Positions 1 to 64,000 of a stretch of 64,000 nucleotides of DNA are shown in pieces. Location of the stretch: the NCBI RefSeq assembly GCF_028767125.1, contig NZ_JAKCWP010000006.1, forward strand, positions 1 through 64,000, in the 5' to 3' direction. The notes beneath the pieces were generated by a model, which was not told the origin of the DNA, did no database searches, and saw nothing but the letters and a program-made list of their open reading frames with translations. Numbering within the stretch: position 1 is the stretch's first letter; every line of letters begins with the position of its first letter. This stretch comes from Chelativorans sp. YIM 93263. GTDB taxonomy: Bacteria > Pseudomonadota > Alphaproteobacteria > Rhizobiales > Rhizobiaceae. The translations under genes and the position numbers were made by a program.

Positions 1-39
1 AAGCTGCTCAAGCGCCTGTTCAAGAGCGGTGGGTTCCAT
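1..39 (-). CDS. pntAB: NAD(P) transhydrogenase alpha subunit part 2, N-terminal fragment (cut by window edge)
   Basis: Only the first 13 codons are inside the window; they read MEPTALEQALEQL and run off the left edge. The ATG shares its A with the TGA of pntAA (TGATG overlap), and the run of G just upstream inside the end of pntAA gives the ribosome binding site. In alphaproteobacteria the proton-translocating transhydrogenase alpha chain is split into a soluble NAD-binding part and a small membrane part, and the second follows the first directly. The identity is therefore inferred mainly from position and coupling; 13 residues alone are too few to prove it. Confidence 0.72.
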   Translation of the reverse strand, partial: MEPTALEQALEQL

Positions 40-1445
40 CAGCTATTTCCCCCCGTTTTATCCGTGGCGGGCGTTTCTGCCGCCGTATCCTTGCTTGCTC
101 CGGCACCACCATCGCCGGCCTTTTGCGGTGTCGGCTTGGCGGCAGTTTTGCCGGAACTCGAACTAGCAGCGGTTTTGCTCGCCGCCGGGTTGGCAGTGGT
201 CTTGCTCGATGCCGGCTTGGCAGCCGTCTTCGAGGCCGTCCTGCGGCTGGTCGGGGCTTTTTTCGCCGCAGCCTGGCCGCTCTTGGCCGCCCCGCCGCCG
301 GAAGATGCAGCCTTGGGCGCGGCATCGGCAAAGTTCGGATGCACGACCTTGCCGTCATGGGTCAGCATGGTCGCCTTGACCAGCTCGTCCTCCATGTTGA
401 TGGCAAGCGTCTTGTTCTCCTTGTCGACCATCGTCTCGAGGAAAGCGTAGAGATTACGCGCATAAAGCAGCGATGCGGACGCGGAGACGCGGCCCGGCAC
501 ATTGAGATGGCCGAGGATCTTGACCCCGTTGGCGGTGGTGGCGACTTCGCCGGGCTTGGCGCCCTCTACATTGCCGCCGCGCTCCACCGCCAGATCGACG
601 ATGACCGAGCCAGGGCGCATGGACTTCACCATGTCCGCGGAGACGAGCCGCGGCGCCGGGCGTCCAGGAATGAGCGCGGTAGTGATGACGATGTCCTGCT
701 TGGAGATGTGGTCGGCGACGAGCTCTCCTTGAGCCTTCTTCTCATCCTCGGTCAGCTCGCGGGCATAGCCGCCCTCGCCGGAGGCATCCTTCAGCGCTTC
801 GGTCATGATGAACTTGGCGCCCAGTGAGGCAACCTGCTCGCCGGCGGCGGCGCGAACGTCCGTCGCCGTTACGACAGCACCCAGCCGGCGCGCCGTGGCG
901 ATCGCTTGCAGGCCGGCGACACCTGCGCCCATCACGAAGACTTTGGCCGCGGGCACCGTACCGGCCGCCGTCATCATCATCGGCAGTGCGCGGTCATATT
1001 CGGCGGCCGCGTCGATAACCGCGCGATAGCCGGCCAGGTTTGCCTGGCTGGAAAGCACGTCCATGGACTGGGCACGCGTGATGCGCGGCATGAACTCCAT
1101 GGCGAACGCCGTAATGCCGGCCTTGCCCATGGCCGTCACCTCGGCCTCGTTTCCGTATGGGTCCATGGTGGCAAGCACCACCGCACCCTTCTTATAGGTC
1201 TTCAGTTCTGCTCCATTCGGGCGGCGCACCTTGAGAACGATATCGGCTTTGGCGGCATCCGTCGCCTTGCCGATCCTGGCCCCGGCATTCTTGAAGTCCT
1301 CATCCGGAATGCGCGAGCCCGCTCCGGCATCCTTCTCGACCACGAGATCGAAACCGAGACCGGAAAACCGCTTCACCATATCAGGCGATATGGCGACACG
1401 CGGCTCGTTCTCGACCTCCCTGGGTACGAAGATTGTTTGTCCCAC
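39..1445 (-). CDS. pntAA: NAD(P) transhydrogenase alpha subunit part 1 (NAD(H)-binding domain I) with a long Ala/Lys/Ser tail
   Basis: Soluble NAD(H)-binding subunit of the proton-pumping transhydrogenase, which makes NADPH from NADH and NADP+ at the expense of the proton gradient. 468 aa from a GTG start chosen because the protein then begins MGQTIFVPREV, as in the family, with AAGGA seven bases upstream; an in-frame GTG ten codons earlier has no binding site. The AlaDh/PNT N-domain covers about residues 5-140. The NAD-binding domain holds VFVMGAGVAGLQAIATARRLG near 170-190 and the RGGN loop near 290. Catalytic domain sequence ends near residue 370. After that come about 90 residues of low-complexity tail with repeated SKTAAKPA-like units, absent from the compact family core and resembling histone H1-like tails. 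Overlaps pntAB by one base. Confidence 0.95.
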   Translation of the reverse strand: MGQTIFVPREVENEPRVAISPDMVKRFSGLGFDLVVEKDAGAGSRIPDEDFKNAGARIGKATDAAKADIVLKVRRPNGAELKTYKKGAVVLATMDPYGNEAEVTAMGKAGITAFAMEFMPRITRAQSMDVLSSQANLAGYRAVIDAAAEYDRALPMMMTAAGTVPAAKVFVMGAGVAGLQAIATARRLGAVVTATDVRAAAGEQVASLGAKFIMTEALKDASGEGGYARELTEDEKKAQGELVADHISKQDIVITTALIPGRPAPRLVSADMVKSMRPGSVIVDLAVERGGNVEGAKPGEVATTANGVKILGHLNVPGRVSASASLLYARNLYAFLETMVDKENKTLAINMEDELVKATMLTHDGKVVHPNFADAAPKAASSGGGAAKSGQAAAKKAPTSRRTASKTAAKPASSKTTANPAASKTAASSSSGKTAAKPTPQKAGDGGAGASKDTAAETPATDKTGGNS

Positions 1446-1508
1446 CGTCAGATCCTTGTCGTTGGAATTCCGCACGACAGGAGAGCCCCGCCGCGCCTCC
1501 CCTGTACG

Positions 1509-1736
1509 TCAGCGAAGCAACCAGACGCCGACTGCGCAGATGAGAATGAAAAGAATGGTGCTGGAGATGAAGCCGGCGGCGGTAAAGAAGCCGAAGGCCA
1601 TCGCGATCAGAATGGCAATGACCACGAGACTGGAATATTTGGAGACCTCGAGAAACAGATTGTAGGTGCGATGATGCTCCTCGTAATCCATTTCCGCGCC
1701 CGTTTCGACCGGCTCATCCGGCTTTTCATCTGCCAT
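1509..1736 (-). CDS. aa3-type cytochrome c oxidase subunit IV, bacterial short form
   Basis: A 75-residue protein starting MADEKPDEP, with the family hallmark DYEEHHRTYNLFL (about residues 17-29) followed by two hydrophobic stretches (about 34-52 and 56-74). It matches the COX4_pro_2 type of small accessory subunit that packs against the aa3 oxidase core in alphaproteobacteria; its exact role is not known. The start was set at residue MADE because GAGGGG lies eight bases upstream; the longer reading frame upstream has no family-like sequence. It lies 63 bases before pntAA on the same strand, a common arrangement in Rhizobiales, so the two may be cotranscribed. Confidence 0.88.
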   Translation of the reverse strand: MADEKPDEPVETGAEMDYEEHHRTYNLFLEVSKYSSLVVIAILIAMAFGFFTAAGFISSTILFILICAVGVWLLR

Positions 1737-1847
1737 CGCATAACCCCTCGGGAAAGAAATCGCGTAGGGAATAGCGAAAACAGCCGCCAAGGGCAATGGG
1801 CCGCATAGCCGCAGTGGAAAGCCGGTACCCTCAAATCGGGATCAAGA

Positions 1848-2687
1848 TCAGGACAGCCAGCGCTTGCGCCGCTTGTAGTGCTTGACATTGCGGAAGGAGC
1901 GCCGCCCCTCGCCGCCAACGCCGAGATAAAATTCCTTCACGTCCTCGTTTTCGCGTAAAGCGCCCGCTTCGCCGTCCAGCACGATACGGCCCGATTCGAG
2001 TATGTAGCCATATGTTGCATAGCGCAGCGCGATATTGGTATTCTGCTCGGCGAGCAGAAACGAGACTCCCTGATCCTCGTTGAGACGTTTGACGATCTCG
2101 AAGATCTCCTCGACAAGCTGCGGGGCAAGCCCCATGGAGGGCTCGTCCAGTAGAATCATTTTCGGCCGGCTCATCAGCGCCCGCCCGATGGCCGTCATCT
2201 GCTGCTCGCCGCCGGAGGTGTAGCCCGCCTGGCTGTTGCGTCGCTCCCTCAGCCGCGGAAAATAGGAGTAGACGAGGTCGAGATCCTCGCGGACCGCCGC
2301 CGAGCCGTCGCGGCGCGTGAAGGCGCCGGAAAGCAGATTGTCCTCGACCGAAAGGTGGGCGAAGCAGTGACGGCCCTCCATGACCTGGATGCAGCCGCGG
2401 CGCACGAGATCGTTGGGCGACGTGTTCTGGACCTCTTCCCCGTCAAAGATGATATTGCCCTTGGTCACCTCACCGCGTTCGCCGCGCAGAAGATTGGAGA
2501 CGGCCTTGAGCGTTGTCGTCTTGCCGGCCCCGTTGGCGCCCATCAGCGCGGTGATGCCGCCGCGCACGACCGAAAGCGAAACGCCTTTCAGGACGAGAAT
2601 GACGCGGTCGTAGATGACCTCGATATTGTTGACTTCGAGGATTTTCCGGGCGGCTTCCGGCGCCGCCGCTTCAGTCGATGCGGCCAT
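1848..2687 (-). CDS. ABC transporter ATP-binding protein, LivF-like (HAAT family)
   Basis: One of two ATPases powering the importer encoded by the minus-strand cluster up to position 7357. 279 aa from an ATG preceded by AAGGAGTGACA. Walker A is GANGAGKTT (about residues 51-59), the signature region is TSGGEQQM (about 157-164, a small variation on LSGGQ), Walker B is MILLDEPSMGL (about 177-187), and the switch region reads LLAEQN. The C-terminus is basic (KHYKRRKRW), a tail often seen in LivF proteins from clusters that also hold an acyl-CoA ligase. It is the last gene of the cluster. The substrate is not shown by the sequence; hydrophobic amino acids, aromatic acids or other carboxylates are possible. 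Confidence 0.92.
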   Translation of the reverse strand: MAASTEAAAPEAARKILEVNNIEVIYDRVILVLKGVSLSVVRGGITALMGANGAGKTTTLKAVSNLLRGERGEVTKGNIIFDGEEVQNTSPNDLVRRGCIQVMEGRHCFAHLSVEDNLLSGAFTRRDGSAAVREDLDLVYSYFPRLRERRNSQAGYTSGGEQQMTAIGRALMSRPKMILLDEPSMGLAPQLVEEIFEIVKRLNEDQGVSFLLAEQNTNIALRYATYGYILESGRIVLDGEAGALRENEDVKEFYLGVGGEGRRSFRNVKHYKRRKRWLS

Positions 2688-2762
2688 TGTCACTCCTTCG
2701 CGCTGTATGGCCGTCCCGGCCGGGGAGCAACGTGTCTCCACCGGCCGGCGACGTGTAATGCC

Positions 2763-4073
2763 TTACTGGTCGCACTCTTCGTTTGTCGGCCAGGGCGCGT
2801 TCGCTTCCGCGTAGGCGGCCGCTTGCTCTTCCACGAGCGCATCGATCGTCTCCCGGTCGGCGGGCAACAGGTCGGAGACCTTGACGAACTTCTCGCCGTC
2901 CCACTCCACCATCCAGGCGCTGGCGTTCCCTGTGTGGTTCGCGCAGCTGGTGGAGAATGGCGCCATCATGCCCTCAACGCCGATCTCTTCCAGCCTGGCC
3001 TCGTCCAGGTTCAAGTTTTCGAAGCCCCAGCGCAAATCTTCACGGCTTATGTCGGGCGTGTCCGCGTGTTCCTGCGCCACCCTGACCGCCTCGGCGAGAA
3101 TGACCGACATGAGCACGCCACGCTGGTAAGCCATGCTGTCGAACTCGCCGCTATCCTGATCGATCTGCGACTTGCCCGCATCGACGACATACTCCTTGAC
3201 GTCCTGCATGACCTGGGAATCCGAGCGCGGGAAGTTCCAGCTCAAGGCGCGGAAGCCTTGCCCCTCCTCGCCGATAAGCCGCAGGTCCGGCTCATGCGCG
3301 CCCCACCAGACGCTGACGAACTGGTCCATCGGATAGCGTGTCTTCGCGGCTTCGGTAACCGCACCGGCGTTCATAGCACCCCAGCCCCACATCACCACGA
3401 AATCCGGCCTTTCGCGGCGGATCTGCAGCCATTGCGCCGACTGGTTCTGCATCTCCGTCAAGCCGACGGGAATCGGGAGCAGCGTGAAGCCATGTTTCTC
3501 CGCAAGCTGTTCCAGCAGCGGGATCGGCTCCTTGCCATAAGGATGATCGAGGTGAAGAAACGCGATCTTCTGGCCGTTCAGATTGTCTGGATTGCCGTCG
3601 CCGAGCGCGTTCACAATCATCGACGCGCCGTCCCAATAGGACGTCGGCGGATTGAACGCCCATTGGAAGACCTTGCCGTCCTGCATGGCGGAGAAGCCAT
3701 AGCCGGGGGCGTAAACGGTGATCTCGTCGACATTGGTCTGCGGCAGCACCTGCAACGTGATGCCCGTAGACCAGGGCTGCGTGACCAGCGCGCCTTCCGA
3801 TTTCGTTTTCTCGTAGCACTCGACACCCTTTTCGGTGTTGTAGCCCGTTTCGCATTCCTCGAACGCGACAGGGACACCGTTGATGCCGCCATCGCGCTCA
3901 TTGAGCATCGTCATGTAATCGAGCTGACCGTTCATATGCGGCGTTCCGGTCGCGGCGAACGGACCGGTGCGGTACGACATGTTCGGAAGCTGCAGGGCAT
4001 CCTGAGCGACGGCGGGGGCGGCAAGCCCGGCCGCAATCGTCGCCAGCAACGCTGCCTTGAGCATGGTTTTCAT
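2763..4073 (-). CDS. ABC transporter periplasmic substrate-binding protein (Peripla_BP_6 / LivK-like)
   Basis: Periplasmic receptor of the importer. 436 aa starting MKTMLKAALLATIAAGLAAP, a clear Sec signal peptide with probable cleavage after AVA-Q (about residue 24). AGGAGGAG lies about nine bases before the chosen ATG. The body has the pattern of type I periplasmic binding proteins used by HAAT importers, for example NERDGGINGVPVAFEECETG near residues 58-77 and FLHLDHPYGKEPIPLLEQL near 180. It is longer than LivJ/LivK (about 345 aa), in line with the subfamily found beside acyl-CoA ligases. Two cysteines near the N-terminal third and two near the C-terminus may form disulfides. Ligand unknown. 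Confidence 0.93.
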   Translation of the reverse strand: MKTMLKAALLATIAAGLAAPAVAQDALQLPNMSYRTGPFAATGTPHMNGQLDYMTMLNERDGGINGVPVAFEECETGYNTEKGVECYEKTKSEGALVTQPWSTGITLQVLPQTNVDEITVYAPGYGFSAMQDGKVFQWAFNPPTSYWDGASMIVNALGDGNPDNLNGQKIAFLHLDHPYGKEPIPLLEQLAEKHGFTLLPIPVGLTEMQNQSAQWLQIRRERPDFVVMWGWGAMNAGAVTEAAKTRYPMDQFVSVWWGAHEPDLRLIGEEGQGFRALSWNFPRSDSQVMQDVKEYVVDAGKSQIDQDSGEFDSMAYQRGVLMSVILAEAVRVAQEHADTPDISREDLRWGFENLNLDEARLEEIGVEGMMAPFSTSCANHTGNASAWMVEWDGEKFVKVSDLLPADRETIDALVEEQAAAYAEANAPWPTNEECDQ

Positions 4074-4137
4074 CTTCTTTTTCTCCTCCTCTTGCGCCTC
4101 TTTTCGAGGCATCTCCTCAACCCTGCAGCCCGACTCC

Positions 4138-5214
4138 TCAGTGCGGAAAGGGCCACAACACCAGCTTTTCCCTGATAATAGCCCACAGACGCGCCAACCC
4201 GTGCGGCTCCAAGATCAGGAACGCGATGATCAGCGCACCGATCGTCATCACATTCAGATGCTCCACCGTCGACGACGAAATCGGAATACCGAACGCAGCA
4301 GGCACCGCTCCGATGACAACCGGCAGCGCGACGATCAAAAACGCGCCCAGATAGTTGCCCAGGATCGAGCCCAACCCGCCAATGATGGCGATGAACAGAA
4401 CGCGGAACGACAACGAAATGTCGAACAGATTGGCCTCCGCCGCACCCCGCCACATGAAGACGAACAGCGCGCCGGAAACCCCGACGATATAGGATGAAAC
4501 GAAGAAAGCCGTGAGCTTGGCCCGCATCAGGTTGATGCCAACGAGTTCCGCGGCGATATCCATGTCGCGCACCGCCTTCCACATCCGTCCGATGCGTCCG
4601 CGCGTGATGTTGATGGCCAGCCACGTCACGAGGCAGACAACCACCAGGACGAAGTAATATTGCACGAGGTCGGACGCGCGCGGCCCGGTGACGGTGACGC
4701 CGAACATCTCGATATTGGGCACCTGAATGGCGCCGGAAGAGCTGTAATTGTAAAGCCAGCCCCACTTTTGAAACAGCCAGACGAGGAAGAACTGCGCGGC
4801 GAGCGTGGCGATGGCCAGATAAAAGCCCTTGATCCTGAGCGAGGGCAGCCCGAACAGAACACCGGTTCCCGCGGAGAAAAACCCCGACAGCGCTATAGCC
4901 AGGAAGATGTTCAACTCCGGGAAGATGGTGATGAGCTTGTAGCAGGCATAGGCGCCGACTCCCATGAAGGCGCCGGTTCCGAGCGAAAGCTGGCCGGCAT
5001 AGCCGGTGAGGATATTGAGTCCCAGCGCAGCCAGGGCGTAGATCAGCACCGGAATGAGCAGGGCCTGGAAGGTGAACGCACTGGCTGTCAGCGGCAAAAT
5101 GACGAAGGCGAACAGCAGGATGACCCCGAGCAGCATCGCATCCTGCCGCACGGGAAACAGCGCATGATCCTCCGCGTAGCTGGTCTTGAACTGCCCTGCA
5201 GTACGATAGAGCAT
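4138..5214 (-). CDS. ABC transporter permease, LivM-like
   Basis: Second membrane channel subunit of the importer, 358 aa. Many hydrophobic segments are visible (about residues 27-47, 53-73, 90-113, 120-150, 190-205, 240-260, 275-310). The family signature GLNILTGYAGQLSLGTGAFMG lies near residues 64-84, and LPSLRIKGFYLAIATLA near 120-136 is typical of LivM. The coupling segment facing the ATPase is near GRIGRMWKAVRDMDIAAELVG. GGAAGG seven bases before the ATG supports the start. A 157-base gap holding a palindromic repeat separates it from the other permease gene upstream. Confidence 0.93.
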   Translation of the reverse strand: MLYRTAGQFKTSYAEDHALFPVRQDAMLLGVILLFAFVILPLTASAFTFQALLIPVLIYALAALGLNILTGYAGQLSLGTGAFMGVGAYACYKLITIFPELNIFLAIALSGFFSAGTGVLFGLPSLRIKGFYLAIATLAAQFFLVWLFQKWGWLYNYSSSGAIQVPNIEMFGVTVTGPRASDLVQYYFVLVVVCLVTWLAINITRGRIGRMWKAVRDMDIAAELVGINLMRAKLTAFFVSSYIVGVSGALFVFMWRGAAEANLFDISLSFRVLFIAIIGGLGSILGNYLGAFLIVALPVVIGAVPAAFGIPISSSTVEHLNVMTIGALIIAFLILEPHGLARLWAIIREKLVLWPFPH

Positions 5215-5231
5215 ACGCTAGCCTTCCTTGT

Positions 5232-5297
5232 CGAGTGGGGCGCTTCCCTCCCCCTTGAGGGGCAGGTGGCCGCGAAGCGGTCGGGTGGGGTTGTCGA
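5232..5297. repeat. Rhizobial palindromic intergenic repeat (RIME-like)
   Basis: The short gap between the two permease genes holds a GC-rich element with small dyads: CCCCTTGAGGGG at 5251-5262 and CCGCGAAGCGG at 5270-5280, flanked by similar GTGGGG blocks. The string of the type CTTGAGGGG, GTGGCCGCGAAGCGG, TCGGGTGGGG is a very common dispersed intergenic repeat in Rhizobiales genomes. In the transcript it could form hairpins between two genes of one operon and so influence decay or relative expression. Only this one copy was found in the window, so the repeat status comes from recall of other genomes. Confidence 0.6.
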
Positions 5298-5371
5298 CGG
5301 CGCGTTCAATCAGCGCTCTTGCGGAAACGCCGACGACTGAAGGGATTATATCGGCCATTCTCAGCATCCCC

Positions 5372-6331
5372 TCACACCCGCTCGATAATGCGTTCGCCGA
5401 AGAGGCCTTGCGGGCGGAAGAGGAGAACGATGAGGGCCAACACATAGGCGAACCAGGCTTCCGTATTCCCGCCCAAAAGCGGCTGGCCCCAGTAAACTTC
5501 GAAGAGCTTCTCCAGAACACCTATGGCGAGCCCGCCAACGATGGCGCCGGTGACACTCTCCAGCCCGCCGAGCATCAAGACCGGCAGCGCCTTGTAGGCG
5601 ATGACCTCCAGCGCGAAGGAAACGCCAGCGCGCGCGCCCCACGCAATGCCGGTAACGAGCGCGATGATGCCGGCGATGAACCAGACAATGACCCAGATCG
5701 TGGAAAGGGAAATGCCGATTGAGAGCGCGGCCTGGTGATCGTCGCCCAATGCCCGGATTGCGCGGCCGATCTTCGTCCGGTTGAGGAAAACGAGAAGCGA
5801 TGCCACCAGAACGCCGGCGCCGACAACAGCCGTAAGGTCACGCTCTTCGATCGAGACGAAACCGCCGAACGGCTCCAGCATGATGCTGCCGGTGGGAATG
5901 CCGAGCTCGGCAGTGATCATCACCTTGTTTTCGCCGCCGAAGATCGTTTCTCCAAGGCCGACGAGAAAGAGCGTGATCCCGATGGTGGCCATGAACAGGA
6001 TGATGTCGGGCTGGTTGACCAGCGGCCGTAACACCACGCGCTCCACGACGACCGCCAGAGCGAACATGACCGCGAGCGTCAGCGGAACTGCCAGTAGCGC
6101 CGGTATGCCCATCTCGTAGAGCCCTACGAGAGTAAGCGCGGCAAACACCACCATGATGCCTTGCGCGAAGTTGAAGATGCGCGAGGACTTGTAGATGAGC
6201 ACGAAGCCAAGCGCGATCAGCGCATAGAGCACGCCGCCGACAAGCCCCTCCCAGATCACCTGAAGAAGGAAATCGGGCGCCGCCGCCATGTCGGCGAAAG
6301 GCTGAACGAAGATGGTGTTCAGAATGTCCAT
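5372..6331 (-). CDS. ABC transporter permease, LivH-like
   Basis: First membrane channel subunit of the importer, 319 aa, strongly hydrophobic with about eight membrane segments. Family marks include GLVGGVLYALIALGFVLIYKS (about residues 29-49) followed by FNFAQG at 53-58, and the ATPase-contact loop GRAIRALGDDHQAALSIGI near 190-208, then MLGGLESVTGAIVGG near 250-265. GGAGGGAAATCGGGCC precedes the ATG. It lies 30 bases downstream of the DUF3096 gene in the same operon. Together with the LivM-like protein it forms the heterodimeric pore of the importer. Confidence 0.94.
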   Translation of the reverse strand: MDILNTIFVQPFADMAAAPDFLLQVIWEGLVGGVLYALIALGFVLIYKSSRIFNFAQGIMVVFAALTLVGLYEMGIPALLAVPLTLAVMFALAVVVERVVLRPLVNQPDIILFMATIGITLFLVGLGETIFGGENKVMITAELGIPTGSIMLEPFGGFVSIEERDLTAVVGAGVLVASLLVFLNRTKIGRAIRALGDDHQAALSIGISLSTIWVIVWFIAGIIALVTGIAWGARAGVSFALEVIAYKALPVLMLGGLESVTGAIVGGLAIGVLEKLFEVYWGQPLLGGNTEAWFAYVLALIVLLFRPQGLFGERIIERV

Positions 6332-6361
6332 GGCCCGATTTCCCTCCCTCTTTTGGCGGCC

Positions 6362-6505
6362 TTATCCGGCGAGCCCGGGGAAAAGCCCGAGAATGCCGAT
6401 AATGATGAGATAAAACGCGACGATGTAGCTCAGGAGTCGCGGAATAATCAGAATGAGAATGCCGGCGATCAGCGAAACCAGCGGTGCAAGGGAAAATTCA
6501 TACAT
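6362..6505 (-). CDS. DUF3096 small membrane protein (47 aa)
   Basis: A 47-residue protein between the ATPase and permease genes of the importer, too short for usual ORF cut-offs. It reads MYEFSLAPLVSLIAGILILI then IPRLLSYIVAFYLIIIGILG and ends LFPGLAG. Two hydrophobic helices joined by a PRLLSYIV turn are the hallmark of the DUF3096 family as I know it. AAGGAAG lies seven bases before the ATG. It sits 27 bases after the LivG-like gene and 30 before the LivH-like gene on the same strand, so it is almost surely cotranscribed. Function is unknown; a role in stabilising the importer or the membrane is only a guess from position. Confidence 0.85.
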   Translation of the reverse strand: MYEFSLAPLVSLIAGILILIIPRLLSYIVAFYLIIIGILGLFPGLAG

Positions 6506-6532
6506 GCCGTCTTCCTTTCTCAATTACTTCGG

Positions 6533-7357
6533 TTAATGCGGCACGCCCAGATAAGCATCGATGACCCCTTGGTCATTCTTCACCTGATCGGGCGCCCCGT
6601 CGGCAATTATCTTGCCGTAGTCGAGAACGACCACGCGATCCGACAGATCCATGACCACGCCCATATCGTGCTCGATAAGCGCAATGGTTGTTCCCCTTTG
6701 CTGATTCACGTCAAGAATGAAGCGGCTCATATCCTCCTTTTCTTCCAGGTTCATGCCTGCCATTGGCTCATCCAGAAGAAGCAGGCTCGGCTCCATGGCG
6801 AGCGCACGGCCGAGCTCCACGCGCTTTTGCAGGCCGTACGGGAGCTTGCCCACCGGCGTGTGCCGGATGTGCTGAATCTCCAGAAAGTCGATGATTTCCT
6901 CGACCACCTCCCGATGCGCGATCTCCTCCTTAAGCGCCGGGCCGTGCCAGATCATCTGCCAGAGGATATTGCGCTTCATCATGACCGAGCGGCCGGCCAT
7001 GATGTTGTCAAGCGTCGACATGCCCTTAAACAGAGCTACATTCTGAAAGGTACGCGCGATCCCCTGCCCCACCGCGTGGTGCGGTTTCATGGCCCGGCGC
7101 TCCCGCCCGCGGAAGGTGATCGAGCCCTTTTGCGGCGTGTAGAAGCCGTTGACGACATTGAGCATGGAAGTCTTGCCGGCGCCGTTCGGCCCGATAATGG
7201 CGCGAATCTCCCCCTTACGGACATTGAAGGAAATATCGGTGAGCGCCTTAACCCCGCCGAAGGCGAGCGAAATATTGCGGATTTCCAGGAGCACCGCACC
7301 CTTCGCGATACCGTCGTCGGGCTCGGCGAAGGCGGCAGGATCAGCATGCAAATTCAT
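6533..7357 (-). CDS. ABC transporter ATP-binding protein, LivG-like (HAAT family)
   Basis: Second ATPase of the importer, 274 aa. Walker A GPNGAGKTSM (about residues 56-65), the long LivG insert with HHAVGQGIARTFQNVALF (about 93-110), a diverged signature region PYGLQKRVELGRAL (about 168-181) and Walker B LLLLDEPMAGM (about 187-197) are all present, followed by TIALIEHDMGVVMDLSDRV with the switch histidine. The signature has YGLQKR in place of LSGGQ-R, as in many LivG proteins of this subfamily. The ATG overlaps the stop of the acyl-CoA ligase gene (ATGA), which indicates translational coupling of ligase and transporter. Confidence 0.94.
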   Translation of the reverse strand: MNLHADPAAFAEPDDGIAKGAVLLEIRNISLAFGGVKALTDISFNVRKGEIRAIIGPNGAGKTSMLNVVNGFYTPQKGSITFRGRERRAMKPHHAVGQGIARTFQNVALFKGMSTLDNIMAGRSVMMKRNILWQMIWHGPALKEEIAHREVVEEIIDFLEIQHIRHTPVGKLPYGLQKRVELGRALAMEPSLLLLDEPMAGMNLEEKEDMSRFILDVNQQRGTTIALIEHDMGVVMDLSDRVVVLDYGKIIADGAPDQVKNDQGVIDAYLGVPH

Positions 7358-9327
7358 TCCGCCGCCTCCTGGATTTCCTCGGTTTCGGCCGGGTAGACCT
7401 CAGCGTCGACAATGCGCACGGTCGCCCGCAGAATGCCCTTGCGGCCGTCCTCGTACGTGACCTGGGTCTCGACATATTTCTCGGTCGAACCGTCATAGAG
7501 CGCCTCAATCAGTTCGCCATAGCGCTCGGCAATGAAACTGCGCCGCACCTTCTGCGTGCGTGTCAGCTCGCCGTCATCGGGGTCGAGCTCCTTGTGCAGA
7601 ACCAGAAAACGGCGGATCTGCGAGGCTGCCATCAAGGGTTCTGCCGCAAGGCGCCGGTTCGCCTCCGCCACATGCGCGGAAATGATTTCGTAGATTCGGG
7701 GGTGCCCCGCGAGTTCCTGATAGGAGGCGTAGGCGAGGTTGTTGCGCTCCGCCCAGTTGCCCACCGAAGCGAGATCGATGTTGACGAACGCGGCGCAGTA
7801 ATCCCGCCCGTGGCCGAAGGCCACCGCCTCCTGAATGTCGGGGAAGAACTTGAGCGCGTTCTCGATATATTTCGGCGCGAACAGCGCGCCCGAGGCGAGT
7901 TTGCCGACATCCTTGGCACGATCGATGATTTTCAAATGGCCGTCCGCGTCGAAGAAGCCGGCGTCACCCGTATGCACCCAGCCGTCTTCCGTCTTGGTTT
8001 CGCGCGTGGCTTCCTCATTCTTGTAATAGCGGATGAAGACACCGGGCGAGCGGTAGAGCACCTCGCCGTTATCCGCGATGCGGATTTCCACCTCCGGTGA
8101 CGGCAGGCCCACCGTATCGGGCCGGATTTCGCCGTCCGGCTGGGCGGTGATGTAGACGGTCGCTTCCGTCTGGCCGTAAAGCTGCTTCAGATTGAGTCCG
8201 ATGGAGCGATAGAAGCTGAAAAGCTCCGGCCCGATCGCCTCGCCTGCCGTGTAGCCAACACGCATGCGTGACATGCCGAGCCGGTTTTTCAGCGGTCCAT
8301 AAACCAGAAACTCGCCGAGACCGTATTTCACCCGGTCCCAGAGGCCGACCTTCTCGCCATTGAGAATAGGCTCGCCAACCTTGCGCGCATGAGCGAGGAA
8401 ATAGTCGAACATCGCTTTCTTGAATCGGCTCGCATCCTCCATGCGCACCATGATGGCGGTCAGCAGCCCCTCGAACACGCGCGGCGGCGCGAATACGTAG
8501 GTCGGCGCGATCTCGCGGCGGTCCTCGTTCACGGTTTCCGCACGTTCCGGGCACGCTACGCAGAAACCTGCCGTGTAGGCCTGGGCATAGGAAAACAGAT
8601 GGTCTCCCACCCAGGCGAGCGGCAGGTAGGCAATCACCGTCTCCTTCTCCGTGAGCCGGTCGAACGCATTGCCGTTCACCGCCGAGCGCACCAGATTGTC
8701 ATTGGACAACATGACACCCTTCGGCTTGCCGGTGGTGCCGGATGTATAAAGCATCACCCCAAGGTCGGAACCCTTGCCTTTTTCGACCTCGGCGCGCCAC
8801 GCTTCCGCCGCTCCATTCTCCTCCAGGCGCTTCAGCCCCGCCGCCTGGACATCACGATAGGCATGCAGATTGGTGTGATCATAGTCGCGCAGGCCGCGCG
8901 GCTCGTCGTAAATCACCGTCTCGAGGTGCGATACCTGCTCGGAAATCGAAATGAGCTTGTCGACCTGCTCCTGGTCCTCCACCACGGCGAATTTTACCTC
9001 CGCGTGGTCGAGCACATAGGCCATCTCCTCCGCCACCGAATCGGCGTAGACGGGCACCGGCACCGCCCCAAGCGCCTGCGCGGCGGCGAAGGTCCAGTAA
9101 AGCCGGGGCCGATTCGCACCGATGACGGCGATCCTGTCGCCGCGCTTCAGGCCGAGCGTCTGCAGCCCGATTGAGAATGCGCGCACCTCCTCGAACTGCT
9201 CGTCCCAGCTCCAGCTTTGCCAGATGCCGTAATCCTTATAGCGCATGGCCGGGCGGCCGCGAAAACGCTCGGCGTTCAGCAGCAGATATTTGGCTAGCGT
9301 ATCAGGCGCTACACGTGCCTGCTCCAA
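7354..9327 (-). CDS. AMP-dependent acyl-CoA synthetase (long-chain type), operonic with the ABC importer
   Basis: Activates a carboxylic acid to its CoA thioester through an acyl-adenylate. 657 aa from a TTG start (LEQARVAPDTLAKYLL) chosen because GGGAGGAG stands six bases upstream; no good ATG exists near the family N-terminus. The P-loop-like motif YTSGTTGKPKGVML lies near residues 194-207, the A5-type region LYGQTEATVYITA near 380-392, and the GWVHTGDAGFFDADGHLKIIDRAKD block near 447-470. The lid insert around IEALYDG suggests the long-chain/FAA1-like branch. It overlaps the LivG-like gene by four bases. Ligase plus HAAT importer suggests that the imported acid is trapped as a CoA ester; the acid is not identified by sequence. 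Confidence 0.93.
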   Translation of the reverse strand: MEQARVAPDTLAKYLLLNAERFRGRPAMRYKDYGIWQSWSWDEQFEEVRAFSIGLQTLGLKRGDRIAVIGANRPRLYWTFAAAQALGAVPVPVYADSVAEEMAYVLDHAEVKFAVVEDQEQVDKLISISEQVSHLETVIYDEPRGLRDYDHTNLHAYRDVQAAGLKRLEENGAAEAWRAEVEKGKGSDLGVMLYTSGTTGKPKGVMLSNDNLVRSAVNGNAFDRLTEKETVIAYLPLAWVGDHLFSYAQAYTAGFCVACPERAETVNEDRREIAPTYVFAPPRVFEGLLTAIMVRMEDASRFKKAMFDYFLAHARKVGEPILNGEKVGLWDRVKYGLGEFLVYGPLKNRLGMSRMRVGYTAGEAIGPELFSFYRSIGLNLKQLYGQTEATVYITAQPDGEIRPDTVGLPSPEVEIRIADNGEVLYRSPGVFIRYYKNEEATRETKTEDGWVHTGDAGFFDADGHLKIIDRAKDVGKLASGALFAPKYIENALKFFPDIQEAVAFGHGRDYCAAFVNIDLASVGNWAERNNLAYASYQELAGHPRIYEIISAHVAEANRRLAAEPLMAASQIRRFLVLHKELDPDDGELTRTQKVRRSFIAERYGELIEALYDGSTEKYVETQVTYEDGRKGILRATVRIVDAEVYPAETEEIQEAAE

Positions 9328-9504
9328 GCGTTCTCCTCCCTTCGCGGCCTCCCGCCACGCGCTCACCCCTCCCAAGGCGAGCCTCCTGAAAGGGAAGTTT
9401 TCACGAACCCGCGCTCTAATCAACCAGCCTCTTGACAGACAGAGCAGGGTTTTGCCTTTATTCTGGCGGAGCTGTGTCTTCCGCCGCACGGCGGGCATTC
9501 CATC

Positions 9505-10179
9505 TTAAACGTCGTACCGGCTGAGCGCCTCGGGCTTGAAAACCGTAATGCGCCCGTGCTCGGCGCGCAGGAGCCCCTCTTCCTGAAGCCCCTGAAGCGC
9601 GCGGTTGACCACCTGCCGCGACACGCCGGCGAGCAGCGCCAGCTCTTCCTGGCTGATCTCGATCTCGTTTTTCACATTCGGGCACAGCACCGGATTGAAG
9701 AACCAGGAGAGATTGCGCGCCACGCGCGCTTTCGGGTCCAGGATGCGGTCGTATTCGACGCTGGCGATGAACTGACCCAGGCGCTCGTTGAGCTGGCGCA
9801 CGAGATAGCGGTTGAAGCCGGTGCTGTTTTCGAACAGCCACATGAAGGTCGAACGCGGCATCAGCGCCAGGCGCGTGTCGCGAATGGCCACGACGTCGTA
9901 CTGGCGCGGTTCGTCCTTGAGCACCGATCCCTCGCCGAACCAGCTCCCGCCCGCCATGCCGGCAAAGGTCATGGCTTTCCCGGCCGCCGAAATGGCGCTG
10001 ATCTTGACCAGCCCCTCGCGCACGCCGGTCCAGTGGTCGAGCCGGTCGCCTCGATGGCAGACATAGCTGCCCTTCGGATAAACGCGCTCGACCAGACCAT
10101 GCCGCGCCCGCTCCATTTCCTCGGGCGTCAACTCACTGGCCCAAAGCGCCTCTCTGGCGATCTCGTCCTTGATGCTCAT
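9505..10179 (-). CDS. Crp/Fnr family transcriptional regulator
   Basis: 224 aa with an N-terminal cyclic-nucleotide-type beta barrel (about residues 20-120; GREGLVKIS-like and FGEGSVLKDEPR segments) and a C-terminal winged helix with LALLAGVSRQVVNRALQGLQEEGLL near residues 176-200 as the recognition helix. The spaced cysteines of oxygen-sensing FNR are absent, so the signal is unknown. The start MSIKDEIA was chosen; an ATG seven codons earlier (position 10200) is an equal alternative because neither has a good binding site. It stands 177 bases upstream of the acyl-CoA ligase on the same strand, so it probably controls the importer operon, perhaps in response to an acyl-CoA or cAMP-like ligand. 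Confidence 0.9.
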   Translation of the reverse strand: MSIKDEIAREALWASELTPEEMERARHGLVERVYPKGSYVCHRGDRLDHWTGVREGLVKISAISAAGKAMTFAGMAGGSWFGEGSVLKDEPRQYDVVAIRDTRLALMPRSTFMWLFENSTGFNRYLVRQLNERLGQFIASVEYDRILDPKARVARNLSWFFNPVLCPNVKNEIEISQEELALLAGVSRQVVNRALQGLQEEGLLRAEHGRITVFKPEALSRYDV

Positions 10180-10268
10180 GGCTGCTTTTCGTTCCGGCAT
10201 GCACCGGAACGGTTATGGCCGCCCGCCGAGGACAAGGCAAGCCGGCGGCAAATCCCGAACTGCGGCGT

Positions 10269-11033
10269 TCATGCCGCGTTCTTGAGATATTTCGCCGTTG
10301 GCAGGATGGTCAAAGGCGCCAGTTCACCGTGCTTCGGCCGGTCGAAGAGCATGCGGCGCTCGAAGGCCGTTGAACGGAAGTAGGGAAAACGCTGAAAAAA
10401 CGAATCTTCATCCACTCGGCACGTTGATTGCAGCAGGTAGACCGGAATTGTCAGCCCCGGATAGGTGCGCGCGCTCGTGGCCGGAACGGCATTGAAAATA
10501 CGCGTGTAGAATGCGGTGTGCTCTTCCTTGATCGCGGTCAGGCAATAACTCGGTCGGAAGTGTTTGCACGCCAGTATGACAAGGCGCAGCGTGACGTAAG
10601 GTAGGACACGCAGCGCACGTGACCACTCGGGAGCCGCCGCGAAGCGGCTGGGATCGATGAATGTCTCACCCGCCGCGATACGAGGCTGCAAAACATCACC
10701 GAAGACCTCGTTGCTGGGCGAGGTGGAGTAGCTCGAATCCACATAGTGTAGGCGGATGGTGCTCACCAACGCCCCATCATGAAACACGCCAAATCGATAG
10801 GCGTTGGGCAGGTCGTCAAAGCGGTCGGTGACCATCCGTCTTGCGTCTTCGCGGACCATTCCGGCCGCAAGGTAGGATGCGTAGCGCAGGCGATAAATCG
10901 CTTCCAGATCCTCACCGCTTTCGCAAAAGCGGTACTCGGTTTTCTCCAAAAGAGACAGAACACTTCTATCAAACGGAGACAGGCCGTCCTGGAGGCTATC
11001 CTTACGCGAAACTTCAGTTCGAGTAGCGATCAT
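10269..11033 (-). CDS. FeeM-like N-acyl amino acid synthase (GNAT-fold acyltransferase related to autoinducer synthases)
   Basis: 254 aa. The sequence follows the pattern of the FeeM family, enzymes that join a fatty acyl chain from acyl carrier protein to an amino acid and share a fold with LuxI: YRLRYASYLAAGMV (about residues 46-59), FGVFHDGALVSTIRLH (about 81-96), SPSNEVF (about 105-111), a core with FIDPSRFAA (about 125-133), PYVTLRLVILACKHF, EEHTAFYTRIF and a C-terminal RFPYFRSTAFERRMLFDRP. GGGGGAATACTC precedes the ATG. The upstream 130 bases are AT-rich, consistent with its own promoter. The acyl chain and amino acid cannot be read from sequence. It is a second acyl-signal type enzyme in addition to the LuxI at 40653. 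Confidence 0.82.
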   Translation of the reverse strand: MIATRTEVSRKDSLQDGLSPFDRSVLSLLEKTEYRFCESGEDLEAIYRLRYASYLAAGMVREDARRMVTDRFDDLPNAYRFGVFHDGALVSTIRLHYVDSSYSTSPSNEVFGDVLQPRIAAGETFIDPSRFAAAPEWSRALRVLPYVTLRLVILACKHFRPSYCLTAIKEEHTAFYTRIFNAVPATSARTYPGLTIPVYLLQSTCRVDEDSFFQRFPYFRSTAFERRMLFDRPKHGELAPLTILPTAKYLKNAA

Positions 11034-11173
11034 GAGTATTCCCCCTGCACGTTGCTCAGGAGGATAACCGTCGGATACGACGCCAGGAAGTTAAAATTTT
11101 AAGGAATAATGTTTACATTTTGTTAAGGTTAACGGGACGTTAATCAGAGGCACAAAAACTCATTTGCAACGGC

Positions 11174-11202
11174 CCGGCTCGATACTGAAAAAATCGAGCC
11201 GG
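11174..11202 (-). terminator. Probable terminator hairpin after the GGDEF-EAL gene
   Basis: A perfect 10-bp stem, CCGGCTCGAT and ATCGAGCCGG, with a 9-base loop lies nine bases beyond the stop codon of the minus-strand GGDEF-EAL gene. No T-run follows directly; a GTTTTTG stretch appears about 15 bases later. It fits a transcript end, but efficiency is uncertain. Confidence 0.55.
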
Positions 11203-11211
11203 CTTCGAGAC

Positions 11212-13506
11212 TCAGCCTGTGCCTACGAAACGTTCATCGGTAGACCACTCCATATCGGATATGGTCTTGATGCCGGTCGAGGTGAGCGCGGAGCCGAAAA
11301 GAAAGCCCTGAACCCGGTCAGGTTTCGTCGATTCCCTCAGGAACCTGAGCTGCTCGAAGGTTTCGACGCCTTCGACCGTCACCGCCAGGCCGAGATTGCG
11401 TGATAGATTAATGATGCCTATCAACAACTGACGCGAACGTGCGTCGCCCGCAATGTCCCGCAGGAAGCTTCCGTCGATCTTCACTCGATCAAGAGGAAGG
11501 GTGTGGAGATAGCTGAGGCTCGAATAGCCGGTGCCGAAGTCGTCAAGAGCGATCCGTACGCCAACCTTCTTCAATTCCTCGATGTACTGGCTTGTGGATG
11601 TTCTGTCGTCCAGCAGGGCCGTTTCCGTAACCTCGATCTCCAGCCTGTGCGGTGCAAGCCCCGCATTCGACAGCGCTTCCCGAACCTTGTCGACCACGCT
11701 CCCATTATAAAAGTCCTTGGCGGAGAGATTAACCGAAACGCCGAGGTGTTCGGGCCAACGGACGCATTCGCGGCAAGCGGCCTCAAGAACAATAGTGCTG
11801 ATTTCTGATACGATCCCCATTTCTTCCGCCAAGGGAATGAAAACGGACGGTGAAATCGCGCCGAGTTCGGGGTGGTTCCAGCGGCAGAGAGCCTCGCATC
11901 CGGAGATGCGCATCGACTTTATGTCTACGATCGGTTGGTAGACGACACGCAGTGAATTCGCCCGAATGGCACTGCGTAGATCCGATTTTAGCGTTTGGCG
12001 GTCGCGGAACGCCTGATCCATTTCCGCCTCGAACAACCGCCAGCCGTTCTTACCCTGCTCCTTGGCACGGTACAGCGCAAGATCGGATTTCACCATCATG
12101 GCATCGACATCGCTGTCACGCGCCGGCGTCACAACGGCACCGCCGCTTGCCTGCGTCGGCAACATGTGGCCGGCAATGTCCACACTGCCCCGCAATCGAG
12201 AGAAAATCTCGTCGAACTGAACATAAAAATCGCGCTCGTCTTCCACACGATTGAAGAAGACCGTGAACTCATCGCCGCCAAAGCGGCTGACTTTCACATT
12301 ATCGCTTTCGAATTCCGCAAGACGTTCGGCAACCGCGTAGATAAGGCCGTCCCCGACCGGATGCCCTAGCGTGTCGTTGACGCTCTTGAAGTCGTCCAAG
12401 TCCACGACAGCGAGACCGCAGAGGCGGTTCTGGTCGCCCGCGGCCATCAGATCCTTCACCATTTCCTGGAAGTGGGCCCGATTGGGCAGGTTCGTGAGGC
12501 TATCGTAGCGTGCCATGTGGCGGATTTTCTCCTCCGCCTCCACTCTCTGGGTCACGTCGTCGAAGGTGACGACTGCCAGCTCATCTTTTCCCTCTCGAGC
12601 GGAAAATTCCAGATGGCGCCCGTCCGTAAGCCGCAACAGAACTCTCTTCCCCTGTCCTTTGCTGAGCGCGCGCGTAAGTTGGGCTTGTGCATACCTGAAA
12701 TCTTTGCTGCTTAACAGGCCGCCAGCAACGCCACGCATCAGCAAAGACTTCAAAGTGCGGCCCAGCGGTTGCTCCGAATTCTGAAAGCCGAGAGCCTGCG
12801 CGGCTTGCGCGTTGGCGACGACAACCCGTCCTGCCGGGCCGAACATGACGAGCCCCTGTGACATCGTATTCAGAGCTCGGTCAAAACGCTGTGCCAGTTG
12901 ATCAGCGTTTCGGCGCTCCGTTACCGCGCGTGCCAGGATCTTCCGCACCTCATCGGCGCTTCTCATAATGACGAAGATAAACGGGATAGTGAGGATGCCC
13001 AAAAAGACATGCGCCAGGTCCCCGCGCAGGATCAAAGCCAAAGCTATAGGCGCCAACAGCGTGGTCGAGAACACAAAAACCATGCGCGACGAGCCGTAGT
13101 TGCGCCCCACCACGGTAATAAGCGAACCGAGGTTAACGGCGGCAGCGCCCAACTCTACAAATTGATCCGGGTACAAATAGATGGAGACAAAGCCGAAGGT
13201 TCCGAGAAAAAAGCCCTGAACCGCGCCTTTGAAGATATAATTGTTCTCCCATTTACGAGCGGAAGTGTCGTTCAGGAGATCAAGTTGGGCCTGGCTGCTT
13301 CGAACCCAAAGATAGCGCCAAATACCGATGCCAAGCAGTGCAACTGAAAGGATAGCGAATATCGGCCGTTGCGTGCGAACATACGCCATGAGCGGAACGA
13401 CGGCATGGCACAGTGCTCCGACGAGCAGTATATTCTTGCTCTCGAACAGCGATCTGACGAATTGTACGTAGACGTCCTTCGGAACGTCGCTATCGTGATT
13501 GGCCAT
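11212..13506 (-). CDS. Membrane-bound GGDEF-EAL protein (diguanylate cyclase / c-di-GMP phosphodiesterase) with PAS
   Basis: Predicted c-di-GMP turnover enzyme, 764 aa. N-terminal region: several hydrophobic segments (about residues 28-65, 95-115, 125-185). A PAS-like segment follows (about 208-320; FDRALNTMSQGLVMFGPAG). The GGDEF domain (about 335-495) has an intact SRFGGDEF motif but SDNV in place of RxxD five residues upstream, so no classical product-inhibition site. The EAL domain (about 510-755) keeps the catalytic set: CEALCRW, NLSAKDF, EVTETALL, DDFGTGYSSLSYL, KIDGSFL, EGVET and QGFLFG. Both activities are possible; the intact EAL set makes phosphodiesterase activity likely. AGGAAGAG precedes the ATG. 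Confidence 0.93.
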   Translation of the reverse strand: MANHDSDVPKDVYVQFVRSLFESKNILLVGALCHAVVPLMAYVRTQRPIFAILSVALLGIGIWRYLWVRSSQAQLDLLNDTSARKWENNYIFKGAVQGFFLGTFGFVSIYLYPDQFVELGAAAVNLGSLITVVGRNYGSSRMVFVFSTTLLAPIALALILRGDLAHVFLGILTIPFIFVIMRSADEVRKILARAVTERRNADQLAQRFDRALNTMSQGLVMFGPAGRVVVANAQAAQALGFQNSEQPLGRTLKSLLMRGVAGGLLSSKDFRYAQAQLTRALSKGQGKRVLLRLTDGRHLEFSAREGKDELAVVTFDDVTQRVEAEEKIRHMARYDSLTNLPNRAHFQEMVKDLMAAGDQNRLCGLAVVDLDDFKSVNDTLGHPVGDGLIYAVAERLAEFESDNVKVSRFGGDEFTVFFNRVEDERDFYVQFDEIFSRLRGSVDIAGHMLPTQASGGAVVTPARDSDVDAMMVKSDLALYRAKEQGKNGWRLFEAEMDQAFRDRQTLKSDLRSAIRANSLRVVYQPIVDIKSMRISGCEALCRWNHPELGAISPSVFIPLAEEMGIVSEISTIVLEAACRECVRWPEHLGVSVNLSAKDFYNGSVVDKVREALSNAGLAPHRLEIEVTETALLDDRTSTSQYIEELKKVGVRIALDDFGTGYSSLSYLHTLPLDRVKIDGSFLRDIAGDARSRQLLIGIINLSRNLGLAVTVEGVETFEQLRFLRESTKPDRVQGFLFGSALTSTGIKTISDMEWSTDERFVGTG

Positions 13507-13613
13507 ACCAACTCTTCCTGCTGGGCAAGAAGACTTCTAAGCGCATCCACCTTAAGGAAGAATTATTTCAAAGTCAGACCAACGGTTTCCGCCGGAAATG
13601 GGCTGCCTCCACC

Positions 13614-16600
13614 TCACTCCGCCGCTTCCATAAGGGGGTCGGGATCGGTCTTTTCGAGACGGGCGAGCAGCCGCTGGCGTTCTTCAGCTGCCTTCTTGGC
13701 ATTCGCCTCCTTCACATGGCCGAAACCACGGATCAGCGCGGGAACGGAGGCCAGCGCGGCGGCGGCCTCCAGCCGACCGGGGGCGAGCGTGTTCTCGATT
13801 TTGTCAAGGTCAGCTTCATACTGCGCCAGGAGCCGGCGTTCCATGCGCCGCTCTTCCGAATAGCCGAACATGTCGAGCGCCGTGCCGCGCACGCCTTTCA
13901 GCCGCGCCAGCATTGAGAAGGCCTTCATCATCCAGGATCCGTAACGCGCCTTCTTCAAATGCCCCTGTGCATCGCGCTTGGCAAAAATCGGCGGAGCGAG
14001 ATGGAATTCGAGCTTGTCGTAGTTCTCGAACTCCGCTTCGAGCTGGCGCTGGAAAGAGCCGTCCGTGTAAAGGCGCGCCACCTCGTATTCGTCCTTGATG
14101 GCCATCAGCTTGAACAGGTTGCGCGCCGCCGCTTCGGTGACGGCCGTCGAGCCCGGCACGGCCTTGTCCTCCACGCGGCGCAGTCCCTCTATGCGGTCAC
14201 GGTAGCGTTGCGCATAGGCCGCATTTTGATAGCCCGTCAGGAAAGATTCACGGCGAGCAATGATTTCGTCCAGCGTCTCGGCCGGCTTCTCGCGGCCTGA
14301 CGGCGCCGAGCGCGCCACCACATCGCGAACATAACCCGGATCGTGCGCGGCGCGGCGGCCCCAACGGAACGCGTCGATGTTCATCTGTACCGCCTGGCCG
14401 TTCATCTCGATCGCCTTCTCGACCGCCTCGGCCGAGACCGGCAGCCCGCCTTTCTGATACGCCATGCCGAGCATGAACATGTTGGCGCCTATGGAGTTGC
14501 CGAAAAGCACGGTTGCCGCCTGCGTCGCGTCGAAGAAATGCGCCTTCTCCTCGCCAGCAGCGTTGCGAATTGCCTTTCTGAGCCGCTCGATCGGCAGCGA
14601 GAAATCGGCCGAGCGCGCGAAATCGCCCGGCATCACTTCCGCCGTATTCGCGATGAAAAGCGTATGCCCCTCACGCACGGTGGAGAGGACCTTGCGTGCG
14701 CCGGAGACGACGAGATCGCACCCCAGAACCAGGTCGGCCTTGCCGGCGGCCACGTGAACTGAGTTCACCTCAGCCGGCGAGCGGGCAATCCGCAGGTTGG
14801 AGAAAACCGCCCCACCCTTCTGGGCGAGACCGGCCATATCGATGATGCCCGAACCCTTGTTTTCCAGATGTGCCGCCATGCCGAGAACGGCGCCGATTGT
14901 CACCACACCGGTACCGCCGATGCCGTCGACCACGCCCGACCAGCCCTTATGCAGCGGGAAGAGCTCCGGCTCCGGTACGCCCTCGAGCGGATCTTCGCTT
15001 CCCGCAACACCCTTCAGCTTCTTCGCCTTAGCGCCGTGTACGGTCACGAATGAGGGGCAGAAGCCGTTGACACAGGAAAAATCCTTGTTGCAGCTCGACT
15101 GATCAATGCGCCGCTTGCGCCCAAATTCCGTTTCAACCGGCTGCACGGACACGCAATTGGATTTCACGCCGCAATCGCCGCAGCCCTCGCAGACGAGCTC
15201 GTTGATGATAACGCGCTTGTCCGGATCGGGATACGTGCCGCGCTTGCGCCGGCGGCGCTTCTCCGCCGCGCAGGTCTGGTCGTAAAGGAGAACCGAGACC
15301 CCCTTCACCTCGCGCAGGTCGCGCTGCACCTGGTCGAGATCGTCCCGGTGGTGCACGGTCGCGCCGGCCGGAAACTGCACTTCGCCCTTATATTTCTCAG
15401 GTTCGTCGCTGACGATGGCAATGCGCTTGACACCCTCCGCGCGCACCTGGTCGGCGATCATGTCCATGCTCAGCCCGCCTTCGTGGGGCTGTCCGCCCGT
15501 CATGGCGACCGCATCGTTGTAGAGGATCTTGAACGTCATGTTCGCGCCGGCGGCAACGGCCGCGCGCAGCGCGAGAGAGCCGGAATGGTTGTAGGTTCCG
15601 TCGCCGAGGTTCTGGAAGAAATGTTCGCGCTTGGAAAAAGGCGCCTGACCTATCCACTGCGCGCCCTCGCCGCCCATGGCCGTGAAGCCGACGGTGCCAC
15701 GGTCCATCCACAGCGCCATGAAATGGCAGCCAATGCCGCCGCCGGCGATGGAACCCTCTGGCAGGCTCGTGGAGGTGTTGTGCGGGCAGCCCGAGCAGAA
15801 ATAGGGCATGCGCGTGGCGACATCCTGGGTATCGGCCAGCATGGCCTGATACTGCCGCAGGCGCGCCACTCGCGCCGAAACCTCCTCCGAAGGCCCGATG
15901 ACTTTCAGGATCCGCTCGCCGATGGCAATGGCGATCTCATTCGGGTCGAGCGACCCCTTGATGGGGAAGAGCTTTTCGCCCCGCTCGTTCTTCTTGCCGA
16001 TCACGGTGGGCTGCATGGAAGTGCCGTAAAGGTCCTCGCGGACCTGCACCTCGATCAGCGAGCGCTTTTCCTCCACCACCATCACCATTTCGAGCCCGCG
16101 GGCGAAATCGCGGATATGCTCGAGGTCGAGCGGCCACGGGCAGGCCACCTTGAAAAGCCGTATGCCGAGCGCCTTAGCGCGTTCCTCGTCGATCCCGAGA
16201 TCGTCCAGCGCCTGGCGCACGTCGAGATAGCTGGTGCCGACGGTGATGATGCCGAGCTTCGGATTGCGCCCGCCGGAATAGACGATACGGTTGAGCCCGT
16301 TTACACGCACGAAGGCTGCGGCCGCGGCGCGCTTGAAGTCGTGCAGCCGCTCTTCCTGGCCGAGCTGGTTCACCTCATGGCGAATGTTGAGCCCGCCGGG
16401 CGGCATATCGACCTCTGGCAGCACGATATTGAGCCGGTCCAGCGCCACATCGACCGAGGCCGTGGATTCGATGTTGTCCTTGACGCACTTGATCGCGGCC
16501 CAGGTGCCCGCGAAACGGGAAAGGGCATAGCCGTAAAGCCCGTAATCGATCAATTCCTGGACGCCAGCGGGGTTGAGGATGGGGATCATCGTGTCGACGA

Positions 16601-17087
16601 AAGCGAATTCGCTGGCGTGCGCCACGGTGGAGGATTCGGCCGCGTGATCGTCGCCCATCAGCGCCAACACGCCGCCGTGTTTCGACGAACCGGCGAGGTT
16701 GGCATGGCGGAACACATCGCTGGTGCGATCCACGCCCGGCCCCTTGCCGTACCAGAGCGCGAATACACCGTCGTGCTTGCCCTCGCCCAGAAGCTCCGTT
16801 TGCTGAGAGCCCCAGCAGGCGGTGGCCGCAAGTTCCTCGTTCAAGCCGGGCTGAAAAACGATGTTGTCCCGGGAGAGCCGATCGTGGGCTTTCCAGATCT
16901 GCAGGTCCAGGCCGCCGACCGGAGAGCCGCGATAGCCGGAAATGAAGCCGGCCGTATCGAGACCGGCCCGCCGGTCTCGCTCGCGCTGCATCAGAAGCAT
17001 GCGCACGATGGCTTGCGAACCGGAAACGAAGATTCGCTTCTTGGCGAGATCGTACTTGTCGCCGAGCGAAACCTCATGAAGCGTCAT
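13614..17087 (-). CDS. Indolepyruvate ferredoxin oxidoreductase (fused, large form)
   Basis: Oxidatively decarboxylates aryl 2-oxo acids such as indolepyruvate to acyl-CoA, with TPP and Fe-S clusters. 1157 aa from ATG MTLHEVSLGDKYDL, with GAGGAGG upstream. The pyruvate-ferredoxin oxidoreductase-like N-terminal part begins with GYRGSPVGGLD (about residue 50). The TPP domain contains GCPHNTSTSLPEGS (about 455), GGEGAQWIGQAPF and GDGTYNHSGSLALRA (about 500-530). A cysteine-rich part follows with CEGCGDCGVKSNC and CNKDFSC (about 655-700). The C-terminal part resembles the gamma-domain (WSGVVDGIGGTGVVTIGAVLG, about 730). The length agrees with the large single-chain proteobacterial form. It is transcribed away from the TRAP genes at 17629. 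Confidence 0.93.
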   Translation of the reverse strand: MTLHEVSLGDKYDLAKKRIFVSGSQAIVRMLLMQRERDRRAGLDTAGFISGYRGSPVGGLDLQIWKAHDRLSRDNIVFQPGLNEELAATACWGSQQTELLGEGKHDGVFALWYGKGPGVDRTSDVFRHANLAGSSKHGGVLALMGDDHAAESSTVAHASEFAFVDTMIPILNPAGVQELIDYGLYGYALSRFAGTWAAIKCVKDNIESTASVDVALDRLNIVLPEVDMPPGGLNIRHEVNQLGQEERLHDFKRAAAAAFVRVNGLNRIVYSGGRNPKLGIITVGTSYLDVRQALDDLGIDEERAKALGIRLFKVACPWPLDLEHIRDFARGLEMVMVVEEKRSLIEVQVREDLYGTSMQPTVIGKKNERGEKLFPIKGSLDPNEIAIAIGERILKVIGPSEEVSARVARLRQYQAMLADTQDVATRMPYFCSGCPHNTSTSLPEGSIAGGGIGCHFMALWMDRGTVGFTAMGGEGAQWIGQAPFSKREHFFQNLGDGTYNHSGSLALRAAVAAGANMTFKILYNDAVAMTGGQPHEGGLSMDMIADQVRAEGVKRIAIVSDEPEKYKGEVQFPAGATVHHRDDLDQVQRDLREVKGVSVLLYDQTCAAEKRRRRKRGTYPDPDKRVIINELVCEGCGDCGVKSNCVSVQPVETEFGRKRRIDQSSCNKDFSCVNGFCPSFVTVHGAKAKKLKGVAGSEDPLEGVPEPELFPLHKGWSGVVDGIGGTGVVTIGAVLGMAAHLENKGSGIIDMAGLAQKGGAVFSNLRIARSPAEVNSVHVAAGKADLVLGCDLVVSGARKVLSTVREGHTLFIANTAEVMPGDFARSADFSLPIERLRKAIRNAAGEEKAHFFDATQAATVLFGNSIGANMFMLGMAYQKGGLPVSAEAVEKAIEMNGQAVQMNIDAFRWGRRAAHDPGYVRDVVARSAPSGREKPAETLDEIIARRESFLTGYQNAAYAQRYRDRIEGLRRVEDKAVPGSTAVTEAAARNLFKLMAIKDEYEVARLYTDGSFQRQLEAEFENYDKLEFHLAPPIFAKRDAQGHLKKARYGSWMMKAFSMLARLKGVRGTALDMFGYSEERRMERRLLAQYEADLDKIENTLAPGRLEAAAALASVPALIRGFGHVKEANAKKAAEERQRLLARLEKTDPDPLMEAAE

Positions 17088-17628
17088 GGCCGTAACCTCC
17101 TCGCCAACACCGGCGAAATGCCGTTTCCGCGGCACCGGGCGGGCGGCGAGTCCGGGATGCGGGTACCCGTATCCTCTGCGCTCAACACGGCACCTGAACC
17201 GGCGTTTTCGTCCAAGCGTTGCAGGATAGTTTTCTCCCGGGAACAGGCCGCGTCAAACGAAAACGATGTGAAGAGAGAAATGAGCAAGAGCGCCTCGTAC
17301 CTTCGTCCATATAAGACATTTTGTTAGCGAGAGAAGCGCCGTCGCGCACGAATATGGTCGTACTGTTCACGCGGGAGATGCCTCGACCATGAGCTAAAGC
17401 GGCGGTTTGTCGGCTGTCGTGCGAAAATGCGAAAAACTGTGTACGGTCGCTTTTTCCCTCCCGATAAAGCTGCTAAAACCCGCCGCGCCGTGCAGAACCG
17501 GCGGCCAAAGAGAATAAGAAGGAAACGTACCCGGATGATTCGCCGGGAGAAAAGACGAGGGGCGGAAGACCAGATGAAGTCGGCATGGCTTTTGCGGGTC
17601 GGTCCACACCGCTGGGAGGAATGAACCT
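17088..17628. other. 541-base divergent intergenic region, no gene identified
   Basis: The space between indolepyruvate oxidoreductase (minus) and the TRAP small permease (plus) must hold both promoters. Short reading frames exist here on both strands, but they are arginine-rich or overlap each other and have no family-like sequence or convincing binding sites. No tRNA, hairpin with T-run or repeat was recognised. GGGAGGA at its right end is the ribosome binding site of the permease gene. Confidence 0.5.
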
Positions 17629-18201
17629 GTGCGAGCGATCGCTTTCGTCGTCCGCGCCATCAGCGCCATCAATTGGTTTATAGGCAATCTCTTTTCCTGG
17701 CTGGCGCTGGGCATTGTCGTTGTTTGTTTCACGGTGGTGGTGCAGCGCTATGTCTTCTCCTTCAGCATTCTTTGGATGCGGGATCTCTATATCTGGCTGA
17801 ACGGGGCGATGTTCACCGCCGTGGCGGGTTTCGCGCTTCTGCGCAACGATCATGTGCGCGTCGACATCTTCTACCGCCCGGCGAGTGCTCGCCGAAAGGC
17901 GATGGTCGACCTCTTCGGCGTCGTCGCCTTTCTGCTGCCCTTCTGCTGGGTGACTTTCGTCTATGCCTGGCCCTTCGTCGCCCGCTCCTGGCGCATCCAG
18001 GAAGGCTCCTCCAATGTCGGCGGGATGCCGGCCTTGTTCATCCTGAAGACATTCATTCTCGGTTTTGCTGTGCTCATTGCCATGCAGGGCATCGCCATGG
18101 CCTTGCGCTCGATCCTGGTGCTGACCGGCAATGAGGAGCTTCTGCCGGAAAGACTGCGGTATGAGCGCCAAGAGCCATCCGGCACGGAGGCCTCCGTCTG
18201 A
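17629..18201 (+). CDS. TRAP transporter small permease (DctQ type)
   Basis: Small membrane subunit of a tripartite ATP-independent periplasmic importer, 190 aa from a GTG start with GGGAGGA eight bases upstream; the nearby ATG at 17621 is in another frame. Four hydrophobic segments are visible (about residues 18-42, 55-73, 92-115, 135-158). The family pattern ILWMRDLYIWLNGAMFTAVAGFALL and RNDHVRVDIFY (about residues 46-85) is clear. Its TGA shares bases with the ATG of the large permease (TGATG), so the two are coupled. The matching binding protein is probably the convergent gene at 19659. Confidence 0.9.
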   Translation: MRAIAFVVRAISAINWFIGNLFSWLALGIVVVCFTVVVQRYVFSFSILWMRDLYIWLNGAMFTAVAGFALLRNDHVRVDIFYRPASARRKAMVDLFGVVAFLLPFCWVTFVYAWPFVARSWRIQEGSSNVGGMPALFILKTFILGFAVLIAMQGIAMALRSILVLTGNEELLPERLRYERQEPSGTEASV

Positions 18202-19592
18202 TGGATCCGGTTTTGATCGGCGAGATCCTCGCCGGGCTCATGTTCTTCGGCATTATCGGTTTCCTGCTGCTGGGCTTCCCGGTCGCCTTTACGCTTGCCG
18301 GTGTTTCCCTCATGTTCGGTCTCGTCGGCCTGTGGTTCGGCGCCTTCGACCCGTCCAACCTCAGCAGCTTGGCCAACCGCTACATCGGCTACATGACGAA
18401 CGAGGTGCTGGTCGCCGTCCCGCTCTTCATCTTCATGGGTGTAGTTCTCGAGCGCTCGAAAATCGCCGAGCAGCTGCTTCTGACCATGGGCAAGCTGTTC
18501 GGCAATCTGCGTGGCGGCCTGGGCATGTCCGTGATCATCGTCGGCGCGCTCCTGGCCGCCTCCACGGGTGTCGTCGGAGCGACCGTGGTTACAATGGGGC
18601 TGATCTCGCTTCCAGCCATGCTGCGCGCCAGCTACGACCCGAAGCTCGCTACCGGAGTGATCTGCGCCTCCGGCACCCTGGGGCAGATCGTGCCGCCATC
18701 CACGGTTCTGATCTTCATGGGCGATATGCTCTCGGGCATCAACGCCCAGGTGCAGATGGAGAAGGGCAACTTTGCCCCCACCCCCGTCTCGGTGGGCGAC
18801 CTCTTCGCCGGCGCACTGCTGCCCGGCATCTTGCTGGTGGGTCTTTATCTCATATGGATGCTCTTCAAGGCGCTCACGCAGCCGGAGAGTTGCCCGGCAA
18901 CCCCCGTCGCACCCGAAGACAAGAAGGCCTTGCTCGGTGAAATAGCGACGGCCATGTTGCCGCCGTTGCTTCTCATCGTGGCGGTTCTTGGATCGATCCT
19001 CGGCGGCATCGCCACGCCGACCGAGGCCGCTTCCGTCGGTGCGGTCGGCGCGCTTGTCCTGGCGGCGCTGCGCTGGCGTCTTTCCCTCCGTGTGCTCCAC
19101 GAAACGGTCGTAGCGACGGCCACGATCACCTGCATGGTCTTCATCATCCTGTTCGGAGCGTCGGTATTCTCCATCGTGTTTCGGCTGATGGGCGGCGACA
19201 CTCTTGTGCATGAATTTCTGACCAGCTTGCCGGGCGGCACGCTGACGGCCATCGCGATGGTGATGCTCACCATGTTCTTGCTGGGCTTCATCCTGGACAC
19301 GTTCGAGATCATCTTCATCGTGATCCCGATCACCGCGCCAGTGCTTCTGGCGCTGGATGTCGATCCGGTCTGGCTGGGCGTTCTGGTCGGCGTCAACCTG
19401 CAGACAAGTTTCCTGACGCCGCCCTTCGGCTTCGCCCTGTTCTATCTGCGCGGCGTGGCTCCGGGCAGCATTGCGACCTCCACGATCTACCGGGGCGCTA
19501 TCCCCTTCGTCGCGCTGCAGGTCGTCGCCATCGCGATCATGTTCCTCGTGCCCGGCATCGCTACCTGGCTGCCGGACATGATTTATCGCTGA
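18201..19592 (+). CDS. TRAP transporter large permease (DctM type)
   Basis: Channel-forming subunit of the TRAP importer, 463 aa, with about 12 hydrophobic segments. Family marks: LLGFPVAFTLAGVSLMFGL near residues 22-40, VAVPLFIFMGVVLERS near 72-87, GVVGATVVTMGLISLPAML near 117-135, then CASGTLGQIVPPSTVLI near 154-170. A longer cytoplasmic loop at about 235-255 is usual for the mannitol/chloroaromatic (TtpA-associated) branch. It ends 66 bases before the convergent binding-protein gene, with a shared hairpin between them. Substrate unknown. Confidence 0.93.
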   Translation: MDPVLIGEILAGLMFFGIIGFLLLGFPVAFTLAGVSLMFGLVGLWFGAFDPSNLSSLANRYIGYMTNEVLVAVPLFIFMGVVLERSKIAEQLLLTMGKLFGNLRGGLGMSVIIVGALLAASTGVVGATVVTMGLISLPAMLRASYDPKLATGVICASGTLGQIVPPSTVLIFMGDMLSGINAQVQMEKGNFAPTPVSVGDLFAGALLPGILLVGLYLIWMLFKALTQPESCPATPVAPEDKKALLGEIATAMLPPLLLIVAVLGSILGGIATPTEAASVGAVGALVLAALRWRLSLRVLHETVVATATITCMVFIILFGASVFSIVFRLMGGDTLVHEFLTSLPGGTLTAIAMVMLTMFLLGFILDTFEIIFIVIPITAPVLLALDVDPVWLGVLVGVNLQTSFLTPPFGFALFYLRGVAPGSIATSTIYRGAIPFVALQVVAIAIMFLVPGIATWLPDMIYR

Positions 19593-19612
19593 CGGCTACG
19601 GCGGGACGAAAA

Positions 19613-19634
19613 GCCCGGGCAAGAATGCCCGGGC
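19613..19634 (-). terminator. Hairpin terminator between convergent TRAP genes
   Basis: A 9-bp perfect stem GCCCGGGCA / TGCCCGGGC with an AGAA loop lies between the converging dctM-like and binding-protein genes. Read on the minus strand it is followed by TTTTCG, so it serves the binding-protein gene best; on the plus strand it has no T-run but could also slow the polymerase. Confidence 0.7.
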
Positions 19635-19658
19635 CTGTATTCCGCCTGAAGTATCCGA

Positions 19659-20753
19659 TCAGAGTTCGAAGTATCTCTCGCGCGCACGGATGAACAGCGC
19701 GTCCGTGCCTTCCGTCTTCTGACGCACGATCGCCAACGCCGACTGGAAACTTTCCGCCGTTTTCTTCGTCAGCGGATCGTCGGAATCCAGCAACCCTTCG
19801 AGAATTTCCTTGGCTGCCTCGGCACCGGCTTGCTCGATCTCCTCCGGGAATTCCAGCACGTTGACGCCGTGCTCGTTGACGAGTGTGTCGAGTGCACGCG
19901 GGTCGTTGGCCGCGAAGTCGGCGGCAACGGCGTCGTACTCGGCCTGGCAGACATCACGGATGATTGCCTGAAGATCAGAGGGCAGCTCCTGGTACTTGGA
20001 TTTGCTGACCACCAATTCGGTCGCCAGCCCCGGCTCCACAAAACTCGGGAAGTAGTAATTTTTGGCCACTTGATAGAAGCCAAGCGCCAGGTCGTTGTAC
20101 GGGCCGACGAATTCGGCTGCATCCAGCGTACCGGACTGAAGAGCCTGGAAAATCTCGCCTGCCGCCATGTTGGTTACGGAGGCGCCAAGCTTCTCCCAGA
20201 CCTGCCCGCCGAGGCCCGGCGTACGGAAGCGCAGCCCCTGGATCGAATCGAGCCCGGTCAGTTCCTCGCGGAACCAGCCGCCGGCCTGAGTGCCGGTGTC
20301 ACCGGAAAGGAAGCCCTGAACGCCGAACTGGTCATAAATCTCGTCCCAGACCTCCTGACCGCCCATGTAGCGCACCCAGGCGGTCAGCTCACGCGAGGTC
20401 ATGCCGTAGGGCACACCGGTAAAGAAGCTGAGGCCCTGGCTCTTGTTCTGCCAGTAGTAAGCTGCGCCGTGACTCATCTCGGCCGAACCGTCGATAACGG
20501 CATCAAGCGACTGAAGCGGCGGCACCAGCTCACCCGCGCTGTAAACCTGGATTGTCAGACGGCCGTCGGTAGCCGCTGTGATGCGATCGGCCAAGCGCTG
20601 CGCGCCAACTCCGAGCCCGGGAAAATTCTTAGGCCAGGTTGTGACCATGCGCCAGGTCTGGTTGCCTTGGGCGATGGCGGGCGTTGCCAGCGCCGCGGCG
20701 CCTGCGCCGGCGCCAGCCAAGCCGGCCTTCTTTATGAATGAGCGACGATCCAT
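19659..20753 (-). CDS. TRAP transporter substrate-binding protein with TAT signal (DctP / TtpA-like)
   Basis: Periplasmic receptor for the neighbouring TRAP permeases, 364 aa. It starts MDRRSFIKKAGLAGAG, a twin-arginine (Tat) signal with cleavage likely after AIA-Q (about residue 28). The mature part has the pattern WRMVTTWPKNFPGLGVGAQRL and LTIQVYSAGELVPPLQSLDAV, typical of the branch that binds 2-oxo acids and related monocarboxylates as calcium or sodium complexes, and GLRFRTPGLGG near residue 180. A longer frame exists upstream (to 20801), but the Tat motif fixes this start. It is on the opposite strand from its presumed permease genes, which is unusual for TRAP loci. Confidence 0.92.
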   Translation of the reverse strand: MDRRSFIKKAGLAGAGAGAAALATPAIAQGNQTWRMVTTWPKNFPGLGVGAQRLADRITAATDGRLTIQVYSAGELVPPLQSLDAVIDGSAEMSHGAAYYWQNKSQGLSFFTGVPYGMTSRELTAWVRYMGGQEVWDEIYDQFGVQGFLSGDTGTQAGGWFREELTGLDSIQGLRFRTPGLGGQVWEKLGASVTNMAAGEIFQALQSGTLDAAEFVGPYNDLALGFYQVAKNYYFPSFVEPGLATELVVSKSKYQELPSDLQAIIRDVCQAEYDAVAADFAANDPRALDTLVNEHGVNVLEFPEEIEQAGAEAAKEILEGLLDSDDPLTKKTAESFQSALAIVRQKTEGTDALFIRARERYFEL

Positions 20754-20960
20754 GGAGTACCTCCCATTTTCAGACTGATTATGAACGTAGATCGGGCACA
20801 TGCAAACCTGCCCACCCGACGCCGGCGCGTATCAATACATGCGCGAAACGGCAAGTCCAGTTTTCATCGGAAAGCGATACAGGTCTGGTAAACATGCACC
20901 GCGGATGGAAAGGGAGTGGCAACGACCTTAGATTAGGTCCATTGGAAACTGGAGAACCTC

Positions 20961-21725
20961 ATGGATCAGCCGCTGGTTGCCGTTTCGACGGATGTTAAGG
21001 ATTTCGAGAATTACAGCTGGCACGCAACGCCTGATCAGTATCTTGACGCGGCCGTCACGGTCGCCGGCGTTTTCCCCGTGCTCGTGCCGTCCTTCGGCGA
21101 GCGACTTGACCTCGATTCGCTCCTCTCCTCGGTCGATGGCGTGTTGCTGACCGGCGCGAAGTCGAACGTCCATCCGTCGCACTATGGCGGCGAGGCGAGC
21201 GAGAAGAACGGACCGTATGACGAACGCCGCGATGACACGACACTGCCGTTGATTCGCAAGGCGCTCGAGAAAGGCGTGCCGCTGCTTGCGATCTGCCGCG
21301 GCTTGCAGGAACTGAACGCCGCGCTCAACGGAAGCATTGCCGCCGAAATTCAGGAGCGGGAAGGCGCGCTCGATCACCGCGCCCCCGAAAGCCCCTCACA
21401 GGACGAGCGCTTCGCCATACGTCACGCGGTCAAGATCGCGCCCGACACATGCCTGGCCGACATTCTCGGGACCGGGCACATCGAGGTGAACTCCGTACAT
21501 CGGCAGGGCATTGACCGGCTTGCTCCCAACCTCCGGGCGGAAGCCGTCGCCCCGGACGGCGTCGTTGAAGCCGTATCCGTAGCCGGCGCGAAAGCCTTTG
21601 CAGTCGGTGTCCAGTGGCACCCGGAGTATTGGGCGCACGACGACGAGCCGTCGAATCGCATCTTCAAGGCATTCGGCGAGGCCGTCCGCAACCACGCCGC
21701 CGCGCGGCTCATCGCGGCGGAATAA
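20961..21725 (+). CDS. Gamma-glutamyl-gamma-aminobutyrate hydrolase family protein (class I glutamine amidotransferase-like, peptidase C26)
   Basis: 254 aa with the catalytic triad of this family: the nucleophile cysteine in LLAICRGLQELN (about residue 111), and histidine and glutamate in VGVQWHPEYW (about residues 218-227). The opening PLVAVSTDVKDFENYSWH and VLLTGAKSNVHPSHY also fit. Family members cut gamma-glutamyl bonds, for example gamma-glutamyl-GABA in putrescine breakdown, but no other polyamine genes are nearby, so the substrate is open. TGGAGAAC precedes the ATG. It is divergent from the TRAP binding protein and converges with the small exported protein gene 13 bases on. Confidence 0.9.
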   Translation: MDQPLVAVSTDVKDFENYSWHATPDQYLDAAVTVAGVFPVLVPSFGERLDLDSLLSSVDGVLLTGAKSNVHPSHYGGEASEKNGPYDERRDDTTLPLIRKALEKGVPLLAICRGLQELNAALNGSIAAEIQEREGALDHRAPESPSQDERFAIRHAVKIAPDTCLADILGTGHIEVNSVHRQGIDRLAPNLRAEAVAPDGVVEAVSVAGAKAFAVGVQWHPEYWAHDDEPSNRIFKAFGEAVRNHAAARLIAAE

Positions 21726-21738
21726 CGTCCGCCGTTTG

Positions 21739-22137
21739 TTACTGCGCGGTCAGCGCAATGAGGGGAGTTTCGGGAGAGTAGGACTCGTAGGCAACGCCGT
21801 CTCCCGGGAAAAACTCGACGATCGTACGCCCGTCATCGGCCAACAGGGTCACGTCCCCGGCATCCCTTTCCCGCCAGTATCGGGCCTCGGCGAGGCGCGG
21901 CATCAAAGCGGAGCAGTTTTCGCCGAGTTCCAATTGAGATTGCGAGGCGTCAACGGGGCCGCGCTTGATCAGCTTACAGCTTCCATCCCGGCCGGGGATG
22001 CGCATCTGGAAATACTCTGCATCCTTGGCCTTTTCGATGGCGGCGGTCGTGAGCGTTTCCTCGGGCTCGCCTTCATGGACAAGCGCAACAGCGCCGGCAG
22101 TGCCGAGAACGATTAATAAGGAAAGTAACAGCTTCAT
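21739..22137 (-). CDS. Small exported protein, possibly AprI/Inh (protease inhibitor, Omp19-like) fold
   Basis: 132 aa starting MKLLLSLLIVLGTAGAVALV, a signal peptide or N-terminal anchor. The body has one pair of cysteines (GSCKLIKR and GENCSALM, about residues 53 and 74) and the phrase ARYWRERDAGDVTLLADDGR followed by IVEFFPG. The spacing of cysteines and the W-R-G-L-L-D-G pattern resembles the AprI/Inh inhibitor family, small periplasmic beta-barrel proteins that block metalloproteases. The likeness is by eye and distant. No protease gene is adjacent. A general label of exported protein of unknown function is safe. Confidence 0.6.
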   Translation of the reverse strand: MKLLLSLLIVLGTAGAVALVHEGEPEETLTTAAIEKAKDAEYFQMRIPGRDGSCKLIKRGPVDASQSQLELGENCSALMPRLAEARYWRERDAGDVTLLADDGRTIVEFFPGDGVAYESYSPETPLIALTAQ

Positions 22138-22408
22138 CGTCTTATCTTTCGGGTGTGACGATCATCCTGGGCAAAGGTTAAACAAAAATTGATTGACGAG
22201 AATGAGGCGGAACTTACTCGTTTTTACTGTCGCGACCCTTCACGCCCCTTCCTGTCCTGCCTGACACTTTCCCATACCGAAGGGAATCAGCTGTCATTAT
22301 TGCTTCCGTCAATCTTCGAGCGCTGCAGAATAGGCAAGACATTGGGCCTCCCCCTGGTCGAGAGATGTCCGGGCGCTGACTATCCGATTGCCGGCTTGCA
22401 CTGTAGTG

Positions 22409-23380
22409 CTAAGACCCCTGGACAGTCAGGGTTTCTGGCACCGGCGTCAGAGGTTTCCCGTTCGAAAACCAGGATATGAGATTATCGACCACCAGATCGG
22501 CCATGGCCTGTCGCGTATGGACGGAAGCCGAGGCCACATGGGGCAGAAGACAGGTGTTTTCGCAGGCAAGCAAAGCCGCCGGCACGTTTGGCTCGTCGGC
22601 GAACACGTCGAGACCGGCCGCCAGAATGGTGCCGTCGCGAAGGGCAGCGGCAAGCGCGTCCTCGTCCACCGCAGTCCCGCGCCCGACATTGATGAATATG
22701 CCGTTCGGCCCGAGCGCATTCAGCACCTCACCGTTCACCGCCTTCTCCGTGGCAGCGCCTCCGGGGGCGACGCAGATCAGCGTGTCGACGGCCTCGGCCA
22801 GAGACAGGAGCGAGGATTGATATTCATACGCGACATCGTCGCGCTTGCGCCGGTTGTAGTAGCTGACCGGCAGGCCGAATGCCTCGATCCGACGTGCGAT
22901 CGCCAGCCCGATTCGCCCCATACCGAAGATGCCGACACTGCGCCCACGCAGAGATGCCCTGGTTAGCGGATAAGCCCCCTCGCCTTTCCAGCGCCCTTCG
23001 CGAAGATAATTCTCCGCCTTTGGTAACTCACGCACGGTGTTGATCAGCAGACCAATCGCCGTGTCGGCGACCTCCTCGGTCAGCACATCGGGCGTGTTGG
23101 TGACCATGATGCCCCGCGATGCGGCATGAGCGGCATCCACAGCGTCATAGCCGACGCCGAAATTGGCGATAATCTGCAGATTGGGGAGTGCGTCGATAAA
23201 GTTCGCATCGATGACGCTTGAAGAAGCGATCCCGACGACGGAGCGCTTCATTTCGTCAGTCAGGTTTTCCGGGACGGCGCGATCGACTTCCAGCAGGCGA
23301 AACCGCTCCCCGATGCGCTTGACAGCATGAGCGTGCAGCTTGCCCGGTACTAGGATTGCAATGTCCGCGTTCTGATTCAT
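22409..23380 (-). CDS. D-isomer 2-hydroxyacid dehydrogenase (glyoxylate/hydroxypyruvate reductase-like)
   Basis: NAD(P)-dependent reduction of 2-oxo acids such as glyoxylate or hydroxypyruvate. 323 aa from ATG MNQNADIAILVPG with AGGGGAAC upstream; the frame extends 50 codons further but without family sequence. The nucleotide fold shows GRSVGIFGMGRIGLAIARR (about residues 145-163) with NRRKR after it, a hint of NADPH use. Catalytic residues: arginine in INVGRGT (about 234), glutamate in DVFADEPN (about 263) and histidine in LLPHVASASV (about 282). It is divergent from xylB across 261 bases. It could reduce glyoxylate made by the purine pathway further along, but this is inference. Confidence 0.9.
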   Translation of the reverse strand: MNQNADIAILVPGKLHAHAVKRIGERFRLLEVDRAVPENLTDEMKRSVVGIASSSVIDANFIDALPNLQIIANFGVGYDAVDAAHAASRGIMVTNTPDVLTEEVADTAIGLLINTVRELPKAENYLREGRWKGEGAYPLTRASLRGRSVGIFGMGRIGLAIARRIEAFGLPVSYYNRRKRDDVAYEYQSSLLSLAEAVDTLICVAPGGAATEKAVNGEVLNALGPNGIFINVGRGTAVDEDALAAALRDGTILAAGLDVFADEPNVPAALLACENTCLLPHVASASVHTRQAMADLVVDNLISWFSNGKPLTPVPETLTVQGS

Positions 23381-23641
23381 CGATACCGTTCCCCTGTGGT
23401 TCGTCCGGCCCCGCCGGGCCAAGCAGAAGGAACATGCACCGGGAAGACCGTTCCGTAAAGTGCTGCACGGGGACTTGAATGAAGACCGCGTTGGCACCAT
23501 CGCAGGCGCATCGTTGGTGCCCCGCGCCACTTAAAAACGGCCTTCACCCCGTTGCTTCATCGCAGGTCTTGTGTAAATTATTCGGGACTCGAAAAAAATC
23601 ACCGGACGCGATGTGCCGGCCATGCGAAGCGGGAGGAAAGC

Positions 23642-25096
23642 ATGTATCTCGGGTTCGATCTCGGCACCTCCGGGGTAAAGGCTCTGCTGCTTGATGGCGA
23701 TCAGGGGATCGTCGCTTCGGCAACCGCCTCGCTGAGGGTTTCCCGCCCTCATTCCGGCTGGTCTGAGCAGGATCCGAAGGACTGGATCCGCGCTGCCGAG
23801 GAAGCAGTCTCCGCACTCAAGACCTCCCACGGCAAGGCGCTTGCCGCGGTCAAAGGCATTGGCCTTTCCGGGCAGATGCACGGCGCGACGCTGCTCGACG
23901 CATCCGATACGCCACTGCGCCCCTGCATCCTGTGGAACGATACGCGCAGCCATGCCGAGGCGGTCATCCTCGACGCCGACCCGCGCTTTCATCGGATCAC
24001 GGGGAACATCGTCTTTCCCGGCTTCACCGCGCCGAAGCTGAACTGGGTGCGAAACAACGAACCTGCAATCTTTTCCAAAGTGGCGAAGGTGCTCCTGCCC
24101 AAGGATTATCTGCGCCTCTGGCTCACTGGCGAGCATATTTCCGAAATGTCCGATTCCGCCGGCACCGCTTGGCTGGATGTCGAACACCGCCGCTGGTCGG
24201 ACGAGCTGCTGGCTGCGACCGATCTCGAAGAAAGCCAGATGCCGCGTCTTGTCGAGGGCACGGAACCGGCCGGTACGCTGCGTTCCGATCTCGCCGGGAA
24301 ATGGGGCATGAGTTCCGGCGTGACGGTCGCTGGCGGGGCCGGCGACAACGCGGCCTCGGCCTGCGGTGCGGGCACGGTGAAACCCGGTGCGGCCTTCGTC
24401 TCCATCGGCACCTCGGGCGTGCTTTTTGCCGCCAACGGCGCCTATCTTCCCAATCCCGAAAGCGCGGTGCACACGTTCTGCCATGCGCTTCCCCGCACCT
24501 GGCATCAGATGGGCGTAATCCTCTCGGCCACCGACTCGCTCAACTGGCTGGCCGGCATTACCGGCAGCGAGGCAAGTGAGCTGACCGGCGAGTTGGGGGA
24601 GGAGCTTCAGTCTCCCTCGGACGTCATTTTCCTGCCCTATCTCTCCGGCGAACGCACGCCACACAATGACGCAGTGATCCGCGGCAGCTTCACGGGCCTT
24701 GCGCACCAGACCGACCGCGCCGCCCTTACCCGCGCGGTGGTGGAGGGGGTGGCCTTCGCCTTCCGCGACAGCCTGGAAGCGCTCAAGGCCGCTGGGACCG
24801 AGCTTTCCCGCGTAACCGCCATCGGCGGCGGCTCCCGCTCCTCATATTGGCTCAAGACAATCGCCACGACACTGAACCTGCCCGTCGACATTCCCGCGGA
24901 AGGCGATTTTGGTGCCGCATTCGGCGCGGCTCGTCTCGGCCTCATCGCGGCGGAGAAAGCCGACCCGCTCGCGGTCTGCACACCGCCAGAGACATCCGCG
25001 ACCATCGAACCCGAAGCGGCCCTCGCCAGCGCCTTCGACGAGGCCTACCGCCGCTATCGCGACCTTTACCCGGCAATACGAGGAGTTTCATCGTGA
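23642..25096 (+). CDS. xylB: Xylulokinase
   Basis: Phosphorylates D-xylulose to xylulose 5-phosphate. 484 aa from [22 protein letters not shown] with GGAGGAAAGC upstream. FGGY family marks: N-terminal phosphate loop DLGTSGVK (about residues 6-13), [12 protein letters not shown] (about 76-87) typical of xylulokinases, [26 protein letters not shown] (about 226-241), the SIGTSGVLF segment and [12 protein letters not shown] (about 334-345), and [14 protein letters not shown] near 398-411. It overlaps xylA by four bases (GTGA), so the two are translated together. Confidence 0.96.
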
Positions 25097-26403
25097 GTAC
25101 AGGATTTTTCGGGGACATAAAGCCCATCCGCTACGAGGGGCCGGAAAGCGATAATCCCCTCGCCTTCCGTCACTACAATCCGGATGAGGTCGTCCTCGGC
25201 AAGCGGCTGGAGGATCATCTGCGCTTCGCCGTCTGCTATTGGCACAACTTCGTGTGGCCGGGGAACGACCCCTTTGGCGGGCAGACCTTCGAGCGTCCCT
25301 GGTTCGGCGATACGATGGAGCTTGCCAGGCTCAAGGCCGACGTCGCTTTCGAAATGTTCGAGATCCTGGGCGCGCCCTTCTTCACCTTCCACGACCATGA
25401 CGTCCGCCCCGAGGGCGACACCCATGCGGAGAGCGTTTCCCGGCTCAACGAGATCGCGGACTATTTCGAGGAGAAGATGGAAAAGGGCGGCCCGAAGCTG
25501 CTCTGGGGCACGGCCAACCTCTTCTCCAACCGCCGCTATATGGCCGGCGCGGCCACCAATCCGGACCCGGACGTCTTTGCCTATGCGGGTGCGACGGTGA
25601 AAGCCTGCATGGAGGCCACCAAGCGTCTGGGCGGCCAGAATTACGTGCTGTGGGGCGGACGCGAGGGCTACGAGACCCTGCTCAACACCGATATGGGGCG
25701 GGAGCTTGACCAACTCGGACGTTTCCTGAACCTGGTCGTCGAGCACAAGCACAAGATAGGGTTCGAAGGCACCATTCTGTTGGAGCCCAAGCCGCAGGAG
25801 CCGACAAAGCACCAGTACGACTATGACGTTGCCACGGTCTACGGCTTCCTCAAGCGCCACGGTCTGGAACACGAGGTGAAGGTCAACATCGAGGCTGGGC
25901 ACGCCGTGCTCGCCGGTCATGCTTTCGAGCACGAACTGGCGCTCGCCGCCGCGCTCGGCATTCTCGGCTCCATTGACATGAACCGGAACGACTATCAGTC
26001 GGGCTGGGATACGGACCAGTTCCCCAACAACACGCCGGAAGCCGCACTCGCCTATTACTATGTTCTCCAAGCCGGCGGGTTCACCACCGGGGGCACCAAT
26101 TTCGATGCCAAGCTGCGCCGCCAGTCCATCGATCCGGAAGACCTGATCGCGGCACATGTCGGCGGGATGGACACTTGCGCCCGCGGGCTGAAGGCCGCCG
26201 CTCGCATGATCGAGGACAAGGCACTCTCCGCCCCGCTGGAAGAGCGTTACGCCGGCTGGAACGACCCGGAAGCGCAGGCGATGCTCAAGGGCGAGCGCTC
26301 GCTCGAAGAGATCGCCGAGCGCGTCAAGCGCGAGAACATCGAACCGCAGCCCCGCTCCGGCAAACAGGAAAAGCTCGAAAACATCGTCAACCGCTACGTG
26401 TGA
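25093..26403 (+). CDS. xylA: Xylose isomerase
   Basis: Converts D-xylose to D-xylulose. 436 aa from a GTG start inside the end of xylB, preceded by AGGAG. Family residues are clear: [19 protein letters not shown] (about residues 37-55), [13 protein letters not shown] with the active-site histidine (about 96-108), the [17 protein letters not shown] block (about 180-196), [19 protein letters not shown] with the metal-binding glutamate and substrate lysine (about 228-246), [17 protein letters not shown], and [20 protein letters not shown] with metal-binding aspartates (about 293-312). Length matches the class II isomerases. No xylose transporter or XylR is adjacent. Confidence 0.97.
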
Positions 26404-26451
26404 GGGCGGGGCGGCCCTTCGCAAGCGTTGGAGTGCTTCGTTGCCGCTCCG

Positions 26452-26572
26452 GCATGATGTCAGGTCACGTCCTGGTATGGTGACGGTGGAGATGGGTCTG
26501 GCTAATCGCCAAGGTTTGGCGATTGCCTTTAAGCGCCTCCTCTCGTCACACCAGGGCTAGACCCTTCGTGCC
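26452..26572. repeat. MITE-like palindromic repeat, copy 1
   Basis: The gap after xylA holds an element of about 120 bases whose ends are related inverted repeats: the left end reads CCTGGTATGGTGACGGTGGA, and the right end read backwards gives CCTGGTGTGACGAGAGGAGG. The middle has a perfect 7-bp hairpin AATCGCC-aaggttt-GGCGATT. A second, better preserved copy is at 57334-57487 with matching CTGGTATGACG, GTGGAGG, CTAATCG and GGCGATTG blocks in the same order. No coding capacity was seen, so any movement would need help in trans. Confidence 0.6.
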
Positions 26573-26625
26573 GGGGCGGTTACGGAGCGCGGCAGCGCTT
26601 TCGGTAATGCACCTCACGCTGTGCC

Positions 26626-27333
26626 TCACCGCTTTGCGATATCGGCGAACACGTCCGGATGGATTTCCGCGAAGCTGTGCAACTCTGCGAGAACAGCGTC
26701 TATATGCGCTGCGATTGCCGCGCGCGCCCGTTCCGGCTCGCCCGCCTCCAATGCATCGATGATCACGACATGCTCTTCATAGGTGACCGCGTGACGCCGG
26801 GGCGAGCTTAAGAGCCGCCGCGCCCGGTCGAGCGACAGCCGCACACTTTCACAAATGGCGCGCAGGCGCGGATAGGAAAGCGCGCTGACCATCAGGTCGT
26901 GCATCGCCAGATCGAGTTCGTGAAAACCCTCGCGGTCACCCGCATCCATAGCCGCCTTCTGATAACGCAGATTGCGCCGCAATTCCGCGATCAGCGCCGG
27001 GTCAGAACGCCGCGCCAGAACATCCGCGACCTCCGCCTCCAGCGCGCGGCGCATGAACAGATTCTCCTGCGCATCCGCAAGCCGGATGAGCGACACACTG
27101 GAGCCGCTTTGCGGACGGATATCCACAAGCCCTTCGCTCTTCAGCCGGTTGAGCGCCTCCGAAATCGGAAAGCGCGAAACGCCGAAGCGCGCCGTCAATT
27201 CCGCCTTGTCCAGCGGTGCGCCCGGCCGCAACTCAAGATGCACGATGGCCTGGCGCAAGGCATTGGCTATGTGTTCGGTCGCCCCGGTTCTCCTGCCCGG
27301 CCTGGCGGGGGAAATATCAATGCTTGATGTCAT
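26626..27333 (-). CDS. GntR family transcriptional regulator (FCD domain)
   Basis: 235 aa. N-terminal winged helix-turn-helix with HIANALRQAIVHLELRPGAP (about residues 20-39), LTARFGVSRFPISEALNRLKSEGLV (about 46-70), and a C-terminal FCD ligand domain with metal-binding pattern residues such as DLAMHDLMVSAL (about 144-155) and EEHVVIIDALEAG (about 189-201). The gene is divergent from the TRAP transporter and dehydratase genes at 27500-31967, and a perfect 12-bp palindrome lies directly at its start. It probably represses that operon and itself, with a sugar acid as inducer. No ribosome binding site is seen before the ATG, because the palindrome occupies that place. Confidence 0.92.
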   Translation of the reverse strand: MTSSIDISPARPGRRTGATEHIANALRQAIVHLELRPGAPLDKAELTARFGVSRFPISEALNRLKSEGLVDIRPQSGSSVSLIRLADAQENLFMRRALEAEVADVLARRSDPALIAELRRNLRYQKAAMDAGDREGFHELDLAMHDLMVSALSYPRLRAICESVRLSLDRARRLLSSPRRHAVTYEEHVVIIDALEAGEPERARAAIAAHIDAVLAELHSFAEIHPDVFADIAKR

Positions 27334-27334
27334 G

Positions 27335-27346
27335 CTAACATGTTAG
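27335..27346. promoter_or_regulatory. Candidate GntR operator CTAACATGTTAG
   Basis: Perfect 12-bp palindrome two bases upstream of the GntR start codon and 154 bases before the divergent TRAP binding-protein start. Sites of the form TAACATGTTA are usual for FCD-type GntR regulators. Its place would allow autoregulation and control of the divergent operon; binding is inferred. Confidence 0.6.
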
Positions 27347-27499
27347 TAGAGTTTCATCGGCTTGAAAATCGCGAAGCTGCTAAGCCGTTCCATTAAAGTG
27401 GATCGGCGCTGGAGGATGGGAGGCCCTCCAGACGGTATCTGAACCGGATTGCGGCGCTTTCGCGCAAATGGCCGCCTTTTGAACGGGAGGAACCTTCAA

Positions 27500-28480
27500 A
27501 TGAAGAAAACGATCACGTACTCGCTCACCGCTGCCGCCTTCGCCGGTGTGTCGCTTCTGGCATTGCCGGCCAGTGCCCAAACCGTGTTGAAATGGGCGCA
27601 TGTCTATGAAGACAGTGAGCCCTACCACACCTGCGCCGTGGAAGCATCGGACAAGCTCATGGAGGCGACGGACGAGCGCTACTCCATCGAGGTGTTCCCC
27701 GCATCTTCGCTCGGCAAGGAAGTCGATATCAATGAGGGGCTGGGTCTCGGCACGGTGGACATCATCTACACCGGCCAGCTTTTCGCCGGCCGCTCTTATG
27801 GTCCGGTCGCCATCGGCGGCGCGCCCTACATGTTCCGCGACTACGAACATTGGGACAAGTTCCGCAACTCGGATCTCTTCGAGGAACTGGCTGGCGGATA
27901 CGAAGAGGCTTCCGGCAATCACATCACCTCGCTCACCTACTACGGCGAACGTCACGTGACCTCCAACAAGGAGATCAACACGCCGGAGGACATGCAAGGG
28001 CTGAAGATCCGCGTGCCGAATGCGCCGCTCTACATGATGTTCCCCAAAGCAGTGAACGCCAATCCCACGCCCATCGCCTTTGCGGAGGTCTATCTTGCCC
28101 TGCAGCAAGGCACCGTCGATGCGCAGGAAAACCCGCTGCCGACAATCGAGGCCAAGAAGTTCTACGAAGTGCAGGACCAGATTACGCTGACCGGCCACAT
28201 TACCGACGCGCTGCTGACCATCGTCGGCGGGCCGGTCTGGAATTCGCTGAGCGATGAAGACAAGGACGCCTTCGAGAGCGTACTCGACGAGACGGCGGAG
28301 TGCGCCACCCAACAGGTGATCGAGGCGGAAGAAGAACTGGTTCAATGGTTCCGCGATCAGGACGTGACCGTCAACGAGGTCGATCGCACGCCCTTCCGTG
28401 AAGTGACCATGAAGCTGCACAACGGCGAAGACGCCACCTGGGATCAGGACGTCTACGACCGGCTTCAGGCGATCGAATAA
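27500..28480 (+). CDS. TRAP transporter substrate-binding protein (DctP family)
   Basis: Periplasmic receptor, 326 aa, with Sec signal peptide MKKTITYSLTAAAFAG and probable cleavage after ASA-Q (about residue 24). GGGAGGAACC precedes the ATG; an upstream in-frame ATG (27449) adds only unrelated residues. Family marks: LKWAHVYEDSEPYHTC at the start of the mature chain, the GLKIRVPNAPLYMMFPKAVNA segment (about residues 170-190) with the arginine that pairs with the ligand carboxylate, and EVYLALQQGTVDAQENPL (about 199-216). With the UxaA/GarD dehydratase in the operon, the ligand is likely a sugar acid such as a hexuronate or aldarate. Confidence 0.94.
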   Translation: MKKTITYSLTAAAFAGVSLLALPASAQTVLKWAHVYEDSEPYHTCAVEASDKLMEATDERYSIEVFPASSLGKEVDINEGLGLGTVDIIYTGQLFAGRSYGPVAIGGAPYMFRDYEHWDKFRNSDLFEELAGGYEEASGNHITSLTYYGERHVTSNKEINTPEDMQGLKIRVPNAPLYMMFPKAVNANPTPIAFAEVYLALQQGTVDAQENPLPTIEAKKFYEVQDQITLTGHITDALLTIVGGPVWNSLSDEDKDAFESVLDETAECATQQVIEAEEELVQWFRDQDVTVNEVDRTPFREVTMKLHNGEDATWDQDVYDRLQAIE

Positions 28481-28498
28481 CCGACCTCCGTCCGGCTT

Positions 28499-28533
28499 GC
28501 CGCGCCGTTCTCTCTCCGGCGGCGCGGCTTTTT
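28499..28533 (+). terminator. Attenuator-type terminator between TRAP binding protein and permease genes
   Basis: Perfect 9-bp GC stem GCCGCGCCG / CGGCGCGGC with a 12-base loop followed by five T, inside the 66-base gap of the operon. Such a partial terminator would give more binding protein than permease, the usual need of binding-protein-dependent importers. Confidence 0.82.
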
Positions 28534-28546
28534 CCCGAGGACTCCG

Positions 28547-29104
28547 ATGCCCGAACATGAGCATCGCGGCACAGAGCTGCCGCTTTCCCCCGTCACGGAA
28601 GAAGAAGACCTCTCCGACATTCAGATCGATGATTATCTGGTGCTCGGCGTGTTCTGGGTGCTGGCCTTCGTCGTCTTCCTGCAGTTCTTCACGCGCTACG
28701 TACTGAACGATTCGCTCGGATGGACGGAGGAGATCGCGCGCTTTCTCCTGATCGGCGTCACCTTCCTCGGGACTGTCATGGTGGTGCGCAAGGAAAGCCA
28801 CATCGCCGTGGAGGTTTTCTATCGCTACCTGCCGCGCCCGCTCCGCTTCGCGCTGCAGATATTCGTCGACGGCGTCGCCATCGCCTTCTACGGGGTGACG
28901 GCCTGGCTATGCTCGCAGATGGCGCAACGAACACAGCAGATGATGGTATCCATCGATCTGCCGAAGTCTATTGTCTACTGGATCGTCGCGGCTTGCTTCG
29001 TCGCCATGACCGTTTACGCGATAAGCGTTCTTTTCAAACATCTGAGGACCGGCACGAGCCGGCTCATAGACCCCGAGTCTCTCAGTCAACCCGGCTCGGT
29101 GTGA
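28547..29104 (+). CDS. TRAP transporter small permease (DctQ type)
   Basis: 185 aa, with four hydrophobic segments (about residues 31-52, 62-84, 102-122, 140-162). FTRYVLNDSLGWTEEIARFLLIG (about residues 46-68) and VVRKESHIAVEVFY (about 75-88) are typical of the family. The N-terminal 28 residues are acidic and probably cytoplasmic. It follows the binding protein after a terminator-like hairpin and precedes the large permease by four bases. Confidence 0.93.
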   Translation: MPEHEHRGTELPLSPVTEEEDLSDIQIDDYLVLGVFWVLAFVVFLQFFTRYVLNDSLGWTEEIARFLLIGVTFLGTVMVVRKESHIAVEVFYRYLPRPLRFALQIFVDGVAIAFYGVTAWLCSQMAQRTQQMMVSIDLPKSIVYWIVAACFVAMTVYAISVLFKHLRTGTSRLIDPESLSQPGSV

Positions 29105-29108
29105 TCCC

Positions 29109-30389
29109 ATGCTGCTAACGCTGCTTTTCATCCTTCTCTTCGCCATGATCATCATGGGCATCCCGGTGGGCATCGCGCTTGCCGGCGCCTCGGCGATTTT
29201 CATTTTCCTGGACGGGCGCATTCCAGACGTCGTCGTCATTCACCGCATGGTGAACGGCGTCGATTCCTTCCCGCTCCTGGCCGTTCCCTTCTTCATCCTC
29301 GCCGGCAACCTGATGAACACGTCCGGAATCACCGAGCGAATTTTCGACTTTGCCAAGGCCATCGTCGGCTGGATGCGCGGCGGGCTCGGTCACGTGAACA
29401 TCGGCGCCTCGGTTATCTTCGCCGGTATGTCCGGTGCGGCCGTGGCCGATGCAGGCGGCCTGGGCGCTGTGGAAATCAAGGCGATGCGCGACGCGAAATA
29501 CGATCCGGGCTTCTCCGTCGGCGTGACCGCGGCTTCCTCGACCATTGGCCCGATCATCCCGCCCTCGCTGCCCATGGTGATCTACGGCGTCATTGCCGGC
29601 GCCTCGATCGGCCAGCTTTTCGCCGCCGGCCTCATCCCCGGCGTTCTGATGGCCGTTTCGCTGATGGCGCTCGTGACCTGGTACGCCTATAAGCGGGGCT
29701 ACCCGCGCGACCAGTCGTTCAAGTTCTCGATCCTCTGGATAACCTTCCGCCGTGCCTTCCTGTCGCTCTTGACCCCGGTCATCATCGTCGGCGGCATCCT
29801 CACCGGCATCTTCACGCCAACGGAAGCAGCTATTGCTGCCTGCGCCTGGGCGCTGTTCCTTGGCCTCTTCGTCTACCGTTCGCTCTCGCTGAAGCGCTTT
29901 TTGCGCGTCTCCTTCGACACGATCGAGACGACGGCCTCGGTGCTCTTCATCGTCGCCGCGGCATCCATCTTCGCCTGGATCCTGACATCGAACCGCGTGC
30001 CGGAGCACTTCGCCTCGCTCATTCTGACGGTGTCCGAGAACCCGATCATCGTCCTCCTGTTGATCAACCTTATCCTGCTCATCGTCGGCTGCTTCATGGA
30101 GACGGTGGCTGCGATCACGATCCTGGTGCCGGTGCTTCTGCCCATCGCCATGCAGATGGGCGTCGATCCGGTGCATTTCGGCGTTATCATGGTGCTCAAC
30201 CTGATGATCGGCCTTTTGACCCCGCCGGTGGGCATGGTGCTTTACGTGCTCTCACGCGTCTCGAAAGTGCCGTTCGAGCGTTGTATGGCAGCAACGATGC
30301 CGTTCCTCGTACCGCTCGTGCTCGTCCTGCTCTTGGTCACCTTCGTCCCGGCGATGACCATGTGGCTGCCAACGCTTATTTACCGCTAA
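29109..30389 (+). CDS. TRAP transporter large permease (DctM type)
   Basis: 426 aa, about 12 hydrophobic segments, length equal to the typical DctM/SiaM large permease. Family marks: FPLLAVPFFILAGNLMNTSG (about residues 54-73), GLGHVNIGASVIFAGMSGAA (about 94-113), AASSTIGPIIPPSLPMVIYG (about 140-159) and the C-terminal half pattern LLTPPVGMVLYVLSRV (about 362-377). Works with the small permease and binding protein just upstream as a sodium-driven importer. It is followed by the dehydratase gene 45 bases on. Confidence 0.95.
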   Translation: MLLTLLFILLFAMIIMGIPVGIALAGASAIFIFLDGRIPDVVVIHRMVNGVDSFPLLAVPFFILAGNLMNTSGITERIFDFAKAIVGWMRGGLGHVNIGASVIFAGMSGAAVADAGGLGAVEIKAMRDAKYDPGFSVGVTAASSTIGPIIPPSLPMVIYGVIAGASIGQLFAAGLIPGVLMAVSLMALVTWYAYKRGYPRDQSFKFSILWITFRRAFLSLLTPVIIVGGILTGIFTPTEAAIAACAWALFLGLFVYRSLSLKRFLRVSFDTIETTASVLFIVAAASIFAWILTSNRVPEHFASLILTVSENPIIVLLLINLILLIVGCFMETVAAITILVPVLLPIAMQMGVDPVHFGVIMVLNLMIGLLTPPVGMVLYVLSRVSKVPFERCMAATMPFLVPLVLVLLLVTFVPAMTMWLPTLIYR

Positions 30390-30434
30390 AGACCCCTAAC
30401 CAGAGGCGGCCGGCAGGCTGCCGGAGATTTTTCC

Positions 30435-31967
30435 ATGACTGAAATCAACGGGCAACCGCCGATCCTGCGCCTCAGCCAGGACGACAACACCGCCGTCGCC
30501 GTACGCGCGATTTCCGACGGCGCGCTGCTTGCCGAGCGCATTACGGCATCAAGCCGCATTCCCTTCGGTCACAAGGTTGCGCTGGAGCCGATCGCGCCGG
30601 GCGAACCGGTGCGCAAGTTTGGTCAGATCATCGGTTTCGCAAGCAGGGCGATCAAACCCGGCGAATGGGTGCACGAGCATAATCTGGCCATGGGCGATTT
30701 CGAGCGCGACTATCGCTTCTGCGAAGACGCCCGCGCGGTCAATATTCTGCCCGTCGAGGAACAGGCGACCTTTCAGGGCTACCGTCGTGCGAATGGTCGG
30801 ATCGGCACCCGCAATTACATCGGCATTCTGACCAGCGTGAACTGCTCGGCGTCCGTCGCCCGCTTCATCGCCGAGGCAGCAAATCGCTCAGGGATGCTTG
30901 ACGAATATCGGAATATCGACGGCGTGGTTTCCTTCACCCACGGAACGGGCTGCGGCATGGCCGGCTCCGGCGAGGGCTTCGATCTTTTGAAACGCACGCA
31001 ATGGGGCTATGCCGCGCATCCCAATCTCGGCGGCGTGCTGATGGTGGGGCTCGGCTGCGAGGTCTTCCAGATTGCCCGGCTGAAGGAGCTTTACGGGGTT
31101 GAGGAGAGCGAAACCTTCCGCACGATGACGATCCAGGAGACAGGGGGCACGCGCCGCGCCATCGAGGCGGGATTGGACCGCCTGCGCGAAATGCTGCCGG
31201 CGGTCAGTGCACACAAGCGCGAAACCGTGCCCGCCTCCGAAATCACGCTCGCGCTGCAATGCGGCGGCTCGGACGGCTATTCCGGCATCACCGCCAACCC
31301 GGCGCTCGGTGTGGCCGCCGACATGCTGGTGAAAAACGGCGGCACGGCGGTGCTCGCCGAAACACCGGAGATCTACGGCGCCGAGCACCTTCTGACCGCC
31401 CGTGCCATCAGCCGCGAGGCGGGTGAAAAGCTCGTCGAGCGTATCCGCTGGTGGGAGGATTACACCGCCCGCAACAAGGGCGAGATGAACAACAATCCCT
31501 CGCCCGGAAACAAGCAGGGCGGCCTGACCACCATTCTGGAAAAATCCCTCGGCGCGGCCGCCAAGGGCGGGTCGACCCCGCTTACCGCCGTCTATGAGTA
31601 TGCCGAGCTGATCCGGGAAAAGGGCTTCGTCTTCATGGACACGCCGGGCTACGATCCGGTCTCCGTGACGGGACAGGTGGCCGGCGGCTGCAATGTGGTC
31701 TGCTTCACCACCGGACGCGGCTCGGCCTATGGCTGCAAGCCCTCCCCCTCCATCAAACTCGCCACCAATTCCGCCATGTATGAGCGCATGAGCGAGGACA
31801 TGGACATCAACTGCGGGGACGTCCTGGAAGGCGCAAGCCTGACGGATAAGGGTCGGCATATCTTCGAGGAAGTGCTTGCCGTGGCTTCCGGCAAGCGCAC
31901 GAAATCCGAAGAGCTCGGCTACGGCGACAACGAGTTCGTGCCCTGGCAGATCGGTGCGGTGATGTAA
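30435..31967 (+). CDS. UxaA family dehydratase (altronate or galactarate dehydratase)
   Basis: 510 aa. An N-terminal SAF domain (about residues 10-95; FGHKVALEPIAPGEPVRKFG and HEHNLAM) is fused to the UxaA catalytic domain (about 120-510), with GRIGTRNYIGILTSVNCSAS, FTHGTGCGMAG, CGGSDGYSGITANPALG, MDTPGYDPVSVTGQVAGGCN and CFTTGRGSAYGCKPSPSIKLATNS. The conserved cysteines are the probable metal (Fe) ligands. Such enzymes dehydrate D-altronate or D-galactarate to keto-deoxy acids; sequence alone does not separate the two here. With the TRAP importer and the FCD regulator it forms an uptake-plus-first-step unit; the later enzymes are not in the window. Confidence 0.9.
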   Translation: MTEINGQPPILRLSQDDNTAVAVRAISDGALLAERITASSRIPFGHKVALEPIAPGEPVRKFGQIIGFASRAIKPGEWVHEHNLAMGDFERDYRFCEDARAVNILPVEEQATFQGYRRANGRIGTRNYIGILTSVNCSASVARFIAEAANRSGMLDEYRNIDGVVSFTHGTGCGMAGSGEGFDLLKRTQWGYAAHPNLGGVLMVGLGCEVFQIARLKELYGVEESETFRTMTIQETGGTRRAIEAGLDRLREMLPAVSAHKRETVPASEITLALQCGGSDGYSGITANPALGVAADMLVKNGGTAVLAETPEIYGAEHLLTARAISREAGEKLVERIRWWEDYTARNKGEMNNNPSPGNKQGGLTTILEKSLGAAAKGGSTPLTAVYEYAELIREKGFVFMDTPGYDPVSVTGQVAGGCNVVCFTTGRGSAYGCKPSPSIKLATNSAMYERMSEDMDINCGDVLEGASLTDKGRHIFEEVLAVASGKRTKSEELGYGDNEFVPWQIGAVM

Positions 31968-32014
31968 CTCCCGCGGTCTCTTCGCATCCAAAGCGGGCCG
32001 GAAATGCCGCCCGT

Positions 32015-32048
32015 CACCGTCCTGGATAAACCCTATAAGGCGACGGTG
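32015..32048. repeat. Inverted repeat in the 216-base gap between the dehydratase gene and recQ
   Basis: Perfect 7-bp arms CACCGTC and GACGGTG separated by 20 bases, within a gap that holds no recognised gene. It has no T-run on either side, so it is not a standard terminator. It may be a decayed palindromic repeat. Confidence 0.35.
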
Positions 32049-32183
32049 GTCGTGCCGTGATGGCATGTCGTGAAGGCGCGAAACTCCCGATGAAGATGTA
32101 CGGGATTGCAACGTCGGGGCCCTGGCGCGCAGCGGCCAAGCTGGTATGAGGGAGCGTCATTCTGATTCTTCCACAGGCCGCCC

Positions 32184-33986
32184 GTGACCGCCGATCCCGC
32201 GCATATCCTGAAAACCGTCTACGGCTACAATGCCTTTCGCGGACGTCAGGCGGAAGTCGTCCATCATGTGATGGCCGGCAACAACGCGTTTGTCCTGATG
32301 CCGACGGGCGGCGGCAAGTCGCTGTGCTACCAGATCCCTGCGCTGGCCCGACCCGGCATGGGTCTCGTCGTCTCGCCGCTGATCGCGCTGATGGCCGATC
32401 AGGTGGCGGCTTTGCGTCAGGCGGGGGTCAAGGCTGCCGCGCTCAATTCGGATTTGCCAGCCGACGAGCGCCGCGCGCTGTGGCAAGACATCTTCAACGG
32501 CGCGCTCGACCTCCTCTACGTCGCGCCGGAGACGCTGCTCAGATCCGGCGTCATGGAGCGGCTCGGCCAAGCCCCGCTGTCGCTGATCGCCGTCGACGAG
32601 GCGCATTGCCTATCTCAATGGGGTCACGATTTCCGCCCCTCCTACCGCCAGCTCGATGCGCTTGCCGCGCAGTTTCCCGACACACCGCGCATGGCGCTGA
32701 CGGCCACCGCCGACGCGCCGACGCGCGCGGAGATCCTGACGCATCTCGAGATCGCCGAAAGCGATGCCTTCATCGCCGGCTTCGACCGCCCCAACATCCG
32801 CTACGCTATCGAGGAGAAGGAGAATCCGCGCCGGCAATTGAAGCGTTTTCTGGAAAGCCATGAGGGCGAAAGTGGCATCGTCTACTGCCTGTCGAAGCGC
32901 AGGACGGAGGAGACAGCCGCCTGGCTGTGCGAGCAAGGCTACAACGCGCTCCCCTATCACGGCGGTATGGACAAGGCGGATCGCGAGACAAACCAGACGC
33001 GCTTCCAGCGCGAGGAGGCCGTGGTCATGGTCGCCACCATTGCCTTCGGCATGGGCATCGACAAGCCAGATGTCCGTTTCGTGGCCCATATCGATCTGCC
33101 CGGCAGCATCGAGGCCTATTATCAGGAGACCGGCCGCGCCGGGCGCGACGGCCTGCCTTCGGAGGCCCTGATGCTCTATGGCTATGAGGACATCGCGTTG
33201 CGCAGCCGCTTCATCGAAGAATCGGACGCGCCCGAGCAGCGCAAGCGCACGGAGCGGCAAAAGCTCGATTCACTCCTCGGGCTCTCCGAGACGGCGGGCT
33301 GCCGCCGGCAGGCGCTGCTGGCCTATTTTGGCGATCATTGCGAGCCTTGCGGCAATTGCGATACTTGTGCCGAGCCGCCGCAGCTTTTCGACGGGACAAT
33401 CGCCGCGCAAAAGGCGCTGTCGTGCATTTACAGGACCGGCGAGCGCTTCGGCCAGGCCTATATCGTCAATGTCCTTCTGGGCGCCACGGACGAGCGCATT
33501 TCCCGCTTCGGTCACGACCGAATCTCCACCTATGGTATCGGCAAGGAACACGACAATCGCACCTGGCGGGCAATCCTGCGCCAGTTGATTGCCCAGCGCC
33601 TGGTCGATGTCGATCTGGCCGGCCATGGCGGGCTGTCGATATCGGAGGCCGGCCGCCAATTCCTGCGCGAAAAGCCGACGCTCATGCTGCGCGTACCGCG
33701 AGCGCCCCGCGCCGCGCATGGAAAGGTGTCTCCCAAACAGGCCGCAACCGTCCTGCCCGAAGCTGATCGGGCGCTGTTCGAGGCATTGCGCGAGAAGCGC
33801 CTGGAGATCGCCCGAACGCAGAACCTGCCGCCCTACGTTATCTTCCACGACAAAACGCTGATCGAGCTGGCTGCCGCCCGCCCCGCGTCACGCACGCAGA
33901 TGACACGCGTTCCAGGCGTCGGAGAAAGCAAGCTGGAGCGCTACGGCCCCGCCTTTCTGGCGGTGATCGCCGAGCACTCGGGGTAG
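32184..33986 (+). CDS. recQ: ATP-dependent DNA helicase RecQ
   Basis: 3'-5' DNA helicase in recombination and repair, 600 aa from a GTG start. Motifs in order: [15 protein letters not shown] (motif 0, about residues 18-32), [14 protein letters not shown] (I, about 39-52), [17 protein letters not shown] (II with DEAH and the aromatic-rich loop, about 137-153), MALTATAD (III), [12 protein letters not shown] (IV), [20 protein letters not shown] (V) and [13 protein letters not shown] (VI). The zinc-binding cysteines are [23 protein letters not shown] (about 373-394). RQC winged helix and a C-terminal HRDC domain (about 525-600) complete a full-length protein. No SOS box was recognised upstream. 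Confidence 0.97.
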
Positions 33987-34160
33987 AACAGGACGGCAAA
34001 CGACCTCGCTCGCGTGAACGGCACGGCGGCACTTGCAGAGCCGGCCTCGAACGTCGCGCGGGCGCCTTCCGAGCCCCTACAGAAGGTCAAGAATTCACCC
34101 TCGCCTTCCGCCAACCCAATTCATCTTGCTCAGCAGCGGTAGATGCATTCCTTTGGTGGG

Positions 34161-34364
34161 TTACTCGGGGTCTACGAAGTTGCGCGCTCGCGAGCGGGCG
34201 CGCCCGTCGAGGATTCCGATATCACGCTTGAGGTAATCGGAAAGGGTGCGCGGATCGAGCCGGGGCGCCTTCCGCGTGAATCGAATCGCGAGAAGGCGTG
34301 CAACAGCGCGCAAGAGCCAAGCTGCTGGGTTCGAGGCACGCAATGTCCTGTGCAGCGCAAACAT
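34161..34364 (-). CDS. Small DUF1127-like basic protein
   Basis: 67 aa, starting MFALHRTLRASNPAAW, with the C-terminal motif TLSDYLKRDIGILDGRARSR that resembles the DUF1127 consensus (LSD..L.DIGL.R..I). DUF1127 proteins are small arginine-rich proteins, some of which bind RNA and affect phosphate or carbon metabolism in alphaproteobacteria. The start was set at this ATG, with AAGG eleven bases upstream; the frame extends further but only with unlikely sequence. It is divergent from the LysR gene across 106 bases, an arrangement frequent in Rhizobiales. Confidence 0.65.
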   Translation of the reverse strand: MFALHRTLRASNPAAWLLRAVARLLAIRFTRKAPRLDPRTLSDYLKRDIGILDGRARSRARNFVDPE

Positions 34365-34470
34365 GGTCAGCTGCCTTCGGTTCACTTGTGTTGATGTTTC
34401 TAATTTCAATTTGCTACCTGAATGGGCTAATTGCCAATTGAATGTCGATCGGCATGCATAAGGAGAACTT

Positions 34471-35382
34471 ATGTCGGAGCTTCCACCTCTATCCGCGGTC
34501 CGCGTGTTCGAGGCTGCCGCGCGCCATCTGAGCTTCACCAAGGCGGCGGCCGAGCTCGGCATGACCCAGGCGGCCGTGAGCTACCAGGTAAAGGTGCTGG
34601 AAGACCGGTTGGGCGCTCCGCTGTTCCTGCGGCGCCCGCGGCAGGTGATTCTCACGGAAGTCGGCCAACGCCTCGCGCCGCCGGTCACGGAGGCTTTCGA
34701 GACGATCCGGGAGGCCTTCGCCACCGCGCGAACCGGTGCACAAGGCGTGCTCTCGATCACGACCGTCGCCACCTTCGCCACGGATTGGCTTGCGCAGCGC
34801 CTGGGTTCCTTTCAGGTCGAGCATCCCTCGCTCGCAGTACGCCTCGATCTTTCGCCGCGCCTCGTCGATTTCGCTCGCGAAGAAATGGACGTTGCGATCC
34901 GCGGTGGAAACGGCCAGTGGCCCGGCGTTCAGGCGCACATGCTGATGCGAATCAATTTCACACCGATGCTGTCGCCTGAACTTGCCGCCAGCATTGGTGG
35001 CGTGAAAGAACCGGCGGATTTGTTGAAGCTGCCGATTATCGGCAAGGACGATCCCTGGTGGGGGCAATGGCTGACGGAGGCCGGTGTCTCACCGGACGGG
35101 CTGAGAGATCAGCCTTATAACAGCATGGGCTCACAGACGTTGGAAGGGCGCGCGGCGATCGCCGGCAGGGGAGTCGCTATTCTGACCCCGGCTTTTTACA
35201 AATCGGAGCTTGAAACGGGCCGCCTCATCCAGCCCTTCGATCTCGTCTGCACCGACGGAAAGGCATACTGGCTCGCCTATCCAGAGGCCCGGCGCAATGC
35301 GCCCAAGATCGCCGCATTTCGCAAATGGCTGCTGGAGGAGATCGGCAAGGACGTACCCGCCATTGATTTAAATTCGCCTTAG
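34471..35382 (+). CDS. LysR family transcriptional regulator (GcvA-like)
   Basis: 303 aa. N-terminal helix-turn-helix: LSAVRVFEAAARHLSFTKAA then ELGMTQAAVSYQVKVLED (about residues 7-46), and the GcvA-group phrase FLRRPRQVILTEVGQRL. The C-terminal ligand-binding domain runs from about residue 90 to 295. AAGGAG precedes the ATG. The likely target is the divergent DUF1127-like gene or itself, as LysR regulators usually act on the divergent neighbour; no T-N11-A site was assigned with confidence. The ligand is unknown. Confidence 0.92.
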   Translation: MSELPPLSAVRVFEAAARHLSFTKAAAELGMTQAAVSYQVKVLEDRLGAPLFLRRPRQVILTEVGQRLAPPVTEAFETIREAFATARTGAQGVLSITTVATFATDWLAQRLGSFQVEHPSLAVRLDLSPRLVDFAREEMDVAIRGGNGQWPGVQAHMLMRINFTPMLSPELAASIGGVKEPADLLKLPIIGKDDPWWGQWLTEAGVSPDGLRDQPYNSMGSQTLEGRAAIAGRGVAILTPAFYKSELETGRLIQPFDLVCTDGKAYWLAYPEARRNAPKIAAFRKWLLEEIGKDVPAIDLNSP

Positions 35383-35488
35383 CAGGCCAACACTTTCATC
35401 AACATGTCGCCAAAACTTCATCGGGCCGCCTTCAATCTGACAGGATCACCATCCAAATAGCGGGCCTGCGTGAAAACGGAGGCATGTG

Positions 35489-35710
35489 ATGGACGTGGAA
35501 GATCGGATTGAAGCGGAAATCGATGCGCTCCTGGCGCATGACGACACGGAATCCGTAATCGACGCCCTCATGTCGATGCCGCGCTCGGACAGCGATCCAG
35601 ACGACACGTGGAAAAAGGCTCTGCATGCGCGCCTGCAGGAAAGGCTTGCCCGCCGAATGCGGAAAGTGCTCGAAGATCAGCCGGACAAGAAAACGAGGAG
35701 CGCGGCATGA
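35489..35710 (+). CDS. Hypothetical protein, 73 aa
   Basis: A small charged protein, acidic at first (MDVEDRIEAEIDALLAHDD) and basic later (ARLQERLARRMRKVLED), probably mostly helical. GGAGG lies about eight bases before the ATG; a GTG one codon earlier is an alternative. It ends three bases from the stop codon of the convergent IclR gene. I do not recognise the family and no function is suggested by its neighbours. Confidence 0.6.
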   Translation: MDVEDRIEAEIDALLAHDDTESVIDALMSMPRSDSDPDDTWKKALHARLQERLARRMRKVLEDQPDKKTRSAA

Positions 35711-35712
35711 GC

Positions 35713-36510
35713 CTAGTTCAGAACGAGAAAGTCCTCGAGCTTGGCAGCCGCCTGCCGCAGCGCGGGCAACATGAGGCTGCGCATCTTGGAAGCCGAAACC
35801 CGCGCCGACTGGGTGGGAACGTTGATCGCCGCGACGATCCGCCCACCCCGCGCGTGCACGGGAACGGCAATCGAACGCAAGCCGAGCTCCAGTTCCTCGT
35901 CGACGATGGCGTAACCTGCCCGCCGAACCTCAGCGATGCTGGCCGCCAGCGCCTGCCTGTCCGTAACGGTCTTGGGTGTGTTGGCGCGAATCGGCGCCTG
36001 GTCCAGAAAACGGGTGAGCTCGGCATCATCCAAGTCTGACAGAAGCACCCGCCCCATCGATGTGCAATAGGCCGGCAGGCGCGTGCCGACCGAAAGCGAT
36101 ACGGACATAATCCGCCGGCCGGCCACCCGCGCGACATACACCACATCCTGCCCGTCCAGAATGGCGGCCGAGCAGGATTCTCCCAGCGTTTGCGAAACCT
36201 CGCGCAGGATGGGCTCCGCATGCGCCCAGAGCGACGAACCGCCGAGCCACGCCCGATTGAGCGACAGGAGCTTCGCGGATAGGAGAAACGTGCGCCCCTC
36301 CTGCCGGGCATAACCTTCCGCGACGAGCGTCAGAAGCAGGCGCCGCGCACCGGCGCGGGTCAGCCCGGCCTCTTCCGCCACTTCCGTCAGGCGAAGACCG
36401 GAGGGCGCCCGGGCCAGAATCTCCACCACGCCCAGCCCCTTGGCCAGCGATCCGACCAGATCGCGCGGACCGGCCCCCTCGCCCTGCATTGACTCGCTCT
36501 CGCTGCTCAT
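35713..36510 (-). CDS. IclR family transcriptional regulator (PcaR/PcaU-like)
   Basis: 265 aa. Winged helix-turn-helix at about residues 18-75 (LAKGLGVVEILARAPSGLRL, then LTRAGARRLLLTLVAEGYA), followed by the IclR effector domain (about 85-260) with SLSVGTRLPAYCTSMGRVLL and GLRSIAVPVHARGGRIVAAI. The GTRLPAYCTSMGR phrase is typical of the PcaR/PcaU/CatR branch that senses beta-ketoadipate or related aromatic breakdown products. AGGA lies before the ATG. It is divergent from pcaIJF, with a perfect inverted repeat between the starts, and so most likely activates that operon. Confidence 0.93.
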   Translation of the reverse strand: MSSESESMQGEGAGPRDLVGSLAKGLGVVEILARAPSGLRLTEVAEEAGLTRAGARRLLLTLVAEGYARQEGRTFLLSAKLLSLNRAWLGGSSLWAHAEPILREVSQTLGESCSAAILDGQDVVYVARVAGRRIMSVSLSVGTRLPAYCTSMGRVLLSDLDDAELTRFLDQAPIRANTPKTVTDRQALAASIAEVRRAGYAIVDEELELGLRSIAVPVHARGGRIVAAINVPTQSARVSASKMRSLMLPALRQAAAKLEDFLVLN

Positions 36511-36536
36511 CTATTCCTGTATCGCATATAAAACAT

Positions 36537-36555
36537 ATGTTCGCAATACGAACAT
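36537..36555. promoter_or_regulatory. Candidate IclR/PcaR operator
   Basis: Perfect inverted repeat ATGTTCG-caata-CGAACAT in the 58-base gap between the IclR gene (minus) and pcaI (plus). Its half-sites resemble the TTCG-type sites of PcaR/PcaU regulators. It is the only dyad in a gap so short that both promoters must overlap it. Confidence 0.7.
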
Positions 36556-36568
36556 TCGGAGGGCGATT

Positions 36569-37426
36569 ATGGCGCGCTTCATGCCGCTGGAACAGGCGGT
36601 GCGGGAAAACCTGAAAGACGGCGATACGGCGGCATTCGAGGGTTTCACGCATCTGATCCCTACTGCCGCCGCCCACGAGGCAATCCGGCAGGATCTCAAG
36701 GATTTAACGCTCATCCGCATGACGCCGGATGTGGTTTACGATCAGATGATCGGAATGGGGCTGGCGAAGAAGCTCGTCTTCTCCTACGCGGGCAATCCCG
36801 GTGTCGGTCTGCTGCGCCGCCTGCGCGATGCCGTGGAAAACGAGTGGCCGCACGCGATTGAAGTTGAGGAGCATTCCCACGCGGCCATGGCCAATGCTTA
36901 CGAGGCAGGCGCGGCTGGCCTGCCCTGCGCCATCTTCCGCGGCTATCGCGGCGCCGGCCTGCCGGAAGTCAATCCAAACATCAAAGCGATCACCTGCCCC
37001 TTTACCGGCGAGGAATTGGCCGCGGTCCTGGCCGTCCGCCCGGATGTCACCTTCATCCACGCGCAGAAGGCGGACAAGAAGGGCAATGTGCTGATCGAAG
37101 GCATTGTGGGCATCCAGAAGGAGGCGGTGCTGGCGGCAAAACGCGCGGTCGTGACCGTGGAAGAAATTGTCGACGACTTCTCCGACATCCATCCCAATCT
37201 TTGCGTGCTGCCGCATTGGACCGTGACCGCTATCGCCGAAGTGCCCGGCGGCGCCCATCCCTCCTACACGCACGGCTATTACGACCGCGACAACGCCTCC
37301 TACCTCGAATGGGAAGAGGTCTCCGCCGACCGCGACAGGTTCCAGGCGTGGATGGAGGAAAACGTGATCAACGCGAAGCCCGTGGACTTCGCCGCCCGGG
37401 TCGCAAAGCTGAAGGTGGCGAAATGA
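36569..37426 (+). CDS. pcaI: 3-oxoadipate CoA-transferase subunit A
   Basis: Alpha subunit of succinyl-CoA:3-oxoadipate CoA-transferase, which activates beta-ketoadipate to its CoA ester. 285 aa from ATG MARFMPLEQAVREN with GGAGGG upstream; the frame continues 43 codons upstream over the regulatory gap and is not used. CoA-transferase I pattern: AAFEGFTHLIPTAAAHEAIR, then LTLIRMTPDVVYDQMIGMG, and AHPSYTHGYYDRDNASYLEWE near the C-terminus, which is typical of the long pcaI/CatI type. It overlaps pcaJ by four bases (ATGA). Confidence 0.93.
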   Translation: MARFMPLEQAVRENLKDGDTAAFEGFTHLIPTAAAHEAIRQDLKDLTLIRMTPDVVYDQMIGMGLAKKLVFSYAGNPGVGLLRRLRDAVENEWPHAIEVEEHSHAAMANAYEAGAAGLPCAIFRGYRGAGLPEVNPNIKAITCPFTGEELAAVLAVRPDVTFIHAQKADKKGNVLIEGIVGIQKEAVLAAKRAVVTVEEIVDDFSDIHPNLCVLPHWTVTAIAEVPGGAHPSYTHGYYDRDNASYLEWEEVSADRDRFQAWMEENVINAKPVDFAARVAKLKVAK

Positions 37427-38194
37427 GCGACGTTACGCCCAATGAAATGATGACCATCGCGGCCTCGCGGGCGCTGACCAACGAGGATGTATGCTTCGTC
37501 GGCATCGGCGCGCCGTCCGCCGCCTGCAATGTCGCCCGCCTGACGCATGCGCCGGACATCACCCTGATCTATGAGTCCGGGACGATCGGCACCGCGCCCG
37601 ACGTGCTGCCGCTGTCGATCGGTGACGGCGAACTGTGCGATACAGCGCTGACCACCGTCTCCGTGCCCGAGATGTTCCGCTATTGGCTCCAGGGGGGGGC
37701 GCGTCACCATTGGCTTCCTGGGCGCCGCCCAACTCGACAAGTACGGTAACATCAACACCACTGTGATCGGCGACTATCATAAACCGAAAGTGCGCCTGCC
37801 TGGCGGCGGTGGCGCTCCGGAGATCGCCTCGTCTTCGCATGAAGTCTATATCACCATGGCCCAGTCCAAGCGCGGCATGGTGGAGAAGATCGACTTCTTC
37901 ACCTCCTTCGGCCATGGCGAAGGCGGTGACCACCGCAAGCGGCTCGGCATCGAGACCAAGGGGCCGACGCTGCTGATCACCGACCTCGCCATCTGGCGGC
38001 CCGACCCCGAGACGAAGGAGTTCACCGTCGTCTCGATGCATCACGGCGTGACGCGGGACATGGTGCAGGAAACCTGCGGCTGGGAAGTGAAATTCGCCGA
38101 CAAGCTGGAGGAAACTCCGCCGCCGTCCGAGCTCGAACTATCCACCCTGCGCGATCTCAAGGCGCGGACCGACGCCGCGCACCAACGCAAGTGA
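37423..38194 (+). pseudogene. pcaJ: 3-oxoadipate CoA-transferase subunit B, interrupted by a frameshift in a G8 run
   Basis: Beta subunit of the same CoA-transferase. The start overlaps the pcaI stop (ATGA). The first 91 or so codons read normally (SDVTPNEMMTIAASRALT; VGIGAPSAACNVARL; the catalytic-glutamate region IYESGTIGTAPDVLPL) up to YWLQGG. At 37692-37699 there are eight G; reading on in frame gives ARHHWLPG and a stop at 37749 (108 aa). If one G is removed, the frame continues as RVTIGFLGAAQLDKYGN, then joins INTTVIGDYHKPKVRLPGGG and runs to the stop at 38194, giving the expected 256 aa. So one extra G is the only defect. It could be a sequencing error, a true mutation, or a slippage-prone switch. 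All other family sequence is well kept, which argues for a recent or artefactual change. Confidence 0.9.
37692..37699 (+). other. Eight-G homopolymer at the pcaJ frameshift
   Basis: Run of eight G after CCA in pcaJ. Seven are needed to keep the family reading frame; the surrounding codons would be CAG GGG GGG CGC. Upstream reading frame and downstream frame differ by exactly one base. Confidence 0.95.
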
Positions 38195-38212
38195 CGACCA
38201 CCGGAGGAAATC

Positions 38213-39418
38213 ATGGCTGACGCCTTCATCTGCGACTATGTCCGCACGCCCATCGGCCGCTTCGGTGGCGCCCTGTCCTCCGTCCGGGCCGACGATCTGG
38301 CCGCGATCCCGCTCAAGACCCTGATGGAGCGCCATTCCGCCGTGGATTGGGCGGCCGTCGATGACGTCATCTATGGCTGCGCCAACCAGGCAGGCGAGGA
38401 CAACCGAAACGTTGCCCGCATGGCGGCTCTCCTGGCCGGCCTGCCCGTCGAGGTCACCGGCGCCACGATCAATCGCCTCTGCGGCTCCGGCATGGACGCG
38501 GTGACCTCAGCCGCCCGCGCCATCAAGGCGGGTGAAGCCGATCTGATGATCGCCGGCGGCGTCGAATCCATGAGCCGCGCTCCCTTTGTGATGCCCAAGG
38601 CCGAGACGGCCTTTTCGCGCAATGCGGAGATTTATGACACCACCATCGGCTGGCGTTTCGTCAATCCGCTGATGAAGAAGCAGTACGGCATCGATTCCAT
38701 GCCCGAGACGGGCGAGAACGTCGCCGAAGATTACGAGATCAGCCGCGCCGACCAGGATGCCTTCGGTGCACGCAGCCAGGAAAAGGCCGTTGCCGCGCAG
38801 GAGAATGGCCGGCTCGCCAGGGAAATCGTGTCGGTCACGATCCCGCAGCGCAAGGGCGATCCGATTGTCGTGGACAAGGACGAGCATCCCCGCCCCGGCA
38901 CGAGCGTGGAAAAGCTTGCCAAGCTGCCCACCCCCTTCCGCGAGGGCGGCACGGTGACCGCGGGCAACGCCTCGGGCGTCAATGACGGCGCTGCCGCCCT
39001 CATCATCGCCTCCGAGGAAGCCGCAAAGAAGTACGGTCTGACGCCCATCGCTCGCATTCTGGGTGGTGCAACGGCCGGCGTTCCCCCGCGCGTCATGGGC
39101 ATGGGCCCGGCCCCGGCCACGAAGAAGCTCTGTGCTCGGCTCGGGCTAAAACCGTCCGATTTTGACGTGATCGAGCTGAATGAAGCCTTTGCCTCGCAAG
39201 GGATTGCCGTTCTGCGCGAGCTCGGCATTCCCGAGGACGCCGCGCATGTGAACCCCAATGGCGGGGCCATCGCGCTCGGCCATCCGCTCGGCATGTCGGG
39301 TGCGCGCATCTCCGGCACGGCCGCGCTGGAGCTTAAAGAGCGTGACGCAAAACGGGCACTCGCCACCATGTGCATCGGCGTCGGCCAAGGCATCGCCATC
39401 GCGCTGGAGCGGGTCTAA
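38213..39418 (+). CDS. pcaF: 3-oxoadipyl-CoA thiolase
   Basis: Splits 3-oxoadipyl-CoA into succinyl-CoA and acetyl-CoA, the last step of the beta-ketoadipate pathway. 401 aa, the usual thiolase length. Catalytic residues: cysteine in NRLCGSGMDAV (about residue 90), histidine in NPNGGAIALGHPLGMSG (about 357) and the second cysteine in ATMCIGVGQGIAI (about 387). The PcaF-type start FICDYVRTPIGRFGGALSSV and the VESMSRAPFVMPKA segment are clear. GGAGGAAATC precedes the ATG. It follows pcaJ by 18 bases, so a polar effect of the pcaJ frameshift is possible. Confidence 0.96.
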   Translation: MADAFICDYVRTPIGRFGGALSSVRADDLAAIPLKTLMERHSAVDWAAVDDVIYGCANQAGEDNRNVARMAALLAGLPVEVTGATINRLCGSGMDAVTSAARAIKAGEADLMIAGGVESMSRAPFVMPKAETAFSRNAEIYDTTIGWRFVNPLMKKQYGIDSMPETGENVAEDYEISRADQDAFGARSQEKAVAAQENGRLAREIVSVTIPQRKGDPIVVDKDEHPRPGTSVEKLAKLPTPFREGGTVTAGNASGVNDGAAALIIASEEAAKKYGLTPIARILGGATAGVPPRVMGMGPAPATKKLCARLGLKPSDFDVIELNEAFASQGIAVLRELGIPEDAAHVNPNGGAIALGHPLGMSGARISGTAALELKERDAKRALATMCIGVGQGIAIALERV

Positions 39419-39440
39419 AGAGGAAAGCCCCTTGCCAACC

Positions 39441-39680
39441 CTATTCTTCAAACTCTTCCGCAGGCGCCTGGCGCATACTGATATAGACATCGACCCAGAA
39501 GCGCGCCTCTCGCGGCGCATCGAGCCTTTCGCTCATCGTTGCGCGAAACAGAGCCTCGGCGGGTGCAAGATCTTTGTAGGCATCGATCAAAGCGTGTTTG
39601 GCTTCCTCGATCAGATCCCGCCGCTCGAGACGCTCTTTGTCAAAGTCCAGAACACCGGCGAAGTTCCACTTTTCAAACAT
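39441..39680 (-). CDS. Hypothetical protein, 79 aa
   Basis: Charged small protein starting MFEKWNFAGVLDFDKERLER, with no membrane segment and a C-terminus ending QAPAEEFEE. GGGGCGGG stands about seven bases before the ATG. It converges with pcaF 22 bases away and is divergent from luxR. I do not recognise the family. Amino acid use looks like a real protein (no repeats, balanced charges), and the opposite-strand frames here are not convincing. Confidence 0.55.
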   Translation of the reverse strand: MFEKWNFAGVLDFDKERLERRDLIEEAKHALIDAYKDLAPAEALFRATMSERLDAPREARFWVDVYISMRQAPAEEFEE

Positions 39681-39760
39681 CCAGATCCCGCCCCTACAGC
39701 GCTTTCGATGCCCGCTTCACCACGCGTGTTCTAACATATATTGATCAACTTGCATTTTTT

Positions 39761-39781
39761 CCTAACTGTCCCATTGTTAGG
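39761..39781. promoter_or_regulatory. Lux-box-like inverted repeat upstream of luxR
   Basis: CCTAAC-tgtcccatt-GTTAGG: perfect 6-bp arms spanning 21 bases, centred 34 bases before the luxR start codon, with a third half-site CCTAAC at 39788-39793. Lux boxes are about 20-bp dyads with outer half-sites, so the layout fits autoregulation by LuxR; the bases do not match the V. fischeri consensus closely. Confidence 0.55.
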
Positions 39782-39804
39782 GTAAAACCTAACTCGGGGA
39801 AGTT

Positions 39805-40542
39805 ATGAGTCTGGGCACCCAGGGGCGTGAGAATAGCGAGTTTTTGCCAGCACTTGATGCTGTCAGGGCGGCTGCGTCGGTAGAAACTGCAGTATTCGCC
39901 CTCAAGCTGGCCTATCGCATGGACCATGTTACGTTCCATGTCGCGAAGAACATGTCGGCACGGGTGGAAGAGCCCTATATCAAGACCACCTACCCTGCCG
40001 AGTGGGTGAAGCGCTATCTCGTACAAGGATACGTCGCCATCGACCCGGTGGTGCAACAGGGTTTTGCGCGCCGCCTCCCATTCCACTGGAGTGATCTGGA
40101 ACTGACACCCGAGGCGCGGGAATTGTTTCTAGATGCAGAGAGGTACGATGTGGGAACGACCGGATATACGATTCCGGTCGTTGACCGCGAGGCGCGGCGG
40201 TCGATCCTGTCGGTGACTTCCTCCCGGCCCGAACTGGAATGGCGAGCGTTTATTCAGCGCCACGGGACGGAACTGGCAGAAGCGGGCCATGCAATCCATC
40301 GCAAAGCGATGTACGAGCTCTATGGGGAACTTCACCATTTCCCCCACTTGAGCCATCGCGAGATCGAATGCCTGTCCTGGACCGCACAAGGCAAGGATGC
40401 GCCAACGATTTCGATGATTCTTCATCTTTCAGAACATACCGTCCGGGCTTATCTTCGCTCTGTCCGGTACAAGCTTGACTGCTCTACATTGTCCCAGGCG
40501 GTCGCGAAGGCAATGCAACTGCGCATCATCACTCCACCCTAA
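39805..40542 (+). CDS. LuxR family quorum-sensing transcriptional regulator
   Basis: 245 aa. The N-terminal autoinducer-binding domain keeps the six hallmark residues: W and Y in PAEWVKRYLVQGY, D and P in AIDPVV, W in FHWSDL, and G in GTTGYTIPV. The C-terminal GerE-type helix-turn-helix covers about residues 178-240 (LSHREIECLSWTAQGKDAPT, then LHLSEHTVRAYLRSVRYKL). GGGGAAG precedes the ATG. The luxI gene follows on the same strand after 110 bases. It is expected to bind the homoserine lactone made by that enzyme and control the locus; whether it activates or represses cannot be read from sequence. Confidence 0.94.
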   Translation: MSLGTQGRENSEFLPALDAVRAAASVETAVFALKLAYRMDHVTFHVAKNMSARVEEPYIKTTYPAEWVKRYLVQGYVAIDPVVQQGFARRLPFHWSDLELTPEARELFLDAERYDVGTTGYTIPVVDREARRSILSVTSSRPELEWRAFIQRHGTELAEAGHAIHRKAMYELYGELHHFPHLSHREIECLSWTAQGKDAPTISMILHLSEHTVRAYLRSVRYKLDCSTLSQAVAKAMQLRIITPP

Positions 40543-40574
40543 AATTACCGACAAATATTCACACGTATATATGA

Positions 40575-40606
40575 AGGTACGCAGATGAGGCATTTCTTGC
40601 GTACCT
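40575..40606. promoter_or_regulatory. Long inverted repeat between luxR and luxI, candidate operator
   Basis: Perfect 9-bp arms AGGTACGCA and TGCGTACCT separated by 14 bases, 47 bases before the luxI start codon. No T-run follows, so a terminator for luxR is less likely than an operator for LuxR or another regulator at the luxI promoter. Confidence 0.6.
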
Positions 40607-40652
40607 CTAATGGGTAACAATATCTCTGCTTGAAACAACAGCGGAGGCAAAA

Positions 40653-41297
40653 TTGTTTACCGCAATTGAACCACACCAGTATGATAAATGGAGCGGTATT
40701 CTTGACCAGATATACCGCCTGCGCAAGAAGACATTCCACGATGCGCTGAAATGGGACGTTCCCGTCGATGGAGATCACGAGCGGGATGCCTATGATGATC
40801 TCGGTCCCGTCTATCTGACATGGCACAATCCCGAGGGAACCAAGCTCTATGGAACGATGCGGCTAATGCCAACGACCGGCCCGACGCTGCTTTACGACGT
40901 ATTCTCAAATACTTTTCCCGACGCAGCGGCACTTTCCGCGCCGGGTATTTGGGAAGCGACGCGGACCTGCGTCCATCCCGGGAATCTGAAGGAGGACTTT
41001 CCGCATGTCCCGACCTGGAAGGCTTTTGGCCTGATCATGCTGGCCTCGGCCGAGTGCGGTTTGAGAAGCGGTATCCACACGATCGTCTCGAACTACGAGC
41101 CGCCCCTGAAGCGGGTTTACGACCGGGCGGGAGCCATCGGCGAGGAACTGGGCCGATCAGACGGTTACGGGCGATACCCGGTCTGCTGCGGCGCTTTTGA
41201 AGTTTCCGAGCGCGTCGTGCATCAAATGCGCGAAAAACTGGGAGTTAGAGGGCCGGTCTTCAACACGCCTGAAATCCCGCAAATTCTCGCGGCCTGA
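40653..41297 (+). CDS. Acyl-homoserine-lactone synthase (LuxI family)
   Basis: Makes an N-acyl homoserine lactone from S-adenosylmethionine and an acyl carrier protein ester. 214 aa from a TTG start, with GGAGGCAAAA directly upstream. The invariant residues of the family are in place: RLRKKTF and W in DALKWDVP (about residues 23-36), E, D and D in ERDAYDDLGP (about 43-52), R in GTMRLMPTTGP (about 69), and E and R in GIWEATRTCVHP (about 100-104). The C-terminal half has HTIVSNYEPPLKRVYDRAG, normal for the family. The rare TTG start may limit translation. The acyl chain is not predictable by eye. Confidence 0.95.
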   Translation: MFTAIEPHQYDKWSGILDQIYRLRKKTFHDALKWDVPVDGDHERDAYDDLGPVYLTWHNPEGTKLYGTMRLMPTTGPTLLYDVFSNTFPDAAALSAPGIWEATRTCVHPGNLKEDFPHVPTWKAFGLIMLASAECGLRSGIHTIVSNYEPPLKRVYDRAGAIGEELGRSDGYGRYPVCCGAFEVSERVVHQMREKLGVRGPVFNTPEIPQILAA

Positions 41298-41311
41298 ATG
41301 AAAGGTCTTTC

Positions 41312-41530
41312 ATGAGCCGACACGAAACAAAATCCGATCGTGCGACGGAGATTCAAACGCGGGACCTGATCGTCATGCATCTTCGAGAGGCAGCTCGGCT
41401 TAGCGTGACGATGAAAGGAGAGATCGACATCGAGCTCTTCAAGCACCTGATCGGAATGGCAGTTTATGCCGCGCGGGAAGGTCAGGAGGAAAATCCTACA
41501 CGGCAAGACCGTATGCGCCTGCATTCCTGA
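41312..41530 (+). CDS. Small protein behind luxI (72 aa), positional counterpart of CinS
   Basis: 72 aa, MSRHETKSDRATEIQTRDLI onwards, charged and probably helical, with no membrane segment. AAAGG lies before the ATG. It starts 14 bases after luxI and is followed within a few bases by a strong terminator, so it belongs to the luxI transcript. In Rhizobium a small gene, cinS, is cotranscribed with the AHL synthase gene cinI and encodes an anti-repressor. Position and size are alike here, but I could not show sequence similarity, so any shared function is a hypothesis. Confidence 0.72.
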   Translation: MSRHETKSDRATEIQTRDLIVMHLREAARLSVTMKGEIDIELFKHLIGMAVYAAREGQEENPTRQDRMRLHS

Positions 41531-41532
41531 GA

Positions 41533-41558
41533 CCCCGGTATTTGCCGGGGGCTTTTTT
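41533..41558 (+). terminator. Rho-independent terminator of the luxI operon
   Basis: Stem CCCCGG / CCGGGG with a TATTTG loop, then GC and six T, starting two bases after the stop codon of the small gene. A clear intrinsic terminator. Confidence 0.9.
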
Positions 41559-41718
41559 ACCTGGTGCGGTGAGTTGAAGCTGGCCGTTTTTCGACGTCAT
41601 CAACTCTGAAGTATTTGCTGTCCCTGAGCCTTGCGTTGAGGATAAGGAGCGCAGGGTTGTTGGGCTCCGGCTTTGGTGGTGACAGTGCTTGCCGGGTCCA
41701 ACCCGCTCTTATCTCGCG

Positions 41719-42315
41719 CTATTTGAAAGGGACTGAATTGTTTGCCTTGTCCCTCTGATAGGTTTTGGAAAGCACATCATAAACCCCGGACAGTTTCGTG
41801 ATACGCGCCGTCAGCCGCTCGCGATCCGGTTTCGGCAAGCCATCGACAAGCTTTCGGATGGAAAAGCTTCTCCAATAGGCGTTCTCGGCGTTGTAGCCGC
41901 CGGGATCGAGGGTGAAGACTTCTTTCAGGATATTCAGATCGTAGGGGATCGCGAATGAATCGCGCGAATCCTCATGGCTGAAGAGATAATAGAAATTGTC
42001 AAAGCCGGTCCATGTGATGGCCGAGAGACATAGCGAGCAGGGCTCATGCGTGGACAGGAATATGCAGTCCTTCGTGTCCGGCCTGACCTCTTTCGGCAAC
42101 TCGTATAAGCGCTTCAGTGCATGCACTTCGCCATGCCAGAGCGGGTTCTCCATCTCGTTGTTGGTCTCGATCACCACCGGCGACAGGTCGCTTTTCTTCA
42201 GGATCGCTGCGCCGAACAGCTTGTTTCCGGCCTCGACGCCGGCCCTCGTCTTCGGCACTATGTCATGCTCGATCACATCGAGCAGGCGGTCGAGAAAGAC
42301 GGCATCATGTTTCAT
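41719..42315 (-). CDS. Nucleoside/nucleobase deaminase (cytidine deaminase-like fold)
   Basis: 198 aa zinc deaminase. The zinc-binding and proton-shuttle motif reads WHGEVHAL (HGE instead of the usual HAE, about residues 61-68) and the second zinc motif is HEPCSLCLSAI (PCxxC, about 90-100). The N-terminal part, RAGVEAGNKLFGAAILK, matches the usual start of the fold. A C-terminal extension of about 70 residues (from SHEDSRDSF) is not in the short tRNA adenosine or guanine deaminases. It is the last gene of the allantoin operon and overlaps allA by four bases. A role with purines or related bases is therefore likely; the substrate is not known. Confidence 0.85.
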   Translation of the reverse strand: MKHDAVFLDRLLDVIEHDIVPKTRAGVEAGNKLFGAAILKKSDLSPVVIETNNEMENPLWHGEVHALKRLYELPKEVRPDTKDCIFLSTHEPCSLCLSAITWTGFDNFYYLFSHEDSRDSFAIPYDLNILKEVFTLDPGGYNAENAYWRSFSIRKLVDGLPKPDRERLTARITKLSGVYDVLSKTYQRDKANNSVPFK

Positions 42316-42812
42316 GACTGCTCCGGCAGATGGATTTCGTAGGGTTCGTTGAAAAAATACTCTTCCAGATTGTTTTCCTCGCCGCCGCGATCGATCACAA
42401 GAAAATCCTGTTCTTCACCGATCGGCGTCAGCACCGCGTGCCAGGTATTGCGTGCGTAATTCACACCCTGCCCCGGCCGCGTGATGAAGGCCTGAGGCAT
42501 GCCGGGTTTTCCCGCCTCATCCGGGCAGACCGCAACAAGAAACGTCCTCGGCGCGAGCGGCATGAAGGCTTGGCTGCCGAAGGGATGCCGCTCGACCATC
42601 TTCAGTTGATGCGGAAAGGAATAGGGTTGCCCGCGGAAGATGTTGATGAGCACGCGCGCGTTCCCGCCCGCCGCCTCGACTTTCGCCAGATCGTGAAAGC
42701 GGCGGCATTTTCCGTCATTGATGAGAAAACTTTCCGCACCCAGCGTCTCGATCACATCCCCAAAGGGGGCGAAGGCTTCGCGGGTGAGAGGTCGGGCGGT
42801 AATGCGGGTCAT
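42312..42812 (-). CDS. allA: Ureidoglycolate lyase
   Basis: Releases urea and glyoxylate from (S)-ureidoglycolate, the last step of allantoin use. 166 aa. Cupin-like AllA pattern: PLTREAFAPFGDVIETLGA near the start, INIFRGQPYSFPHQLKMVER then HPFGSQAFMPLAP (about residues 56-87), and VNYARNTWHAVLTPIGEEQD with the active-site histidine and glutamate region (about 119-138). It is coupled to allE upstream and to the deaminase gene downstream through ATGA overlaps. Confidence 0.95.
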   Translation of the reverse strand: MTRITARPLTREAFAPFGDVIETLGAESFLINDGKCRRFHDLAKVEAAGGNARVLINIFRGQPYSFPHQLKMVERHPFGSQAFMPLAPRTFLVAVCPDEAGKPGMPQAFITRPGQGVNYARNTWHAVLTPIGEEQDFLVIDRGGEENNLEEYFFNEPYEIHLPEQS

Positions 42813-43645
42813 GGCAACCTGCCGAGCGGCCGCAGCCCGGCATGTCGGTTTACATCTTTATAGAGCAGGTAGCGAAATTTGCCCGGCCCGCCCGCATAGC
42901 AGGCCTGGGGGCAGAAGGCGCGCAGCCACATGAAGTCGCCTGCCTCGACCTCAACCCAGTCCCGGTTAAGGCGATAAACCGCCTTACCTTCAAGAACATA
43001 GAGGCCATGTTCCATAACATGCGTCTCGGCAAAGGGGATCGCCGCGCCCGGCTCGAAGGTGACGATCGTCACATGCATATCATGGCGCACATCCTCCGGG
43101 TCGACGAAGCGGGTGGTCGACCACTTGCCTTCCGTACTGGGCATGGGCGTCGGTGCGATGTCCTTTTCGTTCGTGAAAAAGGCTTCCGGAACGGACACGC
43201 CCTTAACCGCCTCATAGGCCTTGCGGATCCAGTGGAAGCGCACAGGTGCGGTGCCCTCGTTGCGCGCCGTCCAGCGGCTCGCCGGCGGCAGGAAGGCATA
43301 GCCGCCCGGCTGCATCCGATGCGTCTCGCCGTCCAGTTCCACCGTCAGCTCGCCATCCACCACAAAAAGCACCGCTTCGGCCTGGCTGTCGGGTTCCGGC
43401 TTCTCGCTGCCGCCGCCCGGCTGCACTTCCATGATGTATTGCGAGAAAGTCTCGGCAAAACCGGAAAGCGGACGGGCGAGCACCCAGAGCCGCGTCTTGT
43501 CCCAGAAGGGCAGGTAGCTCGTCACGATGTCCCGCATCACACCCTTCGGAATGACGGCATAGGCTTCGGTAAAGACCGCCCGCCCGGTGAGCAGGTCGGT
43601 TTGCGGCGGATGGCCGCCTGTGGGTGCGTAATAGCTTCCGGTCAT
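42809..43645 (-). CDS. allE: (S)-ureidoglycine aminohydrolase
   Basis: Bicupin enzyme converting (S)-ureidoglycine to (S)-ureidoglycolate and ammonia in allantoin use. 278 aa. N-terminal cupin with FSQYIMEVQPGGGSEKPEPD and GELTVELDGETHRMQPGGYA (about residues 67-120); C-terminal cupin with metal ligands in HDMHVTIVTFEPGAAIPFAE and THVMEHGLYVLEGKAVYRL (about 188-227), then the FMWLRAFCPQACYAGGPG segment and RYLLYKDVNRH at the end, typical of AllE. The operon also holds allA; allantoate amidohydrolase, which would make the substrate, is not in the window. Confidence 0.94.
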   Translation of the reverse strand: MTGSYYAPTGGHPPQTDLLTGRAVFTEAYAVIPKGVMRDIVTSYLPFWDKTRLWVLARPLSGFAETFSQYIMEVQPGGGSEKPEPDSQAEAVLFVVDGELTVELDGETHRMQPGGYAFLPPASRWTARNEGTAPVRFHWIRKAYEAVKGVSVPEAFFTNEKDIAPTPMPSTEGKWSTTRFVDPEDVRHDMHVTIVTFEPGAAIPFAETHVMEHGLYVLEGKAVYRLNRDWVEVEAGDFMWLRAFCPQACYAGGPGKFRYLLYKDVNRHAGLRPLGRLP

Positions 43646-45087
43646 GACGGCAGAATATCCTTGAGCCTGAGATAGGCGATGCGCTCGACTTGCCGACAGG
43701 CCGTGGCGAACTCGTCATCGCGGCTGTTTTCGATGCGGGTTTCGAACGCCTTCAGAATGCCGTTCCTGGTATGGTCCTTGACGGCGATGATGAAGGGAAA
43801 GCCGAACTTTTCCACATAACGCGTATTGAGAGCGGTGAAGCGGGCGCGCTCCTCATCCGTCAGCGCGTCGAGGCCAGCGGAGGCCTGTTCGCGGGCCGAT
43901 TCCGCCGTCAGCCGCTTGGCCGCCGCGAGCTTGCCTGCAAGATCCGGATGCGCCTTCAAAACCCCAAGCCGTTCCTCCTCGCTCGCCGAGCGAAAAGCCC
44001 GCGCCAGCGCGTTGTGCAGGCCCGCGGCACTGTCGTGCGCCGGGCCGAGTTCAAGCCGGAACGCGCGCTCGGCGATCCAGGGCGAATGCTCGAAGATGGA
44101 GCCGAAGCGCCCCACGAACTCGCTCTCGCTCATCCGGCTGGGGCGCAGGCCGGGCGCCTGGTAGGAGTGTTGCTCCATCCAATGGCGGGCGATGTCGACC
44201 CGGCGCGGCAGCCAGACCTTCTCATGGCTTTTCACGTATTCGATGAAGCGCTTCAGCGCCGCCGCCCTGCCCGGCCTGCCCACGAGCCGGCAGTGCAGCC
44301 CCACGCTCATCATGGCGGGCCGTCCTGCCCTGCCCTCCTCATAGAGCGTATCGAAAGCATCCTTCAGATAGGCATAGAACTGGTCGCCGGAATTGAAGCC
44401 CTGCGCGGTCGCAAAGCGCATGTCGTTGGCATCCAGTGTATAGGGAATGACGAGTTGCGGCTGCGTCGGGTTGCCCTGGCCGTCATGATCGAGCCAGTAG
44501 GGCAGGTCGTCATCGTAGGTATCGGAGATCCAGTCGAAGCCGCCCTGCTCAGTCGCGAGCTTAACCGTATTGACCGAGGTACGCCCGAGGTAGAGCCCTT
44601 TCGGCCGCTCGCCGACGACCTCCGTGTGAAGCCTGATTGCCTCCACCAGTTCGCGACGCTCGTCTTCTTCGGAATGCGCGCGGTAGTCGATCCACTTCAG
44701 CCCGTGACTGGCGATTTCCCAACCCGCTTCCTTCATGGCCGCGACCTGCTCCGGCGAGCGGGCGAGTGCGCTTGCCACGCCGAAAACCGTCACCGGCACC
44801 TGCGCCGCTGTGAACATGCGGTGAAGCCGCCAGAAGCCGGCGCGCGCGCCGTATTCATAGATCGACTCCATGTTCCAGTGCCGCGTTCCAGGCCAGGGCA
44901 CGGCCCCAACGATCTCCGAGAGAAAGGCTTCCGAAGCCTCGTCGCCATGCAGAATGCAGTTCTCGCCGCCCTCCTCGTAATTGACGACGAATTGCACGGC
45001 CACATGGGCGCCGCCCGGCCACCTCGGGTCCGGCGGGTTGGGACCGTAGCCCCGCATGTTGCGGCAGTAGCGCGTCACCCTTTCCAT
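43642..45087 (-). CDS. puuE: Fused allantoinase PuuE and OHCU decarboxylase UraD
   Basis: Two enzymes in one chain of 481 aa. Residues about 1-310 form the cofactor-light allantoinase PuuE of the polysaccharide deacetylase fold (RYCRNMRGYGPNPPDPRWPG, NYEEGGENCILHGD, VFGVASALARSPEQVAAMKE, SHGLKWIDY, GLYLGRTSVNT). Residues about 318-481 form UraD, the decarboxylase of 2-oxo-4-hydroxy-4-carboxy-5-ureidoimidazoline, with IFEHSPWIAERAF (catalytic histidine), LKAHPDLAGKLA and TRYVEKFGFPFIIAVK. Joined they turn OHCU into (S)-allantoin and then allantoate. GTGAGGGA precedes the ATG. First gene of the minus-strand allantoin operon, divergent from uraH, which makes OHCU. Confidence 0.95.
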   Translation of the reverse strand: MERVTRYCRNMRGYGPNPPDPRWPGGAHVAVQFVVNYEEGGENCILHGDEASEAFLSEIVGAVPWPGTRHWNMESIYEYGARAGFWRLHRMFTAAQVPVTVFGVASALARSPEQVAAMKEAGWEIASHGLKWIDYRAHSEEDERRELVEAIRLHTEVVGERPKGLYLGRTSVNTVKLATEQGGFDWISDTYDDDLPYWLDHDGQGNPTQPQLVIPYTLDANDMRFATAQGFNSGDQFYAYLKDAFDTLYEEGRAGRPAMMSVGLHCRLVGRPGRAAALKRFIEYVKSHEKVWLPRRVDIARHWMEQHSYQAPGLRPSRMSESEFVGRFGSIFEHSPWIAERAFRLELGPAHDSAAGLHNALARAFRSASEEERLGVLKAHPDLAGKLAAAKRLTAESAREQASAGLDALTDEERARFTALNTRYVEKFGFPFIIAVKDHTRNGILKAFETRIENSRDDEFATACRQVERIAYLRLKDILPS

Positions 45088-45250
45088 TCCCTCACTCTCG
45101 AGCGTCGGTTTTCAAGGATAATCGAAGGTACACAGCAAATACCCATGAAAAATTTGAACGTCTTTTTCCACCCTTCCGGAGGATACCCCCTTATGCAACT
45201 CATGGATTTGCCGCACAATAAGGCTAAGTATGACTAGGAAGGGAGGCTGT

Positions 45251-45616
45251 ATGGACCGGAAAAGCGAAGGTTGGCTGACGACCCATATCCTGGACACCGC
45301 GGCGGGCCGCCCGGCTGCCGGTATGGAGATTGCGCTTTACCGGATCGGCGGCGAGAACCGCACGCTTCTGAAAACCGTGAAGACCAATGCCGACGGCCGT
45401 TGCGACGAACCGCTGCTGGAAGGCAGCGCCTTCGCCCTCGGCGAGTATGAGCTGATTTTTCAGGTGGGCGCATATCTGCGCGCCAACAATGTGGCGATCC
45501 CCGCGCCCGCCTTCCTCGACCGGGTCCCGATCCGCTTCGGGATGGCCGAGCACGCGCATTATCATGTGCCCCTGCTCGTCTCGCCCTACGGGTACTCGAC
45601 CTACCGGGGGAGCTAG
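45251..45616 (+). CDS. uraH: 5-hydroxyisourate hydrolase (transthyretin-like)
   Basis: Hydrolyses 5-hydroxyisourate to OHCU. 121 aa from [18 protein letters not shown], with GGAGG upstream; an earlier ATG at 45230 gives seven extra residues that overlap the binding site. Family marks: [21 protein letters not shown] (about residues 9-29), [13 protein letters not shown] (about 50-62), [27 protein letters not shown] (active-site histidine region, about 90-116) and the hallmark C-terminus YSTYRGS. It heads the plus-strand operon with xdhA and xdhB. Confidence 0.97.
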
Positions 45617-45622
45617 CCCATC

Positions 45623-47110
45623 GTGACCACGCCGAAGGTGCGCAACGAAATCCGCTTCCTGCTCAACGGCCGCAAGGTCGCGCTCTCGGATGTCCCGCCG
45701 GAGCGTACGCTGCTTGACTTTCTGCGGCTCGACCGCCGCCTGATGGGCACCAAGGAAGGTTGTGCGGAAGGCGATTGCGGCGCCTGCACCGTCCTCGTCG
45801 GCCGGCTCACCGGGGAAAAGCTCGTCTATGAGGGCGTCACCGCCTGCATCCGCTTTCTGGGCTCGCTCGACGGCTGCCATGTCGTCACCGTCGAGCATCT
45901 GAAGCGCCCGGACGGCAGCCTGCATCCCGTACAGCAAGCCATGGTGGACTATCACGGCTCGCAGTGCGGCTTCTGCACGCCCGGTTTCGTCATGTCCCTC
46001 TATGCGCAGTGGATGCGCGATCCGAGCCCCTCGGATGCAGCCATCGAAAAGGCGCTGCAGGGCAATCTCTGCCGCTGCACGGGTTATGAGCCAATCATCC
46101 GCGCCGCCCGCGCCATCTCCTCCTACGGCGATGCCAGGGAAGATCCGCTCGCCGCCGAACGCTATTCGGTGATCGCAGAGCTGAAGGCACTGGAGGACGG
46201 CGCACGGGTGGTGATCGGTGAGGATCGGCAGCGCCTCGTCATCCCCGCAAACGTTGTCGATCTGGCCACCGTTCTGGAGGCGGAGCCCAATGCGACCATC
46301 GTGGCCGGCAGCACCGATGTCGGCCTGTGGGTGGCGAAATTCCTGCGCCAGATCGCGCCAGTGGTCTTCATCGGCGGGCTGGACGAACTTCGCACCGTCT
46401 CAGAGCAGAAGGGCACACTTACCATCGGTGCGGGCGTCAGCTACTCCGAAGCCTTTTCCGCTCTCTCAGGCCGCGTCCCCGCCCTTGGGCGCCTGATCGA
46501 CCGCATCGGCGGCGATCAGATCCGCAATATGGGCACCATCGGCGGCAACGTCGCCAACGGCTCGCCCATCGGCGATATGCCGCCGCCGTTGATCGCGCTC
46601 GGCGCCACGATCACCCTGCGCAAGGGGTCCGAGCGGCGCACCATCCCGCTTGAAGAGTTTTTCATCGACTATGGCCAGCAGGACCGCCAGCCCGGCGAAT
46701 TCGTCGAGAACGTGCATGTGCCCCTGCCCGATTCCGGCACGCACTTTGCCGCCTGGAAGATCTCGAAGCGCCGCGACGAGGATATCACCGCAGCGCTGGG
46801 CGCGTTCGCGATTAAGATCGAGGACGGACGCGTTGCCGCCGCCCGCATCGCCTATGGTGGCATGGCGCCGACGCCGAAACGGGCACTCGCCGTCGAAGAA
46901 GCGCTTATCGGGAAACCATGGACGGCTGAAACGGTCGAGCAGGCGCTGCTCGCCTATGAACGGGATTTCACGGCGATCACCGACATGCGCGCCTCCGCCA
47001 ACTACCGCATGCTGGCGGCAAAGAACCTGCTGCGGCGGCTTTTTCTGGAGACATCGGGCTATCCCGGCCCGCTGGAGATCACGCGCAATTCCGAGGGCGC
47101 TGCCGCATGA
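45623..47110 (+). CDS. xdhA: Xanthine dehydrogenase small subunit (Fe-S and FAD)
   Basis: Electron-transfer subunit that oxidises xanthine to urate together with XdhB. 495 aa from a GTG start with GGGGGAG ten bases upstream. Two 2Fe-2S clusters: the plant-type cluster in CAEGDCGACTVL (about residues 47-58) and the second in CGFCTPGFVMS with CRCTGYEPI (about 114-160). The FAD domain spans about 190-370 (TIVAGSTDVGLWVAKFLRQ; MGTIGGNVANGSPIGDMPP), and the flavoprotein C-terminal domain about 385-490. It overlaps xdhB by four bases. Confidence 0.97.
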   Translation: MTTPKVRNEIRFLLNGRKVALSDVPPERTLLDFLRLDRRLMGTKEGCAEGDCGACTVLVGRLTGEKLVYEGVTACIRFLGSLDGCHVVTVEHLKRPDGSLHPVQQAMVDYHGSQCGFCTPGFVMSLYAQWMRDPSPSDAAIEKALQGNLCRCTGYEPIIRAARAISSYGDAREDPLAAERYSVIAELKALEDGARVVIGEDRQRLVIPANVVDLATVLEAEPNATIVAGSTDVGLWVAKFLRQIAPVVFIGGLDELRTVSEQKGTLTIGAGVSYSEAFSALSGRVPALGRLIDRIGGDQIRNMGTIGGNVANGSPIGDMPPPLIALGATITLRKGSERRTIPLEEFFIDYGQQDRQPGEFVENVHVPLPDSGTHFAAWKISKRRDEDITAALGAFAIKIEDGRVAAARIAYGGMAPTPKRALAVEEALIGKPWTAETVEQALLAYERDFTAITDMRASANYRMLAAKNLLRRLFLETSGYPGPLEITRNSEGAAA

Positions 47111-49455
47111 CCCGACACGAAGCGCGCGATCTGAAGGCAACCATTACCGGCGGCGTCGGCGCCGACCGCCAGCACGACTCCGCTCACAAACATGTCACCG
47201 GCGAGGCCGTCTATATCGACGACATGCCGGAGCCTGCCGGCACCCTGCACGCCTATCTCGGGCTTTCCACCATCGCCCACGGCACGATCCGCAAGATGGA
47301 CCTTTCCGAAGTCGAAGAGGCGCCGGGTGTGGTGGCATTGCTGACCGAGAACGACATTCCCGGGGAAAACGACATCAGCCCCGCCGGCCTGCACGACGAG
47401 CCGATCTTCGCCAGCGACGTCGTCGAGTTCCACGGCCAGCCCATGTTCGCCGTCATCGCCGAAACCCGCGAGGCGGCGCGCCGCGCCTGCAAGCTGGCAA
47501 CGGTCGACTACGAGGAAAAGCCGGCCCTCATCGACATCGCCGAAGCCGACCCGGAAACGCCCCGGCTGGTCACAAAGCCGCTGACACTATCGCGCGGCGA
47601 TGCTGAGGCGGCCATTGCGCAAGCTCCGCGCCGCATCAAGGGTCAGATGCGCGTTGGCGGGCAGGACCATTTCTATCTGGAAGGCCAGATCGCGTTCGCC
47701 ATCCCGGGCGAGGACATGGACGTGACCGTCTATTCCTCCACCCAACACCCGAGCGAGGTGCAGCACATGGTGGCCCACGCGCTCGGCATTTCCTCCCACG
47801 CCGTCACCATCGAGGTGCGCCGCATGGGCGGAGGTTTCGGCGGCAAGGAGACGCAGGCAAACGTCTTCGCCGCCATCTCCGCCATCGCCGCCAAGCACAC
47901 CGGCCGCCCGGTCAAGCTGCGCCCCGACCGCGACGACGACATGATCGCCACGGGCAAGCGGCACGATTTCCTGATCGATTACGAAGTGGGCTTTGACGAC
48001 GAAGGCCGGATCCTCGGCGTCGATCTCAGATACGCCGCCCGCTGTGGATTGTCGGCCGATCTCTCGGGGGCGGTCACCGACCGCGCCCTCTTCCACTGCG
48101 ACAACACCTATTTTTATCCCGCTGTCCACGCGGTCTCCGCACCGCTTTACACAAACACGGTGTCCAACACCGCCTTCCGCGGCTTCGGCGGCCCGCAGGG
48201 CATGCTCGGCGCGGAGCGCATCATCGACGAGGTCGCCTTCGCCCTCGGCAAGGATCCGCTGGAGATCCGCAAACGAAATTTCTACGGCGAGACGGAGCGC
48301 AACGTCACGCCCTACCATCAGACGGTCGAAGACAATGTTGTCCACCGCGTCGTAGCCGAGCTTGAGAAGAGCGCGGACTATGCCACGCGGCGGCGCGCGA
48401 TTGCAAATTTCAATGCCAGCAGCGAAATCATCAAGCGCGGCATCGCGCTCACACCGGTGAAGTTCGGTATCTCTTTTACCGCCACGCAATTCAACCAGGC
48501 AGGCGCGCTGGTTCACGTTTATACGGACGGCTCCGTGCACCTGAACCATGGCGGCACGGAGATGGGCCAGGGCCTCTACACCAAGGTGGCTCAGGTCGTG
48601 GCGGAGGAACTCCAGATCGATATCGATCAGGTGAAAATCACCGCCACAACGACCGGCAAGGTGCCGAACACCTCGGCCACCGCCGCTTCCTCCGGCTCGG
48701 ACCTCAACGGCATGGCTGCGCAAAATGGCGCGCGTCAGATCAAGAACCGCCTGATCGATTTCGCCGCCGATTACTATGGCGTGCCCAAGGAGCAGATTGA
48801 ATTTCTGCCGGGGCGCGTGCGTGTCGGGAACCAGGAAATCGACTTCCCCGATCTCATCAAGCAGGCCTATATGGCCCGCGTCCAGCTTTCGGCGGCCGGG
48901 TTCTACAAGACGCCCAAGATCCACTGGGACCGCGATGCTGGAAAAGGTAGGCCCTTCTACTATTTTGCCTATGGCGCGGCCTGCGCGGAGGTTTCCATCG
49001 ACACGCTCACCGGCGAGTACATGGTGGAGCGCGTCGATATCCTGCACGAGACCGGCAAGTCCTTGAATCGCGCCGTCGATTTGGGCCAGATAGAGGGCGG
49101 TTTCATCCAGGGCATGGGTTGGCTGACGACCGAGGAACTCGTCTGGGACGAGAAGGGGCAACTCAGGACCCACGCCCCCTCCACCTATAAGATTCCGCTG
49201 GCCTCTGACCGCCCGAAAATCTTCAAGGTCGCGCTTGCCGATTGGGCGGAGAATGCCGAGCCTACCATCCACCGCTCCAAGGCCGTCGGCGAGCCGCCTT
49301 TCATGCTCGCCATGTCGGTGCTGCACGCCCTGTCGGATGCGGTGGCAAGCGTGGCCGACCACAAGATCTCCCCACGGCTCAATGCACCCGCCACGCCTGA
49401 GTGCGTTCTGATGGCGGTGGAGCGGCTGAGGGCAGCGTCAGCTAAAGCGGGGTGA
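47107..49455 (+). CDS. xdhB: Xanthine dehydrogenase molybdopterin-binding subunit
   Basis: Catalytic molybdenum subunit, 782 aa, the usual XdhB length. N-terminal a/b hammerhead domain (about residues 20-130; HKHVTGEAVYIDDMPEPAG). Molybdopterin-binding parts include GQDHFYLEGQIAFAIPGED, RRMGGGFGGKETQ (about 238-250), AFRGFGGPQGMLGAE (about 356-370), HGGTEMGQGLYTKVAQV (about 480-496) and the catalytic glutamate in KAVGEPPFMLAM (about 723-734). The protein is complete. XdhC, needed to insert the sulphurated cofactor, is encoded at 52083. Confidence 0.97.
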   Translation: MTRHEARDLKATITGGVGADRQHDSAHKHVTGEAVYIDDMPEPAGTLHAYLGLSTIAHGTIRKMDLSEVEEAPGVVALLTENDIPGENDISPAGLHDEPIFASDVVEFHGQPMFAVIAETREAARRACKLATVDYEEKPALIDIAEADPETPRLVTKPLTLSRGDAEAAIAQAPRRIKGQMRVGGQDHFYLEGQIAFAIPGEDMDVTVYSSTQHPSEVQHMVAHALGISSHAVTIEVRRMGGGFGGKETQANVFAAISAIAAKHTGRPVKLRPDRDDDMIATGKRHDFLIDYEVGFDDEGRILGVDLRYAARCGLSADLSGAVTDRALFHCDNTYFYPAVHAVSAPLYTNTVSNTAFRGFGGPQGMLGAERIIDEVAFALGKDPLEIRKRNFYGETERNVTPYHQTVEDNVVHRVVAELEKSADYATRRRAIANFNASSEIIKRGIALTPVKFGISFTATQFNQAGALVHVYTDGSVHLNHGGTEMGQGLYTKVAQVVAEELQIDIDQVKITATTTGKVPNTSATAASSGSDLNGMAAQNGARQIKNRLIDFAADYYGVPKEQIEFLPGRVRVGNQEIDFPDLIKQAYMARVQLSAAGFYKTPKIHWDRDAGKGRPFYYFAYGAACAEVSIDTLTGEYMVERVDILHETGKSLNRAVDLGQIEGGFIQGMGWLTTEELVWDEKGQLRTHAPSTYKIPLASDRPKIFKVALADWAENAEPTIHRSKAVGEPPFMLAMSVLHALSDAVASVADHKISPRLNAPATPECVLMAVERLRAASAKAG

Positions 49456-49484
49456 GTCCTTGCGCATGATGGCCGAGGAAGTGT

Positions 49485-49502
49485 CCGGGGGCTAATCCCC
49501 GG
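49485..49502. terminator. Weak hairpin between converging xdhB and marR
   Basis: CCGGGG-gctaat-CCCCGG, a 6-bp GC stem 30 bases after xdhB, without a T-run on either strand. It may end transcription from both sides inefficiently. Confidence 0.35.
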
Positions 49503-49548
49503 TGGTATCCGGCACCAAGGGGCCGCGAAGGTAAACGTAACTGTAAAG

Positions 49549-50016
49549 CTAAACCTCCTCCGCCGCATCGTTATCCTCGCTGCGGCCGTCGCGAGCAAGA
49601 TTGGCCTCGATACGTGCCAGAAGCTTCGCGAGGGTCTTCTGCTCCTTCTTGTCGAGGGAGTTCAGCGCCTGCTTTTCGGTTCTGCGTACGGAGCGCTCGA
49701 TGGAGCGGAGCGCCTCCGCACCGCTGTCGGTGAGAAACACATGCGCGCGGCGCGCATCCGTCTCCGAGCCGCGCTTTTCCAAAAAACCTTGCGCCGCCAG
49801 CCGGTTGATGGTCTTTGTCACCGTGGGCGGGCGCACCCCCAGCTTCTGCGCAAGCTGGCTCGGCGTCTGTCCGTTCTCCTCACCAAGGGCGAGCATAATC
49901 TTGTCCTGCCCGGCATAGAGACCCTGGCTCATGAGTCGTTCGGCCAGCGCGGTGCGTGAAAGACGCGCTGCCGATTGCAGCCGTCCTAAGATCAAACCTT
50001 TGGAGATCCTGGCCAT
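49549..50016 (-). CDS. MarR family transcriptional regulator
   Basis: 155 aa. Winged helix with PSQLAQKLGVRPPTVTKTINRLAAQGFL (about residues 52-79) and the wing EKRGSETDARRAHVFLTDSG (about 80-99), followed by a helical C-terminus rich in lysine, used for dimerisation. Placed between the xanthine dehydrogenase genes and the creatininase-like gene, transcribed away from the latter. MarR proteins of the UrtR/HucR kind sense urate, which would suit this place, but the residues that define urate sensing were not checked, so the signal is open. Confidence 0.92.
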   Translation of the reverse strand: MARISKGLILGRLQSAARLSRTALAERLMSQGLYAGQDKIMLALGEENGQTPSQLAQKLGVRPPTVTKTINRLAAQGFLEKRGSETDARRAHVFLTDSGAEALRSIERSVRRTEKQALNSLDKKEQKTLAKLLARIEANLARDGRSEDNDAAEEV

Positions 50017-50174
50017 ATTCCGCGTCTCCTGTGCCCGCTTCCGGCCCCTTCACGACCGGTCCCTCCCAATATAGAAGATAGTTAGGCAAACGAGCCGGAC
50101 AACCACTGGGCGCTTGCCGTAACGCTTCTGCCGCGATAGCGTTTCGCCGGCTTCACAGATTTTATAGACGTGAA

Positions 50175-50957
50175 ATGCCAAACCGGCTTATCAACCGTGT
50201 GACACGGAGAGTGATGCTGAGGGACCAACCCATCGCCATCCTGCCGCTCGGCGCCACGGAACAGCACGGCCCGCATCTGCCGCCGGAGACGGACTGGATC
50301 ATCGCGGAGGCGGTGGCGGCGCGTACGGCGGAGCGGCTGCGCGGGAGTATCCACGTCGAGGTGCTGCCCGTCGAGAAGGTCGGCTATTCCATCGAGCATT
50401 CCGACGACCCCCGCACACAGAGCCTGGGCTACGAGGAAGCGGCGAGGCGCTGGATCGGCATCGGCGAGGAGCTCAGCCGGCGCGGTGTCCGAAAACTCGT
50501 CATGCTGAATGCTCATGGCGGCAATTCGCCGTTGATGACAATCGTGGCCACGGAGCTCCGCGTGCGCTGCAAGATGCTTGCGGTCGCGACAAGCTGGACA
50601 CGTTTCGGCTATCCGGAAGACGTTGTCTCACCGCAAGAAAGAGCCCTCGGCATTCACGGCGGCCTGATCGAGACGGCGGTCATGCTGGCTCTCCGCCCCG
50701 ATCTCGTAGAATTCGAACAAGCGCGCGATTTCTCCTCCCGACAGGAGGATTTCGAGCGGGACTTCACACATCTGCGTGCCTATGGCCGGCATGCCTTCGG
50801 CTGGATGATGCGCGATCTTTCCACGGAAGGGGTTGCCGGTAATGCGGCAGCCGCGAGCGCTGAAGCCGGCGAGCGCATTCTTGATCACGCGGTCTCCGCT
50901 CTCCTCGAATTGCTCCACGATGTGGAGCGGTTCGATCTTGCTCTTTTCGATCACTGA
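50175..50957 (+). CDS. Creatininase family protein
   Basis: 260 aa metal-dependent amidohydrolase of the creatininase fold. Metal ligands and catalytic residues: PLGATEQHGPHLPPETD (E, H and D; about residues 25-41), NAHGGNSPLM (about 115-124) and GIHGGLIETAVML (about 159-171). Relatives act on creatinine, on cyclic ureides, on FAPy nucleobases or in riboflavin/F420 routes. Among purine genes a cyclic ureide or amide substrate is plausible. It is divergent from marR. The ATG has only a weak ribosome binding site. Confidence 0.9.
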   Translation: MPNRLINRVTRRVMLRDQPIAILPLGATEQHGPHLPPETDWIIAEAVAARTAERLRGSIHVEVLPVEKVGYSIEHSDDPRTQSLGYEEAARRWIGIGEELSRRGVRKLVMLNAHGGNSPLMTIVATELRVRCKMLAVATSWTRFGYPEDVVSPQERALGIHGGLIETAVMLALRPDLVEFEQARDFSSRQEDFERDFTHLRAYGRHAFGWMMRDLSTEGVAGNAAAASAEAGERILDHAVSALLELLHDVERFDLALFDH

Positions 50958-51029
50958 CAGGGGACGTGCACCACGGCTCGTGAACCCTTATATGGGACGG
51001 AACAGATTCAAACCTCCTGAGAGACCCGC

Positions 51030-52082
51030 ATGTCTGAACAGCAAAACCAAATCCCGGTCACGGTGCTGACCGGCTATCTCGGTTCCGGCAAGACCACGCT
51101 CCTGAACCGCATCCTCTCGGAGGATCACGGAAAGCGCTATGCCGTGATCGTCAACGAGTTCGGTGAAATCGGGATCGACAACGACCTCATCGTCGAATCC
51201 GACGAGGAAATCTATGAGATGAACAATGGCTGCGTGTGCTGCACCGTGCGCGGCGATCTCATCCGCACCGTGGAGGGCCTGACGCGCCGGCCGGGCCGCT
51301 TCGACGCCATCGTCGTGGAGACCACCGGTTTGGCCGACCCCGCGCCCGTCGCGCAGACCTTCTTCATGGATGACGATGTGCGGTCCAAGACCAGGCTCGA
51401 TGCGGTGGTGGCGCTGGTCGACGCCAAGCATCTGCCGCTTCGCCTGAAGGACTCCAAGGAAGCGGAAGACCAGATCGCCTTTGCCGACGTGGTCGTGCTC
51501 AACAAGTCCGATCTCGTGAGCGAAGAGGAAATCGCGGAAGTTGAAGCCGCGATCCGCGCCATCAACCCCTCAGCCCGCATTCACAAGACCAAGCGCGCGG
51601 GGGTGGCGCTTTCGGAAGTCCTCGACCGCGGCGCCTTCGATCTCCAGCGCGCGATCGACAACGACCCGCATTTTCTCGATCACGAACATCCGGATCACGT
51701 CTGCGGCCCCGACTGCGACCACGATCACCACCATCACGACCATGATCATCATGGCCATGGGCACGGCGCGGCCTCGCCGATCCACGATGCAGGTGTCACC
51801 TCTATCTCGCTGCGCGCCAGCCAGATGGACCCGAAGAAGTTCTTTCCCTGGATCCAGAAAACGACCCAGATGGACGGGCCAAACATTCTGCGCCTCAAGG
51901 GCATCATTGCGCTGGCGGACGATCCGGACCGGTATGTCATCCAGGGCATTCACATGATCGTCGAGGGCGATCACCAGCGCCCCTGGAAGGACAATGAAGC
52001 GCGCGAAAGCCGGATCGTCTTCATCGGGCGCGATCTGGACGCCGAGCGGCTGAAGCGCACTTTTGAAGCCTGTCAGGCATAG
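51030..52082 (+). CDS. CobW/COG0523 family GTPase (metal chaperone type)
   Basis: 350 aa. G domain: Walker A GYLGSGKTTLLNR (about residues 15-27), the zinc-binding GCVCC motif in NNGCVCCTVRGD (about 66-77), ETTGLADP (about 97-104) and NKSD for guanine (about 152). A histidine-rich metal-binding linker, DHDHHHHDHDHHGHGHG, lies at about residues 230-247, after CGPDCDHD. The C-terminal CobW_C domain follows (about 258-345). Family members deliver zinc, cobalt or iron to target enzymes. Its stop touches the xdhC start, so it may serve metal-dependent enzymes of the purine cluster, such as guanine deaminase or the creatininase-like protein. Confidence 0.94.
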   Translation: MSEQQNQIPVTVLTGYLGSGKTTLLNRILSEDHGKRYAVIVNEFGEIGIDNDLIVESDEEIYEMNNGCVCCTVRGDLIRTVEGLTRRPGRFDAIVVETTGLADPAPVAQTFFMDDDVRSKTRLDAVVALVDAKHLPLRLKDSKEAEDQIAFADVVVLNKSDLVSEEEIAEVEAAIRAINPSARIHKTKRAGVALSEVLDRGAFDLQRAIDNDPHFLDHEHPDHVCGPDCDHDHHHHDHDHHGHGHGAASPIHDAGVTSISLRASQMDPKKFFPWIQKTTQMDGPNILRLKGIIALADDPDRYVIQGIHMIVEGDHQRPWKDNEARESRIVFIGRDLDAERLKRTFEACQA

Positions 52083-52886
52083 ATGCCTCCGCTCGCCGAG
52101 GCCCTGACCGATTTCCTCGAGCGGTCACCGGCGGCGGCACTCGTCACCGTCACTGAAGCAAGGGGCTCGACGCCGCGCGAGGCCGGCACCTGGATGCTGG
52201 TCTCGCCGGATGCGATTTTTGGCACGATCGGCGGCGGCCAGCTCGAATTCCTGGCCATTGCCAGGGCGCGAGAACTGATCGCGGAAAACGAGGTGAGCGG
52301 CGCGCTGGACATCCCCCTCGGTCCGGACATCGGCCAGTGCTGTGGCGGGCGCGTCGGCCTCGACATCTCCATCGCCGGTCGGGAGCAACGCGCGGAACTG
52401 CTACGCCAGGCAGAGGCTGAGGACGCCGCCCGGCCGCATGTCTACCTCTTCGGTGGCGGGCATGTGGGGCATTCGCTTGCTGCCGCGTTGGCGCTCCTTC
52501 CCGTCCGTACAATAGTGGTGGAGACGCGGGCCGAGACGCTGGAGGGGTTTCCCGAGTCGGTCGAAAAGCGGCTTTCCGCCATGCCCGAAGAGGCAGTGAG
52601 ACGAGCGCCGCCCCACTCAGCCTTCGTCGTTCTCACCCACGACCACGCGCTCGACTATCTGATCGTTTCCGAGGCGCTCGGGCGCGACGATGCGGCCTAT
52701 GTCGGGATGATCGGCTCCAAGACCAAGAAGGCGACTTTCAGGAGCTGGTATCTGAAAAACGGCGGCGATGAAGCCCGCCTTTCCCGCCTCGTCACCCCCA
52801 TCGGCGGCGAAGACCTGCGCGACAAACGTCCCGCCGTCATCGCTGCCATGACGGCCGCGGAAGTGATGCGGGCAGTTGTGCCTTAA
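52083..52886 (+). CDS. xdhC: Xanthine dehydrogenase accessory protein XdhC
   Basis: Binds molybdenum cofactor and helps its sulphuration before insertion in xanthine dehydrogenase. 267 aa. N-terminal XdhC/CoxI domain with TVTEARGSTPREAGTWMLV and GTIGGGQLEFLAIARARE (about residues 20-64), plus CCGGRVGLDI (about 87-96). The C-terminal Rossmann-like domain has VYLFGGGHVGHSLAAALALL (about 120-139), VLTHDHALDYLIV, and GMIGSKTKKATFRSWYLKNG (about 211-230). ATG follows directly on the stop codon of cobW. Confidence 0.95.
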   Translation: MPPLAEALTDFLERSPAAALVTVTEARGSTPREAGTWMLVSPDAIFGTIGGGQLEFLAIARARELIAENEVSGALDIPLGPDIGQCCGGRVGLDISIAGREQRAELLRQAEAEDAARPHVYLFGGGHVGHSLAAALALLPVRTIVVETRAETLEGFPESVEKRLSAMPEEAVRRAPPHSAFVVLTHDHALDYLIVSEALGRDDAAYVGMIGSKTKKATFRSWYLKNGGDEARLSRLVTPIGGEDLRDKRPAVIAAMTAAEVMRAVVP

Positions 52887-53014
52887 AGCCAAGACTGATC
52901 GGTTCTTAGTGACAGGCTCGCGAAAACTTCGCATGAAAAATTGCGAAACTTGGCGCCAATGAAATTCATTTTGTGTGAGACAAACTTCCTGCCATTGTCG
53001 ACCTGACTGGAGTG

Positions 53015-53869
53015 ATGATCTTGGCACCTCTCGTAGACCAGAATGCAATTATTCGCGGGAACCGCATCGCCTATGGCGTTCATGGCGAGGGGACACCGGT
53101 GGTCCTTTTGCACGGCACACCCTCCTCGTCTTATATCTGGCGGAATATCGTTCCTGTTCTGGTCAAGGCAGGATTCAAAGCACACGTGTTTGACTTGCTT
53201 GGATATGGACTTTCCGAGCGTCCCTGGAGCGAGTCGACCGATACGTCGATAACAGGGCAAGTGAGCATTCTTGAGGGCCTGCTGGACCTCTGGCAGTTGA
53301 ACACCTTCCATCTGGCCGCCCACGACATCGGCGGAGGCGTCGCGCAACGGTTTGGGGTTCAATCTATAGAGCGCCTCAAGTCCCTCACGATGATCGATGT
53401 TGTAAGCTATGACAGCTATCCGTCCAAGCGCACACGTCAGCAGATGAGCGAGGGCCTGGAGAAGCTGATCAAGAAACCGGACGCAGAACACCGGGCCAAT
53501 TTCAAAAACTGGTTGCTCTCGACCCACAGCCACGAAGCAAACTTCGATTCCGAAGCACTCCAGCTTTATCTGGATTTCATCAGCGGCCCGGTCGGTCAGG
53601 CGAGCCTGTTTCGACATCAGGTCGCCCACTACGACCCGAAACATACGATGGAAATTGCCGACCGCCTGGATGTGCTGGGACAAGTGCCAGTCCAGCTGAT
53701 CTGGGGCGCGAACGACACCTGGCAGGTTGTTGACTGGGCACAAAAGCTGAACCGCGCCATTTCTGGAAGTGAACTGCACATTGTCGAAAACTGCGGTCAC
53801 TTCGCGCCTGAAGAACGGCCCGAAGAAATTGCCGCACTTCTGGTCGACTTCCTCGGTCGCGCCGGTTAG
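53015..53869 (+). CDS. Alpha/beta hydrolase with aspartate nucleophile (haloalkane dehalogenase/epoxide hydrolase-like)
   Basis: 284 aa. Oxyanion region LLHGTPSSSYIWRN (about residues 31-44), nucleophile elbow AAHDIGGGVAQRFG (about 103-116) with Asp instead of Ser, an acid in WGANDTW (about 230) and histidine in NCGHFAPEE (about 257). An Asp nucleophile is typical of haloalkane and haloacetate dehalogenases and epoxide hydrolases. The halide-stabilising residues were not verified. Start is uncertain: GTG 53012, ATG 53015 and TTG 53021 are in frame, and TTG has the best spacing from the TGGAG sequence. It lies between xdhC and the urate hydroxylase operon and need not share their role. Confidence 0.85.
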   Translation: MILAPLVDQNAIIRGNRIAYGVHGEGTPVVLLHGTPSSSYIWRNIVPVLVKAGFKAHVFDLLGYGLSERPWSESTDTSITGQVSILEGLLDLWQLNTFHLAAHDIGGGVAQRFGVQSIERLKSLTMIDVVSYDSYPSKRTRQQMSEGLEKLIKKPDAEHRANFKNWLLSTHSHEANFDSEALQLYLDFISGPVGQASLFRHQVAHYDPKHTMEIADRLDVLGQVPVQLIWGANDTWQVVDWAQKLNRAISGSELHIVENCGHFAPEERPEEIAALLVDFLGRAG

Positions 53870-53952
53870 CACTGATCGTCGTCTCAGAATTGCTCATGCC
53901 GACCACCTGTCCCTGTGCTAGGATGAAGGCCGGATTGTATGAAGGCAAGGCA

Positions 53953-54540
53953 ATGGCAGGAACCATGAGCGACGGCGGCCGAGGGCGCGGGAGCCATTGG
54001 AGAATCGCAGGCTGGACCGCGGCAGCGCTCTTACTGCTGCTGCCCCTGGTCGCAATGCAACTCACCGATGAAGTCAACTGGACCAAAACCGACTTCGTTT
54101 TCGCCAGTGCCCTGATCGTCGGCACTGGTGCCGCCTTTGAGCTGGCAGTGAGAATGACCAACAACAACGCGTATCGAGCCGGCGTCGGCGTTGCACTCGC
54201 GGCCACATTCCTCCTCATCTGGATTAATGCCGCCGTTGGCATCATCGGGTCGGAGGACAACCCCGCCAACCTGATGTTTGGCGGAGTGCTCGCGGTCGGG
54301 ATCATTGCCGCCGTTCTCGCTCGTTTCCAGCCGGACGGTATGGCGCGTGCTTTGTTCGCCACCGCGCTCGCTCAGGCGTTGGTCACGATGATTGCGGCGA
54401 TTGCCCGGATGGGTTATCCCGCAAGCCCGCCGCTGGAAATACTCGGCATAAATACGCTTTTTGTCGCGCTGTGGCTTGTATCGGCCTTGCTGTTTCGGAA
54501 AGCTGCCCGGGGAGCAATCTCCCGCGGGGACAGCACGTAA
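53953..54540 (+). CDS. Hypothetical membrane protein, 195 aa
   Basis: A conserved-looking integral membrane protein with about five hydrophobic segments (residues about 18-38, 52-72, 82-102, 113-130, 140-160, 170-188). Characteristic phrases are LLLLPLVAMQLTDEVNWTKT and IWINAAVGIIGSEDNPANLM. I remember similar proteins of unknown function in several proteobacteria with the same TDEVNW and GSEDNPAN signatures, but no named domain. AAGG stands before the chosen ATG; MSDGG four codons later is also possible. It is alone between two enzyme genes and has no functional clue from context. Confidence 0.75.
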   Translation: MAGTMSDGGRGRGSHWRIAGWTAAALLLLLPLVAMQLTDEVNWTKTDFVFASALIVGTGAAFELAVRMTNNNAYRAGVGVALAATFLLIWINAAVGIIGSEDNPANLMFGGVLAVGIIAAVLARFQPDGMARALFATALAQALVTMIAAIARMGYPASPPLEILGINTLFVALWLVSALLFRKAARGAISRGDST

Positions 54541-54700
54541 GGTAATCCGACATCCGCTTCTCAGAAGGGATAGAACTTGCCCCGAACGGCCGGCGCGCAG
54601 AATGCATCAGTGCGGCCTAAGGATGTCGAAAGCTGTGTAATGGCTGATCGTTGCGATCAGCCGCTGGAGGCAGGCCGTCGGCCGTATGTGGGGAACGGGC

Positions 54701-55918
54701 ATGAACGACTTTGCACTGATGTGGGACTGGCTGAGCTATGGCGTGCGCTGGCTGCATGTGATCACGGCCATCGCCTGGATCGGCTCATCCTTTTATTTCA
54801 TCGCGCTCGATCTAGGGCTGGTGAAACGCCCGGGAATGATGCCCGAGGGCGTGCATGGCGAAGAATGGCAGGTCCATGGCGGTGGCTTCTACCATATCCA
54901 GAAATATCTGGTCGCCCCGCCCTCGCTGCCGGAGCATCTCACCTGGTTCAAGTGGGAATCCTATTCGACTTGGGCTTCCGGCTTCGCGCTTCTAGCCATC
55001 ATCTATTACGCCGGAGCCGACCTTTATCTGATCGACCGCAATGTACTGGACGTTTCAGAACCCGCCGCCATCCTGATCTCGATCGCCTCGATCGGGCTTG
55101 GCTGGCTGCTCTACGACCTGCTGTGCAAGTCACCGCTCGGCAAGAACGATACGGCGCTGATGCTGGTGCTCTATGCCGTCCTCGTGGCGATGAGCTGGGG
55201 CTACACGCAGCTCTTCACCGGCCGTGCGGCCTTCCTGCATCTCGGCGCATTTACTGCCACGATCATGACCGCGAATGTCTTCCTTATCATCATTCCCAAC
55301 CAGAAGATCGTGGTGGCCGATCTGAAGGCTGGCAAAACGCCCAACCCCAAGCTGGGTGCCCAGGCCAAGCAGCGCTCGCTGCACAACAACTATCTCACCC
55401 TGCCGGTAATCTTCCTGATGCTGTCGAACCACTATCCGCTGGCTTTCGGCACACAGTTCAACTGGGTGATCGCATCGCTCATCTTTATCATCGGCGTGCT
55501 CATCCGGCACTACTTCAACACGATGCACGCGCGAAAGGGCAATCCGCACTGGACCTGGGCGTTGTCCGCCATCCTTTTCGTTATCATCATGTGGCTTTCC
55601 ACCGTGCCGACGGTTCTTACCGGCCAGGAAAGGCTCTCGGCAGCGGAGGAACGGTTCATCGCATCTGCGCACTTCCCGGCCGTCCGCGACGCCGTGATGG
55701 GACGCTGCACCATGTGCCACGCCGCAGAACCGGGATATGATGGGGTGCAGACCCCGCCGAAGAATGTTTTGCTGGACTCGGATGCCGCGATTGCTGCACG
55801 TGCCCGCGAAATTTACCTGCAATCGGGGCGCAGCCACGCCATGCCGCCGGGCAATGTCTCCGGCATGACGGAGAGCGAGCGCCGGCTGCTCGTAACCTGG
55901 TTCGAGGAAGCGCGTTGA
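54701..55918 (+). CDS. puuD: Urate hydroxylase PuuD, membrane protein with cytochrome c domain
   Basis: Oxidises urate to 5-hydroxyisourate and passes electrons to the respiratory chain. 405 aa from ATG MNDFALMWDWLSYGVRWLH, with GGGGAAC upstream. About eight membrane segments form the N-terminal 300 residues (HVITAIAWIGSSFYFIALDL; GGGFYHIQKYLVAPPSLPEH is a family signature near residues 57-76). The C-terminal part carries a haem c site CTMCH (about residue 332), with an axial methionine candidate in SHAMPPGN (about 380). This complements xanthine dehydrogenase, since no soluble uricase is present. guaD follows 13 bases on, so both are in one operon. Confidence 0.95.
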   Translation: MNDFALMWDWLSYGVRWLHVITAIAWIGSSFYFIALDLGLVKRPGMMPEGVHGEEWQVHGGGFYHIQKYLVAPPSLPEHLTWFKWESYSTWASGFALLAIIYYAGADLYLIDRNVLDVSEPAAILISIASIGLGWLLYDLLCKSPLGKNDTALMLVLYAVLVAMSWGYTQLFTGRAAFLHLGAFTATIMTANVFLIIIPNQKIVVADLKAGKTPNPKLGAQAKQRSLHNNYLTLPVIFLMLSNHYPLAFGTQFNWVIASLIFIIGVLIRHYFNTMHARKGNPHWTWALSAILFVIIMWLSTVPTVLTGQERLSAAEERFIASAHFPAVRDAVMGRCTMCHAAEPGYDGVQTPPKNVLLDSDAAIAARAREIYLQSGRSHAMPPGNVSGMTESERRLLVTWFEEAR

Positions 55919-55931
55919 AAGACGAAGACGT

Positions 55932-57236
55932 ATGACCAAGACTCTCATCCGTGCCCGGCTCCTCACGTTCCAGTCGGAGCCATTGGCCGCCGACGATCAC
56001 GCCTCCTACGCCTACGAGGAAGATGGCGCAGTGCTGGTGGAAGCCGGCATGATCATCGCCTCCGGCGCTTATGCCGATGTCGCCCGCAACGCCGAAGGTG
56101 CCGAGATCGTCGATCATCGCCCGCATCTCCTCATGCCGGGTTTCATCGACGCCCATGCGCATTTCCCGCAGATGCAGGTGATCGCCAGCTACGGGACAGA
56201 GCTTCTCGACTGGCTCAACAACTATACCTTTCCCGCAGAAAGCGAATTCGGCGACAGCGCCCACGCTGCGCGTATCGCCGGCGCGTATCTCGATGAACTG
56301 GCGCGCCATGGCACCACCACGGCGGCGGTCTACTGCACGGTGCATCCGCAATCCGCCGATGCCCTCTTCGCCGAGGCGGAAAAGCGCGGCATGTGCATTG
56401 TCACCGGCAAGATGATGATGGACCGCAACGCGCCGCAGGCGCTCACCGACACGCCGCAATCGAGCTATGACGACACGAAGGCGCTGATATCAAAGTGGCA
56501 CGGAAAGGACCGCCTCCACTACGCGGTCACCCCCCGCTTCGCAATCACCTCGACCCCCCAACAGATGGAGATGGTGCAGGCACTGGTGCGGGAACATCCG
56601 GATCTGCATTTCCAGACCCATCTATCCGAGAATCATGCAGAGATCGCGCTCTCCCGGGATCTTTATCCAGACGCGCCCGATTACACCGGCATTTATGAAC
56701 GATACGGCCTCTTGGGGATGAAAAGCCTCTTCGGCCATTGCATTCATCTGTCCGAACGCGAGGCGGATGCGCTGTCGGATTCCGGCTCCGTGGCCGTCTT
56801 CTGCCCCACCTCCAATCTGTTCCTGGGCTCCGGCCTCTTCGATTACCTGCGCTATCGCCGGCGCGAAAAGCCGTTGCGCATCGCCACCGCGACGGATGTC
56901 GGCGGCGGCACGAATTATTCCATGCTGCGCACCATGGACGAGGGCTACAAGGTAATCGCGTTGCAGGGCGAGAAGCTGAACCCGCTCGCCTCCTTCTGGC
57001 AGATCACGCGCGGAAATGCCGAGGCCCTGTCGCTGGCCGACCGTATCGGCACGCTGGAACCCGAGACGGACGCCGATCTGGTCGTGCTCGATGCCCGCGC
57101 CACCCCGCCCATGCGCCTGCGCATGGCACGCGCCGAAACGCTCGCCGAGGAACTCTTCGTGCTCCAGACCCTCGGCGACGACCGTGCCGTGGTGGAGACC
57201 TATGTGGCGGGTGAGGCGGTGAAGGGTTCCATTTAA
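55932..57236 (+). CDS. guaD: Guanine deaminase
   Basis: Hydrolyses guanine to xanthine, feeding xanthine dehydrogenase. 434 aa amidohydrolase. Zinc ligands: FIDAHAHFPQ (about residues 73-82), H in FQTHLSENHAEI (about 232), H in LFGHCIHLSE (about 268) and D in ATATDVGGGTNYSM (about 319). The WLNNYTFPAESEF segment (about 94-106) is characteristic of guanine deaminases of the AtzA/GuaD group. It is the second gene of the puuD operon; the next 339 bases hold a repeat. Confidence 0.95.
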   Translation: MTKTLIRARLLTFQSEPLAADDHASYAYEEDGAVLVEAGMIIASGAYADVARNAEGAEIVDHRPHLLMPGFIDAHAHFPQMQVIASYGTELLDWLNNYTFPAESEFGDSAHAARIAGAYLDELARHGTTTAAVYCTVHPQSADALFAEAEKRGMCIVTGKMMMDRNAPQALTDTPQSSYDDTKALISKWHGKDRLHYAVTPRFAITSTPQQMEMVQALVREHPDLHFQTHLSENHAEIALSRDLYPDAPDYTGIYERYGLLGMKSLFGHCIHLSEREADALSDSGSVAVFCPTSNLFLGSGLFDYLRYRRREKPLRIATATDVGGGTNYSMLRTMDEGYKVIALQGEKLNPLASFWQITRGNAEALSLADRIGTLEPETDADLVVLDARATPPMRLRMARAETLAEELFVLQTLGDDRAVVETYVAGEAVKGSI

Positions 57237-57333
57237 CTCTCCCGGAGTGCCCTTCTCTCTTGCGCTCCGCTCCTGCGATGGTGCTGCCGAGGGGAGGCTA
57301 TCCGGAAGTGCTGAGCGTTTCGTCACCGTCAGG

Positions 57334-57487
57334 CATGGATACCAGGGTCGAGCCCTGGTATGACGAAAGTGGAGGGCGTGTCTGCTAATCGTTAACCTTT
57401 GTGATGTTGTGAAATGCTAAGGCGTTGGCGATTGGCAAAGCCACTCCCCTTCACACGTCATCCTCGGGCTTGACCCGAGGATCCATG
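57334..57487. repeat. MITE-like palindromic repeat, copy 2
   Basis: Element of 154 bases with 32-base terminal inverted repeats that differ only at a few paired positions. The left end begins CATGGATACCAGGG (57334), the right end read backwards begins CATGGATCCTCGGG (57487), and both finish in ATGACG. Each end is itself a hairpin: TACCAGGG/CCCTGGTA at 57340-57360 and TCCTCGGG/CCCGAGGA at 57461-57481. The compensating changes inside the hairpins show that pairing is kept. The middle resembles copy 1 at 26452. It occupies most of the gap between guaD and the glycerate kinase gene; nothing else was seen there. Confidence 0.72.
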
Positions 57488-57575
57488 CCTGAGCCTCGCC
57501 ACCCATTGGCGGTCCACGAACTTCAACCCGGACAAAGCGGGACGCCGGGAATACCTTATGGAGGAGCGCTACCGA

Positions 57576-58841
57576 ATGACAGCCGACCCAAAAGCATTCT
57601 TCGAAAGCCTTTTCCACGCCGCCGTCGCCGCCGCCGACCCGAAGACAACCATTCCCGCCCATCTCCCCGCCCGTCCGAAAGGCCGCACCGTTGTGATCGG
57701 GGCGGGCAAGGGAGCAGCCCAAATGGCGCAAGCCTTCGAGGAAGCTTGGGACGGTCCGCTCGAAGGTGCGGTCGTGACGCGTTACGGCTATGGCGCGCCG
57801 ACGGAGCAGATCGAAGTCATCGAGGCCGCTCACCCCGTGCCCGATGCGGCGGGCCTGAAAGGCGCCCGGCGGCTGCTCGACCTCGTACAGGACCTTACGG
57901 AAGACGATCTCGTCGTGGCGCTCGTCTGTGGTGGCGGCTCGGCTCTGCTTCCCGCGCCGCCGGGAGAGCTCACGCTCGAGGACGAAATCGCCATCAACGA
58001 GGCGCTGCTTGCCTCCGGCGCGCCGATCTCGGCCATGAACACGGTGCGCAAGCACTTTTCGGCCATCAAGGGCGGCCGGCTTGCTGCAGCCGCGCATCCC
58101 GCCCGCGTCGTCTCGCTCATCGTCTCGGATATTCCCGGCGACGACCCGGCGCTCGTCTCCTCCGGACCGACCGTGCCCAACACAGCCACGCGGCAGGACG
58201 CCCAAGCGGTGATCGAAGCCTACGGCCTGCAGCTGCCTGAAGCGGCACTCCGGCACCTGCAGTCGACGGAAGCGGATGCCCCGCAACCCGACGACCCTCG
58301 TTTCAGCCGGAACGAGGTCCACGTCATCGCGTCCGCCGCGCGCTCGCTGGAAGCGGCGGCCGCAGAAGCGGGAAGGCAGGGCATCAATGCGGTAATCCTA
58401 TCGGATGCGATTGAAGGCGAGGCGCGCGAGATCGGCTCGGTGCACGCGGCCATCGCGCGCGAGGTTGCGCTACGCGACCGTCCCTTCGCCAAGCCCGTGC
58501 TGATGCTGTCGGGCGGCGAAACCACCGTCACGATCCGCGAAAAAGGCGGGCGCGGCGGGCGCAATACGGAGTTTCTGCTATCGCTGGCGCTCGGCATCGA
58601 CGGTGTGGAGAGCATTTCCGCATTCGCTGCCGATACGGACGGCATTGACGGCTCCGAGGACAATGCCGGCGCCTTCGCCGATCACGCAACCGCTCTGCGT
58701 CTGCGCAAGGCCGGCCATGATCCCAAGACGCTGCTCGCCAAGCACGACGCCTGGGGCGCGTTCGATGTGCTGGGCGACCTCTTCATGCCCGGCCCGACGG
58801 GCACAAATGTGAATGATTTGCGGGCTGTGCTGGTGAGGTGA
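57576..58841 (+). CDS. Glycerate 2-kinase (MOFRL family)
   Basis: Phosphorylates D-glycerate to 2-phosphoglycerate. 421 aa. ATG MTADPKAFFESLFHAAV was chosen because GGAGGAG is nine bases upstream; that sequence itself forms part of an in-frame upstream ATG (57558) that would give MEERYR. The DUF4147 N-domain (about residues 5-230) contains GRTVVIGAGKGAAQMAQAFE, VALVCGGGSALLPAPPGELT and NTVRKHFSAIKGGRLAAAA; the MOFRL C-domain (about 290-415) has LSGGETTVTIREKGGRGGRN and FAADTDGIDGSEDNAGA. It could take glyoxylate carbon from purines into central metabolism, though the carboligase and semialdehyde reductase are not here. Confidence 0.93.
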   Translation: MTADPKAFFESLFHAAVAAADPKTTIPAHLPARPKGRTVVIGAGKGAAQMAQAFEEAWDGPLEGAVVTRYGYGAPTEQIEVIEAAHPVPDAAGLKGARRLLDLVQDLTEDDLVVALVCGGGSALLPAPPGELTLEDEIAINEALLASGAPISAMNTVRKHFSAIKGGRLAAAAHPARVVSLIVSDIPGDDPALVSSGPTVPNTATRQDAQAVIEAYGLQLPEAALRHLQSTEADAPQPDDPRFSRNEVHVIASAARSLEAAAAEAGRQGINAVILSDAIEGEAREIGSVHAAIAREVALRDRPFAKPVLMLSGGETTVTIREKGGRGGRNTEFLLSLALGIDGVESISAFAADTDGIDGSEDNAGAFADHATALRLRKAGHDPKTLLAKHDAWGAFDVLGDLFMPGPTGTNVNDLRAVLVR

Positions 58842-58863
58842 TGTAAGGCTAGCGAACGCCTCC

Positions 58864-59484
58864 TCACCCCTTCATCATCGCCTTCACCTTCCGCATATCC
58901 TCGGTAAAGCGTTCGCGCGCGCTGCGCCTGTCTACGTCATTCGGGATGCGCAGCAGCGAGGATGGATGCACCGTGATGAAAACCGGAATGCCTTCCGCGC
59001 TCTCGACTACAGTGCCGCGCTGTTTCATCACCGGCACCTGCTTGCCGACAAGAGCGCGGGCGGCAGTCGCGCCGAGCGCAACGGCCAGGTCCGGCTGGAT
59101 GTGCGTCAGCTCCTGGTCCAGCCACCAGCGGCAGGCGCGGATTTCCCCGGCATTGGGCTTTGAATGGATGCGCCGCTTGCCGCGCGGCTCGAACTTGAAA
59201 TGCTTCACCGCGTTGGTGACGTAAGTCTTTTTCCGGTCGATGCCGGCTTCCTCGAGAATATCGTCCAAGAGCCTTCCCGCCGGCCCGACAAAGGGTTTCC
59301 CCTCGATATCCTCCTTGTCGCCGGGCTGCTCGCCGACGAAGACCACACGGGCATCGCCCCCACCCTCGCCGAAGACGGTCTGTGTGGCGTTCTTGTAGAG
59401 ATCGCAGCGGGTGCAGTCCTGCGCCTCCTCGCGCACGGTACCGAGCGGGGTTGGAAATGTCTTTTCGGTGGTCTCGGCAGTCAT
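58864..59484 (-). CDS. udgX: UdgX-type uracil-DNA glycosylase (covalent uracil-DNA binder)
   Basis: 206 aa from ATG MTAETTEKTFPTPLG with GAAGGTGACG upstream; the longer frame has no family sequence. Two features mark UdgX instead of ordinary family 4/5 enzymes: motif A reads GEQPGDKEDIEGKPFVGPAG (about residues 51-70), and the R-loop motif KRRIH is present (about 103-107), whose histidine forms a covalent bond with the sugar at uracil sites in the mycobacterial protein. Iron-sulphur ligand cysteines are visible in CTRC and RACRWW. The motif-B region is TVHPSSLLR (about 174-182). Expected role: tight binding of uracil in DNA during repair. Converges with the glycerate kinase gene. Confidence 0.92.
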   Translation of the reverse strand: MTAETTEKTFPTPLGTVREEAQDCTRCDLYKNATQTVFGEGGGDARVVFVGEQPGDKEDIEGKPFVGPAGRLLDDILEEAGIDRKKTYVTNAVKHFKFEPRGKRRIHSKPNAGEIRACRWWLDQELTHIQPDLAVALGATAARALVGKQVPVMKQRGTVVESAEGIPVFITVHPSSLLRIPNDVDRRSARERFTEDMRKVKAMMKG

Positions 59485-59763
59485 TGCGTCACCTTCTGCT
59501 GAAAAAGCGGATAGGTGGCGGAAATGTTCCAGAGGCGAACGGTGTGAGGAGAATGGCGAGGTTGCCGGCGGGGATAAATTGAGTGCCAAAAATGCTTCGG
59601 CAAATTTTTTATTTCGCCGGATCAATAGCTTGGCTCCTCCCTGACGATTTTTCCTTGAGGATTTTATCCCCGCTCCCTCCCGCACACCTATTCTGTGGCC
59701 ATCGCTCTTGCGGGAACCGCGCGGCCGCCGGGCTTCGGGAGAGCGACGGTGGCGAGCCTTTGG

Positions 59764-60035
59764 GCGGCGGGACCGAGACCCGCAGCTTGAAGGTTCCGCG
59801 ACGGGCCGGCGCCCACGGCCGGCCGGGCGATTACTATCCCTAGCCCTCTCGGGGGCTGAGACCGGAGGTCGCCCGGCTGGATGTGTGAACGGGGCGACGC
59901 CGTGAGGAAGGTTCCGGCATGGACCTTCTTGAGCGGCCGGCCGACAGCGGGTCCGTCCATAGGCGGGGCGCGTGGGAACGTGCCTGACATAGAAGTGAGA
60001 AGTCCCGGCGCACGCGCCCCGCTTCCCGCTTTCTT
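59764..60035. other. Noncoding GC-rich region with several long stems, candidate structured RNA (family unknown)
   Basis: Within the 680 bases without a gene between udgX and the WD40 gene, three perfect or nearly perfect stems stand in a row: GCCGGGCGA (59822-59830) with TCGCCCGGC (59869-59877), enclosing a small AGCCC/GGGCT hairpin; GAAGGTTCC (59907-59915) with GGACCTTC (59921-59928); and a perfect 12-bp stem GCGGGGCGCGTG (59963-59974) with CACGCGCCCCGC (60011-60022), followed by CTTTCTTA. The two frames of about 65-100 codons in the area are proline/arginine-rich and unlikely. I looked for RNase P, tmRNA, SRP and 6S RNA hallmarks and did not find them. The strand is not known; the plus strand ends in the T-richer tail. 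Confidence 0.4.
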
Positions 60036-60164
60036 AATGGCCAGACGGTGAGAGCCGGGCGTGGCGGCGATGAGTGCTGGCCGAAGGTCAAAAGATCCTG
60101 GATTTACAGCTGCACGCTGGCATTTAAGATGGTCGGCTCTCTTGCTGTAGGGAGCGCAAAGTCG

Positions 60165-61139
60165 CTACGCCGAAATATCCACCACGCCGCAGTCGCCGGT
60201 TTCCGTGCCGAATGCAAGGCGGCGGCCCTCTTTGTCCCAGCTCGCGGCGGTGATGGCGCCCTTGCCGGGTCGGCGCAGGAGCACCTCCTTCTGGTCGGCC
60301 AGGCGCGCGGCCAGGATCATGCCGTCGGCATAGCCGATCGCCACGATATCTTCGCCCGGATGACAGCAGACCTGCGTCACCATCGTGTCGCCGCGCGTGC
60401 CGAGCTCGAGCGGGGCCCTGCCCATCGGCCCGTCTCTGCCCTGAAAGGGCCAGACGATGGCCGCCGGCGCGCCGGATGTGGCGAGCCATTTGCCCTTCCT
60501 GCTCCACGAGAAGCTCTTCACCTTGGCCGGATAACCCGCCATGCGCATGTGCTTGCCGTCGGCCAGCTTCCAGCCGTGCAGGGCGTTTTCCTGCATTGTG
60601 GTGACCAGGAAATTGCCGTCCGGCGAAAAGGTGATGCCCGTGTGTGCACCCGCCCATTCAAGCTCGGCCGGCTTGCCTTCGGTCGCCGCGAAATGCAGCG
60701 TGGCGCCGTTGTAGCGCGCAACGCCAAGGCGCAGACCCTTCGGCGCGAAGGCAAGGCCCTCCACACTGCGGGGATGCTGGAACTCGCGCACCCTGCCGTC
60801 GCGAAGCCGAACATAGGCAATGCGCCCGGTGGCGAACGCCACCGCGTCCTGCGGGCCGGCGGCAACGCTCGTCATCCATTTGCGGCCGATCTCCGCAATT
60901 GCCTCGCTGGCGCCGTCCCGCGACAGCAGCATGACCTTGCCGTCCTCTCCGCCCGTCAGGAGCCGGGCATTGTCCCGCGTGGGAACCGCACAAAGCAGCC
61001 CGTCATGCAGCTCCGCCCATCTGTGGCCATTGTCGAGGCGGTGGACCACGCCATCAGCCAGCGCGAAAAGGGGAACATTCTCGAGCCAGGCAGCGGCAAC
61101 GCAATGGCCTTCCAGGTCGAGCGGCGCGACAGTGGGCAT
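60165..61139 (-). CDS. WD40 repeat protein
   Basis: 324 aa without signal peptide or membrane segment. Repeated WD40-like units with GxW/LxxG phrases run through the chain, for example LLTGGEDGKVMLLSRDG (about residues 65-81), LAFAPKGLRLGVARYNGATL (about 135-154), GITFSPDGNFLVTTMQENAL HG (about 170-190) and ITAASWDKEGRRLAFGTETG near the end. A single beta-propeller of about seven blades fits the length. TGAGGAACC precedes ATG MPTVAPLDL; the frame goes 27 codons further upstream. In Rhizobiales such a gene is often found near a CobW GTPase gene; here cobW lies 8 kb away. Function unknown, likely a scaffold. Confidence 0.85.
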   Translation of the reverse strand: MPTVAPLDLEGHCVAAAWLENVPLFALADGVVHRLDNGHRWAELHDGLLCAVPTRDNARLLTGGEDGKVMLLSRDGASEAIAEIGRKWMTSVAAGPQDAVAFATGRIAYVRLRDGRVREFQHPRSVEGLAFAPKGLRLGVARYNGATLHFAATEGKPAELEWAGAHTGITFSPDGNFLVTTMQENALHGWKLADGKHMRMAGYPAKVKSFSWSRKGKWLATSGAPAAIVWPFQGRDGPMGRAPLELGTRGDTMVTQVCCHPGEDIVAIGYADGMILAARLADQKEVLLRRPGKGAITAASWDKEGRRLAFGTETGDCGVVDISA

Positions 61140-61373
61140 CGGTTCCTCAATGCAAACGATTCGAACAACGGGACCCGTTTTACGCGAAGAGCGACATCTT
61201 GCCAGCCCCTTCCGAAGCACAGGGCCGGACCGGGTCTGGGTGCATACCCAGAGGGTAGTACCAAAAGCGATAGCTACCGGTCCGACCGATCAATAGCGAT
61301 CTCCCTGAGATAAGCACGAGCCTCGGGCCAAAAACTCTTGGACCGCTGCCCGGATAATGTCATAAGCGCAGCC

Positions 61374-61384
61374 TAAACAGTTTA
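61374..61384. promoter_or_regulatory. Possible operator TAAACAGTTTA upstream of the LacI-type gene
   Basis: An 11-bp perfect dyad with a central A, 11 bases before the start codon of the LacI family gene. LacI sites usually have a central CG, so this is an atypical candidate for autoregulation. Confidence 0.35.
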
Positions 61385-61394
61385 AAGATTGGCC

Positions 61395-62441
61395 ATGGCC
61401 GGGAGGGGCACGCTGGCGCAGAAGATCAAGCTATCGACGATTGCCGATGCTCTTGGCGTGTCCACGGCCACCGTTTCGCTGGCACTGAGAGACAGTCCGC
61501 TGGTTGCCGATGCCACCCGGCAGCGCATCAAGGAGCATGCGCGGACGATCGGCTATATATACAACCGCCGCGCGGCGAGCCTGCGTACCTCCCGTTCCGG
61601 CATCGTCGGGGTGGTGGTCCACGACATCATGAACCCGTTCTTCGCCGAGATTCTGCGCTCGATCGAAAGAGAGCTCGACCGTTCGCAACAGACTTTTCTC
61701 CTGTCGAACCATTACGACCAGCTCGAAAAACAGCGCACTTTTATCGATACCCTCCTTCAGCTCGGAGCTGATGGCATCATCATGTCGCCCGCCATCGGCA
61801 CGCCGGCCGAGGACATTCGCCTGGTCGAGGAAAACGGTCTGCCTGCCGTGCTCATCGCACGCTCGGTGGAAAGCGCGCGCGTGCCGGTCTTCCGCGGTGA
61901 CGACGCCTATGGCATTGGCCTTGCGACCGACCATCTGGTTTCCCTCGGCCATCGCCGCATCGCCATGATCGGCGGCACGGACCATACCTCGACAGGCCGC
62001 GACCGCTATCGCGGCTACGTGGCGGCGATGGAAAGGGCCGGCCTTGGGGCAAAGCCGGACTGGCGCTTTCCCGGCCCGCGCACGAAACAGGCCGGTTTCG
62101 ACATGACCGAGGCCTTCCTGTCGCATGAAGACAGGCTGACGGCGGCTGTCTGCTGGAACGATCTGGTGGCCATCGGCCTGATGAACGGCCTGGCGCGCGC
62201 CGGCCTGACACCGGGCGTGGACATATCCGTCACCGGCTATGACGATCTCGAGGAAGCGGCGATCGCCACCCCCGCGCTCACCACCGTCTGGAACGGCCAG
62301 CGCGATGTCGGCCAACGCGCCGCGCGCGTGCTGCTGGACCGGCTGAACGGGGCCGAGATCGACCCCGTTCAGGAACTCATAAAGCCGGAATTGCGTGTGC
62401 GTCAGTCAACGACCGAACTCGTCGAGCAAAAGCATCGGTAG
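61395..62441 (+). CDS. LacI family transcriptional regulator
   Basis: 348 aa. The N-terminal helix-turn-helix and hinge are typical: KLSTIADALGVSTATVSLAL (about residues 12-31), then YIYNRRAASLRTSRSG (about 54-69). The periplasmic-binding-protein-like sensor follows (VGVVVHDIMNPFFAEILRSI, about 72-91; GADGIIMSPA; HLVSLGHRRIAMIGG; VDISVTGYDDLEEAAIATPA). A TTG two codons upstream is an alternative start; no strong ribosome binding site is visible. It stands alone with a convergent LysR gene five bases on, so its target is not adjacent. A sugar ligand is expected from the family. Confidence 0.92.
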   Translation: MAGRGTLAQKIKLSTIADALGVSTATVSLALRDSPLVADATRQRIKEHARTIGYIYNRRAASLRTSRSGIVGVVVHDIMNPFFAEILRSIERELDRSQQTFLLSNHYDQLEKQRTFIDTLLQLGADGIIMSPAIGTPAEDIRLVEENGLPAVLIARSVESARVPVFRGDDAYGIGLATDHLVSLGHRRIAMIGGTDHTSTGRDRYRGYVAAMERAGLGAKPDWRFPGPRTKQAGFDMTEAFLSHEDRLTAAVCWNDLVAIGLMNGLARAGLTPGVDISVTGYDDLEEAAIATPALTTVWNGQRDVGQRAARVLLDRLNGAEIDPVQELIKPELRVRQSTTELVEQKHR

Positions 62442-62446
62442 GCCGG

Positions 62447-63346
62447 TCAGCGCCTACCGGTGTCGAATTGCACCTCGGCGACCGGTACTGAAGGGGCGGG
62501 CTTTGGCATGTCCTCTTTCAGAAGCTCGAAAACGTCCAGCGCCGTTCGCAGACTGAAACGCTGCTCGTTGATGAACAGTCCGTAGCGAATTTTCAACTGT
62601 CCGGGCAGAACCTGCGTGCAATTCTTGAGGCTGTCGCGGACATACGCAGGCAGCGGCGAAGACGCGATGCCGCTCGAGACGAGCCGGATGGCCGACATGA
62701 TATCATCCACCTCTCCAACGATGTCGTAGCTGACCTCGTGCTGACGCAGCCACTCACGCGAAGCAGCGCCGAGAGGCGAACTGGGAGAGGCGAGGACCAC
62801 CGGCAGCCCCTGTCCTTCGTAGCTCGTATCATCCTGAAACTGCCTGTCGCCAATCCACTTAAGCGAGAACTCCGTCACCAGGTCCGGCGCGATCTCTGAA
62901 GGGTGAAGGGCGCGGAAAATGGCGTCGAGCTCGCCTTGCTCGTACAGATCCTGAAGTTTACGCGACTCGGTAATCTTCCAACTCAGATTGTTTTTCAGAC
63001 TGCCCAACCGCTCGGTGCGCTCCACCAGAAGCGGTGTGGAATAGGTGCACACACCCACCTTCAGCTTCGAGGCGTTCCTCTCATAGGAAACGGTTTTCAG
63101 CCGCCGCTCCAACTCCAGCATCTGGCGGATAAGCCGTGAAATCTCCTCCTTGATGATGATCTTGTTGCCGACCTTCTTGATCAGCGAGGTGCCGATGGCC
63201 CGTTCCAGCCGGCTGAGATGCATGCTGATGGCGGGCTGGCTGATCCCCAGCTTCATAGCCGCTCCTGTAAGGCTCCTGGTTTCTATAACAGCGTCGGCCG
63301 CCCTCAATGTCGCGAAAGACAATCCGTCCTGTTTCTGGCCGTTCAT
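62447..63346 (-). CDS. LysR family transcriptional regulator
   Basis: 299 aa from ATG MNGQKQDGLSFATLRAADAV, with GGAGAAGG upstream; the frame runs 38 codons further without family sequence. Helix-turn-helix: SLTGAAMKLGISQPAISMHLSRLERAIG (about residues 25-52), followed by a variant linker (SLIKKVGNKIIIKEE) and a ligand domain (about 95-290). The lysine-rich start of the linker helix and the IGTSLIKKVG phrase differ from the common LFxR motif, so it is a diverged LysR protein. The 561 bases upstream are noncoding and AT-rich; the control target is unknown. Confidence 0.9.
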   Translation of the reverse strand: MNGQKQDGLSFATLRAADAVIETRSLTGAAMKLGISQPAISMHLSRLERAIGTSLIKKVGNKIIIKEEISRLIRQMLELERRLKTVSYERNASKLKVGVCTYSTPLLVERTERLGSLKNNLSWKITESRKLQDLYEQGELDAIFRALHPSEIAPDLVTEFSLKWIGDRQFQDDTSYEGQGLPVVLASPSSPLGAASREWLRQHEVSYDIVGEVDDIMSAIRLVSSGIASSPLPAYVRDSLKNCTQVLPGQLKIRYGLFINEQRFSLRTALDVFELLKEDMPKPAPSVPVAEVQFDTGRR

Positions 63347-63907
63347 TGCGCGCCTTCTCCGATATGTTTCGGGGAAAAACCCCGGTTGCATTGCTTGTTC
63401 GATACGCACTTGACACTCCCACTTGGCGCCGTCGGGCACAGACCTCCCCTGCCCAGGCAAGCCACACTCATCCGGGTTGGAAAACGCCAGCGATTTTCGT
63501 CATTTCGGCAAACGGTGCCTTGCCCCCCGAAAGGGAGTGCGGCAGCGAAGGCTGTCTGCCTGGAGATATGGTCGCCTTACCGACCACTGCAGGACCTGCG
63601 GTCAATACAAACGCGAACGCCGGATAAGCCCTTGGTGTATTGTCGCCGAGCCTCCCCTCTTGTTTTCAAACACCATAGACCCTCGTGTTTAACGTATAAG
63701 TTGTATAAAAACAACCATTGCAAACATATATGTAATATACGGTTGTATACGTATAACCATTTGCTGTATCGATTTGATTAAAACAGAATTTAATGCCGCG
63801 TAAACACTTTAAAGCGCACGCAGGAGAGCGTTCCAGCCGCGGGGCGCCGGTACAACCGGAACGTTTGGTTTACAAACGGTTACTGATTAAGGAAAAATGA
63901 TTCGCGT
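63347..63907. other. 561-base intergenic region with AT-rich core and inverted repeats
   Basis: No gene was recognised. Bases about 63690-63800 are markedly AT-rich against a GC-rich genome (TGTATAAAAACAACC, CATATATGTAATATAC). It contains a near-palindrome GGTTGTATACGTATAACC at 63741-63758, a distant inverted pair CAACC / GGTTG, and a perfect dyad CGTTTG-gttta-CAAACG at 63862-63878. Such features fit promoters and regulator sites for the LysR gene, or a region gained from elsewhere. Short open frames in 63300-63780 have no family-like sequence. Confidence 0.55.
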
Positions 63908-64000
63908 TCAGTGCACGCGGTTCGCGCAATGCTCATGATCGGCCAGAATCTGGATCACCCGGCACTCACAAACCTTGCCATGGTCGCACTCGTCCACCAT
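63908..64000 (-). CDS. C-terminal fragment of a protein, possibly a MerR-type regulator (cut by window edge)
   Basis: The minus-strand frame entering at the right edge ends at 63908; the visible 30 residues read MVDECDHGKVCECRVIQILA then DHEHCANRVH. A helix followed by cysteines in the order C-x5-C-x-C, then VIxxLADHxxC, resembles the C-terminus of some MerR-family metal regulators. The ATG at the very edge may be internal to a longer gene. Identification is tentative because most of the gene is outside the window. Confidence 0.35.
   Translation of the reverse strand: MVDECDHGKVCECRVIQILADHEHCANRVH

What the first reader, a model, noticed from the sequence alone, without database searches (positions are those of the whole stretch)
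37423..38194. pcaJ broken by one extra G in a G8 run
The coding frame of the 3-oxoadipate CoA-transferase beta subunit shifts exactly at eight G (37692-37699). Both halves are well conserved and seven G would restore a 256-aa protein. If real, the beta-ketoadipate pathway is blocked at its CoA-activation step although pcaI and pcaF look intact. Long G runs are prone to slippage, so this may be a phase-variable switch, transcriptional slippage, a recent mutation or a sequencing error.
Basis: seen in the sequence. Interest (0 to 1): 0.68.

Follow-up and report, generated by a model that had tools for sequence, protein, structure and literature searches.

The report
One-base frameshift in pcaJ gene
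In this draft genome of a Chelativorans-like bacterium, a gene for one subunit of an enzyme that helps break down aromatic compounds is interrupted by one extra G in a run of eight Gs, most likely a very recent mutation or a sequencing slip rather than a new kind of switch.

Summary
Confirmed: the beta-subunit gene of a 3-oxoadipate CoA-transferase (37423-38194; nearest named relatives are Chelativorans) changes frame at G8 (37692-37699). Both halves (92 + 164 codons) are conserved; 13 of 15 other genus genomes have an uninterrupted same-type copy. In a family scan, 106 of 394 genomes matched the site and only this one has the extra base. It is the only CoA_trans (PF01144) pair found in its genome, while pobA, pcaC, H, G, B, D, I and F are open. 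If the base is real, protocatechuate breakdown should stop at beta-ketoadipate. The gene shows no decay, so the break is very recent or not in the cell. Phase variation is weakly supported: the run is private to this genome, and mutS and mutL are open. Four of four other G8/C8 runs in Pfam-recognised genes keep their frame, and pcaJ is the only locus split by all its queries among 71 compared. That argues against a generally poor assembly but does not exclude one base error.

The parts
37423..37698 (+). 5' half of pcaJ (beta subunit of a 3-oxoadipate CoA-transferase of the glutaconate-CoA-transferase-like type), 92 family-like codons
   Evidence: PF01144 profile positions 2-100 for 37423-37746; 92-99% identity to 15 chosen relatives
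37692..37699 (+). G8 run on which the frame changes; the relatives seen have one base fewer and, but for two, an interrupted run
37700..38194 (+). 3' half of pcaJ in the next frame, 164 codons and stop
   Evidence: PF01144 profile positions 121-216 for 37763-38191; 80-90% identity to 15 chosen relatives
37747..37749 (+). premature stop reached by ribosomes that stay in the starting frame (108-aa product)
36569..37426 (+). pcaI, alpha subunit, open, 285 aa; its stop overlaps the pcaJ start
   Evidence: PF01144; 78-86% identity over 281-285 residues to 15 chosen relatives
38213..39418 (+). pcaF, 3-oxoadipyl-CoA thiolase, open, 401 aa
   Evidence: TIGR02430 696.4 bits, cut-off 597
35713..36510 (-). 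PcaR-type IclR-family regulator, divergent, open
   Evidence: TIGR02431 320.8 bits, cut-off 284.75

Best explanation
A strain-private, very recent +1 frameshift by replication slippage. A synonymous C-to-G change in the first of two adjacent glycine codons made the local G run uninterrupted, and the run then grew by one base, giving G8. As written, the gene makes a 108-aa fragment without the C-terminal half, so the alpha-beta enzyme should not form, and beta-ketoadipate made from 4-hydroxybenzoate or protocatechuate should accumulate. Shown: the frame break, its uniqueness among the genomes seen, the open rest of the pathway, no second CoA_trans pair found, no decay. Inferred: that the base is in the cell's DNA, the two changes and their order, and the metabolic effect.
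For: Of 394 family genomes, 106 matched the site and only the own one has the longer spacing (read by eye from the listing). Uninterrupted runs at the site are rare: of the 100 rows (own included; not deduplicated, several genus genomes appear twice) only own (G8), Microvirga soli L054 (G7, frame open) and L017 (G6, frame open) have G6 or more. GGG is 16.4% of glycine codons on the contig, so the synonymous change is ordinary. Pair sole in genome by PF01144. dN is ordinary: own pcaJ median 0.067 to 15 chosen relatives, which have medians of 0.052-0.091 among themselves; 0 departures from columns at least 97% conserved among 89 other distinct proteins. 4 of 4 other G8/C8 runs in Pfam-recognised genes are in frame. 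pcaJ is the only locus split by all its queries among 71. Completeness 99.99%, 27 contigs.
Against: No reads, no second strain of the species in the collections used, sequencing technology unknown. The complete lack of decay in a sole, conserved gene fits a base error equally well. The own sequence differs from the usual one by two changes, and the intermediate (G7) is seen only in a distant genus. A survey of prokaryotic frame transitions expects unclustered frameshifts validated by BLASTp to be sequencing errors rather than genuine indels (PMC3711429, passages read).
Confidence: 0.52

Rival explanations
1. Base-call or assembly error: the cell has the ordinary number of bases and a functional gene.
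For: The break sits on a G8, a length that only 11 runs of the genome reach or exceed; the gene shows no decay and the partner genes are kept. A MAG in the comparison, L049, has a pcaJ in four frame pieces against one of the queries, best read as a poor assembly. PMC3711429 expects BLASTp-validated singletons to be sequencing errors (passages).
Against: Unlike L049, this genome shows one single break: 4 of 4 other G8/C8 runs in Pfam-recognised genes are in frame, and no other locus compared is split by most of its queries apart from the neighbouring pcaI-pcaJ stretch, which is the same break. Completeness 99.99%. None of this excludes one isolated error.
Confidence: 0.33
2. Leaky or slippage-rescued gene: RNA polymerase or ribosome slips on G8 often enough to make some full-length PcaJ, so the pathway still works at a low level.
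For: Frameshifting on a run of G is known at a very low level: a review describes one-G indels in a run of 7 G in herpesvirus thymidine kinase mRNA with enough residual product (PMC5009743, passage read). No decay of the downstream half.
Against: The site is not conserved in the relatives seen; the 100 bases from the run fold no better than shuffles (z 0.63). No measurement of slippage here.
Confidence: 0.1
3. Phase-variable metabolic switch: the run flips between lengths so that a subpopulation is on.
For: G or C runs can mediate slipped-strand phase variation, also in metabolism-associated genes (PMC3711429, passages).
Against: Private to one genome among those seen; the run lies about a third of the way into the gene (codon 92 of 256); mutS and mutL are open; the genome is not rich in G8: 12 overlapping G8 windows, fewer than 12 of the 15 other genus genomes, whose counts run from 5 to 57 and are partly inflated by very long runs.
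Confidence: 0.05

Closest known systems
3-oxoadipate CoA-transferase beta subunit of the GctB-like type (CoA_trans PF01144)
   Same: Both halves match PF01144; flanked by a PcaR-type regulator, pcaI and pcaF; uninterrupted same-type copies in 13 of 15 other genus genomes
   Different: Here interrupted by one base; not matched by the NCBIfam models of classical PcaI/PcaJ
Singleton frameshifted genes of the GeneTack survey (PMC3711429, passages read)
   Same: Single, unclustered break, supported by sequence comparison and Pfam, no conserved frameshift site
   Different: Lies on a G8 run in the sole copy found of a pathway gene
Slipped-strand phase-variable genes with G or C runs
   Same: Uninterrupted G8 in the coding frame
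   Different: No recurrence in the relatives seen, run away from the 5' end; variation between cells not testable here
Engineered pcaIJ-deleted or repressed Pseudomonas putida that accumulates beta-ketoadipate (PMC9460563, passages read)
   Same: Predicted metabolic effect if the break is real
   Different: Engineered in that work; here only inferred from sequence

Membership tests
3-oxoadipate CoA-transferase beta subunit (PcaJ/CatJ) | CoA_trans domain | tested here: met
   Both halves over the gathering score, complementary profile positions
3-oxoadipate CoA-transferase beta subunit (PcaJ/CatJ) | Operon-like order with alpha subunit and 3-oxoadipyl-CoA thiolase | tested here: met
   pcaI directly upstream, pcaF (TIGR02430) directly downstream; co-transcription not tested
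3-oxoadipate CoA-transferase beta subunit (PcaJ/CatJ) | Match to curated classical PcaI/PcaJ models | tested here: not met
   Beta halves: 0 NCBIfam families at E 0.001 (each half scanned apart, so at a disadvantage); alpha 31.8 bits against cut-off 128.5 (TIGR02429). So not filed as classical PcaIJ; the CatI/CatJ comparison is recalled, no call shows it
3-oxoadipate CoA-transferase beta subunit (PcaJ/CatJ) | Transfer of CoA to 3-oxoadipate | not testable with these tools
   Needs an assay
Phase-variable gene (slipped-strand mispairing) | Repeat run in the reading frame | tested here: met
   G8
Phase-variable gene (slipped-strand mispairing) | Variable run length between strains or cells | not testable with these tools
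   One genome per species held, no reads
Phase-variable gene (slipped-strand mispairing) | Run kept in related species | tested here: not met
   105 of 105 other matching family genomes have an interrupted run of ordinary spacing (by eye); only L017 (G6) and L054 (G7) of 99 other rows are uninterrupted, both in frame
Programmed frameshift or transcriptional slippage gene | Conserved frameshift site | tested here: not met
   Unique to this genome among those seen
Programmed frameshift or transcriptional slippage gene | Stimulating downstream structure | tested here: not met
   100 bases from the run fold no better than shuffles, z 0.63; pseudoknots not tested
Recent frameshift pseudogene | Conserved coding sequence, one disabling change | tested here: met
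Recent frameshift pseudogene | Change present in the cell's DNA | not testable with these tools
   Needs reads or resequencing
Sequencing or assembly error | Other homopolymer breaks in the same assembly | tested here: inconclusive
   4 of 4 other G8/C8 runs in Pfam-recognised genes in frame, 6 more judged from ORF maps only. Codon-use test of 41 runs of seven or more: 9 same frame, 2 changed (pcaJ and L143, which is a boundary between two genes), 30 no call. An isolated error needs no second one

The most novel reading that the evidence does not exclude
The G8 is a reversible length switch in a catabolic gene: most cells stop at beta-ketoadipate and release or hold it, while slippage revertants consume it, a division of labour in aromatic breakdown.
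Probability: 0.04. Interest if true: 0.6.

Novelty: new member of a known kind. Interest (0 to 1): 0.13.

Why it matters
If the base is real, this strain is a natural single-step blocked mutant of the protocatechuate pathway, predicted not to grow on 4-hydroxybenzoate and to accumulate beta-ketoadipate, as engineered pcaIJ strains of Pseudomonas putida do (PMC9460563, passages read). A pathway prediction from a gene list would then be wrong by one step. If it is a base error, the record needs correcting. Neither would surprise a specialist.

Tried and rejected
Second enzyme: not found; the three PF01144 matches of the genome are pcaI and the two pieces of pcaJ. Only the two protocatechuate dioxygenase subunits match PF00775, so no catechol ortho-cleavage enzyme of that family was seen. 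Mutator background: mutS and mutL are open; other repair genes were not looked at. Relaxed selection or old pseudogene: rejected. Reinitiation at GTG 37763 to make two cooperating fragments: considered; it would leave out the 21 codons 37700-37762, and I saw no ribosome-binding site by eye; no test was run. A promoter-like site at 37752-37780 was given no weight (1 found, 0.6 expected). L049 looked at first like an independent break beside the same glycine codons; one query (L076) splits its pcaJ into four frame pieces, so I did not count it as recurrence. Codon-use frame test around runs: of 41 distinct runs of seven or more, 9 same frame, 2 changed (pcaJ and L143), 30 no call; L143 is a boundary between two genes that I recognised by eye as pyruvate dehydrogenase E1 alpha and beta (no family search). 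In one search three further loci had some split queries: 36556-37698 (3 of 4, the pcaI-pcaJ stretch, same break), 35716-36720 (1 of 31) and 38153-39415 (1 of 52); the last two were not followed up, nor were the loci with coverage under 0.8 (7 listed, three of them the pcaI-pcaJ stretch, pcaJ and its duplicate L120). Its 71 loci come from mechanical ORFs grouped by overlap, antisense ones not removed, 63 on C24 and 8 in other stretches, some of which duplicate C24. Papers: the listings (6 of 6; 15 of 1,714; 15 of 67; 10 of 37; 3 of 3) name no pcaJ frameshift; these were seen as listings, and passages only were read of PMC3711429, PMC5009743, PMC9460563 and PMC2831843.

Full report
What is there. 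Between pcaI (36569-37426) and pcaF (38213-39418) lies a gene in two frames. From ATG 37423 the frame is open to a stop at 37747-37749 (108 aa); from 37700 the next frame is open to the stop at 38192-38194. The change of frame falls on eight G at 37692-37699, the only run of eight G or C in the window. Both halves match PF01144 at complementary positions, and an uninterrupted 256-aa relative aligns in two pieces that meet on the run. The run as such is not unusual for the base composition (3.54 expected per window by shuffling).

What the gene is. It is the beta subunit of a CoA_trans (PF01144) enzyme. Context (a PcaR-type regulator, TIGR02431; PcaF, TIGR02430) says 3-oxoadipate CoA-transferase. 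It does not fit the curated classical PcaI/PcaJ models: the beta halves, scanned apart, match no NCBIfam family, and the alpha subunit reaches 31.8 of 128.5 bits for TIGR02429. The best-scoring solved relative by sequence is glutaconate CoA-transferase 1POI, for the alpha subunit and for both beta halves. A likeness to CatI/CatJ of a chlorobenzoate-degrading Pseudomonas is recalled and comes from no call.

Whose genome. The window is on contig C24 of a 4.25-Mb, 27-contig assembly with completeness 99.99% and contamination 0.36%. The best named relatives by this gene are Chelativorans (sp. J32, multitrophicus, alearense, petroleitrophicus, xinjiangense, salis). No record of the genome itself was shown.

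How unusual the break is. Of 41 genomes (own included), 24 match the second half at E 0.001 and 20 of these at more than 50% identity; of the 15 other genus genomes, 13 have this gene uninterrupted, G010 has no CoA_trans gene and G013 only other types. Of the 99 other rows (19 unnamed relatives and 80 named loci, not deduplicated), 98 read through the site in one frame. The exception, L049, is a MAG whose pcaJ falls into four frame pieces against one query, best read as a poor assembly. A pattern that allows up to one base fewer or one more at the site matched 106 of 394 family genomes; only the own genome has the longer spacing, and the other 105 have an interrupted run (by eye; the pattern misses diverged sites and genomes without the gene). 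Uninterrupted runs with an open frame occur in Microvirga soli L054 (seven G) and L017 (six G).

Age of the break. Against 15 relatives chosen from the named loci, own pcaJ has dN 0.044-0.086 (median 0.067) and dS 0.61-1.19; the relatives have median dN of 0.052-0.091 among themselves. At columns at least 97% conserved among 89 other distinct proteins the own protein has no departure (many of the others also have none). So the gene was under selection until very recently, or still is.

Consequence if real. No other CoA_trans pair was found in the genome. The route into the block is there: pobA, pcaC, pcaH, pcaG and pcaB side by side on contig C26, each over the cut-off of its model, and pcaD on C2 at 346.1 bits against a cut-off of 255.85. 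Loss or repression of pcaIJ in Pseudomonas putida makes beta-ketoadipate accumulate (PMC9460563, passages). The same is inferred here, not shown.

Mutation, error or switch. The genome has 11 distinct runs of eight or more G or C (12 overlapping matches). Besides pcaJ, four lie in ORFs with Pfam domains (a histidine kinase, ferrochelatase, a pyridine-nucleotide disulphide oxidoreductase, an FG-GAP/UnbV protein) and all four read through. The other six were judged from ORF maps only, and I recognised no broken gene there. Of 46 runs of exactly seven, 30 were fetched. A codon-use test of all 41 runs held gave 9 with the same frame on both sides, 2 changed and 30 no call; the second change, L143, is a boundary between two genes. 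Among 71 own loci with a relative at 60% identity or more (63 on C24; mechanical ORFs, some duplicates), only pcaJ is split by all of its queries (45 of 45, and 7 of 7 for its duplicate L120); three others had some split queries, one of them the same break. In a first comparison with one relative's contig, 1 of 40 loci was split, pcaJ. So the assembly is not generally bad, but a single error cannot be excluded, and a survey of prokaryotic frame transitions expects BLASTp-validated singletons to be sequencing errors (PMC3711429, passages).

A phase-variable switch lacks support: the run is private among the genomes seen, lies at codon 92 of 256, mutS and mutL are open, and the genome has 12 G8 windows where the other 15 genus genomes have 5-57. 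In a study of 99 prokaryotic genomes, poly(G) runs were generally underrepresented, and placement near the 5' end was the mark of poly(A) and poly(T) runs (PMC2831843, passages). Low-level rescue by frameshifting on the run is possible in principle (PMC5009743, passage), but no conserved site or unusual fold is present.

Verdict. A correct observation of an ordinary event. Reads over a few dozen bases would settle it.

Noticed in passing
window 39805-41297: A LuxR-type regulator and a LuxI-type acyl-homoserine-lactone synthase follow pcaF directly (family hits below the curated cut-offs). tblastn at E 1e-6 found neither in the 80 named relatives' loci (0 of 80, some flanks short), so the pair looks like a private insertion beside the pca genes.
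   Followed up: partly
window 36537-36555: An inverted repeat of 8 pairs with a 3-base loop in the pcaR-pcaI intergenic region, listed as a terminator-like stem on the minus strand (3 such sites found, 2.6 expected); could be an operator.
   Followed up: no
L049:5605-6426: The pcaJ of the MAG Rhizobium sp. LANL01E falls into four frame pieces against one query, one break lying beside the same glycine codons; probably a low-quality assembly.
   Followed up: partly
L054: Microvirga soli R491 has seven uninterrupted G at the same site with an open 266-codon frame, an independent candidate for slippage.
   Followed up: no
L115:1501-1509: The longest G/C run among those found in the own genome is a C9 near the start of contig C2; whether it touches a gene was not tested by homology.
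   Followed up: no
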